A stretch of 64,000 nucleotides of DNA from NCBI RefSeq assembly GCF_005860795.2, contig NZ_CP058350.1:3254501-3318500 (forward strand), given 5' to 3'. This document shows positions 1-64,000 of the stretch, piece by piece; the first letter of the stretch is position 1, and each line of letters begins with the position of its first letter. This DNA comes from Peteryoungia desertarenae. GTDB lineage: Bacteria > Pseudomonadota > Alphaproteobacteria > Rhizobiales > Rhizobiaceae. The translations under genes were made by a program, and so were the position numbers. A model generated the notes under the pieces. It ran no database searches and was not told where the DNA came from. It saw only the letters and a program-made list of their open reading frames with translations.

Positions 1-64
1 CGGGGCTCCGCCTGATTGAATGCTGCACGCTCTTGACGACGCTTTCGACATCAAGATGCAGCAT

Positions 65-91
65 AGTCTGTGAGACATGATCTCACAGACT
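65..91. repeat. 11-bp perfect inverted repeat with 5-nt loop
   Basis: Arms at 65-75 (AGTCTGTGAGA) and 81-91 are exact reverse complements around a CATGA loop. No T-run follows on either strand, so a rho-independent terminator is unlikely. It lies about 180 bp upstream of the tRNA gene in a stretch (1-267) where I see no convincing gene. It could be an operator or part of an RNA that starts outside the window. Confidence 0.6.
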
Positions 92-267
92 GGCCACGCC
101 CGGAACCGACGATGGACGCCAGACACTCTGTGCGGCAGCGCCATCTCGCTATGGAACCCGATTGTGAAGCCATCACGGCGAAGACTTGTCCGCTTTGGGA
201 ATTTGCGTTAGACGCAAGCCCACGGTGCGGGGTGACCATTACCCGCCCGACGGCAATCCGCCGGGCT

Positions 268-343
268 GGGCCTGTAGCTCAATGGTTAGAGCCGGCGGCT
301 CATAACCGCTTGGTTGGGGGTTCGAGTCCCTCCGGGCCCACCA
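268..343 (+). tRNA. tRNA with CAU anticodon, probably tRNA-Ile2
   Basis: A 76-nt cloverleaf with encoded CCA. The acceptor stem GGGCCTG (268-274) pairs with CGGGCCC (333-339) through one G-T pair, followed by discriminator A and CCA at 341-343. The T arm carries GGTTCGAGTCC. The anticodon loop reads CTCATAA. CAU tRNAs can be initiator Met, elongator Met or the Ile2 species whose C34 is lysidine-modified by TilS. The anticodon-arm and D-loop pattern resembles bacterial tRNA-Ile2 more than elongator tRNA-Met, but the identity call is an inference. Confidence 0.93.
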
Positions 344-345
344 TT

Positions 346-681
346 TCATTCCGTGCAGCCGGTATCCTTGAGAGCCTGGGCGTGAAATCCCTTCAGCTTC
401 TTCTCGATCTCAGATTTGCTGATTCGATGGCCGGCGAGTGTCAGGTCGCGGTGGAGGCAGGAAACGACGTCGCTATCGCCGGTAACGACATGGTCAGCCT
501 TGTGGAGATCGCGGGCATAGCGGGCGAGGTCCGCACCGTTGAAGCCAATGAGGCCGCCGGCCCAATAGCCGGCGAGAAAGTTCCGCCTTTCACGAATACT
601 GCCAAGCCCCTCGCCTTCGTCGTGATCTTGGCCTCCCGCCTGACCATGGGGCGGGGCCTGATTCTCAATGGCATTCGGCAT
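346..681 (-). CDS. DUF1476 protein (ATP synthase inhibitor zeta-like), divergent
   Basis: Protein of 111 aa. The C-terminal 85 residues match DUF1476, the family of the alphaproteobacterial F1-ATPase inhibitor subunit zeta: RRN-x-L-x-G-x-WAGG near residues 30-45, then the helical segments ending near ISKSEIEKKLKG. I chose the ATG at 681 because GGGAGG lies 7 nt upstream; an in-frame start farther out at 840 would overlap the neighbouring gene and has no such site. The N-terminus is Gly/His/Asp-rich and lacks the usual acidic family opening, so this looks like a divergent paralogue. The stop is 2 bp from the tRNA 3' end. It is probably cotranscribed with the gene at 711-1013. Confidence 0.75.
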   Translation of the reverse strand: MPNAIENQAPPHGQAGGQDHDEGEGLGSIRERRNFLAGYWAGGLIGFNGADLARYARDLHKADHVVTGDSDVVSCLHRDLTLAGHRISKSEIEKKLKGFHAQALKDTGCTE

Positions 682-710
682 TACATCCTCCCAGCGGTTC
701 AAATAATGCA

Positions 711-1013
711 TCAGCCGGTTTCCCCCTGGCTGACGAGAAAATTCGCAAGCGAACCGCAAGCCGGGTTTCCAGCATCCAGCAATTCCGCAGCAGTCTGCCA
801 GCCCACAGCGACACTGACAATCGTCGTGACCGCCCACCACGGCTCCTCACCGGCACGAGCGAGAAGAATCGGCCCCGTCGTCCCCAGACAATCGCTGGCT
901 TGGCTCACCACCTCGACCGGCGCGCGGGCCTCTTCAAGGCGCTCTCGCAGGCCCGCCTGAACGGGTTCAACAACGAAACTGGCAAAAAGCGATGCAACAA
1001 ATTCACCGATCAT
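711..1013 (-). CDS. Small conserved hypothetical protein (100 aa)
   Basis: The start at 1013 is preceded by GGGGAG at 8-nt spacing. The N-terminus is hydrophobic (MIGEFVASLFASFVVEP), followed by a charged helix and a segment with the WWAV motif and three cysteines. I recall similar ~100-residue proteins of unknown function in Rhizobiaceae but cannot name a domain. It lies 29 bp upstream of the DUF1476 gene on the same strand, suggesting one operon. A membrane-associated or secreted location is possible from the hydrophobic start. Confidence 0.6.
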   Translation of the reverse strand: MIGEFVASLFASFVVEPVQAGLRERLEEARAPVEVVSQASDCLGTTGPILLARAGEEPWWAVTTIVSVAVGWQTAAELLDAGNPACGSLANFLVSQGETG

Positions 1014-1487
1014 CGGCAGATCTCCCCAGAATGACTGTCATGAAGCTCACGCCCCGGCATGGCGGGAAAGCGCGTCTTGGGCATCCCGCGCGCTTCATGA
1101 TTCTGCAAAGGGAGCGGGAAACGACCCGGCTCAAACTGGTTATGGGTATGGCGTCGCACGGATTGGTCCTATGGCCGGCAAAGCTGTCGAAACGGTCCGA
1201 CATCGCAGGAGCACCGGCGGCTCCTGCCAGAGGGGCCCGGACCAGCGGGTTGGCGGAGAGATGGGGGGCCATTGAGGCGGCTTCAAGGCCTTCACGAGAA
1301 CGTCAACAGGCCACATCCGGGCAGGTTTTCAAAACCTGTCTGTCGCCGCAAAACGGGGCGCGTCGAAAAGGCTTGAACGGACAGCGATCCGTCCGTGCAA
1401 ATCTCTTCAAGCCATGGGACCGGGTCATCAATCTCCTTCTCCCATGGCTATCTGAAACCCGCTTTGTCACCGATCGGGCAGGTTCGC
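1014..1487. other. 474-bp interval without a convincing gene
   Basis: Short open frames occur on both strands, but none has a good ribosome binding site together with a recognisable protein. It should contain the promoter of the 711-1013 / 346-681 pair and the 3' end of the 1488-1892 transcript. I see no clear terminator or repeat. Confidence 0.5.
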
Positions 1488-1892
1488 TCAGTATCGGATG
1501 ACCGGGCAACCACGCACATTGGCGAAAACCATACGGTCGAAATCACCGTGGCGGAAACCGGAAATGACCACTCTGCGCGGGGTTACATCATGGATGCGTG
1601 CGCGACGCAGGCCGGTCCAGCGGGCCTTCTCGATCGCGTCGTGCGGACGGCACTCGCCGCGAGCACGTCTGTCATCGTGACGATCCCAGCGGCGATCGTC
1701 ATGACGATCACGATGGCGATCACCGTGGCGATCCCAATGACGGGGTCCGTCACGAAATTCGATATGCGGGCCGCCACCGCCGATATAGACGCCCCAACCA
1801 AAGCTGTCTGCCGAGGCCGTAGGCGCAACGCCGGTAACGGCCATCAGGGATACCAAAGCTGCAATACCTGCCTTGCGAAGAATACCGGTCAT
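1488..1892 (-). CDS. Secreted Arg/His/Asp-repeat protein, rhizobial
   Basis: Protein of 134 aa with a Sec signal peptide (about residues 1-28, ending ASA-DSFG). A strongly charged low-complexity block of DRHGDRH / DRHDDRR units follows at about 55-78, then a C-terminal module (CRPHDAIEKA, VTPRRVVISGF, FANVRGCPVIRY) with two cysteines that could form a disulfide. This layout is known from small periplasmic proteins of Rhizobiales with no assigned function. The start is set by AGAGGAG upstream of the ATG at 1892. The His/Asp-rich block could bind metal; that is inference only. Confidence 0.75.
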   Translation of the reverse strand: MTGILRKAGIAALVSLMAVTGVAPTASADSFGWGVYIGGGGPHIEFRDGPRHWDRHGDRHRDRHDDRRWDRHDDRRARGECRPHDAIEKARWTGLRRARIHDVTPRRVVISGFRHGDFDRMVFANVRGCPVIRY

Positions 1893-2021
1893 GTCTCTGT
1901 CTCCTCTTGGGTTGGGCCCTCGGGCCGCCTCCCGCCTCTTTCAGCGATTGAAAAGACACTAGATCGAAGCGACTGAACGGCATCCGAATCCCGCGTTCAG
2001 CCAGAGTTCACCTAGATGAAC

Positions 2022-2050
2022 AGAAAGGCAGCGATTGCTGCCGCCTTTCT
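2022..2050 (-). terminator. Probable terminator of the pectate lyase gene
   Basis: AGAAAGGCAGC (2022-2032) pairs with GCTGCCGCCTTTCT (2037-2050) with a 2-nt bulge and a 4-nt loop. It lies 26 bp beyond the minus-strand stop at 2076, and on that strand the stem runs into CTTTCTGTT. Confidence 0.55.
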
Positions 2051-2075
2051 GACCGTCGACCGGTTGAAGCAAAAA

Positions 2076-3622
2076 TCAGGGATTGGGCGCATTGACATTG
2101 GGGGAATGCCGCTTCTGCCACGCAGGATAAACCTCGTTCAGCACATCGCGCGGCGTGGTCACGAGCCAGCTGTAGCGTTCACGCCGCTCATAGCTGACCT
2201 CCTCGTAGTTATAGAGGCGATCGCCGGCACGGTTGGAATAAAGCGGTCGATTCGTGCCCAGCTCGATGAACCGAGGCCAGACGACGGAGCCTGCGTCATC
2301 GACCAGAATACGGTCTCGACCGAAGGGAAGCGTCGCATCCTCCCGGCGTACAAGCTTCTTGCCCTCGATGGCCTGGCTTGCCAGATAGGCGACGCCCGAA
2401 TTGACGGCCTCGACAACGTCGCCGCTCGGCGTCTTGAAGCTCATCAGAAAGCGAAGGATATTGGCGCTTTCCCCGCCACTGAGCGAAGCCAGTTCATAGG
2501 AACGACCTCGGGCGCATTCGAGCGAGACCTCGTCATACTGCGCGCACCAGATGGTTTTTTGCCCATCCTGAACAACCTGTGTCTTCAGGACGAGGTCGAT
2601 GCCTTTTTCCAGCGCTTCGCCTGCTCTTGCGCGAAGGGCTGGATCAAGGAAAGCAAAGTCTCCCTCTTCATCGGTTACGTTGCGAAGAAGTTGCAGCACA
2701 TTGGCAACGGCATCATCATTGAAGGTGATACGCGCATGGTATCCGCTGCGGATCGGGAAGAATTGCGACCAGCCGCCATTGTCATACTGCCCGTCAAGCA
2801 GATAGCGCACACCGGAAGCGATCGCTGCTTGCAAGGCAGGGTCCGGTTGGGCCGCATTGATTTTGCAAGGGTCGACAGCTGGAAGACCGTGGTGCCATTG
2901 TCGATCGTCGATTTCTGCCTGATCGCCGGATAGGCCTCCCGGTTCACGACATGCAGAAGATCGCTCGAACTTCCAAGCTTGAACCAACCGCCGTCTTCAT
3001 TCTGATTGGCGATCAATGCCTCAGCCAGGGCCCTGGCCTCCGGTCCGGCAAACCAGGCGTCCTCTTTCTCATCGACATCCCGCATGCGGAGCTTGCCAGA
3101 TGGAATGGAATAGAGGCTTCCAGCCGGCAGCAGGAACAGAGCCTCGGCCCGCTGACGCGACGATACCCAGGAATAGCGGGCACCAAGCCCCTCCATCACG
3201 AACTCGAAAGGCGCATAGACAAGCCCGTCCTCGACACGCGGCGCGAAGGGGGCCGATTTTTCCGCACCGTTGACCTGGGCCGTCTGCGACCCGATCGTCA
3301 TCGCCACGCTGCGTTCCCCGAGACCATAGGTGATGGCGTCACCCTGGCGGCTGACAGTGCCGCCAAGTTCTGCCAGAATGTCATCGAGTGGGGCAAGGAC
3401 ATGCTTCTCATCCTCGACGAGCGGCGCTGCGTAAAGCCCATCGATCAGTTCATGATAGGCACCATTCACCTGCATCATCGGCTCGCTCGCCATGACGACG
3501 ATTTCGACCAGCTTTCCCTCCTGGAAGCTCGGTTCAGCAGCCAGAACGATCCCCGCCCCTGCGAAATGGACAATGCTCGCCAGCAGTGTCAGCCGCAGCC
3601 CCTTGGTCCATGCATGATACAT
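2076..3622 (-). pseudogene. pelA: Pectate lyase, PL10 family, with frameshift
   Basis: Two overlapping minus-strand frames together make one secreted pectate lyase that would cleave polygalacturonate by beta-elimination. The upstream frame gives a signal peptide (to about AEPSF), a copper-amine-oxidase-N-like beta domain (about 25-165: APLDDILAELGG, VEDGLVYAPFEFVMEGLG) and the start of the PL10 domain (NQNEDGGWFK, IDNGTTVFQL). The downstream frame continues it (QYDNGGWSQFFPI, ITFNDDAVANVLQLLR, RERYSWLVTTPRDVL). The join is at the A4 run (plus-strand T4 at 2861-2864); one extra base restores a 515-aa reading frame (1548 nt). The start at 3622 has GGGAGG 6 nt upstream. This could be a real mutation, a sequencing error or, less likely, programmed frameshifting. 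Confidence 0.8.
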
Positions 3623-3635
3623 CTCATCCTCCCAA

Positions 3636-3652
3636 ATGTTGTATGATAACAT
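3636..3652. promoter_or_regulatory. Near-palindromic candidate operator upstream of pelA
   Basis: ATGTTGTATGATAACAT has 5-bp perfect outer arms (ATGTT/AACAT) around an AT-rich centre. It lies 14 bp upstream of the chosen pelA start, overlapping the expected leader. The TTGT-ATGATAA core resembles sites of GntR/FadR-type sugar-acid repressors, which commonly control pectin genes; that assignment is inference. Confidence 0.4.
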
Positions 3653-3868
3653 GACGCCAAAGTTGTAGTATGAATTTGCCTGATCGCCAGCATGAGTAGC
3701 AGCAAAAAATCACCGGATGGGCAAAGATTGGCGATAAAACGATCAAGGCAGCAAGAATAAAGATGATTTTTTGGCAAAAAACACTAAGATTTAAGGGAGG
3801 AGCCCGTGACGAAGGTGCATGGTTTCTGGGAACCAGCCAGATCCCGTATGACAGGATTTCAGTTTTCC

Positions 3869-4285
3869 CTAGATATGTAGGATCACTTCACGGCGATGAG
3901 GGTGATCTCTGTGCTCGAAAAGATAAAGCCCCTGCCAGGTCCCCAGCAAAAGCCTGCCTGCCTGATGGGGAATGTTGACCGACACCGGCAGGATCGCCGC
4001 CTTGATATGAGCGGGCATGTCGTCCGGCCCCTCGTCGCGATGGGTTATATAGCCCATGCTCGGATCGGTGGTCGGGGGCACCAGGCGTCGAAAAAAGGCC
4101 TTGAGATCAACCTGCACATCCGGGTCTGCATTTTCCTGGATCAGCAGCGAGCAGGATGTATGCCGCACAAAAGCAGTCATGAGCCCCTCCTCCACCTGCT
4201 GCTGGCGCAGAAAGGCACGGGCCTGATCCGTGAACTCATAAAGCCCCTGTCCTCGTGTCTCAATGGTGATCACACTCATCGCCAT
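3869..4285 (-). CDS. YjbQ family protein (UPF0047)
   Basis: Protein of 138 aa matching the YjbQ/UPF0047 family: FVRHTSCSLLIQENADPDVQVDL, then HRDEGPDDMPAHIKAAIL and GTWQGLYLFEHR. E. coli YjbQ shows weak thiamine-phosphate synthase activity, but the physiological role is not settled. The conserved His and Glu residues are all present and length is normal. AGGAGG lies 5 nt before the ATG at 4285; the upstream in-frame ATG at 4315 lacks such a site. It is transcribed divergently from the UPF0303 gene at 4383. Confidence 0.88.
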   Translation of the reverse strand: MAMSVITIETRGQGLYEFTDQARAFLRQQQVEEGLMTAFVRHTSCSLLIQENADPDVQVDLKAFFRRLVPPTTDPSMGYITHRDEGPDDMPAHIKAAILPVSVNIPHQAGRLLLGTWQGLYLFEHRDHPHRREVILHI

Positions 4286-4382
4286 GCCTGCCTCCTGCGT
4301 TGAAATTGTTGCCACTATGCTAGTCGATCACCGATACTCACTATAGGGTGCGTGACAGACAACTGTTCCCTGAGAGGCAAGA

Positions 4383-4841
4383 ATGACGTTGATGGAAACG
4401 CTGGAAGCACAGGAAAAGACCCTCGTCTTTCAGAGCTTTGATGAGACAACAGCCTATGAAATCGGTACTGCTCTGGTGACAGCAGCACGCGCCAGCAAGG
4501 CCCCCGTCATCATCAATATCCGCACCCCCGACCGCGTGCTGTTTCACGCAGCACTGCCGGGCTCCGCACCGGATAATGATCACTGGGCGAGACGCAAGAG
4601 CAATACGACGCTTCGCTATCACAAGGCGTCGCTGAGGGTCGGGGAAAGCAATCGCCTGAAGAACCGGAGCTTGGGGCCTGACTTTGGGATAGATCCGCTC
4701 GATTACGCAGATCACGGCGGAAGCTTCCCGGTGCGCGTTAAAGGCGTAGGCGTTATCGCCGCCATCACCGTCTCCGGCTTGAAGTCGGAAGAGGATCACG
4801 CCATGATCGTCGAGGTTCTTGAAAGAACCCTTGCGGGGTGA
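4383..4841 (+). CDS. UPF0303 / heme-degrading-domain family protein
   Basis: Protein of 152 aa recognised as UPF0303 (HbpS/GlcG-like fold): ETTAYEIGTALVTAAR, VIINIRTPDRVLFHAALPGS, DNDHWARRKSNTTLRYHKAS, and the glycine-rich end FPVRVKGVGVIAAITVSGL. Members are small cytoplasmic proteins; some relatives bind haem, but the substrate here is unknown. GAGAGG precedes the ATG. It is followed 3 bp later by the convergent NTF2-like gene. Confidence 0.8.
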   Translation: MTLMETLEAQEKTLVFQSFDETTAYEIGTALVTAARASKAPVIINIRTPDRVLFHAALPGSAPDNDHWARRKSNTTLRYHKASLRVGESNRLKNRSLGPDFGIDPLDYADHGGSFPVRVKGVGVIAAITVSGLKSEEDHAMIVEVLERTLAG

Positions 4842-4844
4842 CTG

Positions 4845-5210
4845 CTATCCTTCAGCGTTCAGCGGCGTCGACATGAGCCAGCTCAGCCGCGTGATGAGGT
4901 GATCTTCACGCTCGAACACCAGGACCGCGGGCAATGAGAACGTGCGCCTATCCCCGCCCCTGCCGCTGATCGTACATTCGACGGCAACCCGGAAGCCGGC
5001 GCCGTCCACCATCAGAACGGTGTCCTCCAGCCCAAGATCGTGCTTCAGAACAAGGGTCGAAAGCGTGTCACGCAGACTGTCGCGACCAACCACCCGTCGG
5101 CCTTCAGGCAGGTCCAGAACCGCCTCATCATCAAAAAAGGAAATCCAATGGTCGGCATCGCGGCGATTGATTGCGGCCAGGATGATTTCGACCTCTTCTG
5201 TCAATGTCAT
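4845..5210 (-). CDS. NTF2-like / SnoaL-like domain protein
   Basis: Protein of 121 aa with the NTF2-like cone fold pattern: N-terminal helix INRRDADHWISFFDDEAVLDLPEG, then GRDSLRDTL and strands ending in REDHLITRLSWLM. Members include SnoaL-type isomerases and many uncharacterised small-molecule-binding proteins, so no reaction is assigned. AAAGGAG precedes the ATG at 5210. Its stop is 3 bp from the end of the convergent UPF0303 gene. Confidence 0.7.
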   Translation of the reverse strand: MTLTEEVEIILAAINRRDADHWISFFDDEAVLDLPEGRRVVGRDSLRDTLSTLVLKHDLGLEDTVLMVDGAGFRVAVECTISGRGGDRRTFSLPAVLVFEREDHLITRLSWLMSTPLNAEG

Positions 5211-5278
5211 CGCAGTCTCCTTTCAGGAGGCACATAAGCAAATGAACAAGCAACGGCAAGGGTAGCAAGAGACAGCGC

Positions 5279-6181
5279 TCATGGTCCGGTCTTCTCAATC
5301 GGTCGCAAATGACGTCCTGCCGCCTTCGTGACTGCCTTGGTCAGCGGCCTCAAAACCGACTGAACCGAGCGGCTGACATGCCAGTAAAGCGGCACATCCA
5401 GCGGAGTTTTCGGCAACAGCGCCGCCAGCCTCCCCTGATCGATCAAGGGGCGCACGAGGCCTTCCGGGTTCATGCCCCAGCCAAGCCCGGCCACGGCGGC
5501 ATCGACAAAGGCCTGCGACGAGGGAAGCCAGTGGCAGGGGCCGACCGAAGCTTCACCCAGGACCAGCGCCGTCCATTGCTGCTGCAGCCTGTCCTTGCGG
5601 TTGAAGACAAGTGCCGGCGCCTTTGTCATGCTGGCCACCGTCACCCTGCCCGCCGGAAACCAGCGTTCAACAAAGGCTGGGCTGGCCGTTGCCACATAGC
5701 GAAGCGCACCAAGCGGCAGGCAGTCACAGCCCTGAACAGCATGGGGCGAACTGCTGATCGCTGCCCGCACCTCGCCTCGCTTCAGCCAGTCTGCACTGTG
5801 ATCCTGATCATCAAGCACGAGATCAAAAAGCAAATCCGGCGTCTCTGCCATGGCGTCGATGAACCAGGTTGCCAGACTGTCGGCATTGACGGCGAGCCTT
5901 ACGGTCACCTGCGTCGCAATCTCCTCGACCAGCCCCAATTCCCGCCGCAAGGCCTGCTCCAGCAGTCCAACCTCCTCGGCATGGCGCAGCACCCGAAGCC
6001 CTGTTTCGGTTGCCTCGCAGGGTTGGCTGCGGATCACCAGAACCGCGCCGATACGCTCTTCGAGCAGCCGAATTCTCTGTGAAATAGCCGAGGACGTCAC
6101 ACCAAGCTGTCGGGCCGCCCTGTCAAAGCTGCCGAGCCGAAGAACAGCCGCCAGTGCCGCAAGTTGGGCCGCATCGATCAT
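5279..6181 (-). CDS. argP: LysR family regulator, ArgP type
   Basis: Protein of 300 aa with an N-terminal winged helix-turn-helix (LAALAAVLRLGSFDRAARQLGVTSSAISQRIRLLEERIG) followed by the periplasmic-binding-protein-like effector domain. Wording and length fit ArgP (IciA), which senses arginine/lysine and activates the ArgO/LysE exporter. It is divergent from a LysE/ArgO gene at 6266 with 84 bp between the starts, the classic arrangement. A dyad in that gap (6209-6223) is a candidate binding site. The assignment rests on family motifs plus context. Confidence 0.88.
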   Translation of the reverse strand: MIDAAQLAALAAVLRLGSFDRAARQLGVTSSAISQRIRLLEERIGAVLVIRSQPCEATETGLRVLRHAEEVGLLEQALRRELGLVEEIATQVTVRLAVNADSLATWFIDAMAETPDLLFDLVLDDQDHSADWLKRGEVRAAISSSPHAVQGCDCLPLGALRYVATASPAFVERWFPAGRVTVASMTKAPALVFNRKDRLQQQWTALVLGEASVGPCHWLPSSQAFVDAAVAGLGWGMNPEGLVRPLIDQGRLAALLPKTPLDVPLYWHVSRSVQSVLRPLTKAVTKAAGRHLRPIEKTGP

Positions 6182-6208
6182 TAGAGAATCTTATCTCGGA
6201 ACAGTTTT

Positions 6209-6223
6209 ATTAGCTTTTCTAAT
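6209..6223. promoter_or_regulatory. Candidate ArgP box between argP and argO
   Basis: ATTAG-CTTTT-CTAAT is a perfect 5-bp dyad in the divergent intergenic region, 28 bp before the regulator start and 43 bp before the exporter start. LysR-type regulators usually bind such interrupted dyads, and the location fits autoregulation plus activation of the exporter. Confidence 0.45.
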
Positions 6224-6265
6224 TTGCCCTGAGCCACTAGTCAAAGCCGGAAACGGGAGTTGACC

Positions 6266-6865
6266 ATGATCCTTGCCCTGACCGCCGGTTTTTTTCTCGG
6301 CCTGAGCCTGATCGTTGCAATAGGCGCACAGAACGCATTCGTTCTGAAACTGGGCCTGCAGAAGCAGCATGTTCTGGCCGTCGTGCTGGTCTGCGCCCTG
6401 TCAGACGCAATGCTGATCACGCTGGGCGTGGCCGGCTTTGGCACCATCATGGAGCGTATGGACTGGCTGGTACCGGCGATGCGCTACGGCGGGGCCGCAT
6501 TCTTGACCTTCTATGCCTTTCGCAGCCTGCTTTCAGCCTATCGGGGCGGCAATGCCCTGAACGCTGCCTTCGGCTCCGTCATCAGCCAGCGTGAAGCGAT
6601 ATTGACCGCGCTCGCGCTCACATGGCTCAATCCCCATGTTTATCTGGACACGGTCATCCTGCTTGGCTCCATCTCGCTGCGCTACAGCGAACACAGCTTC
6701 GCCTTCGGCCTTGGCGCGGTGACGGCTTCGTTCACCTTCTTCTTCTCGCTTGGTTTCGGCGCAAGACTGCTTGCACCGCTCTTTGCCCGCCCGATCGCCT
6801 GGCGCATTCTGGATGTCGGCATTGCTCTGGTCATGCTGACGATTGCCGCAAGCCTGCTGCGGTGA
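6266..6865 (+). CDS. argO: LysE/ArgO family amino acid exporter
   Basis: Inner-membrane protein of 199 aa with about six hydrophobic segments. It has the LysE-family signature GLSLIVAIGAQNAFVLKLGLQ near the N-terminus and LTWLNPHVYLDTVILLGS at about residue 120. ArgO/LysE exports arginine or lysine (or analogues) to prevent toxic accumulation. I chose ATG 6266 over an in-frame TTG at 6260 because GGGAG (6255-6259) is then 6 nt away. It is divergent from the ArgP-type regulator. Confidence 0.9.
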   Translation: MILALTAGFFLGLSLIVAIGAQNAFVLKLGLQKQHVLAVVLVCALSDAMLITLGVAGFGTIMERMDWLVPAMRYGGAAFLTFYAFRSLLSAYRGGNALNAAFGSVISQREAILTALALTWLNPHVYLDTVILLGSISLRYSEHSFAFGLGAVTASFTFFFSLGFGARLLAPLFARPIAWRILDVGIALVMLTIAASLLR

Positions 6866-6892
6866 TCAGCACGAGCACCATGCTCAGTATGC

Positions 6893-7921
6893 TCAGTTCA
6901 TCGGGAAACCGCGCTCCTGCCATTGAGAGGGCGGAATAGCGTCACCGATCGTCAGCGCAAAGCCCAGAACCCGCATGGCATCATCATCGACGGTGCAGCG
7001 AAAGGCGACATTGTACCACTGGCCGTTCGCCTTGAACGCCGCATCACGCACATCAAGCTGATTACCGCTCTCCAGCCGGTAGGCCGGCAAAAGCTCCAGC
7101 ACATACCGGGTCGGCGCGTTCCTGAGCTGCTCGCGCAGCTCCGTTGTGCAAAGCTCACTGCCCCTGAGTGACCTCGGCATGTCACCCATTGCGGTAACCG
7201 CTGCGGGATTGTCGCTGATCGTGGTGGAAAACAGCTCTCTCGCCTCTGTCAGTTCTAAGGGAGGAACAGTCTCCTGCGGCTCAGGCGTCTTGTTTTCCGC
7301 TTCCGCTGCCGGCTGGTCCGCTTCGGCGGGCTCCGGCAGCATCTCCGGCAGCAAAACAACCTCTCCGTCATCGAGCGCCGCTATGTCCTGCGGAGGCGTA
7401 ACGGGCTCAGCCAAGGGTTCCTCAGTCGGCGCAGGCTCTTCTTCCGTCTGAGCCAGTTCGGGCGCATTGCCGTCCGGTGAAACCTCGGGACCGCTTTCCT
7501 CCTCGCCGAACTGAAAAACGGGCCTCAGCACCGGAAAGGGCACGCCATCCTCAGCACCCGCCGCCCCATTCTGCTCGGCCTCTGCAACCTCAACCTCTTC
7601 TTCCGGAAGCGGCACCTCCGGCTGAGCCTCTTCCACCGCCGGCTCTTCGGGGGGAGAAACCTCCAGCGCCTCTTCCTCAGGAGCCGCTTCTTCCTCTGGC
7701 GGAGCCTCCTCGGCTACCGGTTCCTCCTCAGGCAAGGTGTCTTCCGGTGCGGGCGGAGGCGGCACCAGCGTTACCTCCACCACATCTTCTTCCTGTTGCT
7801 GATCCATTTCGGGCACCGAAAGCGTCACAAGCAGCGCAAGAGCCACAACGCCATGCAGCGCCAGCGAGATCGCAATGCTCCCGCCGAGCTTCTTCCAGCC
7901 TGTCTTGAATCTTGCGCGCAT
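6893..7921 (-). CDS. DUF930 protein with TonB-like anchor and acidic Pro/Glu linker
   Basis: Protein of about 342 aa. A single N-terminal membrane segment (about 13-35, SIAISLALHGVVALALLVTL) is followed by some 200 residues dominated by Glu, Pro and Ala (PEEEP, APPEEEAAPEEE repeats). A globular C-terminal DUF930 domain follows (ELCTTELREQLRNA, YVLELLPAYRLESGNQLDVRDAAFKANGQWYNVAFRC, IPPSQWQERGFP). The anchor-plus-linker layout resembles TonB, so the domain probably reaches across the periplasm. The function is unknown. The start is uncertain: ATG 7921 has no strong ribosome site and a TTG at 7966 is possible. Confidence 0.75.
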   Translation of the reverse strand: MRARFKTGWKKLGGSIAISLALHGVVALALLVTLSVPEMDQQQEEDVVEVTLVPPPPAPEDTLPEEEPVAEEAPPEEEAAPEEEALEVSPPEEPAVEEAQPEVPLPEEEVEVAEAEQNGAAGAEDGVPFPVLRPVFQFGEEESGPEVSPDGNAPELAQTEEEPAPTEEPLAEPVTPPQDIAALDDGEVVLLPEMLPEPAEADQPAAEAENKTPEPQETVPPLELTEARELFSTTISDNPAAVTAMGDMPRSLRGSELCTTELREQLRNAPTRYVLELLPAYRLESGNQLDVRDAAFKANGQWYNVAFRCTVDDDAMRVLGFALTIGDAIPPSQWQERGFPMN

Positions 7922-8013
7922 GAAGTTGAGTGCTGTGCCGATGATCAATGCCGGATGTGGACACAAATCATGGCCGGATCAAGGGTGAAGACGATACCAA
8001 GGCCATCTGAGGG

Positions 8014-8049
8014 TAAAAGAAAAACCCGGCAGGAGTGTTCCCGCCGGGT
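8014..8049 (-). terminator. Rho-independent terminator of rpoD
   Basis: ACCCGGC (8024-8030) pairs with GCCGGGT (8043-8049), with an extra G-C extension inside. On the minus strand the stem is followed by TTTTTCTTTT. It lies 28 bp past the rpoD stop. Confidence 0.85.
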
Positions 8050-8076
8050 CCTGATTGTCTTCGATACCTGACAGCC

Positions 8077-10143
<2,067 letters not shown>

Positions 10144-10594
10144 TTATCTCGCTGCTTTCCCTGACATATCAACATTCCGCACACCGCTGGAAGGCGGATG
10201 GAACACTGGCTCCACCCGCGCGGAGAACTTCACTGACCTAACGGAATGGTGCTTAATTCCTGATTAACCAAGGGCATGGCGGCCGCTGCATCGCATAGTC
10301 GTCTATTTGCGTGACCGGTCATCATACCAGAGATCTGCCCGAACCCACTTCACCCTTGTGTGTCAGCCTTCGTGATTCCCACAATTTTTCCTCACGTCAA
10401 GCATTTCCAACACGAATGCTCAGGAAAAACGACAAATGAGAGGTTTGCGGGTAGTTATCCAGTGGTCAGGCAGGATGTAGGTTGCTGTTGCAGCAAAACA
10501 AGGGGCAATTGAAGAACAGGCGGCAATTGCCGACAGATGCTGCTCGTGTCATCGCCCACTGTCGCGACTTCATCGCGAGTGCCTTGATGGATGC
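10144..10594. other. 451-bp interval upstream of rpoD
   Basis: It holds the rpoD promoter region and the 3' flank of the cyclase gene. I see no supported gene on either strand. Short inverted repeats such as GCAATTG...CAATTGC (about 10505-10530) are present, but no terminator-like T-run follows them. Confidence 0.5.
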
Positions 10595-11890
10595 TTACAG
10601 TGGCCGCTTCTCTTCTTTAAGGAACCAAAGTCGCATCATCCCCTTGCCCTTGACGGCTAGCTCTCCACGAAACTCGAATACGAAGCGGTCCTCAAGTTTG
10701 GCTTTAAGACATTCCGTCACCTGGATATGCCCGGCAAGACCGTGCGATTCCAGATGGGCTGCGGTGTTTACCGGGTCACCCCAAACATCATAGAGCAGCT
10801 TGTTGGGTCCGATCACGCCGGCGACCACGGGGCCGGAATCAAGACCAATTCGCACCTCGACTTGTTCGCCGATTTCACGCGACAAGTCTTCACAACATTT
10901 GAGGATATCGAGCGCCATCCGTGCGACATCGGCTGCGTGATCGGGCCGAGGCTCTGGCAAACCGCCTGCAACCATGTAGGCATCACCGACCGTCTTGATC
11001 TTCTCCAAGCCGTGCGAGGTCGCAATCGCATCAAAGCGGGCAAAGACCTGACTCAAGAAGGCGACAACCTCCTGTGGTTTCCAGCTGGCCGCTCGGGGCG
11101 TGAAGTTGACGATATCCGCAAACAGGATCGTTGCGGCGTCGACGTGATCGGCAACGATCTGAACGCGTTCATGCTTGAGCCGCAAAGCCACCGCACGCGG
11201 GAGGATATTCTGCAGCAGCTTTTCCGAGAAACGGTATTCTTTCTCGAATGCCAGTTCCGCCTGAGTGGCTTCCTTGAACGCGAAAAGCACCGTGGTGAAA
11301 ATCAGCACAAAGCTAAAGGGTACCGTCAGCAGGAAAAGGATCTGCAGAAACTCCGGATCGACCGACACAAACCAGATCGGCGAGATGACGAGCATCTCGA
11401 TAAGAAGGAACGCGACCAGGGCGACCATGGTCACGGCGGCGGATACGACCAGCCGCTCGGGTCCGAAGACCAACATGGAAGCAGAAGCGGCAGGCAGGAA
11501 GAAGAAATGCAGACCGGAATCGCGTCCGAAGAACAGACAGGAACAAATCCCGAAGACGAGCCATATCGAGCAAAGATAAGTGGCAGCGGCAAACCTGCCA
11601 AGCCGGTGGAGAAACGGCGTCAGCGCATAAAACGCAACCTGGGGACTGAAGAGCACGGCAGCCAGCCAGAGGTTTTCCCAATCGTAGCCGATGTAAAGCC
11701 CGATATAGGGAAGGGTCATGACGCTGACCATCAATGAAATCACATTGGTGACGGCAAGACGGCGGCGAACTCGGTGCGGATAGCCCTTGGTTCCAATGCG
11801 CGCTACCCACCAGACAAACCGCGGCAAACGCCAGTTGGCCCCGGGCTTGCGTGCGGGCAGGTCAAGATAATCCAGGTCCTGGAATGGCAT
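10595..11890 (-). CDS. Membrane-bound class III adenylate/guanylate cyclase
   Basis: Protein of 431 aa with about six N-terminal membrane segments (residues about 40-215) and a C-terminal class III cyclase catalytic domain that would make cAMP from ATP. The metal-binding Asp lies in LFADIVNFT, followed by KIKTVGDAYM with a second Asp. The Lys of EKIKT and Asp of YDVWGD are the pair that specifies adenine in adenylate cyclases. The Asn of VNTAAHLES is kept, but the transition-state Arg that normally follows four residues later is His. I chose ATG 11890 because the frame farther upstream is Cys-rich and atypical; the ribosome site is weak. It sits between rpoD and tdh. Confidence 0.88.
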   Translation of the reverse strand: MPFQDLDYLDLPARKPGANWRLPRFVWWVARIGTKGYPHRVRRRLAVTNVISLMVSVMTLPYIGLYIGYDWENLWLAAVLFSPQVAFYALTPFLHRLGRFAAATYLCSIWLVFGICSCLFFGRDSGLHFFFLPAASASMLVFGPERLVVSAAVTMVALVAFLLIEMLVISPIWFVSVDPEFLQILFLLTVPFSFVLIFTTVLFAFKEATQAELAFEKEYRFSEKLLQNILPRAVALRLKHERVQIVADHVDAATILFADIVNFTPRAASWKPQEVVAFLSQVFARFDAIATSHGLEKIKTVGDAYMVAGGLPEPRPDHAADVARMALDILKCCEDLSREIGEQVEVRIGLDSGPVVAGVIGPNKLLYDVWGDPVNTAAHLESHGLAGHIQVTECLKAKLEDRFVFEFRGELAVKGKGMMRLWFLKEEKRPL

Positions 11891-12185
11891 TGTCAGTCCA
11901 CTAAGCCCGGCAAAGAAGCATGAGGCACACCCGTCGTAAGAACCGTCAAAGCACCTCCCACCCACGCCTGCGGAAACAACACATTCAAAAAACAATAGGC
12001 GAAACCAGAAAAGGTCTCGCTGCATCTAACATTTGCGCAACGAATGCAACCTGAAAACGAATCGAAATACAACGAAGTGTGATAAAATGGCCGCCGTCAG
12101 CACTGTTGGTCGCCGCTGGCCCCTCAGATCATGCTTGGATCTGCCGCTTGAGCAGATAGCAGCGCCATTCGCTCAGTTGAGAGTT

Positions 12186-13223
12186 TCAACCCCAGTCCAT
12201 CACCACCTTGCCCGACTGGCCCGACCGCATCGCCTCGAAACCGGACTTATAGTCATCAATCGAGATCCGGTGCGTGATCACAGGCGACAGATCAAGCCCG
12301 CCCTGGACGAAAGCGATCATCTTGTACCAGGTCTCGAAAATCTCGCGACCATAGATGCCCTTGAGGGTCAGCATCTTGAAGATGACCTTGTTCCAATCAA
12401 TGCCGAAGCCTTCTGGCGCAATGCCCAGAATGGCAATCTTGCCACCATTGTTCATGGTCTCGATCATCGACCGGAAGGCCGGCGGCGCGCCGGACATTTC
12501 AAGGCCAACATCAAAGCCTTCCTTCATCCCGATTTGAGCCATCATATCCGGCAGCTTCTCCCGCGACACATCCACCACATGGTCGATGCCGCATTGGCGG
12601 GCAAGCTCCAGGCGGGTCGGGTTGATATCCGTGATTACCACTTTACGGGCGCCGGATCGCTTTGCGACCATGGCCCCAATGATGCCGATCGGCCCGGCGC
12701 CGGTCACCAGGACATCCTCCCCCACGAGATCAAACGAGAGTGCCGTGTGAACGGCATTGCCGAAGGGATCGAAAATCGCGGCAATCTCATCGGGAACATC
12801 GTCCGGGATAGGGACAACATTGGCTTCGGGAATGCAGAGATATTCTGCAAACGAGCCGGGCCGATTGACGCCCACACCAAGTGTGTTGCGGCACAAATGG
12901 CCACGCCCGGCGCGGCAGTTGCGGCAGGTGCCGCAAACGATATGCCCCTCGCCCGACACCCGCTCGCCAATCTTGAACTTGCTGACGGCGCTGCCGACCT
13001 CGGCAATCTCGCCGCAAAATTCATGGCCGACAACCATTGGCACGGGGATAGTCTTCTGCGCCCACTCATCCCAGTTCCAGATATGCACATCGGTTCCACA
13101 GATGGCCGACTTGCGGACCCGGATGAGAACATCCCTTGGGCCGGGCTCGGGCACAGGGACATGCTCCATCCAAAGGCCGGTCTCGGCCCTGGACTTCACC
13201 AGCGCCTTCATCATATTCGACAT
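12186..13223 (-). CDS. tdh: L-threonine 3-dehydrogenase
   Basis: Zinc-dependent medium-chain dehydrogenase, 345 aa, oxidising L-threonine with NAD to 2-amino-3-ketobutyrate. The catalytic zinc site is shown by [16 protein letters not shown] and VVGHEFCGE, and the structural zinc by four cysteines in [15 protein letters not shown]. The Rossmann motif is [20 protein letters not shown]. The [10 protein letters not shown] stretch is typical of Tdh rather than generic alcohol dehydrogenases. It lies 36 bp downstream of kbl on the same strand, so the two enzymes of the threonine-to-glycine route form an operon. GGAG precedes the ATG. Confidence 0.96.
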
Positions 13224-13259
13224 GCACTGTGCTCCATAAGTATCTGGTTTAGTTTGGGA

Positions 13260-14447
13260 TCAGATGACGCCAAGGTCGCAACCGACATCGGCGAAGGCGG
13301 CAATCGCCCGTTCAACATCTGTAGTGCTGTGCGCCGCCGACATCTGGGTCCGGATACGCGCCTGCCCCTTCGGCACAACCGGAAAGGCAAAGCCAACGAC
13401 ATAAACGCCCTTTTCGAGCATCCGTCTCGCCATCTCCTGGGCCAGCACTGCATCTCCCAGCATGACGGGAATGATCGGATGTCCCTCGCCGGCAAGCGTG
13501 AAGCCGAGCTTGGTCATTTCGCGCCGGAAAAGATCGGCATTTGCATACAGCCGCTGCCGAAGCGCATCCCCGTTTTCGATCAGGTCGAACACCTTGAGCG
13601 AGGCGGCAGCAATGACCGGGGCGAGCGTATTGGAAAACAGATAGGGCCGTGAGCGCTGGCGAAGCCAATCGACAACTTCACCCCGCGCCGAAGTATAGCC
13701 GCCGGAGGCACCACCAAGCGCCTTGCCGAGAGTACCGGTAATCATGTCGACACGACCCTCGACACCGCAATGCTCCGCAGACCCGCGCCCGTTTCGCCCG
13801 ACAAAACCGACGGCATGGCTGTCATCAACCATCACCATCGCACCATATTTGTCCGCGAGATCACAGACACCGCCGAGATTGGCAATAATCCCGTCCATCG
13901 AGAAGACGCCGTCGGTCGCAATCAACTTGTAACGACTGCCTTCGGCCTTCTTGAGCTCCTCTTCCAGAGCCCTCATGTCGTTGTTCGCATAGCGAAAGCG
14001 TTTTGCCTTGGAGAGCCGCACGCCATCAATGATCGATGCGTGATTAAGCGCGTCCGATATGATGGCATCCTCTTCGCCGAGCAATGTCTCGAAGAGACCG
14101 CCATTGGCATCGAAGCAGGACGAATAGAGAATGGTATCTTCCATGCCGAGGAAGGCGGAAATGCGCGCTTCAAGCTGCTTGTGCTCCTCCTGGGTGCCGC
14201 AGATGAAGCGAACCGAGGCCATACCATACCCATATCGCTCCAGTGCCCGCTTGCCGGCTTCTGTAAGCTCTTCATTGTCCGCCAGACCAAGATAGTTATT
14301 GGCGCAGAAGTTCAGCACCCGATCACCGGACGCCACCTCGATCTCACCTGCCTGTTTGGAGGTAATCACCCGCTCGGCCTTGTAGAGACCTGCGGCCTTC
14401 AGGCCATCGAGTTCACCGCGCAGATAATCGAAAAAGGCCTCACGCAC
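13260..14447 (-). CDS. kbl: Glycine C-acetyltransferase (2-amino-3-ketobutyrate CoA ligase)
   Basis: PLP-dependent fold-type I enzyme, 395 aa, splitting 2-amino-3-ketobutyrate with CoA into glycine and acetyl-CoA. Motifs seen are [11 protein letters not shown] near the N-terminus, [15 protein letters not shown], and the PLP-lysine segment [16 protein letters not shown]. The best start is the GTG at 14447 with AAGGAG 7 nt upstream, giving the normal family length; an ATG at 14519 would add 24 atypical residues. It is first in the kbl-tdh operon. Confidence 0.95.
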
Positions 14448-14572
14448 CACGTCACTCCTTCGTGCCGGATTTTCAGAAAAATCGTCTGTTCGGGAGGTGA
14501 TAGCACGCAAAACAGGCAAAGACGAAGCGAAGACACGTCAGAAAACGCCGTTCTTCCGCAATCTCCGCCCAT

Positions 14573-16576
14573 TTAGTGGCCGATCGCAGGCCCCTTGATC
14601 CGACCGGACATGACACCGAATCCATCAATGATGGCTTCCTGGTTTTCCATCCTTGTGATCTCCAGCTGAACCTGATGGAGCGCCGTAATGAGCTGGTCGA
14701 TCCGTTCCGCATCATCCGCTTCGGTCGCCTCCGCTACCTCGCGCTCAAGCTCCATCCGCTGACGCTTCAGGGCTTTCGACCGCTTGTGGAGAGACAGCGC
14801 CTGACGATAGCCTTCGCGCGCATCTTCGGCGGCTGCGTTTTCAGTTGCCGTCCAAAGTCGGGCGTTGCGGATCTGCTGATCGAGACCACGAAGGATGGCA
14901 CCATGTCCCTGCTCTTCGAGCCGCGCAATCAGTGCCTCTCGCTGCAGATGGAGCCCGGCGCCTCCGACGGCGGTCAGCAGGGCGGACCAGAGACGCTGCA
15001 ATGCCGCATTCTCGTAATCGATCGCGGCAATCTCGTCATAGTCTTCGTCCAGAAGCTGCGGATGATTGACGATCGTCAGCGCCAGAACGCTTTCCCTGAG
15101 TGCCGGCTGCTCCTGATGACCACGTACCAGGCCCGAACGGGCCAGTCGGTCAGACACAGACGCGACACCGCCAAAGGCCTGTCCCTGGCCTGGGCGCCCG
15201 GCGAAGCGTCCGCCACTGCGATCACTGGACCGCCCGCTCTGCTGGTAACCAGGGCCGCGCCGATCATTGCGACCGGGTTGTGACGACTGGAAGAAGCCAT
15301 AAAGCCGGTCGCGCATATCCTGCTGGTAGTGACGCCGTACACTCTCGTCGGCGATCACGGCAACGACCTGCTTCAATCGTGCCTCGAGCTCGGCCCGCTT
15401 CTCCGGGCTGTCAAAGCCACCGGCACCCACTTCGCGCCGCCACACCATCTCGGCCAGCGGCCGCGCTTCCGCCATAACTCGATCAAAAGGCTCTCGCCCG
15501 TCGCTTTTCACCAGATCATCGGGATCCTTGCCGTCCGGCAGCATGGCAAACCGAAGAGACTGGCCGGGTTTCAGATGCGGCAATGCAAGATCCACCGCCC
15601 GGAAAGCGGCCCTTTGTCCGGCACCATCCCCATCGAAGCAGAGGACAGGAACCGAAGTCGTCTTCCACATCAATTGCAGCTGGTTTTCCGTCAATGCCGT
15701 GCCCAGCGGTGCCACTGCATTCTCGATGCCCGCCTGATATAGCGCGATGACATCCATATAGCCTTCGACCGCAATGAGCGTTTCCGCTCCATCCGCTCCC
15801 TGCAACGCACGTTTGGCGCGGGCAAAGTTGTAGAGTACGTTTCCCTTGTGGAAGAGCTCGGTTTCATTGGAATTGAGATACTTGGCCAGCGCATCGGGCG
15901 ACATGGCCCGCCCACCAAAGGCAATCACCTTGTCGCGTGACGACAGGATCGGGAACATGATGCGATCACGAAACCGGTCATAGGAGACCGGAATATCCGG
16001 TCCATGCACGACAAGACCACAGGCCTCGATCTGCTCTTTGGTAACCCCCTTGCCTGCCAGATACTCCTTGAGTGCATTGCGGCTTTCCGGCGCATAGCCA
16101 AGCCGGAACGTCTCGATCGTCCGGCCAGAAAGCCCCCGCTCCCGCAGATAGGCCCGCGCCCGGGCTCCGCTTGCCGTCTGCAACTGGTCCTGAAAGAACT
16201 GGGTTGCGAGCTCCATCACATCCTGAAGACTAGTCCGCTCCTTTTCCCGCTGCTCGGCCTTCAGGTCCGGCTGCGGCATCGCGATACCGGCCATATCGGC
16301 AATCTGTTGCACCGCTTCCGGGAAACTCAGCCCCTCCAGGTCTGTCAGAAACCGGAAGTGGTCACCGGACACCCCACAGCCGAAGCAATGATAGCGTCCC
16401 TTGCGATCCTCGCAGTGGAAGCTCGGGCTTTTTTCACCGTGGAAGGGGCAGCAGGCCCAGTAATCCTGACGCGACACATTGGTTTTCTTGCGATCCCATG
16501 TCACACGCCGACCGATCACGGCCGAAATCGGCACGCGGTCACGGATCTCGTCAAGAAAATCATTGGAAAAACGCAT
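14573..16576 (-). CDS. dnaG: DNA primase DnaG
   Basis: Protein of 667 aa that makes RNA primers for replication. The N-terminal CHC2 zinc-binding domain has CPFHGEKSPSF and CFGCGVSGDHFRF (residues about 43-75). The TOPRIM catalytic core includes LIAVEGYMDVIALYQAG with its Glu and the FDGDGAGQRAA Asp motif near residue 310. A linker rich in Arg/Gly/Gln (about 440-475) leads to the helicase-binding C-terminus. Length is usual for alphaproteobacteria. It is 125 bp upstream of kbl and has yqeY behind it. Confidence 0.97.
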   Translation of the reverse strand: MRFSNDFLDEIRDRVPISAVIGRRVTWDRKKTNVSRQDYWACCPFHGEKSPSFHCEDRKGRYHCFGCGVSGDHFRFLTDLEGLSFPEAVQQIADMAGIAMPQPDLKAEQREKERTSLQDVMELATQFFQDQLQTASGARARAYLRERGLSGRTIETFRLGYAPESRNALKEYLAGKGVTKEQIEACGLVVHGPDIPVSYDRFRDRIMFPILSSRDKVIAFGGRAMSPDALAKYLNSNETELFHKGNVLYNFARAKRALQGADGAETLIAVEGYMDVIALYQAGIENAVAPLGTALTENQLQLMWKTTSVPVLCFDGDGAGQRAAFRAVDLALPHLKPGQSLRFAMLPDGKDPDDLVKSDGREPFDRVMAEARPLAEMVWRREVGAGGFDSPEKRAELEARLKQVVAVIADESVRRHYQQDMRDRLYGFFQSSQPGRNDRRGPGYQQSGRSSDRSGGRFAGRPGQGQAFGGVASVSDRLARSGLVRGHQEQPALRESVLALTIVNHPQLLDEDYDEIAAIDYENAALQRLWSALLTAVGGAGLHLQREALIARLEEQGHGAILRGLDQQIRNARLWTATENAAAEDAREGYRQALSLHKRSKALKRQRMELEREVAEATEADDAERIDQLITALHQVQLEITRMENQEAIIDGFGVMSGRIKGPAIGH

Positions 16577-16710
16577 GGGCGCCCCTGGGTCTGCTCCTCC
16601 ATATAGGCGCCTGCGCTAGGGGATGCCACGGCTTTCGCCACTCATACCCACTATTCACAACGACTGAGCAGCAAACAGGCTTGGCAATAGTGCCGAGTGT
16701 CAAAACGCAA

Positions 16711-16732
16711 GACGCCGCCCGAAGGCGGCGTC
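16711..16732 (-). terminator. Terminator downstream of the yqeY-like gene
   Basis: A perfect 9-bp stem, GACGCCGCC / GGCGGCGTC, with a CGAA tetraloop, 25 bp past the minus-strand stop at 16757. On that strand it is followed by TTGCGTTTTG. Confidence 0.7.
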
Positions 16733-16756
16733 AGATAATCGGGAGCAAGTCACTGC

Positions 16757-17212
16757 CTACTTCAGCATTTCCTTCACCACGCCGGAAGCCTTGGCAAAAT
16801 CCATCTGGCCCGGATAACGTTCCTTCAGCGTGTTCATGCATTTGCCCATGTCGCGCAGACCCTGGGCGCCTGTCTCATTGATGACAGAGGCGCAGAGCTC
16901 TCGCATTTTGTCTTCAGACAGCTGCTCGGGCATGAAGGTCTTGATGATGTCGATTTCCTCAAGCTCGCCTGCGGCAAGCTCCGGGCGCCCGTTTTCGGCA
17001 TAGATCTTTGCCGACTCGTCGCGCTGCTTGATCATCTTCATCAGCACCTGCATGATTTCATCGTCCGAGACGGGGTCCTTGCCGACACCGCGATTGGCGA
17101 TGTCCCGGTCCTTGATTGCCGTCTGGATCAGTCGGACCGTGGAGGTCCGGCGTGTATCTTTCGCCTTCAGGGCTTCCTTAAGCGCATTGGCGAGGGTATC
17201 GCGCATCATCAT
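16757..17212 (-). CDS. GatB/YqeY domain protein
   Basis: Protein of 151 aa matching the YqeY family: LKEALKAKDTRRTSTVRLIQTAIKDRDIANR, DDEIMQVLMKMIKQRDESAKIY, LAAGELEEIDIIKTFMPEQLSEDKM, ALRDMGKCMNTLK, FAKASGVVKEML. The fold resembles the tRNA-recognising tail of amidotransferase subunit GatB, but no reaction is established. Three ATG codons are in tandem (17212, 17209, 17206); a GGAG makes the second equally likely. It is divergent from carA and followed by a clear terminator. Confidence 0.9.
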   Translation of the reverse strand: MMMRDTLANALKEALKAKDTRRTSTVRLIQTAIKDRDIANRGVGKDPVSDDEIMQVLMKMIKQRDESAKIYAENGRPELAAGELEEIDIIKTFMPEQLSEDKMRELCASVINETGAQGLRDMGKCMNTLKERYPGQMDFAKASGVVKEMLK

Positions 17213-17424
17213 TTTCTCCGTGGAAAGCCGGTTGGTTCTTGTGGCTTTTCCCTGTCTTTTGAGAGGTTCTCATAGCCAGACGCGTAGTGCAGTGCAAACA
17301 AAATGCACAAACTATTGAAATGCCTTGGGACAAAACCCTTATGAAACCGAACTCGATAATTGACCTTGTCGTCCGATCCGTCTATTGCTCGGCACCTGCA
17401 CGAAATCGACATAACGGCTGAACG

Positions 17425-17442
17425 CGCGCGTCCCGACGCGCG
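17425..17442 (+). promoter_or_regulatory. GC-rich hairpin in the carA leader region
   Basis: CGCGCGT (17425-17431) pairs with ACGCGCG (17436-17442) around a CCCG loop, 78 bp before the carA start. There is no T-run after it, so it is not a simple terminator. It may be leader structure or an operator in the 308-bp divergent gap between the yqeY-like gene and carA. Confidence 0.4.
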
Positions 17443-17520
17443 AACGATTTACCACACAAGATGGCCTCTGGACCCTGCCCTGACAAGAGGGACGGCACCA
17501 AGGGCGAACAAGGAATAACC

Positions 17521-18726
17521 ATGACCGCGACAGCTCCCTGGACAACCCGCAAGCCGACCGCCCTCCTTGTTCTGGCAGACGGAACGGTCATCGAAGGCCA
17601 CGGTATCGGCGCGACCGGCAAGGTTCAAGCGGAAGTCTGCTTCAACACCGCCCTGACTGGATATGAGGAAATCCTGACCGATCCGTCTTATCTCGGCCAG
17701 ATCGTGACCTTCACCTTCCCGCATATCGGCAATGTCGGCACGAATGAAGAAGACATTGAAGATCTGACGCCGGCCGCCCGCCACGGAGCCGTCGGCGTGA
17801 TCTTCAAGGCTGATATCACGGAGCCTTCAAATTATCGTGCCTCATCCCATCTCGACGCCTGGCTGAAGAGCCGTGGCGTGATTGGCCTGTCCGGAATTGA
17901 TACCCGCGCGCTGACCGCCTGGATCCGTGAAAACGGCGCACCGAATGCCGTGATCGCCCATGACCCGAACGGCGTTTTCGACGTCGAGGCGCTGAAGGCC
18001 GAAGCCAGGGCCTGGAGCGGTCTGGAAGGGCTCGATCTCGCAAAGGTAGCCTCCTCCGGTCAGTCTTCGGTCTGGAATGAGAAGGCCTGGACCTGGGAAA
18101 ACGGCCACACCACACTGGGTGAAGCCGACGCCAAGTATCACATCGTCTGCGTCGATTTCGGCGTGAAGCGCAATATCCTGCGCCTCTTTGCCGGCCTTGA
18201 CTGCAAGGTTACGGTCGTTCCGGCCACCACTTCGGCGGAGGATATTCTGGCGCTGAACCCGGATGGCGTCTTCCTGTCCAACGGTCCGGGCGATCCGGCA
18301 GCAACCGGCACCTACGCCGTGCCGACGATCCAGAACCTGATCCAGTCGGAAAAGCCGGTCTTTGGCATCTGCCTCGGCCATCAGATGCTAGGCCTGGCCC
18401 TTGGCGGCACCACGGAAAAGATGCACCAGGGCCATCACGGCGCAAACCACCCGGTGAAGGACTTCACCACCGGCAAGGTGGAGATCGTCTCCATGAACCA
18501 TGGCTTTGCAGTTGACTCCAAGTCACTGCCGGAAAGCGTTGAAGAGACACACATTTCGCTCTTTGACGGCACCAATTGTGGACTTCGCCTGAAGGGCAAG
18601 CCGGTCTTCTCAGTCCAGCATCACCCGGAAGCGTCCCCCGGCCCTCAGGACAGCCACTACCTGTTCCGCCGCTTCATCAACATGGTGCGCGAAACCAAGG
18701 GCGAACCGGCGCTTGCCGAACGCTGA
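17521..18726 (+). CDS. carA: Carbamoyl-phosphate synthase small subunit
   Basis: Protein of 401 aa, the glutamine amidotransferase subunit that feeds ammonia to CarB for arginine and pyrimidine synthesis. The N-terminal CPSase domain has FNTALTGYEEILTDPSYLGQIVTF. The class I glutaminase domain has the nucleophile Cys284 in GICLGHQM and the His/Glu pair in VQHHPEASPGP. I chose ATG 17521 with AAGGAA upstream; the frame stays open to 17461 but that segment is not conserved. carB lies about 13 kb downstream rather than adjacent. A hairpin terminator follows at 18757. Confidence 0.97.
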   Translation: MTATAPWTTRKPTALLVLADGTVIEGHGIGATGKVQAEVCFNTALTGYEEILTDPSYLGQIVTFTFPHIGNVGTNEEDIEDLTPAARHGAVGVIFKADITEPSNYRASSHLDAWLKSRGVIGLSGIDTRALTAWIRENGAPNAVIAHDPNGVFDVEALKAEARAWSGLEGLDLAKVASSGQSSVWNEKAWTWENGHTTLGEADAKYHIVCVDFGVKRNILRLFAGLDCKVTVVPATTSAEDILALNPDGVFLSNGPGDPAATGTYAVPTIQNLIQSEKPVFGICLGHQMLGLALGGTTEKMHQGHHGANHPVKDFTTGKVEIVSMNHGFAVDSKSLPESVEETHISLFDGTNCGLRLKGKPVFSVQHHPEASPGPQDSHYLFRRFINMVRETKGEPALAER

Positions 18727-18756
18727 ACCCTGCTAAGATAATCACGTCATCGTCGC

Positions 18757-18781
18757 GGCCCGGCTCACATCCGGGCCTTTT
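18757..18781 (+). terminator. carA terminator overlapping the convergent gene end
   Basis: GGCCCGG (18757-18763) pairs with CCGGGCC (18771-18777), followed by TTTT, 30 bp after the carA stop. The stop codon of the convergent MATE gene (18765-18767) lies within the hairpin loop. Confidence 0.8.
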
Positions 18782-20165
18782 GCATTTCGCCACGGACCTT
18801 GAGATAGAAGCGACCGCAGAGCATCACGGCAGCACTTCCAAGCCCCATCAGGAAGCCGATCCAGATACCGATCCCGCCGACACCGAGCGGAAAGGCCAGA
18901 AGCCAGGCAAGGAAGAAACCGATCGGCCAATAGGCGATCAGCGCCATGAACATCGGCACACGCGCATCTTTCAATCCGCGCAGGAGACCCGCAGCTATCG
19001 CCTGCAAACCATCGACAAGCTGGAAGATACCGGCGACGGCGACCAGTGGCACGGCATAGGCAAGAACGGCAGCGGCATCCGGCGTCGTCTCATTGATGAA
19101 CGCGCTGGAGAGCTGGAGCGGGATCGTCAGGAACAAGATGCCGCCCGTGAGCGACAATACACTCGCGATCCCAAGCACCGTGATTGAAGCCCGAACCAGT
19201 TCAGGGTAGTTCCCGCGCCCATGGGCCAGCCCCACCCGGACTGTTGCCGCCTGGGACAAGCCGAGCGGGATCATGAAGGCAATCGAGGCAAGCTGGAGGG
19301 CAATGCCATGGGCTGCAAGCTCGATCGTGCCGATCCGCCCCATCAACAGTGAGGCGGCGCTGAACAGGCTGACCTCGGCCAGCACCGTGATGCTGATCGG
19401 CAGGCCAAGCTGAACCACCTCGCGAAAAGCCTGCCAGTCAGGCCGCCAGAAGCGAACAAAAAGCTCATAGCTCTTCGTCTCCTCGCACGTCTGGATATAG
19501 GCAACCATGGCGATAAAACTCACCCACTGCACTATGACGGCAACAATGGCAGCACCGGTCATGCCCATGCGCGGCAGGCCGAAATGGCCAAGCACCAGCG
19601 CATAAGCGAGCACAGCATTCAAAACGAGAATGCCAAGGGTGATATAGAGCACGATCTGCGCCCGTCCGGTTGCGCTCACCAGCGCCCGCAAAACGGCAAA
19701 CAACAAGGCCGGCAGCAGACCAAACTGGCTGATCATCACGTAATGCGCCGTCAGCGCTGCAACTTCCGGCTTCTGGCCAAGCGCCAGCAGGATGCTTTCC
19801 GCATTGAAGAACAGCGGCGACATCACCAGCGTGTAAAGAATGGCAACCCACATGCCCATGCGAATGGACCGGCGCACCGAGACGGCGTCTCCGCGGCCAT
19901 AGGCCTGCGCGACCATCGGAATGACGGCAATCGAAAAGCCGGAGCCGAAGACAAAGATCGTGAAGAAGAACTGACCAGCAAGCACCATGGCGGCGAGTTG
20001 TACCGCACCCAACTGCCCCACAATGATGACGTCGGTCGTATGGATCCCCAATTGCGCCAGCTGTGCGCCGATCAACGGAATGCCCAGCGAAAGGGTCGCA
20101 CGGATATGCGACACCCAGCTTCCGGCGGGATGATCGGCATATGGCAGAGGCATGGTCTGTGACAT
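18765..20165 (-). CDS. MATE family multidrug efflux transporter (NorM-like)
   Basis: Inner-membrane protein of 466 aa with about 12 hydrophobic segments. It is typical of Na+/H+-coupled MATE exporters: GIPLIGAQLAQLGIHTTDVIIVGQLGAVQLAAMVLAGQ in the first two helices, PMVAQAYGRGD after helix 2, and LGLSQAATVRVGLAHGRGN in the second half. The substrate cannot be read from sequence; cationic drugs and dyes are usual. It converges on carA, with its stop inside the carA terminator loop. Confidence 0.93.
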   Translation of the reverse strand: MSQTMPLPYADHPAGSWVSHIRATLSLGIPLIGAQLAQLGIHTTDVIIVGQLGAVQLAAMVLAGQFFFTIFVFGSGFSIAVIPMVAQAYGRGDAVSVRRSIRMGMWVAILYTLVMSPLFFNAESILLALGQKPEVAALTAHYVMISQFGLLPALLFAVLRALVSATGRAQIVLYITLGILVLNAVLAYALVLGHFGLPRMGMTGAAIVAVIVQWVSFIAMVAYIQTCEETKSYELFVRFWRPDWQAFREVVQLGLPISITVLAEVSLFSAASLLMGRIGTIELAAHGIALQLASIAFMIPLGLSQAATVRVGLAHGRGNYPELVRASITVLGIASVLSLTGGILFLTIPLQLSSAFINETTPDAAAVLAYAVPLVAVAGIFQLVDGLQAIAAGLLRGLKDARVPMFMALIAYWPIGFFLAWLLAFPLGVGGIGIWIGFLMGLGSAAVMLCGRFYLKVRGEMQKARM

Positions 20166-20320
20166 GACATTTCCACAAATGCAAAAAGCCGCTTCCAGAC
20201 AATGAAGGGAGCGGCGACCGCAAAAGGATTAGGCCAGGTGTTGGCAAGCGGCAAGCAATGATCACGACCCAGTGAAAACTTTGGCCGAACAATCAGAGAT
20301 GTTGATAAGAAGGTGATCCC

Positions 20321-21247
20321 CTAAAGATCGGCAGAAAATGTATCGCAGGCGGACGCGTCACCCGTGTCATATCCCCGCTTGAACCAGCGCATACGTTGCG
20401 CTGAAGTACCATGGTTGAAGCTGTCCGGCACAACATAGCCCTGGGCGCGCTTCTGTAGTGTATCGTCGCCAATCTGATGGGCCGCATTCAGCGCCTCTTC
20501 CAGATCACCGTCCGAAAGCAGGCCCTGTTTGTCGGCGGCCTTGGCCCAGATGCCCGCATAGCAATCAGCCTGCAGCTCGACACGAACGGAAAGCCGGTTG
20601 GCCTCTGCAGCCCCCAGGCTGCGTCGCTGCCGGTTGAATTCAGGCAACACGCCTGTGAGGTTCTGGACGTGATGACCGACCTCATGGGCAATCACATAGG
20701 CCTGGGCGAAATCGCCTGCAGCGCCAAATTGTTGCTCGAGTTGACGGAAGAAATCCGTGTCGAGATAAACCTTGCTGTCGGCAGGGCAATAGAAAGGCCC
20801 GGTCGCGGCAGAAGCCAGCCCACAAGGCGATTCGGTCCGTCCCGCAAACAGCACCAGTGTCGGCTCGCGGTAGCGGGCGCCGGATGCCTGAAAGATCGCA
20901 TTCCAAGTATCTTCGGTTTCGGCCAGCATAGTGCGAATGAAGGCTGTCATCTCGTCATTTGCCGGGCCGCTGCTGGGAGCGCGAGAGACCTGTTGCTCAT
21001 AGCCGGCACCGGAAGGATCGCCGCCTTCCATCACCTGCAGGAGATCGATCCCGACCATCTTGAAGCCGAAATAGATCACCACGAGGATGATGATCGTCCC
21101 GAGACTCAGCCCGCCGCCCCGTCGTCCACCACCAACCGGAATGCGAATGCCAGAGCGACCGAAGGGACTGCGCCCGGCGCCGGACCCTGATGACCCGTGA
21201 CGTCTGTCCTCGATATTGCTCGACTGACGTCGCCCCTTCCATTCCAT
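20321..21247 (-). CDS. YpfJ-family neutral zinc metallopeptidase, membrane-anchored
   Basis: Protein of 308 aa of the YpfJ/putative neutral zinc metallopeptidase family. A Gly/Arg/Ser-rich N-terminus precedes one membrane segment (about 48-65, SLGTIIILVVIYFGF). The catalytic domain follows, with the zincin motif AHEVGHHVQNLTG near residue 165 and the family patterns CPADSKVYLDTDFF and VRVELQADCYAGIWA. The substrate is unknown. GGGGAG lies upstream of the ATG. The preceding gene at 21326 is on the same strand, 78 bp away. Confidence 0.92.
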   Translation of the reverse strand: MEWKGRRQSSNIEDRRHGSSGSGAGRSPFGRSGIRIPVGGGRRGGGLSLGTIIILVVIYFGFKMVGIDLLQVMEGGDPSGAGYEQQVSRAPSSGPANDEMTAFIRTMLAETEDTWNAIFQASGARYREPTLVLFAGRTESPCGLASAATGPFYCPADSKVYLDTDFFRQLEQQFGAAGDFAQAYVIAHEVGHHVQNLTGVLPEFNRQRRSLGAAEANRLSVRVELQADCYAGIWAKAADKQGLLSDGDLEEALNAAHQIGDDTLQKRAQGYVVPDSFNHGTSAQRMRWFKRGYDTGDASACDTFSADL

Positions 21248-21325
21248 GACCGGTCTCGCTCCCCTGTCGATCTCGGCGCAAAGATTAGTGGATGCCGGAC
21301 GGCTTGGCTATCGGTCGCGTTGAAT

Positions 21326-21835
21326 TCACGACTTCTGGAAAAGAGGCAGGGAGAACCGTCGATGACCCAGCCTGACGAAGACAAAGGCAGCGACGAGCAG
21401 AATGGCAAACAGCGCAAGAAAATAGCCATTTCCGTCATCTCCGCCAAAGAACACCCGATGCATGGCGCGACCGGGCAGCAGGGTGAAGGCGCCTGCCCCG
21501 AGCAGCGCCATGGCATAGAGGGTGGTCACATGGCGGCGATGGGCTTCGATCTGGCCGCGTCGTGCACTGTAGACCACCTCCCCACACCCGTGAAGCACCA
21601 ACACGGAAAGAAGATGGATCGGACCAAAACCAAAGACGACGTCAATCGTCCGAATGAAGAAACTCGACAGGGCCGTTGCGATCATCAGCGCAATCCACAA
21701 CCGTCCAAGCAGGCGATGGACCCCTGTTCCCTTTTTCCCAGCCAGCAGGAATACCCCGACAACAAGCGCCAAAAGCGCTGCGAGAACATGCAGTTGAATG
21801 GCATGGGAAGCATCAAGAAGGGGATCGATGGACAT
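21326..21835 (-). CDS. DUF2306 family membrane protein
   Basis: Protein of 169 aa with about four to five membrane helices and the DUF2306 pattern: HAIQLHVLAALLALVVGVFLLAGKKGTGVHRLLGRLW, SSFFIRTID, GPIHLLSVLVLHGCG, then a cytoplasmic loop AHRRHVTTLYAMAL. The function is unknown. I chose ATG 21835, preceded by TGAGG; the frame is open to 21982 but that stretch is basic and not membrane-like. It is divergent from the LytTR regulator, with 105 bp between starts, and may be its target. Confidence 0.8.
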   Translation of the reverse strand: MSIDPLLDASHAIQLHVLAALLALVVGVFLLAGKKGTGVHRLLGRLWIALMIATALSSFFIRTIDVVFGFGPIHLLSVLVLHGCGEVVYSARRGQIEAHRRHVTTLYAMALLGAGAFTLLPGRAMHRVFFGGDDGNGYFLALFAILLVAAFVFVRLGHRRFSLPLFQKS

Positions 21836-21940
21836 GCGGCTTGCCTCAGAGGTTGGAAACAGTTTTGATCGGTCGCCGAAAGCAATGACCGACAAGCGGG
21901 GATCAACCAACCGCAACCCCGTAAACGGAAGAGGAAATTC

Positions 21941-22759
21941 GTGACTGGACGCGTCCTGCAATCCACGCTTCGTGAAGTGCACGAAGTCTTGCGGTCAAAA
22001 CGGCTCTGGGCGACTTTTGTGATCGTCGTGTTGGTATTCGTGATCACTGGCCCGTTTGGGACCGTGGACAAGATGGGCCTGGCCGAACGCTTGGCCTTCT
22101 GGTTCTGCCTGCATGCGATCGCCTGGCTGACCACGATCACCGTCATCACAGCCGTTGAGATCAGATTGGCCGAACGCATCAGTCATGACCTTTTGCGCCT
22201 AGCGCTGTCCGCCGCCGCCGCAGCACCGCTGATCGCAGCCCTTCTCGAACTCCTGATGTGGTCCTGGATCGGGCGAACACCGAGCCTCGCATCTTACGGA
22301 CTGCAATTGTCCCTGTGCCTCGTCTTTGCAATCCTCTTCAGCATTCTGTCGCATCTCACGGTCAGCGCACCACAAACCGCATCGAACGGTATGGTCTCTG
22401 ATCAAGGGCCGGAGGTTGCGGGGGCGGAACAGACGTCGTCGCGAGCGGAGATCCCGTTGATCCGACGGCTGAGGCATGATCTGCGCGGCCCGCTTCTGCA
22501 TTTGACCATTGAGGACCATTACACCGTCGTCACGACGATCCACGGACAGCAATTGCTCTTGTTGCGGTTTTCCGACGCTCTCGCCGAACTTGGAAGCGCA
22601 AAGGGTCTGCAGGTGCATCGCTCCCATTGGGTCGCTGACCATGCGGTCGATGATCTGGTCAAGGAGGGCGAAAGGCTGATGATCAGGCTGAAAAACGGCC
22701 AGCGCATACCCGTCAGCCGTCGCTGCGCCGCTGCCGCCAAAGTCCGTTACCAGACTTGA
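21941..22759 (+). CDS. Membrane-linked LytTR-family transcriptional regulator
   Basis: Protein of 272 aa starting at GTG 21941 with GAGGAAATTC upstream. Four hydrophobic segments fill residues 20-145. The C-terminal LytTR DNA-binding domain follows (LHLTIEDHYTVVTTIHGQQLLLLRFSDALAEL, GLQVHRSHWVADHAV, LMIRLKNGQRIPVSRR). Membrane-anchored LytTR proteins are thought to pass envelope signals directly to DNA without a separate kinase. Its divergent neighbour is a small membrane protein (DUF2306), suggesting paired regulation. Confidence 0.88.
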   Translation: MTGRVLQSTLREVHEVLRSKRLWATFVIVVLVFVITGPFGTVDKMGLAERLAFWFCLHAIAWLTTITVITAVEIRLAERISHDLLRLALSAAAAAPLIAALLELLMWSWIGRTPSLASYGLQLSLCLVFAILFSILSHLTVSAPQTASNGMVSDQGPEVAGAEQTSSRAEIPLIRRLRHDLRGPLLHLTIEDHYTVVTTIHGQQLLLLRFSDALAELGSAKGLQVHRSHWVADHAVDDLVKEGERLMIRLKNGQRIPVSRRCAAAAKVRYQT

Positions 22760-22820
22760 GACTGTGGTTCATCTGCATTGGTCAACTTGTAAAGTTGACT
22801 TTGCAATCATATGAAAAATT

Positions 22821-23489
22821 TCAATTTTTCGAATAACCATAGTCGCCGCCCCGTGCCAGTGCCCGCTGATAGGCGGGACGGGCGCGAATGCGCTCCATCC
22901 AGGAACGGAGAACGGTGACATCGACACCGCGGGCAATCCGGGTAAGGCCAGCTTCGACCGGAAAACTCATGGCGATATCGGCCGCTGAAAAAGCACCTCC
23001 GGCGAACCAGCCATCGCCTTCAAGCTCGGCTTTCCACAAAGCAACATGGTCGGCAAGCTGCGGGTCGATGAAGCTCTTGCCGACACCTTCGGAAATCAGT
23101 CGGGCGATGGGTCGGATGAAGAAGGGTACCTCCCCGGGAATGCGCGAGAAGATCAGCTTCATGACCAGAAGCGGCATGGCCGAACCTTCGGCATAATGCA
23201 TCCAATAGCGATACCGCAGATGGTTATCGCTGCCTTGCTCAGGATGCAGCCATCCGCCCTCATGGCGCTCGATCAAGTATTCCATGATTGCGCCGCTTTC
23301 GGCGATCACCCGCCCCTCTTCTTCAATGACCGGCGATTTGCCAAGCGGATGAACAGCCTTCAGGCTTTCCGGTCCCCGGTAGTCGCGACCGCGATGGTAC
23401 AGCTTGACCTCGTAATCCTGCCCAAGCTCCTCCAGCAGCCACAGGATGCGATGCGCTCGCGAATTGTCGAGATAATGAACCGTGATCAT
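22821..23489 (-). CDS. Glutathione S-transferase family protein
   Basis: Protein of 222 aa with the N-terminal thioredoxin-like domain (MITVHYLDNSRAHRILWLLEELGQDYEV; PVIEEEGRVIAESGAIMEYL, the glutathione gamma-Glu site) and an all-helical C-terminal domain (FSAADIAMSFPVEAG is the usual N-capping box region). It would conjugate or reduce electrophiles with glutathione in the cytoplasm. The Ser10/Arg12 pair is the candidate activating site. The ribosome site is weak. No operon partner; it converges with the LytTR gene. Confidence 0.92.
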   Translation of the reverse strand: MITVHYLDNSRAHRILWLLEELGQDYEVKLYHRGRDYRGPESLKAVHPLGKSPVIEEEGRVIAESGAIMEYLIERHEGGWLHPEQGSDNHLRYRYWMHYAEGSAMPLLVMKLIFSRIPGEVPFFIRPIARLISEGVGKSFIDPQLADHVALWKAELEGDGWFAGGAFSAADIAMSFPVEAGLTRIARGVDVTVLRSWMERIRARPAYQRALARGGDYGYSKN

Positions 23490-23672
23490 GGGCCAGAGTC
23501 CTACTAGAAATTGCCATGACCTATCTAGCGGCCGCAGAAGATGCAGTCGACGAAAAAGATTGATCGTTCTTGGCGGATACCTGCCTGCTCACGAGCCTTG
23601 CGATGGCGCTTGCACTCCATTTCTGACACTATCCGCCGGGGCCAGGACCATCATTTTGGGAGGAATGATCGT

Positions 23673-24695
23673 ATGCGGGCTATCAGATTGGAAGATATCG
23701 GCGCGCTGCATCTGAGGGAGGTCGACAAACCCGAGCCCGGGCCTGACGACCTTCTGGTCCGGATCGAGGCCTGTGGTGTCTGTGGGACCGACCGTCACCT
23801 CTTCCACGGCGAATTCCCCTGCACGCCCCCAGTTACACTTGGTCACGAATTTTCCGGGATCATCGAGGACATGGGAGCGGCAGTGACCGGCTTCCGCCTT
23901 GGTGACCGCATAACGGGTGACCCGAATATCGCCTGTGGCCGCTGCAGCCATTGCGTCAACGGACGCATCAATCTCTGTCGCAATCTGAGAGCAATCGGCA
24001 TTCATCGGGATGGAGGCTTTGCCGACTATGTCATTGTCCCGCAAAAGCAGGCCTTTCTTTTACCTGCATCGCTCAATCCGCTTCATGGCGCTTTCTGCGA
24101 ACCGCTGGCCTGCTGCCTGCATGGCATAGACCTGGCAAAAATCGAGGCGGGCAGCTCTGTCATCGTATTGGGCGGTGGCGTGATTGGTCTGCTAACGGTT
24201 CAGCTGGCGCGTCTGGCAGGCGCAAGTCAGGTCGTGCTTTCGACAAGGCAGGCTTCGCGCCGCAAACTGGCCGAGGAGCTTGGCGCAACCGCCAGCATCG
24301 ATCCTGCTGATGGTGACCTCATCGGGCGAACGACGGGCGAGAAGGGTCTCCTTCCGGGCGGAGCTGACGTGGTTATCGAATGTGCCGGTGTTCCCGATAC
24401 GATGATGCAGGCCATGAAGCTGGTGCGCCCGGGCGGCACGGTCGTCATTCTCGGTGTCATGCCACAGGGGGAGAAGATAAAGATCGAGCCCTTTGACCTG
24501 CTGTTTCGCGAGGTGAAGGTGCTCACGTCCTTTCTCAACCCCTTCACCCACCGCCGCGCAGCAGACCTGATTGCCTCGGGTGCAATCGTGGTCGAACGGC
24601 TCATTTCCCGGACCGTCGGCATGTCAGACGCCGCAGCGGTCATTTCAAATCCACCGGCTGCGGGAGAGGTGAAAGTCCTGATCGTACCCGATTAA
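23673..24695 (+). CDS. Zinc-binding medium-chain alcohol/polyol dehydrogenase
   Basis: Protein of 340 aa. The catalytic zinc ligands are in EACGVCGTDRHLFHGEF and LGHEFSGIIE, structural zinc cysteines are in CGRCSHCVNGRINLC, and the nucleotide motif is VLGGGVIGLLTVQLARLAGA. It resembles sorbitol/xylitol- or threonine-type dehydrogenases; the substrate is not readable. The ATG at 23673 follows GGGAGGAATGATCGT, a strong ribosome site, and is preferred over earlier in-frame starts. It stands alone between a GST and a convergent amidase. Confidence 0.92.
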   Translation: MRAIRLEDIGALHLREVDKPEPGPDDLLVRIEACGVCGTDRHLFHGEFPCTPPVTLGHEFSGIIEDMGAAVTGFRLGDRITGDPNIACGRCSHCVNGRINLCRNLRAIGIHRDGGFADYVIVPQKQAFLLPASLNPLHGAFCEPLACCLHGIDLAKIEAGSSVIVLGGGVIGLLTVQLARLAGASQVVLSTRQASRRKLAEELGATASIDPADGDLIGRTTGEKGLLPGGADVVIECAGVPDTMMQAMKLVRPGGTVVILGVMPQGEKIKIEPFDLLFREVKVLTSFLNPFTHRRAADLIASGAIVVERLISRTVGMSDAAAVISNPPAAGEVKVLIVPD

Positions 24696-24730
24696 GTGTG
24701 CAGTCGACCTCTTCCGATGACCGGAAAAGC

Positions 24731-26215
24731 TCACAGAGGAGGACGCCGGTCCTTCCAGGGCCGCGCTTCTTCAAGCTGACCCGCTAGCCGGAAAAGCGTG
24801 TCCTCATCGGCAAAACGTCCGACAAATTGCATCCCGATTGGCAGGCCTGCGGTGGTCCAGCACAAGGGTACCGACATCGCCGGTTGACCGGTGACGTTGA
24901 ATACGGGTGTCCATGGCATGTATTCAAACGTCTCTGCCGCGAGCTTGTCGGCAATCCCGAGGCGACGCAGCAACCAGCCACCATTGATGTGCCCCAGCGC
25001 CGTCAACAACATCTTCTCGATTGGAGACGGCTGCAGGCTTCCAGTCTTGACCGGCAGATCCGCAAGAACAGGGGTCAGCAGCACATCATAACTTTCGAAG
25101 AAGCGGAGGACTGAACGGGCTGCAAACTTGAGATAGCGATGGGCCGCCGTGACATCAGCCGCCGAGAAGGCCTTGCCAAGAAGGCCCATGCCGAATGTGG
25201 AGGAATCGAAGTCGCCCGGTCGAACTGGGATCTCGAAGGTCTCGGAGGTCCACTCCATATCGGCCCGGATTTCGCCGGCAAGCGCTGTCAGGAAGGCCAG
25301 GGAAAATCTTTCCCGCTCAATGGCAGGCGCGGCTTCCACCACCTCATGTCCGAGATCACGCAGCAGACTGACGGTAGCCTCGAAGGCTGCAAGAACATCA
25401 GTCGAAACCGCCTTGCCCAACATGGGTTGCGACGAAACCGCGATACGAAGCCGTTCCGGAGGCTGTGAGACGGATGCCAGGAAGGAACCGTGATGATCGG
25501 CAAGACGATGCAGACTACCGATATCCGCGCCATGCGTGGCATCAAGCACTGCCGCGCTGTCACGAACCGAGCGTGTCAGCACATGCTCGACTGCAAAACC
25601 AGACCAGGCGTCGCCCAGGAACGGCCCATAGGGTGTACGTCCGCGTGTCGGCTTCATCCCGAAGACGCCACATGCCGAGGCGGGAATCCGGATCGAACCA
25701 CCGCCATCACCTCCCGAGGCGATAGGGACCATGCGAGCAGCCACGGCAGCAGCCGAACCTCCCGACGATCCACCGGGGGAGCGATCAAGATCATATGGAT
25801 TGAAGGTCGGACCATGAACACCGGGTTCGGTATAGGGTGTCAGCCCAAACTCGGGAGTATTGGTCTTTCCGAGGATGACGAGGCCGGCACGCTTCCAGCG
25901 ATAAACCAGCTCCGAGTCGCCAGACGCCGCCTTGTTCTGCCAGTGAACATTGCCGTTACCGGTCGGGACACCCTCGATCTGGGACAGAAGATCCTTGATC
26001 AGAAAGGGCACTCCAGCAAGCGGAGCATCCGGTGAAACCGAGCCAAGGCTTTGACGAGCAAGGTCGAACAAAGTGCGAATGACTGCATTGATTCGCGGGT
26101 TCACAGCCTCGATACGATTGACCGCCGCTTCCAGAACCTCGTCGGCAGAGACTTCGCGCCGCCGGATGAGCTCGGCAAGCCCCACACCGTCATGATTCTC
26201 ATAGTCAAACTGCAT
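24731..26215 (-). CDS. Amidase signature family enzyme
   Basis: Protein of 494 aa with the Ser-cisSer-Lys triad of the amidase signature: Lys74 in FLIKDL, cis-Ser150 in [10 protein letters not shown], and nucleophile Ser174 in [11 protein letters not shown]. The Lys-to-Ser and 24-residue Ser-Ser spacings fit the family. It hydrolyses a C-N amide bond, but family members range from GatA to fatty amide and nylon-oligomer hydrolases. The long divergent C-terminal half and absence of gatB/gatC nearby argue for a small-molecule or xenobiotic amidase rather than the tRNA amidotransferase. Confidence 0.9.
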
Positions 26216-26336
26216 GCAAGCCGTCCCGTGATAGTCGGCGGCACGTTAGCAGGAAGAGGCCCGGATGCAACGCAGGGTCGCCCAGGAAAAATACCGACGC
26301 CCAAAACGAATGCTCCGAATATATACATATGCTTAA

Positions 26337-28883
<2,547 letters not shown>

Positions 28884-28920
28884 TCCCCGACGGCTAAGGC
28901 AGAGATCTCAAATACAAACT

Positions 28921-28949
28921 GAAACAGGCGGGCCAATCCCGCCTGTTTC
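28921..28949. terminator. Bidirectional terminator between the chemoreceptor and DUF1868 genes
   Basis: A 12-bp perfect stem, GAAACAGGCGGG / CCCGCCTGTTTC, with a CCAAT loop. It is followed by ATTTTAT on plus and AGTTTGTATTT on minus. It lies between convergent stops at 28883 and 28971. Confidence 0.85.
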
Positions 28950-28970
28950 ATTTTATCCGCCTCGCGAACA

Positions 28971-29714
28971 TCACCTGTTTCTATTGGCTCGCCAGCGCGA
29001 CGGTTCAAGCACCAGCAATTCTTCAAAGTGGTTCATATCAGCGAAGGAGCAAAAGGCCGGCGGATTGAGTTCGATCAAGGGCGCGCGCTCACGGATCTCG
29101 CGCACAAGATCCGCCAACATGTCTTGCCAGCGGAGAATGGCCTCATCACCGAACCGCGAGAGCGGATAGGCGAAGGTGATGTGGAAGATGTAATCATCAT
29201 GATCGGGGTGGCGATAGCCGAATATATTGGCCAGCCGGTCACGCCACAGCTTCAACGTCGCGCGATCTTCGGGCGTCACACCATCCAGCGCGAGGCCCGC
29301 CGGGGTCGCATCGGTGACTTCCACGGCAAAGGGGCCAGGGGCTTCGAACCCGGCAAGCCGATCCAGAAAAAGTGCCGTCATGTCGTCAATCGGCGTCTCC
29401 AGCGGAAGATCCTCCGGCCAGTAGGGTTGCCGACGGCGATATTCGATAATGCCCTGAAACAGGGTCATGTGCAGGCTGGAGACAGGCGTGAAGGCCAGAA
29501 GGTTAGCGTCCGGCATGGCCAGAAACCGCTGCCGGGCGGCCTCAATTGCCGCGTGACTGTCCGACCCTGAAGTCAGATGACAGACAACCGTATTGCCGGG
29601 TTCCGGGAGGAAGACCCCATCCTCGTTGTAGCGCGTCCCCAGATGCGCCGGGCGCACGGGATTGAAACGGGCGGCATAGGACCGCAACTCGGGTCGCAGG
29701 TTTTCGATATCCAT
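28971..29714 (-). CDS. DUF1868 / 2H phosphoesterase-like protein
   Basis: Protein of 247 aa with two H-x-T motifs: SSLHMTLFQG near residue 85 and IFHITFAYPL near residue 190. These mark the 2H phosphoesterase (2'-5' RNA ligase-like) superfamily, here of the DUF1868 type. A role in cyclic-phosphate or RNA-end chemistry is plausible from the fold but the substrate is unknown. GAGAGG precedes the ATG. It converges with the chemoreceptor gene. Confidence 0.85.
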   Translation of the reverse strand: MDIENLRPELRSYAARFNPVRPAHLGTRYNEDGVFLPEPGNTVVCHLTSGSDSHAAIEAARQRFLAMPDANLLAFTPVSSLHMTLFQGIIEYRRRQPYWPEDLPLETPIDDMTALFLDRLAGFEAPGPFAVEVTDATPAGLALDGVTPEDRATLKLWRDRLANIFGYRHPDHDDYIFHITFAYPLSRFGDEAILRWQDMLADLVREIRERAPLIELNPPAFCSFADMNHFEELLVLEPSRWRANRNR

Positions 29715-29874
29715 GAAGTCCTCTCAGATCGGCAAGGCAGACCCGGCTATCAGAGGGATGCAAAGCGGATGTGACAGGAGAGCGGGCGCGCAACAGCTAT
29801 TGCAAAGACAATCACGGTTGTCGGCATCATGGCAGTCTTGGCACGACCGATATCTGATGCAGGCTATTTCTCCG

Positions 29875-31068
29875 TCATTTCGGGACTGTCTGCGAGTCTC
29901 GTGAAAAGAGAAGAAAAACAAGAGCAACCGTGAGCACAACGGGGGCAATGGCAAACCCAAGAGACACAGAGATTGACATGTGCAGAAGTGGAAGCAAGGC
30001 AACGGTGGAGAATAGCAGTCTCCTTTGACCGGCATGCGGTGCTTGGGTCACTTCCTTATGGGCCCATATCGCAGCAACTGCCGAAACCGCACCGAGATCG
30101 TATACCAGGGAGTAAGGTGACACGACAAAGCTCGCCAAAAGTAAGCTGAGGCTTCGCTCAGCAGCGCCTTTCAAACGCAAGAGGCTCACCGCAAATGCCA
30201 CAACCGCAACACCGGCCCAGGAAAGATGAACCATCATGGCTGTCGTGGCATCGTAGTCCCAGGCTCGCATGGAACCGAAGACCGAAGGCATCATGTGGAG
30301 AAAAACACCTTCAAACTTGGTCATGACCAGGCTTTGATAAGGCACATTGTGCTGCAGATAGCCGAGCCAGCTTTCCACTCCGAAGATGATTGCGGACAAA
30401 ATGACAATCAAGGTTGTCGTAACACCTGCAGCGGCAATCACAACCCACCTTCGTTCCCAAAGCAAAAGCAGCGGGATCAGAAGACCCAATTGTGGCTTGA
30501 TGGTCAGCAGACCAAAGGCAACGCCTGCGAGAATGGGGGAGCGGCTTCTCAAACCAAGACCGTAAAGCATCAGCGCAGCGGTGATAAAACCATTCTGCGC
30601 AGCAATCACATTGCAAAGAATGAATGCAACAAGGAGAACGACCGTTGCAGGCGCAATCTTTCTTTCAAACACCGTCACGCCGTGAAGGAACAGAAGCAGC
30701 GTAATCCAAAGAAACGCGACCATCGAAAGGGCATGGGGCAGGAACCCCAAAGGCCAGATCATCAGCAAAAAAGATGGCGGATAACTCCAGTTGTGCCAGG
30801 GATAGTTTTCGCCGAAAGCCGCGATCATGTGAGCAAAATAATTCTCTTGCCCGCTGAACAAATCAATTACGCGCCCCTCTAGGACAAGCCGCGACGCGAT
30901 CCAGTAGTTGGAGAAGTCTGTGTTCGTCCAGGTCAGTGTGTCTGTCTCGACGGTCCCGGAAAAAATCAGGAAGAATAACACCAGCCCAAAAACTGTTGAT
31001 GCACCAGCAATAAGGATCAAGGGCGAGGAGAACGCTTGACGCAACGAAAGGAAGACTTGCGAGTTCAT
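29875..31068 (-). CDS. GT87-family (DUF2029) membrane glycosyltransferase
   Basis: Protein of about 397 aa with some ten membrane helices and the GT87 pattern: a periplasmic acceptor-side loop (SNYWIASRLVLEGRVIDLFSGQENYF, WHNWSYPPSFLLMIWPLGFLP), LLTIKPQLGLLIPLLLLWERRW, and VVSPYSLVYDLG near the C-terminus. GT87 enzymes use polyprenyl-phosphate-linked sugars, often mannose, outside the inner membrane. I chose ATG 31068; no strong ribosome site is seen. Base composition is visibly more AT-rich than the neighbours, which hints at horizontal acquisition. It is divergent from carB. Confidence 0.82.
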   Translation of the reverse strand: MNSQVFLSLRQAFSSPLILIAGASTVFGLVLFFLIFSGTVETDTLTWTNTDFSNYWIASRLVLEGRVIDLFSGQENYFAHMIAAFGENYPWHNWSYPPSFLLMIWPLGFLPHALSMVAFLWITLLLFLHGVTVFERKIAPATVVLLVAFILCNVIAAQNGFITAALMLYGLGLRSRSPILAGVAFGLLTIKPQLGLLIPLLLLWERRWVVIAAAGVTTTLIVILSAIIFGVESWLGYLQHNVPYQSLVMTKFEGVFLHMMPSVFGSMRAWDYDATTAMMVHLSWAGVAVVAFAVSLLRLKGAAERSLSLLLASFVVSPYSLVYDLGAVSAVAAIWAHKEVTQAPHAGQRRLLFSTVALLPLLHMSISVSLGFAIAPVVLTVALVFLLFSRDSQTVPK

Positions 31069-31366
31069 AATGCTATTGTGCCTAGATTGCCCGTTGAGAC
31101 ATCTTGCAATTGAAAGATGAACAAATCTTATGGCGTCGGGGGGCCGGTCAATCCGCACGGATCATGAGAAGCCAGTTACATCGGATTCGCCAATGCTGAC
31201 ACGACTTCTGTTTTTTGTGTCCATTGCCCGCGATTCGGGGTTCCTTCCCGAACAACATTTCCCTATAAGCCGCTTCTAGCCTGAAAAGACCATCTTCCTG
31301 CGCCCGGCCGGTGACCTCCCTCACCCAGGCCGGTTTTTCGCGCAGGCGCAAGAACGGATAGAACCC

Positions 31367-34300
31367 ATGCCCAAGCGCCAAGATATCAAGTCCATCCTCA
31401 TCATCGGCGCGGGGCCGATCGTCATCGGTCAGGCATGCGAATTCGACTATTCAGGGACCCAGGCCTGCAAGGCGCTGAAGGAAGAAGGCTACCGGGTCGT
31501 CCTGGTCAATTCCAATCCGGCCACGATCATGACCGATCCGGGTCTGGCCGACGCCACTTACGTCGAGCCGATCACGCCTGAAGTCGTTGCCAAGATCATC
31601 GCCAAGGAACGCCCGGACGCCCTGCTGCCCACCATGGGCGGCCAGACGGCTCTCAACACCGCGCTCTCCTTGAAGCGCATGGGCGTGCTCGATCGCTACA
31701 ATGTCGAAATGATCGGCGCGAAGCCCGCTGCCATCGACATGGCCGAAGACCGCGCCCTCTTCCGGGAAGCCATGGCCCGCATCGGCCTTGAAACGCCGAA
31801 GTCGATGCTCGCCAATGCGACCGAGATCAAGGACGCCGACCGCAAGACGCATGAGGCCGCCCGCGCGGAACTGCGCGCCAAGCTCTCCGGCGACGCGCTC
31901 GACAAGGCGCTCGACGAGCTGGAAAACCAGTGGAACCTCGGCGAGACAGACCGCAAGCAGCGTTACATGGCCCACGCCATGGCGATTGCCGCCCAGGCGC
32001 TTGACCATGTCGGCCTGCCCGCCATCATCCGCCCGTCCTTCACGCTCGGCGGCACCGGCGGCGGCATTGCCTACAACCGCTCGGAATTCTACGAAATCAT
32101 CAATTCCGGCCTCGACGCGTCTCCCACCACCGAAGTCCTGATCGAAGAATCGGTGCTCGGCTGGAAGGAGTATGAAATGGAAGTCGTCCGCGACAAGGCG
32201 GACAACTGCATCATCGTCTGCTCGATCGAAAACATCGATCCGATGGGCGTGCACACCGGTGATAGCATCACAGTTGCCCCGGCACTGACGCTGACGGACA
32301 AGGAATACCAGATCATGCGCAACGCCTCGATCGCGGTTCTGCGCGAGATCGGCGTTGAGACGGGCGGCTCCAACGTTCAGTTCGCCGTCAACCCGAAGGA
32401 CGGCCGCCTCGTCGTCATCGAAATGAACCCGCGCGTTTCGCGCTCATCTGCTTTGGCGTCGAAGGCCACCGGTTTCCCGATCGCCAAGGTCGCAGCCAAA
32501 CTCGCCATCGGCTACACACTCGACGAACTGGAAAACGACATCACCGGCGGCGCGACGCCTGCCTCGTTCGAACCGTCGATCGACTATGTCGTCACCAAGA
32601 TCCCGCGCTTTGCCTTCGAAAAGTTCCCGGGCGCCGAGCCGACGCTGACCACCGCGATGAAGTCTGTCGGTGAAGTCATGGCAATTGGCCGCACATTCGC
32701 CGAATCGCTGCAGAAGGCCCTGCGCGGCCTCGAGACCGGCCTGACCGGCCTGGACGAAATCGAGATCCCCGGCCTCGGCTCCAATGGGGATGGTGGCGAC
32801 GACAAGAACGCCATCCGCGCCGCCATCGGCACTCCGACCCCGGACCGTCTGCGCATGGTTGCCCAGGCCCTGCGTCTCGGCATGTCGCCGGAAGAAGTCC
32901 ACGAAGGCTGCAAGATCGATCCGTGGTTCATCGCCCAGTTCAAGGCGATCATCGACATGGAGGCCCGCATCCGCGAGCACGGCCTGCCACAGGATGCCGA
33001 GAACCTGCGCATGCTCAAAGCCATGGGCTTCTCCGACGCCCGCCTCGCTTCGCTCGCCGGCAAGCGCCCGAAGGAAGTCGCGGAACTGCGCAACGGCCTC
33101 GGCGTCCGCCCGGTCTTCAAGCGCATCGACACCTGTGCTGCCGAATTCGCCTCGCCGACGGCTTACATGTATTCGACCTATGAGACGCCTTTCGTCGGCG
33201 TACTCAACTCAGAAGCCCAAGTCTCCGACCGCAAGAAGGTCGTGATCCTCGGCGGCGGTCCGAACCGTATCGGCCAGGGCATCGAGTTCGACTATTGCTG
33301 CTGCCATGCCGCCTTCGCGCTGAAGGATGCGGGCTTCGAAGCCATCATGGTCAACTGCAACCCGGAAACCGTCTCGACCGACTACGACACCTCCGACCGC
33401 CTTTATTTCGAGCCGCTGACGGCCGAAGACGTGATCGAAATCCTGCGCGCCGAGCAGGAAAAGGGTGAAGTCGTCGGCGTCATCGTCCAGTTCGGCGGCC
33501 AGACCCCGCTAAAGCTCGCCGAAGCGCTGGAAAAGAACGGCATCCCGATCCTCGGCACCGCGCCCGACATGATCGACCTCGCCGAAGACCGCGACCGCTT
33601 CCAGAAGCTCCTGATGAAGCTCGACCTGACCCAGCCGAACAACGGCATCGCCTATTCGGTCGAGCAGGCCCGCCTCGTTGCCGGCGAAATCGGCTTCCCG
33701 CTGGTCGTGCGCCCGTCCTACGTCCTGGGTGGCCGCGCCATGCAGATCATCCACAACGAGGGCATGCTGCAGAATTACCTGCTCGACACCGTGCCGGAAC
33801 TCGTGCCTGAGGACATCAAGCAGCGCTATCCGAACGACAAGACCGGCCAGATCAACACGCTGCTCGGCAAGAACCCGCTGCTCTTCGACAGCTACCTGAC
33901 CAATGCCATCGAAGTCGACGTCGATGCACTCTGCGACGGCGAAAACGTCTTCGTCTCCGGCATCATGGAGCATATCGAGGAAGCCGGCATTCACTCGGGC
34001 GACAGTGCCTGCTCGCTGCCGACCCGTTCGCTCTCCAAGGACATCGTCGACGAACTGGAACGCCAGACGACGGCGCTTGCCAAGGCGCTCAATGTCGGCG
34101 GCCTGATGAACGTGCAATATGCCATCAAGGACGACGTGATCTACGTGCTCGAAGTCAACCCGCGCGCCTCGCGCACGGTCCCCTTCGTGGCGAAGACCAT
34201 CGGCGCTCCGATCGCCAAGATCGCCGCACGCGTCATGACTGGCGAAAAGCTCGACCAGGCCATTGCCGCCTATGGAAGCAAGCCCAACCCGCGCAACCTG

Positions 34301-34861
34301 AACCACATCGCCGTCAAGGAAGCCGTCTTCCCGTTTGCCCGCTTCCCAGGCGTCGACACGCTGCTTGGACCGGAAATGCGCTCGACCGGCGAAGTCATCG
34401 GCCTCGACAGCAACTTTGCGCTCGCCTTCGCCAAGAGCCAGCTTGGAGCAAATGTCGAGCTGCCGCGTGACGGGACGGTTTTCGTTTCCGTCCGCGACGA
34501 AGACAAGGTCCGCGTCCTGCCGGCGATCAAGCTTCTTGTCGAAATCGGCTTCAAGGTCATGGCAACTGGCGGCACCCAACGCTTCCTCGCCGAAAACGGT
34601 ATTGAAGCCATCAAGATAAACAAAGTCCTAGAGGGCCGTCCGCATATCGAGGACGCGATCCGCAATCGCCAGGTCCAGCTGGTCATCAACACGACGGACA
34701 GCAACAAGGCGATTTCGGACTCCAAGTCACTGCGCCGCGCAGCCCTCATGCAGAAAGTGCCTTATTATACAACCATGGCCGGCGCACTTGCCGCCGCCGA
34801 AGCCATTGAAGCCCTGAAGAAGGGCCAGCTCGAGGTACGCCCGCTGCAGAGCTATTTCTGA
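31367..34861 (+). CDS. carB: Carbamoyl-phosphate synthase large subunit
   Basis: Protein of 1164 aa, somewhat longer than E. coli CarB (about 1073) because of a rhizobial-type insertion near residues 140-200. Two homologous ATP-grasp halves are visible: [29 protein letters not shown] at the start and [29 protein letters not shown] near 625. Each half carries the [20 protein letters not shown] / [20 protein letters not shown] motifs. The C-terminal MGS-like allosteric domain starts near 1025 ([41 protein letters not shown]). It makes carbamoyl phosphate with CarA. A terminator follows immediately. Confidence 0.98.
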
Positions 34862-34885
34862 GGACATTGAGAAAATGGGACTGAG

Positions 34886-34914
34886 GCGGTCGGCTTAAAC
34901 CGGCCGCTTTTTTT
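34886..34914 (+). terminator. Rho-independent terminator of carB
   Basis: GCGGTCGG (34886-34893) pairs with CCGGCCGC (34900-34907) with one G-T pair, followed by TTTTTTT, 24 bp after the stop. Confidence 0.9.
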
Positions 34915-34954
34915 CCTTGATGCGCCGAACTACACTTGATAGCGGAACCAACAC

Positions 34955-35140
34955 CTACCTCATCAGCTCAATCAGAGCGGAAATGATCGTTGCGCCGCCG
35001 ATCGGAGCAATGAAAAGCAGAAAGAGATTGATCCCGATAAGCGTTATCAACGTCTTCTGCTGGCGCGGTGTGAGCTTCGGTGTGCCGCGGTCCTGCCGTG
35101 GTTCTGGTGGTGGCGTGTAGTTCTGCAAGTCGAGAAACAT
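34955..35140 (-). CDS. Small single-pass membrane protein (61 aa)
   Basis: The start at 35140 gives MFLDLQNYTPPPEPRQ, a Pro-rich cytoplasmic N-terminus and a membrane region of about 25 residues (TLITLIGINLFLLFIAPIGGATIISALIEL). The shape matches small uncharacterised membrane proteins seen in Rhizobiaceae. The ribosome site is weak (GGCGGGA). The frame is open upstream to 35248, but that extension is not protein-like. The function is unknown. Confidence 0.6.
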   Translation of the reverse strand: MFLDLQNYTPPPEPRQDRGTPKLTPRQQKTLITLIGINLFLLFIAPIGGATIISALIELMR

Positions 35141-35361
35141 GAGCGTCCCGCCGTCAAAGGTGTGCTGATGAGCTTCGGCATCCGCTTGCAGATAGGGCGA
35201 AAGTAGGCAAGCGGACAGACCGTCAAGTCCAACTCGGTGAACCGACAAAAGTTTCCGTAGAACCTCGTCCAGGAACCGGCTTTTCCGTTTTGGGACTTGC
35301 GGGGGACAATTTCATGGTAGATGCACGCCAACGCCCCTCCGAACGTCAAGAGATCGAATAG

Positions 35362-35811
35362 GTGAGCAAACTTCACATCGAGAATGAACGGATCTTCCCC
35401 GTTTCGAAAGAGCGGCTCTTCTGCGCATTTGCCGATCCCAGCCAGCTTGAGCGCTGGTGGGGCCCGCATGGTTTTACCAACCGTATCGACACCTTCGATT
35501 TCCGCACAGGCGGCGAATGGCACATCACCATGACGTCCTCAGATGAAACCGACTTTGCCAACCGCTGGACCTTTCAGGAGATCGTCGCACCGCACCGGAT
35601 TGTAGCCCTGCATCATGAGCCCATGCATGTCTTCGCGCTGGAGATGCGCTTTGATCCGATTGGGAACGGAACCCGCCTTTTCTGGCGCATGGAGTTTGAC
35701 GATACACCGGAAAACCGCGAGATCGAGCGTTTCATCGCTGCCGCGAACGAGCAGAACTTCGACAGGCTGGCAGCGTTGCTGAATGAGCTATGCAGCGATC
35801 AGTCAGACTGA
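35362..35811 (+). CDS. SRPBCC / AHSA1-like domain protein
   Basis: Protein of 149 aa of the activator-of-Hsp90-ATPase-homologue-1-like START superfamily: IFPVSKERLFCAFADPSQLERWWGPHGFTNRIDTFDFRTGGEWHITM, NRWTFQEIVAPHRIVALHH, and a C-terminal helix NEQNFDRLAALLNEL. The family binds hydrophobic ligands in a deep cavity; the ligand is unknown. It starts at GTG 35362 with a weak AAGAG site. Its 3' end overlaps the convergent uracil-DNA glycosylase gene by 9 bp. Confidence 0.85.
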   Translation: MSKLHIENERIFPVSKERLFCAFADPSQLERWWGPHGFTNRIDTFDFRTGGEWHITMTSSDETDFANRWTFQEIVAPHRIVALHHEPMHVFALEMRFDPIGNGTRLFWRMEFDDTPENREIERFIAAANEQNFDRLAALLNELCSDQSD

Positions 35812-37248
35812 TTGAGCCAGTCGCGCGACTGCCTGCAGGTCTTCCTGAAAACGCCGATGGGCAGTTTGTCGCTCAATCCCCTCTGGGAGCCTTAGAAGAT
35901 AGGATGGATGCGTGGTGACGAACAAGATACGGCCTTCGGCCAAAGGGATCGGATAGCCCCGGACCTCTTCAACCGCTGCAGTGTCTCCGGTCAGGGCGAA
36001 ATAGGCGGTCGCTCCCAATGCCACGATGATCTTTGGATCGATGACGTCCAGCTCTTGAACGAGCCAATGCCGACATTGCTCGATCTCGGGCCTTTCCGGA
36101 CGCCGGTGAATGCGTCGCTTGCCGCGCATTTCATGCTTGAAATGCTTCACGGCATTGGTCACGTAAACCCCTGCCCGACTGATGCCAGCCGCTTCTGTGG
36201 CTTGATCGAAGACCGATCCCGCAGGCCCGACGAAGGGTCGGCCGGCCAGATCTTCCCTATCGCCCGGCTGCTCGCCAACAAACATGATCCTGGCGTCATC
36301 CGGCCCCTCGCCGAAGACGGCCTGGGTCGCATTGCAATGCAGCGGACAGCGAGTGCAGAGCGAGGTCTCCTGACGCACCCGTTCAAGCGGCGCTAGGTCT
36401 GCAAAGCCCTCCCCCTCCCGTCCGCGCCACTGCGCCTGCAGCCGTTCGTGAAAAGCCGGGGGCTGGCTCGCCTCGCGCGCAGCCATTTCCGCCACACGCC
36501 GTTCCGCCCCGGCAATCAGGTCGGGAATCAGCGCAGCCTCGGGCATGTTCTTCCAGTATTTCTTCGGCATTTCCGACTGCATCGCCTTGATCTTCACCCG
36601 TGCCGGATTGAAGATATTGGCAAAATAGGTGCGCCACAATTCATCCGTCGCATCATCCCCCTCCGGTTTTGCAGCGGGCTCACGCGAGGTCTTGAGCGAC
36701 GTGCCGTTCCAGGCCGCAGAACCCTTGGGCGTGGCAATCAGCCAGTCCATGTCGGTGAAACGTCGCTGAAAGAAGCCGGCGGTGCGCGAGACAATGAAAT
36801 GCTCCGGCTCGAACCAGGCAACGAAACGCCGCCGATCTGGCTGCACGGCTTCGACCTCGCGGAAACGCACAAAGGCTTTCATTTTGTGGCTGTCGCGGCG
36901 AACATTCTTGATAAGCCGCATCAACTGCGACACATCCGGATCGGACGTGACCTGCAGCAGGCTACGCTCCTCCTGCAAGCGCCAGAGGATACGATAAAGC
37001 AGTGAAAACCGGTCGGGATCGGAATGGCAGATTGCCGCCTCCGCAGCCTCCAGAAACGAGCGGGAAACAGATACCGTAGCTGTCTCATTGGGCGATATCG
37101 GCTCCCCTGGACACCCGAAGAGGTCGGCCGCCTGCCCCCTTAGCTGCCAGCGCACATGCTGCGGCAAAACCTTGTCAACCAGCAGTCGACGGGCAGCATC
37201 CCGCCACTCGCCAAAATCACCGCGGCCTTCGAGAAGAACTGTCTGCAT
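35803..37248 (-). CDS. udgX: UdgX-family uracil-DNA glycosylase fused to DUF4130
   Basis: Protein of 481 aa with two parts. Residues about 1-240 are the DUF4130 / probable DNA metabolism domain (TIGR03915 type). Residues about 280-481 are a family-4-like uracil-DNA glycosylase with Fe-S cysteines Cys298, Cys301 and Cys392, the GEQPGDREDLAGRPFVGPAG active-site motif near 325, and HPSYLLR near 458. The loop KRRIH at 377-381 is the UdgX signature; in mycobacterial UdgX this His bonds covalently to the abasic site. The fusion and the radical SAM partner upstream are known from TIGR03914/03915/03916 gene pairs. Its start overlaps the radical SAM stop by one base (TGATG), so translation is coupled. 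Confidence 0.93.
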   Translation of the reverse strand: MQTVLLEGRGDFGEWRDAARRLLVDKVLPQHVRWQLRGQAADLFGCPGEPISPNETATVSVSRSFLEAAEAAICHSDPDRFSLLYRILWRLQEERSLLQVTSDPDVSQLMRLIKNVRRDSHKMKAFVRFREVEAVQPDRRRFVAWFEPEHFIVSRTAGFFQRRFTDMDWLIATPKGSAAWNGTSLKTSREPAAKPEGDDATDELWRTYFANIFNPARVKIKAMQSEMPKKYWKNMPEAALIPDLIAGAERRVAEMAAREASQPPAFHERLQAQWRGREGEGFADLAPLERVRQETSLCTRCPLHCNATQAVFGEGPDDARIMFVGEQPGDREDLAGRPFVGPAGSVFDQATEAAGISRAGVYVTNAVKHFKHEMRGKRRIHRRPERPEIEQCRHWLVQELDVIDPKIIVALGATAYFALTGDTAAVEEVRGYPIPLAEGRILFVTTHPSYLLRLPEGIERQTAHRRFQEDLQAVARLAQSV

Positions 37249-38477
37249 CAGAAAAGCGACAATTGCTCTGGCTGCGGCGCGAAAGCCGCGCGCAGATCCG
37301 AACGGTCAAGCGCGCGGTGCGGCGACCAGCCTTCTGCGACAATGAAAGACCGCACTTTCTTGAGCGACACGCCCAGACGACTGAGATCCTCCAGCCGGAT
37401 CCGACGATGACGGCGGGCAGAAATCAGCGACTTGACGGTCTTGGTGCCAAAGCCCGGCACTCTCAAAAGCGTCTCGCGATCCGCCGTGTTCACATCCACC
37501 GGAAATCGGTCGCGATTGGCAAGGGCCCAGGCCAGCTTCGGATCAAGCTCCAGATCCAGCATGCCATCTTCGCGCGCCGACGTGATTTCCTCGATCGAAA
37601 ACCCATAGAAGCGGTAGAGCCAGTCGGCCTGGTAAAGCCTATGTTCGCGCACCAGAGGCGGCTTGATCAAGGGCAGATTGCGGGAACTGTCCGGGATGGG
37701 GCTGAAGGCCGAGTAATAGACGCGCTTCAGCTGATAGCCACTGTAGAGGCGTGCACTTGAGCCAAGAATTGTCGCGTCGCTGGCACCGTCGGCCCCGACA
37801 ATCATCTGGGTGCTTTGCCCCCCGGGGACAAAGCGCTTCTTTCGACCCGTGAAAGTCGGCTCACGCGCCTCCTCGATCTTCAGCCTGAGATCGTCCATCG
37901 AACGCCGAATTCCAGCCGGCTTCTTTTCCGGCGCATAGCGCGCCAGCCCCTGATCGGTCGGCAATTCGATATTGAGTGACAAGCGATCGGCATAAAGCCC
38001 CGCCTCCTCGACAAGTTGCGGTGACGCCTCGGGAATGGTTTTCAGATGAATGTAACCTCGGAAGCCATGCTTGGTTCTGAGGTCGCGGGCAACCTGCACC
38101 ATCTCCGCCATGGTGTCATCCGACGACCGGATGATCCCGGAGGATAGAAACAGCCCCTCGATATAGTTCCGCCGATAGAACTCGATCGTCAGCCAGACAA
38201 CTTCATCCGGCGTAAAGCGCGCTCGCTCCACATTGCTCGAAGAGCGATTGATGCAATAGGCGCAGTCATAAATGCAGAAATTCGTCAGGAGAATTTTCAG
38301 CAGCGATATGCAGCGCCCGTCCGGCGCATAGGCATGGCATATGCCGGAACCCTCGGTGGAACCAAGCCCACCGGATTTGGACGAGTCACGACGCACCGTA
38401 CCGCTGGACGCACAAGAGGCGTCGTATTTTGCAGCATCGGACAGAATGGCAAGGCGCTCTTTCAACGATTTCCTCAT
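37248..38477 (-). CDS. Putative DNA modification/repair radical SAM protein (UDG-linked)
   Basis: Protein of 409 aa matching the radical SAM family paired with UDG-domain proteins (TIGR03916). The N-terminus has LAILSDAAKYDASCASSG and a conserved GICHAYAPDGRCISLLK. The Fe-S triad is Cys68-x3-Cys72-x2-Cys75 in NFCIYDCAYC. A C-terminal helix-hairpin-helix region (VNTADRETLLRVPGFGTKTVKSLISARRHRRIRLEDLSRLG) implies DNA binding. No reaction has been shown. The start may be ATG 38477 or, with the better TGAGGAAA site, TTG 38465. It heads an operon with udgX and has an exact LexA box directly upstream. Confidence 0.93.
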   Translation of the reverse strand: MRKSLKERLAILSDAAKYDASCASSGTVRRDSSKSGGLGSTEGSGICHAYAPDGRCISLLKILLTNFCIYDCAYCINRSSSNVERARFTPDEVVWLTIEFYRRNYIEGLFLSSGIIRSSDDTMAEMVQVARDLRTKHGFRGYIHLKTIPEASPQLVEEAGLYADRLSLNIELPTDQGLARYAPEKKPAGIRRSMDDLRLKIEEAREPTFTGRKKRFVPGGQSTQMIVGADGASDATILGSSARLYSGYQLKRVYYSAFSPIPDSSRNLPLIKPPLVREHRLYQADWLYRFYGFSIEEITSAREDGMLDLELDPKLAWALANRDRFPVDVNTADRETLLRVPGFGTKTVKSLISARRHRRIRLEDLSRLGVSLKKVRSFIVAEGWSPHRALDRSDLRAAFAPQPEQLSLF

Positions 38478-38484
38478 GGGAATC

Positions 38485-38499
38485 GTTCTCTATATGTTC
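38485..38499. promoter_or_regulatory. LexA (SOS) box GTTC-N7-GTTC
   Basis: GTTCTCTATATGTTC is an exact match to the alphaproteobacterial LexA direct repeat GTTC-N7-GTTC (GAAC-N7-GAAC on the coding strand of the operon). It lies 7 bp upstream of the radical SAM ATG, where a repressor would block transcription. It predicts DNA-damage induction of the radical SAM-udgX operon. greA lies on the other side 209 bp away. Confidence 0.82.
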
Positions 38500-38708
38500 T
38501 TTTATCCACAGTCAACTTGTTACGTCGAAACAAGGACTTGGACATAGCGTCGCAGCCGATCGAGATGGTCCATGCGAAATCTCTGGAAATTGCGCGAGGC
38601 ATTCTGCTATAGTCTTCGCATCGTTGATTTGTGACTGGTTCCGTGGCTTCGCTTCGGAACCTGTTCTTTTATGTCCGCCAGCGGTCATGAAATGCGAAGG
38701 AAGAAGAA

Positions 38709-39185
38709 ATGGTAGACAAGGTACCGATGACGCAAAATGGTTTTGCGAAGCTCAATGAAGAGCTGCGCTGGCGTCAGCAGGACGAGCGTCCACGCATTAT
38801 CGAGGCTATTGCCGAAGCGCGTGCCCATGGCGATCTTTCCGAAAACGCCGAGTATCATGCCGCCAAGGAAGCCCAGAGTCACAACGAGGGGCGGATCGGC
38901 GAGTTGGAAGACCTGATTGCGCGCGCTGAAGTCATCGACCTATCGAAGATGTCCGGCTCGAAGATCAAGTTTGGCGCAACCGTCAAGCTCGTGGATGAAG
39001 ACACCGAGGAAGAAAAGACCTACCAGATCGTCGGCGACCAGGAAGCTGATGTGAAAGCAGGCCGTATCTCCATCTCTTCGCCGATCGCCCGTGCCCTGAT
39101 CGGCAAGGAAGCCGGCGACTCCATCGAAGTCGTCGCCCCCGGAGGCTCCAAGGCCTACGAAATCCTCGCGGTGAACTGGGGCTGA
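38709..39185 (+). CDS. greA: Transcription elongation factor GreA
   Basis: Protein of 158 aa. The N-terminal coiled-coil that enters the RNA polymerase secondary channel has [34 protein letters not shown] with the tip Asp and Glu (about 42-45). The C-terminal FKBP-like domain includes [27 protein letters not shown] and [18 protein letters not shown]. It rescues backtracked polymerase by stimulating transcript cleavage. GGAAGAAG precedes the ATG. Two glycosyltransferase genes follow on the same strand 25 bp later. Confidence 0.97.
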
Positions 39186-39210
39186 CAGGCTCCGGCGGAA
39201 GGCCTGAAAT

Positions 39211-40311
39211 TTGCACGCGCTCGACGACATCACGGTAATCGCGCCGCATTTCAAGCGGCGCCTGTCCGGCGTGACGTCGACTGTTGTTCAGCTCATCCCC
39301 GAACAGAGGCGGCTTGGGCTTGGGATCTTGACGCTTGGCCCCGGTCTGCCTGAACATCTTCCGAAGATGCGCTGGTCGCAACTGGCCGGGCTATGGCGTA
39401 AACCCGCTAAGGCTCAGCGCCGGGTGTGGCATGCGCGCCGCAACAACGAAATGCTTTTCGGCGTGATCCTGCGCGATCTGCTGCGCATGCCGCTGGCCCT
39501 GCTCTTCACGTCGGCTGCGCAACGTCATCACAGCCGCTACACCCGCTGGCTCATTTCGAGAATGGACGCGGTCGTTGCCACCAACGCAAGATCCGGCTCA
39601 TTCCTGAAAGTACCCCATACCGTCATCCGCCATGGCGTAAATCTCGACGAGTTCAAGCCTGCCCCCGAGGCAACCGACAGACTGGCCGGCACCGGTTTGC
39701 CCGGTCGCTATCTGATTGGCTGTTTCGGTCGCGTCCGTCACCAGAAGGGCACCGATCTCTTCGTGCGCGCCATGATCGAACTTCTGCCGTCACATCCGGA
39801 ATGGACCGCCGTAATTTCGGGACGCATTACCAGCGAACATGCAGGCTTTGCCGATGGATTGACGAAAGACATCGCCGCTGCCGGCCTTTCAGATCGCATT
39901 CGTTTCCTTGGCGAAGTCGATGACATCAAGCCCTGGTATCAGCGTCTCACGCTCTATGTCGCACCCTCGCGGAACGAAGGCTTCGGACTGACGCCCCTGG
40001 AAGCCATGGCGTCGGGGACAGCCGTTGTTGCAAGCGATGCCGGCGCCTATGCAGAAATGATCGTTGAGGGCGAAACCGGTGCGGTTGTACCGGCTGGCGA
40101 TTATGAGAAGCTCAAGGGAGCAATTGCCCAGCTCATCAGCGACCCAGCGCGCGCGATGCAAGCCGGAAAAAGAGGTCGCGAACACGTCGTGGAAGAATTC
40201 GCTCTGACGGGAGAAGCGGTGCGGCTGGGCGAAGTCTATGCAAGCCTCCTGACAAACCCATCGTCAAAGCCAATGATCGAGGCAAAATCGATCGAACAGG
40301 CAGGAACCTGA
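39211..40311 (+). CDS. lpcC: GT4 glycosyltransferase, LpcC-like LPS core mannosyltransferase
   Basis: Protein of 366 aa with the GT-B fold of family GT4. The N-terminal acceptor domain has APHFKRRLSGVTSTVVQLIP. The C-terminal donor domain has GCFGRVRHQKGTDLFVRAMIEL and the E-x7-E segment APSRNEGFGLTPLEAMASGTAVVAS. The opening and the RYTRWLISRMDAVVATNARSGSFL stretch resemble rhizobial LpcC, which adds mannose to the lipopolysaccharide inner core. The start is TTG 39211 with GGAAGG upstream. It probably shares an operon with the following glycosyltransferase, 3 bp away. Confidence 0.82.
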   Translation: MHALDDITVIAPHFKRRLSGVTSTVVQLIPEQRRLGLGILTLGPGLPEHLPKMRWSQLAGLWRKPAKAQRRVWHARRNNEMLFGVILRDLLRMPLALLFTSAAQRHHSRYTRWLISRMDAVVATNARSGSFLKVPHTVIRHGVNLDEFKPAPEATDRLAGTGLPGRYLIGCFGRVRHQKGTDLFVRAMIELLPSHPEWTAVISGRITSEHAGFADGLTKDIAAAGLSDRIRFLGEVDDIKPWYQRLTLYVAPSRNEGFGLTPLEAMASGTAVVASDAGAYAEMIVEGETGAVVPAGDYEKLKGAIAQLISDPARAMQAGKRGREHVVEEFALTGEAVRLGEVYASLLTNPSSKPMIEAKSIEQAGT

Positions 40312-40314
40312 TCG

Positions 40315-41256
40315 ATGACCGATATCCTGATTGTCAACAAGAACAACAATTTCGGACTGACACGGGATACCGCCCTTCTGGTCGAGACGCTACAGGGTGT
40401 CGCCCCAAAGGACGAGATCAAGGTCAAGAACATCCGCGCGCGCTCGCTCCTTGACCGGCTCTTCCGCAAGAAGGAGGCGCGAACCATCATCCATGTCGAG
40501 CGCGCCTTCCCCCGCTGGTATTCGGCCGGCCGGCGGAATCTCCTATGCCCAAACCAGGAGCGCTTTCCCCGGCGACACCTCCACAGGTTGAAGGGAATAG
40601 ATCTGGTTCTGGCAAAGAGCCGCCATGCGGAAGAGATTTTCCGGGCTGAAGGCGTCGAGACCGTCTATACGGGCTTCACCTCGGAAGATCGCTATAACCC
40701 GACAGTCGAGAAGAACTGGCAGGGCTTCCTGCATCTTGCCGGTGGCAGCACTCTAAAAGGCACCGAGGATGTGATTGCCCTCTGGCGGCGCCATCCCGAA
40801 TGGCCCGAGCTGACGCTCATCCAGAAAGACCCCGATCCGGCAGCGGCCTCCGTGCCGAATATTCGCATCGTCAGCGGCTACATCACGGATACAGAACTCA
40901 AGACACTACAGAACACCCTTGGGGTTCACCTCTGTCCGTCGCGCTCGGAAGGCTGGGGCCACCATCTGGTGGAGGCCATGTCTGTTGGCGCGGTGGTCCT
41001 GACGACAGATGCCCCACCGATGAACGAGCATGTCACCAATGACTGCGGAATGCTCGTTCCCTTCGCCAGGACGGAACCGCGCCACCTGGGAACCAATTAC
41101 TTTTTCGACATCGACGCCATGGAGGCAAGTATCGAAAGATTGCTGACCATGGATGAGGCCGAGAAAAAACGGCTTGGAGACAGGGCGCGCATGCGGTTCG
41201 AGGACATCAACAGCGGCTTCCGCAGCCGGCTCGCTGATGCGATGCGCCGTTTCTGA
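40315..41256 (+). CDS. Glycosyltransferase (GT-B fold, probable LPS biosynthesis)
   Basis: Protein of 313 aa. The C-terminal half carries a GT4-like donor site: FLHLAGGSTLKGTEDVIALWRRHPEWPELTLI, IVSGYITDTELKTLQNTLGVHLCPSRSEGWGHHLVEAMSVGAVVLTTDAPPMNE, with the Glu of SRSEGWG. The N-terminal domain is short (IVNKNNNFGLTRDTALL). Sugar and acceptor are unknown; the LpcC-like gene 3 bp upstream suggests lipopolysaccharide core assembly. It converges with lrp. Confidence 0.85.
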   Translation: MTDILIVNKNNNFGLTRDTALLVETLQGVAPKDEIKVKNIRARSLLDRLFRKKEARTIIHVERAFPRWYSAGRRNLLCPNQERFPRRHLHRLKGIDLVLAKSRHAEEIFRAEGVETVYTGFTSEDRYNPTVEKNWQGFLHLAGGSTLKGTEDVIALWRRHPEWPELTLIQKDPDPAAASVPNIRIVSGYITDTELKTLQNTLGVHLCPSRSEGWGHHLVEAMSVGAVVLTTDAPPMNEHVTNDCGMLVPFARTEPRHLGTNYFFDIDAMEASIERLLTMDEAEKKRLGDRARMRFEDINSGFRSRLADAMRRF

Positions 41257-41263
41257 ACAGTCC

Positions 41264-41731
41264 TCAGATCTCCACCAGTCCAACCCGCTTCACCTGACGG
41301 ATTGTGAGCATGGTGCGGACGGTATGGACATGTTCGTTCGCGGTCAAAACCTCGATGACGAAATCCTGGAATTTCGAAAGATTTTCGGCCACGCAGTGAA
41401 GCAGAAAGTCACTGTCGCCACTCACCATCCAGGCCTGACGCACGATCGGCCAGCCGTCCGTCGCCGCAGCAAAGGCCTTCAGATTGGCCTCCGACTGATG
41501 TTTCAAACCGATCATGCAGAAGGCGACAAGGTCGAAGCCGAGCTTCGGGGCATTCAACATCGCGTGATAGCCATCAATGATACCCGCCTCTTCGAGCTTG
41601 CGAACACGGCGCAGGCAAGGTGGCGCGGAAATTCCAACGCGTTCGGACAATTCCACATTGGTCATCCGCCCGTCCTTCTGGAGTTCCTTGAGAATCCGGA
41701 TATCGATGGCGTCGAGTTCGGTTTTCAGCAC
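41264..41731 (-). CDS. lrp: Lrp/AsnC family transcriptional regulator
   Basis: Protein of 155 aa with an AsnC-type helix-turn-helix (LDAIDIRILKELQKDGRMTNVELSERVGISAPPCLRRVRKLEEAGII) and a C-terminal RAM effector domain (VRQAWMVSGDSDFLLHCVAENLSKFQDFVIEVL, VHTVRTMLTIRQVKR). Leucine or another amino acid is the usual effector. I chose GTG 41731 (family length, AGGGGA upstream); longer in-frame starts exist up to 41875. It is divergent from trxB, with 221 bp between starts. Confidence 0.9.
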   Translation of the reverse strand: MLKTELDAIDIRILKELQKDGRMTNVELSERVGISAPPCLRRVRKLEEAGIIDGYHAMLNAPKLGFDLVAFCMIGLKHQSEANLKAFAAATDGWPIVRQAWMVSGDSDFLLHCVAENLSKFQDFVIEVLTANEHVHTVRTMLTIRQVKRVGLVEI

Positions 41732-41952
41732 GAAATGCAATCCCCTGATTTGTCCTGTTTCTAGCCGAACCATCGCAATTGGCAAGAAGACCCCTTTACC
41801 GTCACCCGCGCTCCCGTCATCGGCGAAAGCTCTGTTGCTAATGCAAAGCTGGCCTTGAATAAGCGAGCGCAGCAATCATAATTGACGCAACGACACCATA
41901 CGGGCTCTGCGACCGAGTGTTCCCGCCTTGCCCTGTATCGAAAGGAATTAGC

Positions 41953-42927
41953 ATGACCGCCCGCCACACCAAGGTGTTGATCATCGGATCAGGTCCCGCC
42001 GGCTACACCGCCGCCATCTATGCCGCCCGTGCAATGCTGAAGCCAGTTCTGATTGCCGGAATGGAACAGGGCGGTCAGTTGATGATCACCACCGATGTAG
42101 AGAATTATCCGGGATTTGGCGATCCAATCCAGGGACCTTGGCTGATGGAACAGATGTTGAAGCAGGCGACCCATGTCGGTGCCGAAATCGTCAACGATCT
42201 GGTGACAGAGGTCGAAACGACGCGTCGCCCCTTCGAGGTCAAGACCGACAGCGGCCAGGTCTGGACCGCAGATAGCTTGATCATCTGCACCGGCGCCAAG
42301 GCCAAGTGGCTCGGCATTGAGAGCGAGCAGCATTTCCAGGGCTTCGGCGTCTCTGCCTGCGCCACCTGCGATGGCTTTTTCTATCGAAACAAGGATGTGA
42401 TTGTGGTCGGCGGCGGCAATTCCGCCGTCGAAGAAGCCCTCTACCTTTCTCACATCTGCAAATCTGTGACCGTCGTCCACCGACGTGACAGCTTCCGCTC
42501 CGAAAAGATCCTGCAGGAGCGCCTTTTCGCCAAGGAAAACATCCGGGTTTTGTGGAACACGACGGTGGAGGAAATCACCGGCGCCCCGGCCAAGCCACCG
42601 ATGCCTCCGTCGGTTTCCGGCGTGAAGCTCAAGGACACCCAGACGGGCGCAATCACCGAAATGCCGATAGACGGTGTCTTCGTCGCAATCGGCCATGCGC
42701 CCGCCACAGAACTGTTCAAGGGCAAACTCAAGATGAAGTCGAACGGCTATCTCTGGACGGCACCCGATTCGACAGCGACCGATATTCAGGGCATCTTTGC
42801 CGCCGGCGACGTCACGGACGATGTCTATCGTCAGGCCATCACGGCAGCTGGCATGGGTTGCATGGCGGCCCTTGAGGCGGAACGCTACCTGTCGGCAATC
42901 CCGGTTCAGGCCGAGGCTGCCGAATAA
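41953..42927 (+). CDS. trxB: Thioredoxin-disulfide reductase
   Basis: Flavoprotein of 324 aa that reduces thioredoxin with NADPH. FAD motif IIGSGPAGYTAAIYAARA is at the N-terminus, the redox centre is Cys136-Ala-Thr-Cys139, the NADPH motif is VVGGGNSAVEEALYL, and the second FAD contact is GIFAAGDVTDDVYRQAITAAGMG. The ATG at 41953 follows AAAGGAATTAGC. lsrB begins 19 bp after the stop, an arrangement also known in Sinorhizobium, so the two are probably cotranscribed. Confidence 0.97.
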   Translation: MTARHTKVLIIGSGPAGYTAAIYAARAMLKPVLIAGMEQGGQLMITTDVENYPGFGDPIQGPWLMEQMLKQATHVGAEIVNDLVTEVETTRRPFEVKTDSGQVWTADSLIICTGAKAKWLGIESEQHFQGFGVSACATCDGFFYRNKDVIVVGGGNSAVEEALYLSHICKSVTVVHRRDSFRSEKILQERLFAKENIRVLWNTTVEEITGAPAKPPMPPSVSGVKLKDTQTGAITEMPIDGVFVAIGHAPATELFKGKLKMKSNGYLWTAPDSTATDIQGIFAAGDVTDDVYRQAITAAGMGCMAALEAERYLSAIPVQAEAAE

Positions 42928-42946
42928 CATGGTGAGAGGGGGCGGC

Positions 42947-43843
42947 ATGCCGCTGGACTGGGACAAGTTGCGCATTTTCCACGCAGCGGCAGAGGCGGGC
43001 TCATTCACCCATGCCGCTGACAAGCTGCATTTGTCCCAGTCGGCGATCAGCCGCCAGGTGTCGGCACTTGAGCAAGACATCGGGGTAAAGCTTTTCCACC
43101 GCCACGCCCGCGGCCTCATTCTCACAGAACAGGGCGAACTGCTTTATCGAACGGCTCATGACGTTCTCTTGAAGCTGCAAACCGTCAAGATGCAGCTGAC
43201 CGAAACCACGGAAAAGCCGAGCGGCAAGCTGCGCGTCACGACGACCGTTGGCCTCGGTCAGGGCTGGTTGACAGACAAGGTGCAGGAGTTTCTGCAGCTC
43301 TATCCGGAAATGTCGATCCAGCTCCTCCTCGACAACGAGGAACTGGACGTCAACATGCGCCATGCGGACTGTGCCATCCGGCTTCGTCAACCACAGCAGT
43401 CGGACCTTATCCAGCGCAAGCTCTTTACCGTGCATATGCATGTCTATGCGGCCCCCTCCTACATCAACCGCTATGGGGAGCCGCAAACGCTCGAGGATCT
43501 CGACAATCACAAGATCATATCATTCGGCGAGCCTGCACCTGGCTACCTCTTGGATGTGAACTGGCTGGAAATTGCAGGAAGATCGCCAGACAACCCACGC
43601 CAGCCGCATCTCCAGATCAACAGCCTCACCTCGATCAAGCGCGCCTGCTTGTTGGGTATCGGGATCGCGATGCTGCCGGACTATATTGTTGGTCGCGACC
43701 CCGGACTTCTGCAGCTCGTTACCAATGCCGACGTGCCATCATTCGACACCTATTTTTGTTATCCGGACGAAATCAAGAACGCCGCGAAGCTCAAGGCATT
43801 CAGAGACTTCATTGTTGCAAAAGCACGCAATTGGAACTTCTGA
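42947..43843 (+). CDS. lsrB: LysR-family regulator LsrB/VtlR
   Basis: Protein of 298 aa. The HTH is LRIFHAAAEAGSFTHAADKLHLSQSAISRQVSALEQDIGVKLF, followed by the effector domain. Position after trxB and the sequence fit LsrB of Sinorhizobium/Agrobacterium and VtlR of Brucella, which control redox and envelope functions and activate AbcR-type sRNA. Cysteines are at 142, 234 and 271; redox sensing by cysteine has been reported for S. meliloti LsrB. I chose ATG 42947 with GAGGGGG upstream; ATG 42929 is possible. An AbcR-like sRNA follows 116 bp later. Confidence 0.92.
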   Translation: MPLDWDKLRIFHAAAEAGSFTHAADKLHLSQSAISRQVSALEQDIGVKLFHRHARGLILTEQGELLYRTAHDVLLKLQTVKMQLTETTEKPSGKLRVTTTVGLGQGWLTDKVQEFLQLYPEMSIQLLLDNEELDVNMRHADCAIRLRQPQQSDLIQRKLFTVHMHVYAAPSYINRYGEPQTLEDLDNHKIISFGEPAPGYLLDVNWLEIAGRSPDNPRQPHLQINSLTSIKRACLLGIGIAMLPDYIVGRDPGLLQLVTNADVPSFDTYFCYPDEIKNAAKLKAFRDFIVAKARNWNF

Positions 43844-43900
43844 CGCGACAGCAGCACCTCCGGGAAACTGACGAAAATCATTAAGACGTGCAGTTAACGC

Positions 43901-43915
43901 ATGCCTGACATGCAT
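43901..43915 (+). promoter_or_regulatory. LysR-type box (ATGC-N7-GCAT) in the AbcR-like promoter
   Basis: ATGC-CTGACAT-GCAT is a perfect T-N11-A type dyad of the kind bound by LysR regulators. It ends 9 bp before a -35-like TTGTTC (43925-43930), which is 16 bp from CCATAT (43947-43952). Given lsrB immediately upstream, LsrB is the obvious candidate activator. Confidence 0.6.
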
Positions 43916-43959
43916 AAAAACGCATTGTTCGCTGCACAAAAAACCACCATATCGCACAC

Positions 43960-44077
43960 AGCTGATGCACATGGCGGCTTTTCCTCCCAGTTCCGCCGCA
44001 GCAGCTGTTCCCCTCTGGAGGTTTTTGACCTTCACAATTCAAAGGGCCCCGGAGATATCTGGTGGCCCTCTTTTTTT
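43960..44077 (+). ncRNA. abcR: AbcR-like (alpha-r15) trans-acting small RNA
   Basis: A predicted RNA of about 118 nt with three hairpin regions. The first, GGCGG...CCGCC (43974-43997), exposes TTCCTCCCAG in its loop, an anti-Shine-Dalgarno stretch typical of AbcR/alpha-r15 RNAs. The second surrounds CCCCTCTGGAGG. The third is the terminator at 44043-44077. AbcR RNAs work with Hfq to repress many ABC-transporter mRNAs in Rhizobiales. Length, motif, terminator and position beside lsrB/VtlR all agree. The 5' end is estimated from the -10-like CCATAT. I see only one copy here, although some relatives have two in tandem. Confidence 0.82.
44043..44077 (+). terminator. Terminator of the AbcR-like sRNA
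   Basis: AGGGCC (44043-44048) pairs with GGCCCT (44064-44069), with further pairing inside (CCGGA/TCTGG), then C and seven T residues (44071-44077). Confidence 0.88.
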
Positions 44078-44199
44078 GGCAAATGCGGATGATTACCCCC
44101 AGAAATGAGACAAGTACCCATGGAACTTTTTGCTCCGCCGCGGGTTGAAAACGCGTTGTCATTTTATGTTTGGCGGCTGCCAAATAAAGCGGATACACC

Positions 44200-44493
44200 A
44201 TGAATCTTGAAGACGTAATGAAAGCCCTCGCCCATCCTGCCAGACTGGAAATGCTGATCTGGCTGAAAGACCCCAAGGAGCACTTCGGGGTGGATCCCAA
44301 GAACGCGACCGAGGGTATCAGTGCAGGCCAGTTCGAACGCTGCGGTCTTTCGCAGTCGACTGTTTCCGCCCATCTTTCGACTCTGCAGCGCGCCGGCTTG
44401 CTGATCTCCAAGCGAGATGGTCAGAAGATTCTGTATCGTCGAAACGAAGAGCTCATTTCCGAGTTCCGCAACGCCTTGAACAATCAGCTCTAG
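44200..44493 (+). CDS. ArsR-family winged-helix regulator
   Basis: Protein of 97 aa with the ArsR fold: VMKALAHPARLEMLIWLKDP at the N-terminus, recognition segment CGLSQSTVSAHLSTLQRAGLLISKRDGQKILYRRN. It lacks the CxC metal motif of arsenic sensors; one Cys immediately precedes the recognition helix. It lies 63 bp upstream of an Old Yellow Enzyme gene on the same strand, so it probably regulates that gene in response to electrophiles or oxidants (inference). Confidence 0.88.
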   Translation: MNLEDVMKALAHPARLEMLIWLKDPKEHFGVDPKNATEGISAGQFERCGLSQSTVSAHLSTLQRAGLLISKRDGQKILYRRNEELISEFRNALNNQL

Positions 44494-44556
44494 GACGCCA
44501 GTTAGGGGGAGCCAGCGGCACCAGTCCTCGCCGCCGGTCTTTCCAAGAGGTGTTTG

Positions 44557-45657
44557 ATGTCCAAGCTTTTTGAACCGATCAAGATCGGCTCCATTTCCAT
44601 TTCCAGCCGTATTGCCATGGCCCCGCTGACGCGCAATCGCTCGCCGGGCGCCATTCCGAACATGCTGAATGTCGAATACTACCGCCAGCGCGCATCCGCA
44701 GGCCTCATCATCACCGAGGCGACTGCGATCAGCCATCAGGGTCAGGGCTACGCCCATGTGCCGGGCCTTTATTCCACGGATGCTATCAAGGGATGGAAAG
44801 AGGTCACCGACGCGGTTCACAAGGCAGGAGGCAAGATTGTCACCCAGCTCTGGCATGTTGGTCGCATTTCACACACATCGCTTCAGCCAGACGGCGGCAA
44901 ACCGGTTGCACCGTCACCGATTGCAGCAAAATCGAAAACCTACATCATCAACCCCGATGGAACCGGCACATTCATCGATACATCGGAACCGCGCGCACTC
45001 GAGCTTTCCGAAATTCCGAGCCTGATCGAAGACTATTGGAAAGCCGCACGCGCCGCGATGGATGCCGGTTTCGATGGTGTCGAGATCCATGCGGCCAACG
45101 GCTATCTGCTCGAACAATTCCTGCGCCCAAACAGCAATCAGCGAACCGATTCCTATGGTGGCTCTATCGAAAATCGCATCAGGCTGACGCTTGAGGTGGT
45201 TGAGGCAGTGGTTCAAGAGATTGGCGGCGAACGCACGGGCATCCGGCTTTCACCCGTCACGCCTGCCAATGATGTCGAGGTTGTCGACCCGCAGCCGCTC
45301 TATACGGCGCTGATCGAGAGACTGGCTGCCTTCGATCTTGCATACATCCATGTCATTGAAGGAGCGACCGGCGGTCCACGCGACAACGCCCCCTTCGACT
45401 GGGAGAGCTGGAAAGCAGCCTACCGGGCCAAGGGCGGCAAAGCGGCCTGGATGGTGAACAACGGCTACGATAGAGACATGGCAATTGATGCCGTCGAAAG
45501 CGGTCGCGCCGACATCGTCGCCTTCGGGAAACCGTTCATCTCCAACCCGGATCTGGTCCGCCGCTTAAGAGACAACGCGGAATTAAATCCGCTCGAGCAG
45601 GCAACGCTCTATGGCGGTGGCGCGGAAGGATATACCACATATTCTGCCCTCGACTGA
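44557..45657 (+). CDS. Old Yellow Enzyme family alkene reductase (NemA-like)
   Basis: FMN TIM-barrel protein of 366 aa: RIAMAPLTRNRSPGAIPN, LIITEATAISHQGQGYAHVPGLYS, QLWHVGRISH, GVEIHAANGYLLEQFLRPNSNQRTDSYGGSIENR (substrate His/Asn pair) and ADIVAFGKPFISNPDLVRRL. OYEs reduce activated C=C bonds such as N-ethylmaleimide and nitro compounds with NADPH. The start is ATG 44557 with AAGAGG upstream. It is downstream of the ArsR regulator and ends in a hairpin terminator. Confidence 0.94.
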   Translation: MSKLFEPIKIGSISISSRIAMAPLTRNRSPGAIPNMLNVEYYRQRASAGLIITEATAISHQGQGYAHVPGLYSTDAIKGWKEVTDAVHKAGGKIVTQLWHVGRISHTSLQPDGGKPVAPSPIAAKSKTYIINPDGTGTFIDTSEPRALELSEIPSLIEDYWKAARAAMDAGFDGVEIHAANGYLLEQFLRPNSNQRTDSYGGSIENRIRLTLEVVEAVVQEIGGERTGIRLSPVTPANDVEVVDPQPLYTALIERLAAFDLAYIHVIEGATGGPRDNAPFDWESWKAAYRAKGGKAAWMVNNGYDRDMAIDAVESGRADIVAFGKPFISNPDLVRRLRDNAELNPLEQATLYGGGAEGYTTYSALD

Positions 45658-45699
45658 GGCCTTCGGCCAAGCGCCGAGACATGCCACATCCAGTCCCAG

Positions 45700-45728
45700 C
45701 TCCCGGCGGTGTCCGGGAGTTCGTCTTT
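45700..45728 (+). terminator. Terminator after the Old Yellow Enzyme gene
   Basis: CTCCCGG (45700-45706) pairs with CCGGGAG (45713-45719), followed by TTCGTCTTT, 42 bp past the stop. Confidence 0.65.
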
Positions 45729-45764
45729 CAACTGTCTTGATCCGCTGGACGGATCATAATCTGG

Positions 45765-46034
45765 TCAGGCGCTCGGAGCGGGATTTGCCGCGTAGTTGTC
45801 GACGACTTCGACTTCGGGGCGGTCACCGCCGTCGCTATATTCCTCCACCCATTTCCCATTCTCATCCTGATAGCTGATCGTAACGGGCTCATCACCAAGC
45901 TGTTGCTCCGCCATAACGATCCTGACCGCCTCCAAAGCTTCGTCATGGGTAGCAAAGCTTTCGGAGTAAACCCCTCCGGCCCGGTATGCCCATCCTCCGT
46001 CATGAGGCACGATTTCATAGACAAACTTCACCAT
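45765..46034 (-). CDS. DUF2188 domain protein
   Basis: Small protein of 89 aa: MVKFVYEIVPHDGGWAYRAGGVYSESFATHDEALEAVRIVMAEQQ, matching the DUF2188 pattern (W-x-y-x, F-x-T-x-D-E-A). An acidic tail follows. I chose ATG 46034, 6 nt after GGAAGGAG; the ATG at 46040 is too close to that site. The function is unknown. Confidence 0.82.
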   Translation of the reverse strand: MVKFVYEIVPHDGGWAYRAGGVYSESFATHDEALEAVRIVMAEQQLGDEPVTISYQDENGKWVEEYSDGGDRPEVEVVDNYAANPAPSA

Positions 46035-46293
46035 AGCCATCTCCTTCCCTGGCACGGGAGAGTATTCCATCAAAGGACTGCGCTGGCAAACCTTGGCTAA
46101 GACGCAGAACAAAGGCGACCATCGCGGTCGGGAGAAGAACTCAAGCAAACGTGAAGCCATTCAGAACTTTTCAACGGATCAAGCCCCGCGCGAGATCGTT
46201 CAGCCTGCGGGACGGGGCGCAGAACCTGTGGACAAACACGACCTCTGCGAGCCTCTCACATCAGACAACAACAATCAGGAACGGGAAAAACGA

Positions 46294-47520
46294 ATGAAAC
46301 GCCTATCCCTCATCCTGGCCGGCACCATGCTTTCCGCCAGCCTCACCGCAATACCAGCCCATGCCCAGAATGCGCGCGGCCCGGTACAGACCGCTCCACC
46401 CAATGCAGAGAACCAAGACCCGGCGTTCGAGGGGCAGACCCGCGCGCCGCAGCCACCGGAAAGAATCGAGATCAAGACAGAAGTCGTCGCAGACGGCCTG
46501 CCGCATCTCTGGGCCATGGAGTTTCTGCCAGACGGTCGCATGCTGGTGAATGCAAAGCAGGGCGCCATGCATATCATCTCCAAGGACGGCGAGGCCGGCC
46601 CTGCGATTGAGGGCGTGCCGGACGTCTATGCCGAGGGCCAGGGTGGTCTGCTCGATGTCGCTCTTGCGCCTGATTACGCCGAGTCAGGCCGCATCTTCTT
46701 TTCCTTCGCCGAACAGCGTGAAGACGGAAACGGAACCTCCGTTGCCTCTGCACGGCTCGTCACCAATGATGAAGGTGGTGGTCGTCTTGAAGATGTTGAG
46801 GTGATCTTCCGCCAGACACCGAGCTATGACGGCAACAAGCATTTCGGCTCCCGTCTGGCCTTCAGCCCCGAAGGCGCACTGTATGTCACCGTGGGCGAGC
46901 GATCCGACCGCGAACCGCGCGTCCAGGCCCAGGACCTTGATAGCGGCCTTGGCAAGATCTTTCGCATTACCCAACAGGGCGAGCCTTTCGAGGGCAACCC
47001 GTTCATCGACCAGGAAAACGCCCAGCCGGAAATTTGGTCGCTCGGCCACCGCAACCTGCAATCAGCAACCATCGGCGGCGATGGCAACCTCTGGACCGTG
47101 GAACACGGACCCAAGGGTGGTGATGAACTGAACAAGCCGGAAGCGGGCAAGAACTATGGTTGGCCCGAAGTGACCTATGGCGTCGAATACAGCGGCAATC
47201 CCGTTGGCGAGGGCATCACCCAGATGGCCGATACCGAACAGCCGATCTATTACTGGGACCCCGTGATCGCTCCGTCCGGCATGGCCTATTATGATGCCGA
47301 CGCCATTCCTGAATGGAAGGGCGCATTCCTGGTTGGAGGTCTCGTCAGCGAGGGTGTCAATATCCTCCACATGGAAAACGAGCGGGTGAAGTACGAACAA
47401 TTCGTGTCGCTTGAAAAACGCGTGCGGGATGTTCGGGTCGGTCCGGATGGCGCCGTCTATGCGGTCACCGAGCAGCGCGGCGGCGGAGAATCCACCATCG
47501 TCAGACTGAGCAAGGACTAA
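46294..47520 (+). CDS. PQQ-dependent aldose sugar dehydrogenase (periplasmic), copy 1
   Basis: Protein of 408 aa with a Sec signal peptide (to AHA-QN, about residue 23) and a GSDH six-bladed beta-propeller: GLPHLWAMEFLPDGRMLVNAKQGAM, AEGQGGLLDVALAPDYAESGRIFFSFAE, HFGSRLAFSPEGALYVTVGERSDR, WSLGHRNLQSATI, WTVEHGPKGGDELNKPEAGKNYGWPEVTYG. Relatives oxidise aldose sugars with PQQ and Ca2+ in the periplasm. No pqq genes lie in the window. The start is ATG 46294. A paralogue is at 49660-50823. Confidence 0.9.
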   Translation: MKRLSLILAGTMLSASLTAIPAHAQNARGPVQTAPPNAENQDPAFEGQTRAPQPPERIEIKTEVVADGLPHLWAMEFLPDGRMLVNAKQGAMHIISKDGEAGPAIEGVPDVYAEGQGGLLDVALAPDYAESGRIFFSFAEQREDGNGTSVASARLVTNDEGGGRLEDVEVIFRQTPSYDGNKHFGSRLAFSPEGALYVTVGERSDREPRVQAQDLDSGLGKIFRITQQGEPFEGNPFIDQENAQPEIWSLGHRNLQSATIGGDGNLWTVEHGPKGGDELNKPEAGKNYGWPEVTYGVEYSGNPVGEGITQMADTEQPIYYWDPVIAPSGMAYYDADAIPEWKGAFLVGGLVSEGVNILHMENERVKYEQFVSLEKRVRDVRVGPDGAVYAVTEQRGGGESTIVRLSKD

Positions 47521-47571
47521 TACCAAGTGTCGATGATCGGAACCCATAGGATCGGCTTGTCTATGAAGACA

Positions 47572-47599
47572 AAGGGCCCGCCATCTCTGGCGGGCCCTT
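47572..47599. terminator. Hairpin between convergent sugar dehydrogenase and aatA genes
   Basis: An 11-bp stem, AAGGGCCCGCC / GGCGGGCCCTT, with a 6-nt loop. Short T-runs lie on the minus side (CCCTTTGTCTTC). It probably terminates aatA and may serve both directions. Confidence 0.7.
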
Positions 47600-47624
47600 C
47601 AGCAATCCGGATATGCTGTGACGT

Positions 47625-48887
<1,263 letters not shown>

Positions 48888-49092
48888 CTATGGCGAAAGA
48901 ACCCCTGCCTTTCAAGCGGAAAGCAACAAATCTCGAAACAATCGCCGTCTGATGGCTAACTCACGGAACCGTCTGGACACGTCCGCCACCACATTGTCTC
49001 GATAAGTCCGAAGGCTTGCCACATTTCGAACGTCAGGAAGTCTGGAACGGATCGTTAATCTGGATCGTTGACCAACAAGCAACGAGGGCGAG

Positions 49093-49518
49093 ATGTTTTT
49101 GGATGACAAAAGTGACAGTCGGAATATCAGGGCAGTTGGGCGCTTCAGCCTTGCTTTGGCAGCGCTGGTCGCGTGCTGCGTTATGTTGGCGGGCCTGACT
49201 TTCAATGTTAGTGCCCAGACAATGAGGCCCGACCCATCACGGCACGATAGTGACACTGTCACCACAGCGCCCATCACGCCAACATCCGAGCTGACAACCG
49301 GCAGCATCACGCGCAGCTTGAACAGCCCGATAGACAATGGAGCGAGCCGCCTGGAGGCAACGGGTGCAGAAGCAGCCGCACTTTCCATAAGCGAGCGTTA
49401 TTTCGTGATTGGTGTTCTTGCTCTTTGCTTTGCGGTCATGAGTGTCGGCGCCATCAGTCTCTGGCGCAGAAGCTATGGTGAAATCGCGCGCGCTGCGGCC
49501 AGGAAAAGGACGAAATAG
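49093..49518 (+). CDS. Hypothetical two-pass membrane protein (141 aa)
   Basis: An N-terminal hydrophobic segment (about 18-40, ending FNVSA) could be a signal anchor. A Ser/Thr/Pro-rich periplasmic stretch and a second membrane helix (about 102-122, YFVIGVLALCFAVMSVGAISLW) follow, then a basic tail. No known domain is recognised. GAGGGCGAG precedes the ATG. Its position ahead of a sugar dehydrogenase is not clearly functional. Confidence 0.65.
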   Translation: MFLDDKSDSRNIRAVGRFSLALAALVACCVMLAGLTFNVSAQTMRPDPSRHDSDTVTTAPITPTSELTTGSITRSLNSPIDNGASRLEATGAEAAALSISERYFVIGVLALCFAVMSVGAISLWRRSYGEIARAAARKRTK

Positions 49519-49659
49519 CTCCCGTTCGCCGAGCAGACAGTCAATCACAAAACAGTCAATGCACCGCGCTTTCAGCGCAGTCTCCTTGTCAGCGGACTTC
49601 CCGCCACCACATCTTACCGCGTGGTCCCTATGGAAAGCTGGTAGGAGCTGGAGGCAAAA

Positions 49660-50823
49660 ATGCCAAAAACGAATAGTCACCGCTTGAAGGCGCGCTCGAT
49701 GACAATCTTGGCCCCGCTGGCCTTGTCTCTCACCCTTCCTCTGCCTGCAGCAGCCGGCGACATCCATCAGGCCCGTGATGTCGCGCTGGAGGTGACCGAG
49801 CTTGCCGGCAACCTCGAAAATCCCTGGTCGGTCGAAGTGCTTCCGGATGGCGGCTATATCGTCTCGGAGCGGCCAGGCCGCATGCGTATCGTTCGCGATG
49901 GCAGAACCAGCGAGCCGCTTGGCGGACTGCCGCGCATCAATGAAATCGGGCAAGGTGGCCTTCTCGACATCGCCCTCTCCCCGGACTTTGCAAACAGCCG
50001 CCGGCTCTTCTTCACGGCCGCATTCAGAGGGGAAGGCGGATATGGCACCGCCGTATTCTCTGCGCGACTGTCTGCCAATGAGAGACGTTTGGAGAATGTG
50101 GAGCGCATCTTCCTGATGAACAAGCTGTCCAGTGCCGGACAGCATTTCGGCTCGCGGATCGCGATCAGCCCGCAGGGGAACCTTTTCTTTGGCATCGGTG
50201 ACCGAGGTGAGATGAACCGGTCGCAGGATGCTAAGGATCACGCCGGTTCCATTCTGCACATCACGCCGGACGGTCGGCCAGCCCCAGGCAATCCAGCTCA
50301 ATCCGGCGCCGACTGGCTGCCCGAGATTTATTCAATCGGCCATCGCAATCCCCAGGGCATTGTAATCGATACGGCAACCGGCACACTTTATACTGTCGAA
50401 CACGGTGCGCGTGGCGGTGATGAAATCAATGCTCCCAGCGCGGGAAACAACTACGGCTGGCCGGTCATCTCCTACGGAAAGCATTACTCAGGTGCAGAAA
50501 TCGGCGTCGGCAAGGCCGCCGAGGGATTTGAGCAGCCGGTGCATTACTGGGACCCGTCCATCGCGCCAGGGGCAATGGCAGTCTATCGCGGTGAAATGTT
50601 CCCGGAATGGGATGGCGACTTCCTGGTCGCGGCCCTGAAGTATCAGCTTCTTTCGCGTATCGAGCGCAATGAGGATGGCTCGATTGGCGGGGAAGAACGC
50701 CTGATTCAGGGGGAGTACGGTCGCATCCGCGATGTGAAGGTCGCGCCCGATGGCTCCATTCTCCTCGTCACTGACGAGGGTGATGGCCAGTTGCTGCGCA
50801 TTACCCGCGCCGACCAATCGTAA
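49660..50823 (+). CDS. PQQ-dependent aldose sugar dehydrogenase (periplasmic), copy 2
   Basis: Protein of 387 aa with a signal peptide (to AAAG, about residue 33) and the same propeller motifs as the copy at 46294: LENPWSVEVLPDGGYIVSERPGRM, GQGGLLDIALSPDF, AGQHFGSRIAISPQGNLFFGIGDRG, YSIGHRNPQGIVID, YTVEHGARGGDEINAPSAGNNYGWPVISYG. It is closer in pattern to E. coli YliI. GGAGGC precedes the ATG. The two copies are clearly diverged, so the duplication is old. Confidence 0.92.
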   Translation: MPKTNSHRLKARSMTILAPLALSLTLPLPAAAGDIHQARDVALEVTELAGNLENPWSVEVLPDGGYIVSERPGRMRIVRDGRTSEPLGGLPRINEIGQGGLLDIALSPDFANSRRLFFTAAFRGEGGYGTAVFSARLSANERRLENVERIFLMNKLSSAGQHFGSRIAISPQGNLFFGIGDRGEMNRSQDAKDHAGSILHITPDGRPAPGNPAQSGADWLPEIYSIGHRNPQGIVIDTATGTLYTVEHGARGGDEINAPSAGNNYGWPVISYGKHYSGAEIGVGKAAEGFEQPVHYWDPSIAPGAMAVYRGEMFPEWDGDFLVAALKYQLLSRIERNEDGSIGGEERLIQGEYGRIRDVKVAPDGSILLVTDEGDGQLLRITRADQS

Positions 50824-51380
50824 AGTTGATCTGCCTGATGAAGTCTCGTTACCATCAGGCGGAGTGTATCGTGACGTGGGGTTTCAACATGTTGAAGCAG
50901 CAGGTCCAACCTCAATTTCCATCGCAACCGGCCGGACCAACACAAAAAATTTACTGCCGTAAAACTGCGTGAACGGGGGGCTTTTCGGTAGGAATTGCAT
51001 CGCCTGCGATGCATTTTTTCGCCTTGGCGTCGAAATGGGGGCAAAACTTGCTCCAAAGGTCTCAAGAACCCTTGATATCTAGGCAAAGTAGTGATCGCGC
51101 ATCGGAAAACTTTCGCTTGCCAATTCACCATAAACCAAGCACTCTTAACGAGTTCGGGCAATTTTGCGAGCATGGGAAGACCTATAAACAGATGCGCGCC
51201 GGAGACGCTATAACAACTTCGGGCAGTACACTTGGCGGTCGCAGCAATGACCTTGAAGTTAACTGCGGTAACAGGGCCCCTTTCCTCACCATTCGACAAA
51301 TGCCTGTCGCACACCCGCTCGCGGGTAAATTTGCAATGCTGCCCGCAGGACAAATGGGCAGAGAGAAAAGGACCTGACGC
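50824..51380. other. 557-bp interval with hairpins, upstream of cspA
   Basis: It holds a stem GCCTGATG/CATCAGGC (50833-50840 with 50853-50860) just after the dehydrogenase stop, a 14-bp perfect palindrome TTCAACATGTTGAA (50883-50896), and a terminator-like hairpin at 50996-51019. The rest should carry the cspA promoter and the long 5' leader usual for cold shock mRNAs. No protein gene is supported. Confidence 0.55.
50996..51019 (+). terminator. Terminator-like hairpin with T6 tail
   Basis: TGCATCG (50996-51002) pairs with CGATGCA (51007-51013) around CCTG, then TTTTTT. It is 173 bp past the dehydrogenase stop, so it ends either a long 3' UTR or a separate short RNA. Confidence 0.7.
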
Positions 51381-51596
51381 ATGGCCGAGACTGGCACTGT
51401 AAAATTCTTCAACACCGACAAGGGCTTCGGCTTTATCAAGCCCGACAACGGTGGCGCGGACATCTTCGTACACATTTCCGCCGTACAGGCTTCCGGCCTG
51501 AGCGGATTGTCAGAAAATCAGAAGGTAAGCTTCGACACGGAACCTGATCGCCGTGGCAAAGGCCCCAAGGCCGTAAACCTGCAGATCGCTGGCTGA
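51381..51596 (+). CDS. cspA: Cold shock protein (CspA family)
   Basis: Protein of 71 aa, a single cold shock domain with both nucleic-acid-binding motifs: RNP1-like KGFGFIKPDNG and RNP2-like DIFVHISAV. It acts as an RNA chaperone. A good AGGACC/GAGAAAAGG ribosome region precedes the ATG. A long upstream leader is likely. A clear terminator follows. Confidence 0.96.
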   Translation: MAETGTVKFFNTDKGFGFIKPDNGGADIFVHISAVQASGLSGLSENQKVSFDTEPDRRGKGPKAVNLQIAG

Positions 51597-51628
51597 ACCG
51601 CTTCACGCTGTCTGTACTTGCATTACGG

Positions 51629-51652
51629 CCCGGCATCACTGCCGGGTTTTTT
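51629..51652 (+). terminator. Rho-independent terminator of cspA
   Basis: CCCGGCA (51629-51635) pairs with TGCCGGG (51640-51646) around TCAC, followed by six T residues, 33 bp after the stop. Confidence 0.92.
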
Positions 51653-51740
51653 CGTTCAGGTCGCGTTCAGGCACACATCGATAATGTGTGACCATACTCC
51701 TGAGGGAGACAGCCATTCAAGGCAGTGAGGAACGCAAGCC

Positions 51741-52178
51741 ATGATGAAATTCGCTCAATATGCTCTGCTCTCGGCAATCCTTGCCATGGCACCTTTTGCG
51801 ACTGCGACCAGCGCTGCGGCAGGAGACCGCTATTATCATCAGCACCGCAGCGATGCAGACGCCCTCGCCCTTGGCGTGATTGGGCTGGCGACCGGCGTGA
51901 TCGTCGGTTCCGCGCTTGCGAGCCAGCCGCGCAGCACCGGTCGCGTTTACATCGACCCGCCACCGTCGGTCTATGACGATGAAGTCTATTATGCCTATGA
52001 TGACTTCCCGCCCCCGCCGCGCAGCCATCGCCGTACCCACAATGTCAGAAGCTACAGTGTCGAGCCTTGGACAGGCGCCTGGTATGACTACTGCTCGCAG
52101 CGTTACCGGAGTTTCAACCCGCGCACGGGCACTTTCATCGGCTTCGACGGGCGCACCCACTTCTGCACCGTCCGCTAA
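51741..52178 (+). CDS. BA14K family protein
   Basis: Secreted protein of 145 aa. It has a signal peptide (to SAAAG, about residue 27), a hydrophobic Gly/Ala helix (about 42-62), a Tyr/Pro-rich middle, and the C-terminal BA14K motif WTGAWYDYCSQRYRSFNPRTGTFIGFDGRTHFC with two cysteines. The family is named after a Brucella immunoreactive protein and is frequent in Rhizobiales; a lectin-like or envelope role has been suggested. Two adjacent ATGs (51741, 51744) are possible starts. Confidence 0.88.
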   Translation: MMKFAQYALLSAILAMAPFATATSAAAGDRYYHQHRSDADALALGVIGLATGVIVGSALASQPRSTGRVYIDPPPSVYDDEVYYAYDDFPPPPRSHRRTHNVRSYSVEPWTGAWYDYCSQRYRSFNPRTGTFIGFDGRTHFCTVR

Positions 52179-52210
52179 GCAGATCATCTGCAGGGTAACG
52201 ATACACACGA

Positions 52211-52235
52211 AAATGCGCCCTTATCGGGCGCATTT
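52211..52235. terminator. Bidirectional terminator between BA14K and MBL genes
   Basis: A 10-bp perfect stem, AAATGCGCCC / GGGCGCATTT, with a TTATC loop between convergent stops at 52178 and 52266. Confidence 0.82.
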
Positions 52236-52265
52236 CAGTTTGTGAAAAGAGCCTGAGAACTCGGA

Positions 52266-52910
52266 TCAAAGCCCCTGGATGAAAGGATTGGACCGCCTCT
52301 CATCCCCGATACGACCGCCGGGACCATGGCCGCAGATGAAGCCGACATCATCGCCCAACGGCAAGACCTTGTCGCGGATCGAGTTCAGCAGCGTCTGATG
52401 ATCGCCGCCGGGCAAATCGGTGCGCCCCACCGAGCCATTGAAGAGCACATCGCCCAGATGCGCAAACTTCTGCTTGCGATTGAAATAGATCACATGGCCT
52501 GGAGCATGACCTGGGCAGTGAAACACCTCGAATTCGTGCTCACCAAACGACACACAGGCACCGTCGTCGAGCCATTCGTCAGGCACGACACTCCTGAGCC
52601 CACTGATACCGTAGCTTTGGGCCTGGGTTTCGATCCGTTGCAGAAGCGGCAGATCATCCTTGTGAGGTCCAATGACGGTAAGGCCTGTCCGCTCTTTTAA
52701 TTCGGCCGCCCCGCCAGCATGATCCAGATGACCATGGGTCAGCCAGATCGCCTTCAGCGTGATCTGATTTTCGAAGACAGTCTGCAGGATTACGTCGACA
52801 TCACCGCCGGGATCGATAATAACCCCTTCCCGCGTCTCACCGTCGAACAGTATCGTGCAGTTCTGTTGAAACGGTGTGACGGGAATGATCCCTGCCTGCA
52901 TCTCGCCCAT
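52266..52910 (-). CDS. MBL-fold metallo-hydrolase (glyoxalase II-like)
   Basis: Protein of 214 aa with the metallo-beta-lactamase metal motif THGHLDHAGG near residue 60, further ligands in HCPGHAPGHVIYF and GDVLFNGSVGRTDLPGGD, and a final His in CGHGP. It resembles YcbL/type II glyoxalases: short, without the glutathione-binding C-terminal domain of GloB. A thioester substrate is likely but unproven. Confidence 0.92.
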   Translation of the reverse strand: MGEMQAGIIPVTPFQQNCTILFDGETREGVIIDPGGDVDVILQTVFENQITLKAIWLTHGHLDHAGGAAELKERTGLTVIGPHKDDLPLLQRIETQAQSYGISGLRSVVPDEWLDDGACVSFGEHEFEVFHCPGHAPGHVIYFNRKQKFAHLGDVLFNGSVGRTDLPGGDHQTLLNSIRDKVLPLGDDVGFICGHGPGGRIGDERRSNPFIQGL

Positions 52911-53008
52911 GACTATGCCTCCTTCGCCGCAACTGTTGAAGGCCGCATAGCATGAGGAGGCTATAAACCCAAATCCTCAGGCCACAAGGCCTGCAAACAA
53001 TGCCGCGA

Positions 53009-53173
53009 CTAACGATTGAGCCCGTAGACCTGGAGACCCACCGGATCCGGCATGGCCGCAACATTGGCAATCAACATGCCGGCAACAACGATCTTTGACA
53101 GAAAAACAAGAACAAGCACCGGTCGCATTGGCTGTTCTGCTATGGGGTTGGCCCGAATTCTGCGCTCCGTCAT
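53009..53173 (-). CDS. Small single-pass membrane protein (54 aa)
   Basis: A short gene: the ATG at 53173 is preceded by AAAGGAG at 7-nt spacing, one of the best ribosome sites in the window, and the frame closes with TAG at 53009. The protein has a basic N-terminus (MTERRIRANPIAEQPMRP), one membrane helix (about 18-42, LVLVFLSKIVVAGMLIANVAAM) and a short polar tail ending YGLNR. No family is recognised. Codon use looks protein-like. Confidence 0.7.
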   Translation of the reverse strand: MTERRIRANPIAEQPMRPVLVLVFLSKIVVAGMLIANVAAMPDPVGLQVYGLNR

Positions 53174-53489
53174 GGCACGCTCCTTTTGGATTGTACTTCC
53201 TTTACCAGCCTTGGCTGAAGCCGGGCTGAATTTCTGAACAAAGAGTTAATGGCGGGAATGAGATGAAGTTTCAAAAAATGCCAAACCTGTGTGATCCAAC
53301 GAATTTTGTTGGTGTTTTTCCACACTTCCGCTTAGTTTGCCGCGAAAGCAGGCCTAGGTCGGCCATCGTGAAAACGTGGGCATAAATGATCGCACAAGCG
53401 GCCAAAGCCGCTTTTGCAACCCAAGTCCGATGAAGCAAGCGCAGTCGAAGGCCATTGCGTTGGCGCCATCGGCAAGAAAGGAACAGAGC
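53174..53489. other. 316-bp intergenic region upstream of petP
   Basis: A short dyad CCAAC-N7-GTTGG (53296-53312) followed by GTGTTTTT lies inside and could be a weak terminator or operator. The region is AT-richer than its flanks and probably carries divergent promoters for petP and the small membrane protein. Confidence 0.4.
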
Positions 53490-54008
53490 GTGGCACGACA
53501 GTCTGTCACCAGGACTGCCAGGAAAACCCTTCCCGAACTGCCCGTAGTTGATGACAAGACCATCGACTTCGAGACCATCGAAAGGCTGTTCTTCGCCTAT
53601 CGGGACTTCGTCTCGGACCCGGATGCAATTCTTGAAAAGCTTGGTTATGGTCGCGCTCACCACCGCGTGCTCCACTTCGTCAACCGACGACCCGGCATGA
53701 CAGTCGCCGATCTTCTTGGCATCTTGCGTATAACCAAGCAAAGTCTCGCCCGCGTCCTGAAGGAACTGATCGATACGGGCTATATCCGTCAGATGGCAGG
53801 TCCTGCAGACCGTAGGCAAAGACGGCTCTACACCACGCTGGCAGGTCGTGAACTGGCGCTTGCCCTGTCAGAGCCGCAATCACGCCGGATCGCGGCTGCC
53901 ATGGCTGAATTTTCTGCAGAAGAGAGGGAAGCCGTGCGCCGCTTTCTGGAAGGCATGACCGGAAGCCAGCCGGCCATGCCTTTGGACGCAAAGGACGAGG
54001 AGACCTGA
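53490..54008 (+). CDS. petP: MarR-family regulator, PetP-like
   Basis: Protein of 172 aa from GTG 53490 (AAGGAACAGAGC upstream); ATG 53430 would add 20 residues but lacks a site. The MarR winged helix is YGRAHHRVLHFVNRRPGMTVADLLGILRITKQSLARVLKELIDTGYIRQMAGPADRRQRRLYTT. It is followed after 1 bp by an OmpR-type response regulator, the petP-petR arrangement first described upstream of cytochrome bc1 genes in Rhodobacter. No petABC is in the window. Confidence 0.85.
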   Translation: MARQSVTRTARKTLPELPVVDDKTIDFETIERLFFAYRDFVSDPDAILEKLGYGRAHHRVLHFVNRRPGMTVADLLGILRITKQSLARVLKELIDTGYIRQMAGPADRRQRRLYTTLAGRELALALSEPQSRRIAAAMAEFSAEEREAVRRFLEGMTGSQPAMPLDAKDEET

Positions 54009-54009
54009 G

Positions 54010-54714
54010 GTGGCCAAGATGACGCCCCTGCCCGATGATGATGCAGCCCATCTCCTGATCGTTGATGATGACACACGTATCCGCGATCTCCTGCACCGTT
54101 TTCTCACCGAAAAAGGCTTTCGAGTGACCGTTGCCGCCGATGCAGCCGAAGCCCGTCGCAAGCTCGAAGGACTGAGCTTCGACCTGATGGTCCTCGATGT
54201 GATGATGCCGGGCGAATCTGGCCTTTCCCTTACAGCAAGCCTTGCTGAGAAGAAGCGTGTGCCGGTCATCTTGCTCACCGCCCGCTCAGAAGCCGATTCC
54301 CGCATCGCAGGCCTCGAAGCCGGGGCTGATGATTATCTGGCCAAACCCTTCGACCCGCGCGAACTCGTCCTGCGGATCAACAATATCCTCAAGCGCAACA
54401 TGAACCCTGACGCGCCGAAGATCGAGCAGGTCATGTTCGGGCCCTACACCTTTTCTGTTTTGCGCAAGGAACTGCGCAAGGGAGCAGAGGTCATTCGGTT
54501 GACCGATCGGGAGCAGGAAATCATGCTCTTGCTTGCCTCGCGGGCGGGGGAAACCATTCCCAGGCATGAACTGGTCGGTGGAGATGCCGATGTCGGAGAG
54601 CGCACGATCGACGTGCAGATCAACCGCCTGCGCCGAAAGATTGAAGACGATCCCGCAAATCCGTCATGGCTCCAGACGGTTCGTGGCATCGGTTATCGCT
54701 TGAGCATGGACTGA
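54010..54714 (+). CDS. petR: OmpR-family response regulator, PetR-like
   Basis: Protein of 234 aa. The receiver domain has acidic DDD near residue 20, phosphoacceptor Asp63 in MVLDVMMPG, and Lys in YLAKPFDPREL. The winged-helix output domain is LTDREQEIMLLLASRAGETIPRHELVGG, ERTIDVQINRLRRKIEDDPANPSWLQTVRGIGYRL. The start is GTG 54010 with GGAG at 8 nt. It is encoded between the MarR gene and a histidine kinase, which is presumably its cognate sensor. Confidence 0.92.
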   Translation: MAKMTPLPDDDAAHLLIVDDDTRIRDLLHRFLTEKGFRVTVAADAAEARRKLEGLSFDLMVLDVMMPGESGLSLTASLAEKKRVPVILLTARSEADSRIAGLEAGADDYLAKPFDPRELVLRINNILKRNMNPDAPKIEQVMFGPYTFSVLRKELRKGAEVIRLTDREQEIMLLLASRAGETIPRHELVGGDADVGERTIDVQINRLRRKIEDDPANPSWLQTVRGIGYRLSMD

Positions 54715-54755
54715 GCTGCCCTGCCCCTTGGAGGGCCTGCGAAAGGCAAGGAAAG

Positions 54756-56138
54756 ATGACGCTGTTTGACAGCATTCGCAGGGATCAGGACAAAGGTCCG
54801 GTGACCGGGCTGCGTGCCTTCAACCGCTGGCTTCGTCACCGCATGCCGACGGGCCTCTACGCGCGCTCGATCCTGATCATCGTTTTGCCGATGCTGATCC
54901 TCCAGACGGTACTTGCTTTTGTCTTCATGGAGCGTCACTGGCAACTTGTAACCCAGCGCCTTTCCGAAGCGGTGACACGCGATATTGCCGCTGTCATTTC
55001 CCTGATCGATGCCGATCCGGACCCTCAGGGCCTGGAGCGCATCATCCGCATCGCCGACACCACACTCAATCTGACGATCTCCCTGGAAGCGGGAAGCGAG
55101 CTTCCGCCCCCACGTCCCCGCCCCTTCTTTTCGATCCTTGATCAGATCCTGAGCGACCAGATCGCCCGACAGATCAACAGGCCCTTCTGGATCGACACCG
55201 TTGGCAATTCACGCCTGGTCGAGATCCGTATCGTCATTGACCAGGGAATTCTGCGGATCTTCACCCACCGCAACCAGACCTACGCATCCAACACCCATAT
55301 CTTCCTTGTCTGGATGGTCGGTACATCGCTGGTTCTGATCGTCATTTCGCTGCTCTTCCTCAGGGGCCAGATCCGGCCGATCCTCTCTCTTGCGGAAGCG
55401 GCAGAGAGTTTCGGCAAAGGGCAGCGCCCACCAGAAAACTTCACACCGCGCGGGGCAGATGAAGTGCGCCGCGCCGGCCTCGCCTTCATCCTCATGCGCG
55501 AGCGTATCGAACGGCAGATGGAACAGCGTACCGCCATGCTCAGCGGTGTCAGCCACGACCTGCGCACCATCCTGACCCGTTTCAAACTGCAGCTCGCCCT
55601 TGCCGGAGACAATCCGGACCTCGACAGCATGAATCAGGATGTCGAAGACATGCAGACCATGCTGGAGGGCTATCTGGATTTTGCAAAAGGCGAATCCGAA
55701 GAGGATTTCGGCACACTCCAGTTGTCGGAGCTCTTTGAAAAGCTGAAGCTGGACTTCGACCTGCATGGCAAGACCATGCGTTATACCATTGATGGCGATG
55801 ACGAAATTCGTGTTCGCCCAAACGCCTTCACGCGCCTAGTCTTTAACCTTGCATCAAACAGCCGCCGTTACGCGAAGACGCTGGATGTCGAGGTACGCCA
55901 TACGCCCAAATGGCTTGTCGTCATTTTTGACGATGATGGGCCCGGCATTCCGCCAGCTTCAAGAGAGGATGTTTTCAAGCCCTTCTTCCGGCTGGACGAA
56001 GCCCGCAACCTGGACGCATCCGGCACCGGTCTGGGCCTGGCGATTGCCCGGGACATCGCCCGCAGCCACGGCGGCAACGTAACGCTGGAAGACAGCCCGA
56101 AAGGCGGACTGCGCGCTGTGGTCAGAGTTCCCGTCTAG
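54756..56138 (+). CDS. EnvZ-like sensor histidine kinase
   Basis: Protein of 460 aa. Membrane segments are at about 37-58 and 181-202, with a periplasmic domain of about 120 residues between. HAMP is at about 203-255. HisKA has phospho-His267 in SGVSHDLRTILTRFKL, and the HATPase domain has N box NLASNSRRY, DDDGPGIP and GTGLGLAIARDIARSHGG. The residue five after the His, normally Pro (HDLRTP), is Ile. The start is ATG 54756 with AAGGAAAG upstream. It forms an operon with petP-petR. Confidence 0.93.
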   Translation: MTLFDSIRRDQDKGPVTGLRAFNRWLRHRMPTGLYARSILIIVLPMLILQTVLAFVFMERHWQLVTQRLSEAVTRDIAAVISLIDADPDPQGLERIIRIADTTLNLTISLEAGSELPPPRPRPFFSILDQILSDQIARQINRPFWIDTVGNSRLVEIRIVIDQGILRIFTHRNQTYASNTHIFLVWMVGTSLVLIVISLLFLRGQIRPILSLAEAAESFGKGQRPPENFTPRGADEVRRAGLAFILMRERIERQMEQRTAMLSGVSHDLRTILTRFKLQLALAGDNPDLDSMNQDVEDMQTMLEGYLDFAKGESEEDFGTLQLSELFEKLKLDFDLHGKTMRYTIDGDDEIRVRPNAFTRLVFNLASNSRRYAKTLDVEVRHTPKWLVVIFDDDGPGIPPASREDVFKPFFRLDEARNLDASGTGLGLAIARDIARSHGGNVTLEDSPKGGLRAVVRVPV

Positions 56139-56159
56139 AGATCTGCCTGCATGAGATAA

Positions 56160-56173
56160 AAGCCGTGCGGCTT
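56160..56173 (-). terminator. Short terminator after csaA
   Basis: AAGCC / GGCTT, a 5-bp stem with a GTGC loop. On the minus strand it is followed by TTTATCTC, 37 bp past the csaA stop. The stem is short, so efficiency is doubtful. Confidence 0.45.
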
Positions 56174-56209
56174 CGTCCTGGCAAACAGGCAGCAGCCGCA
56201 GCGAGCGGC

Positions 56210-56566
56210 CTACATGAGCTTGCGCCCGTTCGGAACACCTTGCTCGACTGCAGCCAGAACAATAGCGCCATTGGCATCTTCGAAGCCGAGCGTGAGAACC
56301 TCGGACCGGAACGGTCCGATCTGCCTTGGCGGAAAATTCACAACGCCCAGCACCTGACGACCAACAAGGGTTTCGGGCGTGTAATGCACGGTGATCTGGG
56401 CAGAGGATTTCTTCACGCCGATTTCAGGGCCAAAATCGATCTTCAGTTTGAAGGCAGGCTTGCGCGCTTCCGGAAAAGCCTCGACTTCGACAACCGTACC
56501 GACGCGAATATCGACCTTCTCAAAATCAGCGAAAGTGATCTCGTACGCCTCGTTCGCAGCACTCAT
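56210..56566 (-). CDS. csaA: tRNA-binding protein CsaA
   Basis: Protein of 118 aa, a stand-alone tRNA-binding domain: [74 protein letters not shown]. CsaA binds tRNA and shows chaperone-like and export-related activity in some bacteria. Its ATG overlaps the proC stop (ATGA), indicating translational coupling in the ybjN-proC-csaA operon. Confidence 0.93.
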
Positions 56567-57381
56567 CTTGCCAGTTCCTCGGCGCGCTTGCGTGCCGCTT
56601 CGATCGCCGCATCAAACATCGGCTGCATGGCATCCTCTGCCATCAACACAGATAACGCCGCCGCCGTGGTACCGCCAGGCGACGTTACATTCTGGCGAAG
56701 CCGTGAGGCGTCGTCGGGGGACTGGTGCAGCAATTCACCAGCCCCCGCGACTGTTTCTCGTGCGAGCCGCATGGCAAGGTCCGCCGGGAGGCCGGCCTTG
56801 CGACCCGCCTCTGCCATGCACTCCACGAGATAGAAAACATAGGCCGGGCCACTGCCCGAAAGCGCTGTGACGGCATTGATCGCGGCCTCATTATCGACCC
56901 ACTCGACCGGGCCGGATACCTTGAGCAACCTGTGCACTATATCGCGCTGAGCATCGGCAACGGCTGCATTCGCGAATGCTCCAGTCACACCACGCCCAAT
57001 CATGGCGGGTGTATTCGGCATCGCGCGCACCATTGCCGCCGGACCCAAATGCTGTTCCATGGAGGCTATGGTTTTCCCCGCAGCCACCGAGACGACGACC
57101 GTACGCGCGCCCACGAGACCGGCAAGCCCCGGCATAACGGCATCCATGACTTGCGGCTTGACGGCAAGGAAAAGAATATCCGCAACGAACCCCTCAGGCG
57201 CTGCCGTCACATGACGCGCGCCCGCCTCAGCGAGCTGTTGCTTCATCGCATCGGAGGGAGCCGGATCTATAACCGTGACGGCAGACCCCGGCACACCATT
57301 CTTGAGCCAGCCAGCGAGCATGGCACCGCCCATATTCCCGGCACCCACAAGCACGATCCGACCGAAGTCTGCATGCACCAT
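56563..57381 (-). CDS. proC: Pyrroline-5-carboxylate reductase
   Basis: Protein of 272 aa, last step of proline synthesis with NAD(P)H. The Rossmann motif is [21 protein letters not shown], the middle has [12 protein letters not shown] and [19 protein letters not shown], and the C-terminal signature is [25 protein letters not shown]...[16 protein letters not shown]. It starts 2 bp after the YbjN-like gene stop and overlaps csaA by 4 bp. Confidence 0.96.
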
Positions 57382-57383
57382 GC

Positions 57384-57884
57384 TCAGGCTTCTCCAACCG
57401 TCTCGAACAACACGGCATCCATGGCGCTTTTGGCGTCCATGCCCGACCAGACGACAAACTGGAATGCCTGATAGTAAGCCTCACAGGCTTCAACCGCGCT
57501 GGAAAGGAGAACCTCGACCTGGCGGTTTGTCGGCTCGGCACCGCCTGCCAACAGAAGCGATTGCCGGAAGATCACGATGTCCTCGTTACGCCAGAGATCG
57601 AAGTGTCCCATGAGCACCTGGCCATTGACGAAAGACAGGAGTTTCAGAACTTCATTGATCCGCGCATCGGGAATTTTCAGATCGAAGGCCGAAGCCAGGT
57701 GCAGCGCCTCGAATTCTTCCATCCAGGAAAAGGAGACATGATAGTCGGCCCAGCGACCTTCGACCGTCATTGCGATCTCGTCTTCTCCAGAACGCTCGAA
57801 AGACCAGTCATTGGTCGCAGCAACAAACTCGATCATATCGACCGGATTGGACTGACGCTCGACTTCCAATTCCATAAGGCTCAT
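57384..57884 (-). CDS. YbjN domain-containing protein
   Basis: Protein of 166 aa of the YbjN / bacterial sensory-transduction-regulator-like family: WSFERSGEDEIAMTVEGRWADYHVSFSWMEEFEALHLASAFDLKIP, LLSFVNGQVLMGHFDLWRNEDIVIFRQSLLL, then a helical tail ACEAYYQAFQFVVWSG. Small cytoplasmic protein; related type III secretion chaperone-like folds exist, but the function is unproven. First gene of the operon with proC and csaA. Confidence 0.88.
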   Translation of the reverse strand: MSLMELEVERQSNPVDMIEFVAATNDWSFERSGEDEIAMTVEGRWADYHVSFSWMEEFEALHLASAFDLKIPDARINEVLKLLSFVNGQVLMGHFDLWRNEDIVIFRQSLLLAGGAEPTNRQVEVLLSSAVEACEAYYQAFQFVVWSGMDAKSAMDAVLFETVGEA

Positions 57885-58305
57885 GCATCACCTTCTTGCC
57901 GGAATAAATGCGAACACTCGGTCGAAAAACGCACCGAATAACTCAGACACCTGAACCGGAAACACTACGGGGAATGATTCCCTATGGACCCCAGGATATG
58001 AAACGCACCCTGTCCGAAACTTACGAAGGCCCGTTTCGAATCATCATTTAAAATCAGTGTATAATCGCCACTCCCAAGCGCCACCCCTTAAGTGAGGTCA
58101 GTCACGATTGGACTGTGGAAAGCCTGTCCAGCGGACATGTCTGAAGACCCCATAAGCGACTCTGCCGATTGGCTTTTTCGAAGCTATCCACAAGCCCGAT
58201 TTTTTTCTGCCAAAAGACGAAAAGCGGGACGTCCGACAGGCAAAAAAGAAGAGCCCGCAACCTTCAGGTCGCGGGCTCTGTGCAAAACATGATTGAAACC
58301 AGGAA
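57885..58305. other. 421-bp interval with a TATAAT box
   Basis: A perfect TATAAT at 58061-58066 in otherwise AT-poor DNA suggests a plus-strand promoter whose transcript would run toward GATTGGCTTTTT (about 58167-58178). No open frame with a convincing ribosome site is present. The minus-strand promoter of the ybjN-proC-csaA operon must also lie here. Confidence 0.4.
58242..58279 (-). terminator. Rho-independent terminator of ubiK
   Basis: A 9-bp stem, AGAGCCCGC (58250-58258) / GCGGGCTCT (58271-58279), followed on the minus strand by TCTTTTTT, 27 bp past the ubiK stop. Confidence 0.9.
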
Positions 58306-58596
58306 TCAGTCGGCGGAGCTGTCAGTTTTCCGGCTTGCTTTTGGCTTTGCGGCAAGCTGGGCCTCGAGCGCCTCGATCCGCTTCATTAGCGCATCATTTT
58401 CATCCCGCGCCTTGATCGCCATTTCCCGAACAGCTTCGAACTCTTCGCGCTTCACCACATCCATGCTGTTGAGCCAGCGCTCGGCATGGGCATTGAAGGC
58501 GGCTTCCATTTCCCGGCGCACACCTTGGGCCGCTCCGGCGGCATCCGTCATAAGCTTGGCGAAATCGTCCATTATTCGGTTCGGCCCGGTCGACAT
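58306..58596 (-). CDS. ubiK: UbiK family accessory factor (BMFP domain)
   Basis: Protein of 96 aa: RIMDDFAKLMTDAAGAAQGVRREMEAAFNAHAERWLNSMDVVKREEFEAVREMAIKARDENDALMKRIEALEAQL. It matches the BMFP/UbiK pattern of an amphipathic helix followed by a trimeric coiled coil. UbiK helps ubiquinone synthesis by assisting UbiJ and lipid interaction. It is divergent from lgt, with 188 bp between starts. Confidence 0.88.
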   Translation of the reverse strand: MSTGPNRIMDDFAKLMTDAAGAAQGVRREMEAAFNAHAERWLNSMDVVKREEFEAVREMAIKARDENDALMKRIEALEAQLAAKPKASRKTDSSAD

Positions 58597-58784
58597 GGCT
58601 CAGCTCCTCGCATGGGTTTTTGGTGATCTCTCAGATACGACAGATGAGGTAGGACTTCATCTGGACGCTTGCAAGAACAATTCAATGAAGAAGGTAGTTG
58701 ACGGTGTCGCATGCAAACCAGATTCCATCTTGACCCTTAAAGTTCACAGCGCCATTTTCGCGCTGTACCAAAGAAAGTAAGCAA

Positions 58785-59642
58785 TTGTCGCCAGTTCTGG
58801 AACTCTTCTCCGTCGTGACCTTCCCCGCGATCGATCCGGTCGCCTTTTCATTGGGGCCGCTGGCGGTCCATTGGTACGGGCTGGCCTATGTCGCCGGCAT
58901 CCTGTTGGGCTGGATGATTGCACGCAACCTGGTTCGCAAGCCTGAGCTTTGGCCCGGTGGTCAGGCACCAATGACCATCCAGCATCTTGACGATTTCATT
59001 CTTTGGGTCTCGATCGGTATCGTGGCAGGTGGTCGGATCGGCTACATCCTGTTTTATGACTTTGCCGCTATCCTCGACAATCCGTTGCGCATCTTCGAAA
59101 TCTGGAATGGCGGCATGTCCTTCCATGGCGGCTTTATCGGTGCGACGCTGGCCATGGTCTATTTCTGCCGCAAGCACGAAATCCGCCTCTGGTCCATGTT
59201 CGATCTGGTCGCATGTGTCGCGCCGCTGGGGATCTTCTTTGGCCGTATTGCGAACTTCATCAATGGTGAATTATGGGGTCGCCCGACCGACGTGCCCTGG
59301 GCCATGGCATTTCCGACAGGTGGACCATTTCCCCGTCACCCGAGCCAGCTTTATGAAGCCGTACTGGAGGGTCTGGTTCTTTTCCTGCTGCTTCAGCTCA
59401 TCGTCAGAGCCTTTGGCGGCTTGAAACGACCCGGCCTCGTCACGGGAACCTTCGTCGCAGGCTACGCGCTGTCACGCATCTTCGTCGAGTTTTTCCGGGA
59501 GCCTGATGTGCAGATCGGCTATCTGCTCGGAGGCTGGCTGACCATGGGCATGGTCTTGTCATTGCCGATGCTGGCAGTGGGTGTCTGGATTCTGACATGG
59601 GCGCGATCCTCGCGACCGGCTCAGACTAACCGTGCTGATTGA
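58785..59642 (+). CDS. lgt: Prolipoprotein diacylglyceryl transferase
   Basis: Inner-membrane enzyme of 285 aa that attaches diacylglycerol to the lipobox Cys of prolipoproteins. Seven hydrophobic segments; motifs are [45 protein letters not shown] and the Lgt signature [27 protein letters not shown]. The start appears to be TTG 58785 with AAGAAAG upstream. The midA-like gene begins 11 bp after the stop. Confidence 0.95.
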
Positions 59643-59653
59643 GGAAGGCGTCC

Positions 59654-60754
59654 ATGGCGACACCACTGGCCGAAAAGATCAAGGCACTTATTGCGACAAA
59701 CGGCCCAATCAGCGTGAGCGATTATTTTGCGCTCTGCCTCGCGGATCCCGAGCACGGCTATTACAAGACCCGCCATCCGTTTGGACGTGCTGGCGATTTT
59801 GTGACGGCACCCGAGATCAGCCAGCTCTTTGGCGAAATGGTGGGCATCTTTCTCGTCATGGCCTGGAAAAGCCATGGCGAACCGGACAATGCGAGGATTG
59901 TCGAGATCGGCCCCGGTCGCGGCACCATGATGGCCGACATCTTGCGGGTCATCGAACGGACGGCACCCGTGCTCTATGATACGGCAACCGTCCATCTGGT
60001 CGAGACGAGCGGCCTTTTGAAGCTCACCCAGCGGGAAACGCTGCAGCGCCACGAAAACAAGGTCCACTGGCACGACAGCTTCGATGAGGTGCCGGAAGGC
60101 TTCACGCTGATCGCAGCCAACGAGCTCTTTGACGCCATCCCCATCCGCCAGTTCATCAAGACGCAGGCGGGCTTTATCGAACGAATGGTGGGACTGGATG
60201 AGGCCGGTGAGCTGACCTTCACCACGGGCATCGCCATGCTGGATGCCAGCGCCCTGCCCTCCCACGCCAAGGCGCAACCCGACGGCTCCATCTTCGAATT
60301 TGCGCCAGCAAGGCAAGCCGTAATGATGGCGATCTGCGAACGCCTCACCGCGACGAACGGTACAGCCCTGATCATCGACTATGGCCATATGGTCACCGGC
60401 TTTGGCGATACGCTGCAGGCGGTCCGGGCCCATGATTATGATCCACCGCTTGCCCATCCTGGATTTGCTGATCTGACGAGCCATGTCGATTTTGAGCACC
60501 TTGCCCGCACGGCACTCGCGACCGGCGCACATCTGAACGGCTGCATGCGGCAGGGAGATTTCCTCGTTGGCCTCGGCATCGAGGAACGCGCAGCCAACCT
60601 CGGTCGCGGCAAGGACGAAAAGACACAGCACGACATCGTGGAGGCCGTTCACCGTCTTGCCGGTGCAGGCAGCGGTCATATGGGGGAGTTGTTCAAGGTT
60701 CTTGCTGTTTCAAGCCCCGCTGTTCATGTTCCGCCGTTCAAGGCACCCGGCTGA
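59654..60754 (+). CDS. MidA/NDUFAF7-like class I SAM methyltransferase
   Basis: Protein of 366 aa: ISVSDYFALCLADPEHGYYKTRHPFGRAGDFVTAPEISQLFGEMVG, SAM motif VEIGPGRGTMMADILR, and ANELFDAIPIRQF. This is the DUF185/MidA family; the mitochondrial homologue NDUFAF7 methylates an arginine of a complex I subunit. A similar role in bacteria is inference. The start is ATG 59654 with AGGAAGG upstream. It lies between lgt and pgeF in a conserved rhizobial cluster. Confidence 0.93.
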   Translation: MATPLAEKIKALIATNGPISVSDYFALCLADPEHGYYKTRHPFGRAGDFVTAPEISQLFGEMVGIFLVMAWKSHGEPDNARIVEIGPGRGTMMADILRVIERTAPVLYDTATVHLVETSGLLKLTQRETLQRHENKVHWHDSFDEVPEGFTLIAANELFDAIPIRQFIKTQAGFIERMVGLDEAGELTFTTGIAMLDASALPSHAKAQPDGSIFEFAPARQAVMMAICERLTATNGTALIIDYGHMVTGFGDTLQAVRAHDYDPPLAHPGFADLTSHVDFEHLARTALATGAHLNGCMRQGDFLVGLGIEERAANLGRGKDEKTQHDIVEAVHRLAGAGSGHMGELFKVLAVSSPAVHVPPFKAPG

Positions 60755-60896
60755 GAGGCACAGACGCCATCGAAGACCGATTGATCTGCGGAGTGCAGGA
60801 CCGGACCGGATCTACCGCGCTGGCCTTGCCTTTCGTTTTCCCGACACAATGTTCGGGCACGGGTCCAGGCAGACCCGCAATGACAGGAGACACTGA

Positions 60897-61691
60897 ATGC
60901 GTGATACGAGGCCACCTCATCCTCTGACCAGCGCCCTCCTGAACAAAGGCAGCGATCGCGGCATCAGGCACGGTTTCTTCACGCGCCAGGGCGGCGTGTC
61001 GACGGGTATCTACGAGGGCCTTAATGTCGGTGTCGGCTCCAGCGATCAGCCGGAACACATCCAGGAGAATCGCGCCCGCGTCAGTGGCTGGTTCGGCCTG
61101 CCAGCGGCCCATCTGGCCACGGTCCATCAGGTCCATTCGCCAGATGTCGTCGTGATCGATCGCCCTCCGAGCGGCGAACGTCCCAAGGCAGATGCCCTTG
61201 TGACGAAGGAACCAGACGTCATCCTGGGCGTTCTGACAGCCGATTGTGGTCCGATCCTCTTCGCGGACCCCGAAAACCGAGTGATCGGGGCAGCCCATGC
61301 GGGCTGGAAGGGCGCGCTTTACGGCGTCCTTGAAAACACGATTGCCGCCATGGAAAGGCTCGGAGGTCAACGCGAAACGATGCATGCAGTGCTTGGCCCT
61401 TCGATCAGCCGCGACAGCTATGAAGTCGGCCCGGAATTCGTCGAACGCTTTCTCACAACAGACGCTAGCTATGAGCGCTTCTTCTCGCCCTCGATCAGGG
61501 AAGGTCACGCCATGTTTGATCTTCAGGCGCTGACGCTTCACCGCCTTGAGCAGGCCGGGATCAGGGCGGATCATCTTGGTATCTGCACCTACGCCGATCC
61601 CCGCAGCTTCTATTCCTATCGCCGCACCACACATGCCGGTGAACCGGATTACGGTCGGCAGATCTCGGCAATCGCGATCATGGAGCGTTGA
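60897..61691 (+). CDS. pgeF: Peptidoglycan editing factor PgeF (multicopper-oxidase-like, YfiH)
   Basis: Protein of 264 aa with the YfiH metal/active motifs: TVHQVHSPDVVVID, VLTADCGPILFAD, GAAHAGWKGALYGVLENTI and PSISRDSYEVG. PgeF removes wrongly incorporated L-Ser from peptidoglycan precursors; the family was earlier called polyphenol oxidase. AGGAG precedes the ATG. The M24-like gene begins 1 bp after its stop, so they are coupled. Confidence 0.94.
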   Translation: MRDTRPPHPLTSALLNKGSDRGIRHGFFTRQGGVSTGIYEGLNVGVGSSDQPEHIQENRARVSGWFGLPAAHLATVHQVHSPDVVVIDRPPSGERPKADALVTKEPDVILGVLTADCGPILFADPENRVIGAAHAGWKGALYGVLENTIAAMERLGGQRETMHAVLGPSISRDSYEVGPEFVERFLTTDASYERFFSPSIREGHAMFDLQALTLHRLEQAGIRADHLGICTYADPRSFYSYRRTTHAGEPDYGRQISAIAIMER

Positions 61692-61692
61692 T

Positions 61693-62844
61693 ATGAGCCT
61701 GCATTTCCATCCGGACGAGTTCAAAAGCCGACTTTCCAGGCTCACGGAGAAACTGGCCGAGCAGAAGCTGGATGCGATCCTGCTCTTTGCCCAGGAAAGC
61801 ATGTACTGGCTGACCGGCTATGACACCTTCGGCTACTGCTTTTTCCAGACACTCGTCGTGAAAGCCGACGGCACGATGACGCTTTTGACACGCGCGCCGG
61901 ATCTGCGTCAGGCAAAGCTGACTTCTACGATCGAAGACATTGTCATCTGGGTTGACCGCGTCAACGCCGATCCGACGGTGGATCTCCGTAATTTGCTGAA
62001 CGATCTCGACCTTCTCGGCAGCCGCGTCGGGGTCGAATACGACACCCATGGAATGACCGGTAAGGCCGCCCGCCTTATCGACGATCAATTGACAAATTTT
62101 TGCGAGCTCGTGGACGCATCGGATCTTGTAAGCGACCTGCGCCTCGTCAAGAGTCCGGCCGAAATTACCCATGTCCGCCGCGCTGCCAACCTTGCCGACG
62201 ATTCACTGGATGCGGCTCTGCCGCTCATGGGCCCGGGAGCCGATGAGGCAGCAATCCTTGCTGCGATGCAATCAGCGGTTCTGGCCGGCGGCGGTGATTA
62301 TCCCGCCAATGCCTTCATCATCGGTTCGGGTCCTGATGCCATGCTTTGCCGCTACAAGGCAGGCCGCCGCACGCTGTCGGACCAGGATCAACTGACGTTA
62401 CAATGGGCGGGCGTCTCCGCCCACTACCATGCCGCCATGATGCGCACCGTGATGATTGGGGAGAGCACCCCGCGCCATCGGGAACTCTACACCGCCTGCA
62501 ACGACGCCCTGACCGCAGTTCAAAAGGTTCTGAAACCCGGCAGCACCTTTGGCGATGTATTCGATACCCATGCAAAGGCCTTAGATGATCGAGGTCTGAC
62601 ACGCTATCGCTTCAATGCCTGCGGCTGCTCTCTCGGAGCACGCTTCGCGCCCTCCTGGATGGAACGCCAGATGTTCCATGCCGGCAACATGCAGCCGATC
62701 TTGCCGAACATGACCCTCTTCGTGCATATGATCGTCATGGATCACGACCGCGAAACAGCCATGACGCTCGGCCAGACCTACCTGACAACGGAGACCGCTC
62801 CGCAATCCCTTTCACGCCACCCGCTTGATCTGATCACCCGTTAG
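61693..62844 (+). CDS. M24-fold (Xaa-Pro peptidase/creatinase-like) protein lacking most metal ligands
   Basis: Protein of 383 aa with a creatinase N-terminal domain (LSRLTEKLAEQKLDAILLFAQESMYWLTGYDTFGYCFFQTLVV) and a pita-bread C-terminal domain (LRLVKSPAEITHVRRAANLADD). The metal site is mostly gone: the first Asp is Gln237 (LQWAG), the second is Ala (HAAMMRT, about 247), the usual His region reads ACGCSLGARF, and the first Glu is missing; Glu367 remains. This resembles metal-independent members such as creatinase and ectoine hydrolase DoeA more than aminopeptidase P. The substrate is unknown. Confidence 0.85.
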   Translation: MSLHFHPDEFKSRLSRLTEKLAEQKLDAILLFAQESMYWLTGYDTFGYCFFQTLVVKADGTMTLLTRAPDLRQAKLTSTIEDIVIWVDRVNADPTVDLRNLLNDLDLLGSRVGVEYDTHGMTGKAARLIDDQLTNFCELVDASDLVSDLRLVKSPAEITHVRRAANLADDSLDAALPLMGPGADEAAILAAMQSAVLAGGGDYPANAFIIGSGPDAMLCRYKAGRRTLSDQDQLTLQWAGVSAHYHAAMMRTVMIGESTPRHRELYTACNDALTAVQKVLKPGSTFGDVFDTHAKALDDRGLTRYRFNACGCSLGARFAPSWMERQMFHAGNMQPILPNMTLFVHMIVMDHDRETAMTLGQTYLTTETAPQSLSRHPLDLITR

Positions 62845-62956
62845 CCAATTGAAAACCAGTTCAGGGCAAGGTCTGACAGGCAGTATTCAGGGAATTGACA
62901 GCATCCAACTGCTATTGGGATAAGCAAGACACGCACCAGCAAGGGATTGTCGATCC

Positions 62957-63766
62957 ATGCAACATCCTCTGCGTTTGGCCACGCTCATGCTCCTGTTGGG
63001 ACATCTGGCGTCCTGTAACAGCACCGAAGTGCTCACACCCCAGGTTGATGTCGGTAATGGTAGCCAGACCAACCTCGCAATGAGTGCAGCGGGTACGATG
63101 CCTGCACCGACGGGAACCGTGCAGTCAGCGCCGCTTTCGAGCCCACAACAGGCATTTGCCCCCCAAAACACACTCGAGGCACAGGCTGCGGCGCTTCAGC
63201 AAGGGGTAGCCAACCCCTCGGCATCCCTGCCGCTCGACAGTTACCCGGCGGCCCCACAATCAGCCAGCGCATCCTGGCAGCAACCGATGCCCCAAAGCAC
63301 TGCGCAGGCAGCCCAGCCACAATCGGCGGCACAAGCCGAGACAAGCTTGCAGGCCCCCCAGCAAAGCGCAGCACTAACCCCGGCACCTGCCACAACGGCG
63401 ACAGGGTCTATCCGTTTCCTCCCAATCATCGGAGCCCCCGTACAGGCAGTTACTCCGCTGTCCAGACAATTGGGTTCGGAGGCGCGGGCACGCGGCCTTA
63501 CCATCAAGAGCGCCAGTGATCCTTCGAGCGAGCACATCCTCAAGGGGTATTTCTCCGCCTTTGGCGACGGCGGCAAGGTCAATGTCGTTTACGTCTGGGA
63601 CATCCTTGACGCCAATGGTGGTCGCTTGCACCGGCTGCAGGGGCAGGAATCCTTCCCCTCCAACGCGCAGGACCCCTGGGCAGCCGTACCGGCATCCGTC
63701 ATGCAGCAGATTGCGGCGCGCTCCATCAATGACTATGTCAACTGGCGCAATGCCCGACCAGGTTGA
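62957..63766 (+). CDS. Lipoprotein with Gln/Ala/Pro-rich linker
   Basis: Protein of 269 aa. The signal peptide ends in a lipobox LASC with Cys20 as the lipidated residue. Residues about 45-150 are low-complexity Gln/Ala/Ser/Pro. The C-terminal domain (GSIRFLPIIGAPVQAVTPLSRQL, ILKGYFSAFGDGGKVNVVYVWDILDANGGRLHRLQGQE, PWAAVPASVMQQIAARSINDYVNW) resembles uncharacterised rhizobial lipoproteins found next to prs. It would be matured by Lgt encoded 3 kb upstream. Confidence 0.85.
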   Translation: MQHPLRLATLMLLLGHLASCNSTEVLTPQVDVGNGSQTNLAMSAAGTMPAPTGTVQSAPLSSPQQAFAPQNTLEAQAAALQQGVANPSASLPLDSYPAAPQSASASWQQPMPQSTAQAAQPQSAAQAETSLQAPQQSAALTPAPATTATGSIRFLPIIGAPVQAVTPLSRQLGSEARARGLTIKSASDPSSEHILKGYFSAFGDGGKVNVVYVWDILDANGGRLHRLQGQESFPSNAQDPWAAVPASVMQQIAARSINDYVNWRNARPG

Positions 63767-63877
63767 TACCTTGGCAACAGGAATCTCGGAAAAAGCTCTG
63801 CATTCTCTCCAAACCACTTGCATTCAGGGGCAAGGGCGCTAAAAAGCGCCCATCTCAGCATGGACAGGCGGGCCAAG

Positions 63878-64000
63878 ATGAAGGTTTTCGCAGGCAATTC
63901 GAACCGGCAACTGGCCGAAGCGATCTGCAACTATCTCAATGTACCTCTCGGAAAGGCAAGCGTCCGGCGGTTCGCCGACCAGGAGATTTTCGTGGAAATC
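63878..64000 (+). CDS. prs: Ribose-phosphate pyrophosphokinase, 5' part only
   Basis: The first 41 codons are present before the window ends: [20 protein letters not shown], then [20 protein letters not shown]. This is the standard N-terminus of PRPP synthetase, which makes PRPP for nucleotide, His and Trp synthesis. An in-frame ATG at 63860 is also possible, but 63878 gives the usual family start. Confidence 0.93.

Follow-up and report, generated by a model that had tools for sequence, protein, structure and literature searches.

A LexA-box operon of Peteryoungia desertarenae with a radical SAM–DUF4130 core, an optional UdgX domain and a candidate clamp-binding tail

The NCBIfam families TIGR03914, TIGR03915 and TIGR03916 are linked to one another, and SOS regulation of a two-gene set, COG1573–COG4277, is stated for three groups in a passage of PMC8565304, where Erill 2016 is credited for Verrucomicrobia and Paes da Rocha 2008 for Caulobacter; searching the paper for the term 'DUF4130' gave no hit. 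The radical enzyme has been given an SplB-like label and thymine has been proposed as the altered base (PMC3765255). Stand-alone UdgX is represented by 8iie, which part of PMC10359453 gives as MsmUdgX. As SOS control of the two-gene set is already in print, it is not the new part of this study; new here are signs of a radical SAM–DUF4130 core to which UdgX is an optional accessory, three extra invariant cysteines, a putative clamp-docking tail and a neighbourhood that some relatives share with the mutasome. The window (the whole 64,000-nucleotide stretch of contig NZ_CP058350.1 that was analysed) carries one copy of the operon, which occurs in many bacteria, with the following features.

35803-37248, minus strand: gene for the DUF4130–UdgX fusion (481 aa)
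35824-36402, minus strand: UdgX domain, residues 283–475 (profile match; aligns with solved UdgX-type chains, best E 6.1e-49)
36106-36120, minus strand: R-loop KRRIH, residues 377–381, which includes the cross-linking histidine (aligned to solved UdgX chains)
36529-37248, minus strand: DUF4130/TIGR03915 domain, constant partner of the radical SAM protein (profile match; model pLDDT 89.1)
37248-38477, minus strand: radical SAM gene, TIGR03916 (409 aa; model pLDDT 84.6)
37251-37265, minus strand: C-terminal QLSLF, motif of the beta-sliding-clamp-binding type (conservation; putative binding)
37410-37544, minus strand: helix-hairpin-helix region, residues 312–356 (sub-threshold Pfam HHH_3/HHH_5)
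38253-38276, minus strand: CX3CX2C radical SAM cluster motif, C68/C72/C75 (sequence)
38310-38414, minus strand: segment with the extra invariant C22, C47 and C56 and with H48 (conservation; possible auxiliary Fe-S cluster)
38485-38499, minus strand: LexA operator GAACATATAGAGAAC, GTTC-N7-GTTC on the plus strand (sequence and conservation)
38489-38494, minus strand: −10-like TATAGA within the LexA box (putative)
38511-38515, minus strand: −35-like TTGAC (putative promoter element)

Both genes of the window belong fully to the linked families, as the original prediction held, with all three models above their curated cut-offs (TIGR03916 at 571.6 bits against 343.5 and TIGR03914 at 314.2 bits against 189.95). 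We take COG4277 to be TIGR03916. In the COG1573–COG4277 operon, as the relevant passage of PMC8565304 presents it, the arrangement differs from that of the window, where the glycosylase is fused behind DUF4130. The gene layout read earlier from the DNA was recovered: the radical SAM stop and the start of the fusion gene share one base (TGATG), and DUF4130 is joined to a glycosylase whose KRRIH loop aligns with that of solved UdgX. The radical SAM protein had been described by a CX3CX2C motif and a helix-hairpin-helix tail, of which the motif is present, and kept in 230/230 homologues, whereas the tail gives only a sub-threshold match (21.7 bits against a Pfam cut-off of 27). The C-terminal clamp-type motif, the three invariant cysteines and the mutasome genes near relatives did not figure in that earlier reading.

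An exact LexA box 7 bp ahead of the radical SAM start had also been predicted, and with it SOS control. The box is where it was placed, reading GTTCTCTATATGTTC on the plus strand and GAACATATAGAGAAC along the operon's own strand, with seven bases between it and the ATG (38477-38475). A single exact box proves little, because the bare pattern occurs at chance level (three in the window against 1.58 expected, with three or more in 19 of 100 shuffles, and 122 genome-wide against 143 for the reversed control), and it is conservation that decides. The first search gave 23 loci, counting the window's, and every one has the box. The larger set of 150 loci, in which all places over the cut-off were read, was split by kinship into 121 of the window's class (taken as Alphaproteobacteria because of Rhizobium names) and 29 others, with L207 and L208, which are longer, standing in for L030 and L031 from the same genomes. 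GAAC-N7-GAAC is found at 116 of the 121 same-class loci (95/100 without 21 same-genus near relatives) and at 0/29 of the others, while CTGT-N8-ACAG is found at 19 of the 29 (24 with one arm base relaxed) and at 0/121 of the window's class; the exact operator is missing at five same-class and ten other loci. Shuffled controls gave four or fewer, spacers one base shorter or longer 0 and 1 of 121, and reversed arms 3/121. For the information content of the operator, the 101 loci whose box is oriented as GAAC were used; there the arms stand at 2.0 bits by selection. The same genome has a lexA gene (182.8 bits, cut-off 110.95), and a GTTC-N7-GTTC promoter operator conserved in orthologues is what marks the LexA regulon of Alphaproteobacteria. 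Conservation across classes that have different LexA operators strongly supports SOS control, and on this sequence evidence the operon is very likely subject to it, with induction presumably following damage. The original prediction had named absence of the box from orthologous promoters as a refuting result, and the conservation seen here goes against such a refutation. Among the best 80 named loci (an uneven sample in which Bacteroidota predominate, alongside some Pseudomonadota, Chlorobiaceae, Fibrobacter-type genomes and a single Heliobacterium), only 20 have CTAA-N5-TTAG (against 0 and 1 for the spacing controls). GGA-N5-TCC, the second motif of Bacteroidetes, stays at chance level (two loci, shuffled mean 1.3), so SOS control may not be universal. 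As for the promoter, TTGAC starts exactly 16 nt ahead of the box in 21/21 same-genus loci, and with 11 nt between TATAGA and the ATG, the transcript probably has little or no leader.

The radical SAM protein and DUF4130 occur together in 84/84 genomes, and three genomes have DUF4130 without the radical enzyme (84/87 co-occurrence); at five of the best 80 named loci, besides one locus cut short, the stretch holds no DUF4130. The Caulobacter vibrioides control genome scores for TIGR03916 and, above the cut-off, for TIGR03915, and Caulobacter crescentus NA1000 is a laboratory strain with the family. A profile comparison of DUF4130 with 20 RecJ proteins (DHH/DHHA1 phosphoesterases) gave no sign of sequence homology (hhalign probability 0.2%). 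UdgX and DUF4130 lie in one frame at 125/150 loci, and the cross-linking histidine is kept in 125/126 UdgX domains. The window's own domain, which has GEQPG, KRRIH and HPSxxxR, is predicted to capture abasic DNA covalently. It resembles stand-alone UdgX such as 8iie in the GEQPG, KRRIH and HPS-LLR motifs (E about 6e-49 to 7e-49), but solved chains of the UdgX type span roughly a single domain (205–229 aa) and this one is fused to DUF4130 in a radical SAM operon. The 25 genomes whose locus had no one-frame fusion were checked for UdgX: in 21 of these radical SAM-bearing genomes nothing exceeded the TIGR03914 cut-off (nine without a match, 12 with weak matches), and in four (G252, G287, G299 and G213) UdgX is present but split where a contig ends, an insert intervenes or the frame changes. 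The R-loop is absent from the three strongest weak matches (L224–L226), L227 (G597) and the weaker hits being left unclassified, and no UdgX domain was seen at the best 80 further loci in stretches of up to 9 kb. On the radical SAM tree, which came from a short search and has flagged long branches, there are at least eight changes of UdgX state, with the four split cases labelled UdgX-plus and 14 of the best 80 named loci labelled UdgX-minus from the stretch alone. There are thus signs in the sequences that UdgX is an optional accessory and radical SAM–DUF4130 the core; where NCBIfam links the three families, we find that it is DUF4130 that accompanies the radical enzyme constantly and UdgX that varies.

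The three extra cysteines are invariant in 230/230 radical SAM proteins and, judged by this conservation, possibly hold an auxiliary Fe-S cluster; residues 22–55 have pLDDT <50 in the model. The fold matches listed are LipA, HydE, BioB and others, and since no more than 1 Z unit separates LipA from HydE and BioB follows closely, the fold does not decide between them. Unlike radical SAM enzymes of the lipoyl synthase, HydE or BioB type, the window protein has a helix-hairpin-helix region, a clamp-type tail and a DUF4130 partner. At 15/150 loci the operon adjoins imuA-imuB or dnaE2 (imuB-like frames at 13, ten divergent and three upstream on the same strand; dnaE2 downstream at five), and the stretch read holds no mutasome gene at the other 135, the window included. 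The operon is like the ImuA-ImuB-DnaE2 mutasome in its LexA-type operator and in the neighbourhood shared at those 15 loci, but it brings radical SAM chemistry and no polymerase, and the window copy is not adjacent.

The beta clamp is the ring that holds DNA polymerases on DNA. The window's QLSLF fits the clamp-binding consensus QL[S/D]LF as quoted from PMC3716654. A clamp-type pattern is present in 206/229 radical SAM tails (shuffled mean 5.7, maximum 15; the truncated L288 was dropped from the 230) and lacking in 23, the exact consensus is present in 54/229, and Q405 is Q in 225/230 proteins; the tails of the partner proteins have the pattern in 0/148 cases (0/125 fused, 0/23 solo). A conserved consensus peptide at a disordered terminal position is what is looked for in a clamp client, and we see in it signs that the tail docks on the beta clamp.

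It is conceivable that the tail instead packs on DUF4130 or serves some other protein contact, and divergent ends such as QMALW and QLGFGF (QLSLL is a third) do depart from the clamp consensus. This we consider unlikely, given that QLSLF, QLNLF, QLDLF and longer QLTLDF-like forms stand at or near the extreme C-terminus, that a variable linker precedes them and that residues 405–409 are unstructured (pLDDT <50) when the protein is modelled by itself. The original prediction had suggested that UdgX captures an abasic site covalently and that the radical enzyme then resolves or alters the UdgX–DNA adduct. The frequent in-frame fusion and the retained histidine agree with this, but the genomes with the radical enzyme and no UdgX over the cut-off, the weak matches inspected that show no R-loop, the UdgX-free further loci and the repeated changes on the tree all tell against it. 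With DUF4130 as the unvarying companion and UdgX often absent, adduct resolution is unsupported as the general function and is a very improbable account of the pair; proteins with a fused UdgX may nevertheless have it as an extra role.

Direct reversal of UV photoproducts, after the manner of spore photoproduct lyase, would suit a radical SAM protein with a LexA-type operator and a DNA context, and a passage of PMC8565304 names SplB itself as SOS-regulated. Many of the best 80 loci, however, come from Bacteroides, Prevotella, Alistipes and Parabacteroides, some from rumen samples, where there is presumably little UV, and the 50 fold matches listed include no spore photoproduct lyase. Such a reaction seems to us improbable, if not as improbable as general adduct resolution. 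A little more credible, though still doubtful, is that the radical enzyme alters an undamaged base or nucleotide (thymine, for example, or by LipA-like sulfur insertion through the extra cysteines) and that the UDG-type domain removes or marks the product; here the near tie among LipA, HydE and BioB leaves the fold undecisive, and the UDG domain is dispensable.

The reading that we prefer, with a probability of roughly 0.6, is that of a LexA-repressed, damage-induced, clamp-recruited radical SAM/DUF4130 module for lesion processing with UdgX as an accessory. LexA would repress the operon through an operator that covers the −10 element and would leave it upon damage, and a short-leader or leaderless mRNA would then yield both proteins. 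The QLSLF-type tail would bring the radical enzyme to the beta clamp wherever forks stall or gaps are left, the sites at which SOS polymerases work, and SAM-derived radical chemistry, probably aided by a C22/C47/C56 auxiliary cluster, would process a base lesion that blocks replication, with DUF4130 perhaps helping to hold or present it. UdgX, where fused to DUF4130 as in many Proteobacteria, would covalently capture uracil or abasic sites arising there. Damage induction, clamp binding, DNA as the substrate and the auxiliary cluster are parts of this best explanation that we infer; DNA is suggested as the substrate of radical SAM–DUF4130 by context, a protein or nucleotide being the alternative. 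A bolder version, to which we would give somewhat less than even odds, is an SOS-induced radical SAM machine docked on the replisome, with DUF4130 as constant subunit and an N-terminal auxiliary Fe-S cluster on the three invariant cysteines, that acts beside ImuAB-DnaE2 on lesions otherwise bypassed and has UdgX as a detachable abasic-site trap. In the open-access literature, searched mostly at listing level, we found no earlier clamp-tethered radical SAM enzyme for DNA lesions.

These results shift the focus from the UdgX adduct to the radical SAM–DUF4130 core, for which the five-residue tail, the three cysteines, the constant partner and the natural UdgX-free versions offer handles. If clamp docking is true, a radical SAM enzyme would act at replication forks as part of the SOS response, a matter of interest to the fields of radical enzymes and DNA damage alike.

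The two genes examined here, for a radical SAM protein (rSAM) and a fused DUF4130-UdgX protein, add one more member to an operon family already known; the closest named relatives are Rhizobium proteins of about 90% identity. The features are as follows.

38499-38485, minus strand, LexA box GAACATATAGAGAAC, 7 bases 5' of the first ATG
37248-38477, minus strand, rSAM protein, 409 aa, over the curated cut-off of TIGR03916
35803-37248, minus strand, DUF4130-UdgX protein, 481 aa, over the curated cut-offs of TIGR03915 (DUF4130) and TIGR03914 (the UdgX glycosylase domain)

The exact box 7 bases ahead of the rSAM start and the overlap of the two reading frames by one base, both part of the original prediction, are borne out, and a lexA gene is present in the genome. 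A single box is by itself not beyond chance, with 3 copies of the pattern in the window vs 1.58 expected and 122 genome-wide vs 143 for the reversed pattern, so that conservation decides. GAAC-N7-GAAC lies 5' of the rSAM gene in all 23 loci of a first search (window counted). A scan of 150 Pseudomonadota loci, in either direction from −120 to +20, found it at 116 of 121 loci in the window's class and at 0/29 others; CTGT-N8-ACAG was found at 19/29 of these others (24/29 with one arm base relaxed) and at 0/121 in the window's class. Operator type tracks class across these loci. Controls with the spacer changed by one base, or on stretches inside the gene, gave 0 or 1, and a reversed-arm pattern gave 3/121 in the window's class. 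The exact operator is absent from five loci of this class (L166, L173, L175, L188 and L195) and from ten outside it, five of the ten having a one-base variant. On the box alignment (101 loci) information content is 2.0 bits in the arms (by selection), 0.77 in the spacer and 0.06 in the upstream flank. Given this conservation among orthologues, for which the original prediction had proposed a search, the SOS control that it suggested is very probably right; it is not new, having already been reported.

TTGAC starts exactly 16 nt ahead of the box in 21/21 same-genus loci, where the middle of the box reads [AG]T[AT]TAG[AGT], which argues for a promoter arrangement in which the −10 element probably lies within the operator; LexA bound there would directly block it. 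The gap from box to start codon is 4-7 nt in same-genus loci, so the transcript should be leaderless or almost so. Elsewhere in the same genome an identical 15-mer operator (locus L209, G000:C1:847528-847542) precedes an ImuA-like reading frame, and further boxes adjoin DinB-like and SSB/UvrA-like frames, these names having been read from translations without a profile search.

Beyond these 150 loci we used the best 80 named loci of a longer scan, an uneven sample, mostly Bacteroidota with some Pseudomonadota. Two motifs described for Bacteroidetes in PMC8565304 fared differently here: CTAA-N5-TTAG was found at 20 of the best 80 (spacing controls 0 and 1) and GGA-N5-TCC at 2, which is chance level; many Bacteroidales loci among the 80 have neither. 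GAAC-N4-GTTC lies upstream in L283 (Fibrimonadaceae) and L297 (Heliobacterium), 2 of the best 80 vs a shuffled mean of 0.07. This is the Gram-positive LexA type.

Of 398 Pseudomonadota genomes, 84 have an rSAM family match over cut-off and 87 a DUF4130 match; the latter is present in 84/84 rSAM genomes and stands alone in three (G258, G275 and G344). Stop-bearing remnants occur of DUF4130 in G130 and of rSAM in G473. At the 150 loci DUF4130 and UdgX form one frame in 125 and two frames in 1, with DUF4130 only in 23 and neither in 1. When the 25 genomes lacking a one-frame fusion were searched in full, 4 had UdgX over cut-off (each a contig-end, insert or frame case) and the remaining 21 did not (9 no match, 12 weak matches only); the R-loop is absent from the three strongest weak matches (L224-L226). 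In 74 of the best 80 named loci rSAM is followed by DUF4130 in the same orientation, the six exceptions being L288, which ends at a contig edge, and five with no DUF4130 in the stretch; no UdgX domain was seen in any of the 80 stretches. A tree of 98 rSAM proteins requires at least 8 changes of UdgX state, at least 3 of them forced by well-supported branches. UdgX is an add-on to rSAM-DUF4130. Resolution of a UdgX-DNA adduct by the rSAM enzyme, which had been put forward as a possible role, cannot be the general function, because DUF4130 is constant and UdgX variable, with no match over cut-off in those 21 of the 25 genomes checked and no domain seen in the stretches of the best 80 loci. Where UdgX is present its cross-linking histidine is kept in 125/126; 19/126 domains have Ser, gap and Tyr in place of the three cysteines examined, which are presumably Fe-S ligands. 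At L114 (G287) and L119 (G299) about 3 kb with other frames separates rSAM from DUF4130-UdgX, with both genes and the LexA box retained.

The window rSAM protein ends in QLSLF, matching QL[S/D]LF, the beta-clamp consensus given in PMC3716654. Q405 is Q in 225/230 rSAM proteins, and a clamp-type pattern is found in 206/229 tails (shuffled mean 5.7, maximum 15), the exact consensus in 54/229; among partner-protein tails of the same operons the clamp-type pattern is found in 0/125 and 0/23. The pattern takes five-residue and longer QLTLDF-like forms, six-residue clamp motifs being known. The linker ahead of it is variable, and in the structure model pLDDT is under 50 for the final five residues. 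The C-terminus fits a putative beta-clamp-type motif, new in this study. In addition to C68/C72/C75, residues C22, C47, H48 and C56 are invariant in 230/230 rSAM proteins; residues 22-55 have pLDDT under 50 in the model, as would be expected if this part folds around a metal cluster. Among the matches listed, those nearest the barrel are LipA and HydE, which differ by no more than one Z unit, followed closely by BioB-type enzymes.

The neighbourhood of the 150 loci, read for 1.5 kb on the upstream and 3 kb on the downstream side, contains a dnaE2-like frame directly after the pair in L091, L094, L098, L099 and L104. For L091 and L098 the NCBIfam best match of these partial frames is error-prone DNA polymerase (474 and 485 bits), and the other three were identified by phmmer. 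L091, L098 and L104 also have an upstream ImuB-like frame in the same orientation. Ten loci (L100-L103, L107, L108, L111, L191, L193 and L194) have one upstream on the opposite strand, separated from the pair by an ImuA-like frame; in these ten, therefore, two operons diverge from one region, which contains the LexA box. Two ImuB-like frames (L091 and L103) are over the PF00817 cut-off, and three ImuA-like frames checked score 35-38 bits, well under the ImuA model cut-off of 150. No mutasome neighbour was found within these distances in 135/150 loci, window included. The rSAM module is present in 20/35 same-genus genomes (some incomplete), and 158 plasmid records place it on many large plasmids (Phaeobacter, Paracoccus, Azospirillum and others); because of this patchy occurrence and plasmid carriage it is probably mobile.

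We take COG4277 to be the same family as TIGR03916. For Bacteroidetes, PMC8565304 describes a two-gene COG1573-COG4277 operon controlled through two motifs, and it credits work on Verrucomicrobia (Erill 2016) and Alphaproteobacteria (Paes da Rocha 2008) with reporting SOS control of a glycosylase-based system of this kind. A Streptomyces radical SAM protein, vnz_31145, appears in a LexA ChIP/RNA-seq table (PMC9380542). A term search of two UdgX papers found no mention of operon, SOS or DUF4130, and the open-access library searched yielded nothing on UdgX together with radical SAM or LexA; none of the titles it returned on radical SAM or SOS combined with clamp motifs, or on radical SAM combined with imuB/dnaE2, concerned the rSAM-DUF4130 family. 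What this study adds to the family is the putative clamp-type tail, the extra cysteines, the dispensability of UdgX and, in some lineages, a mutasome neighbourhood.
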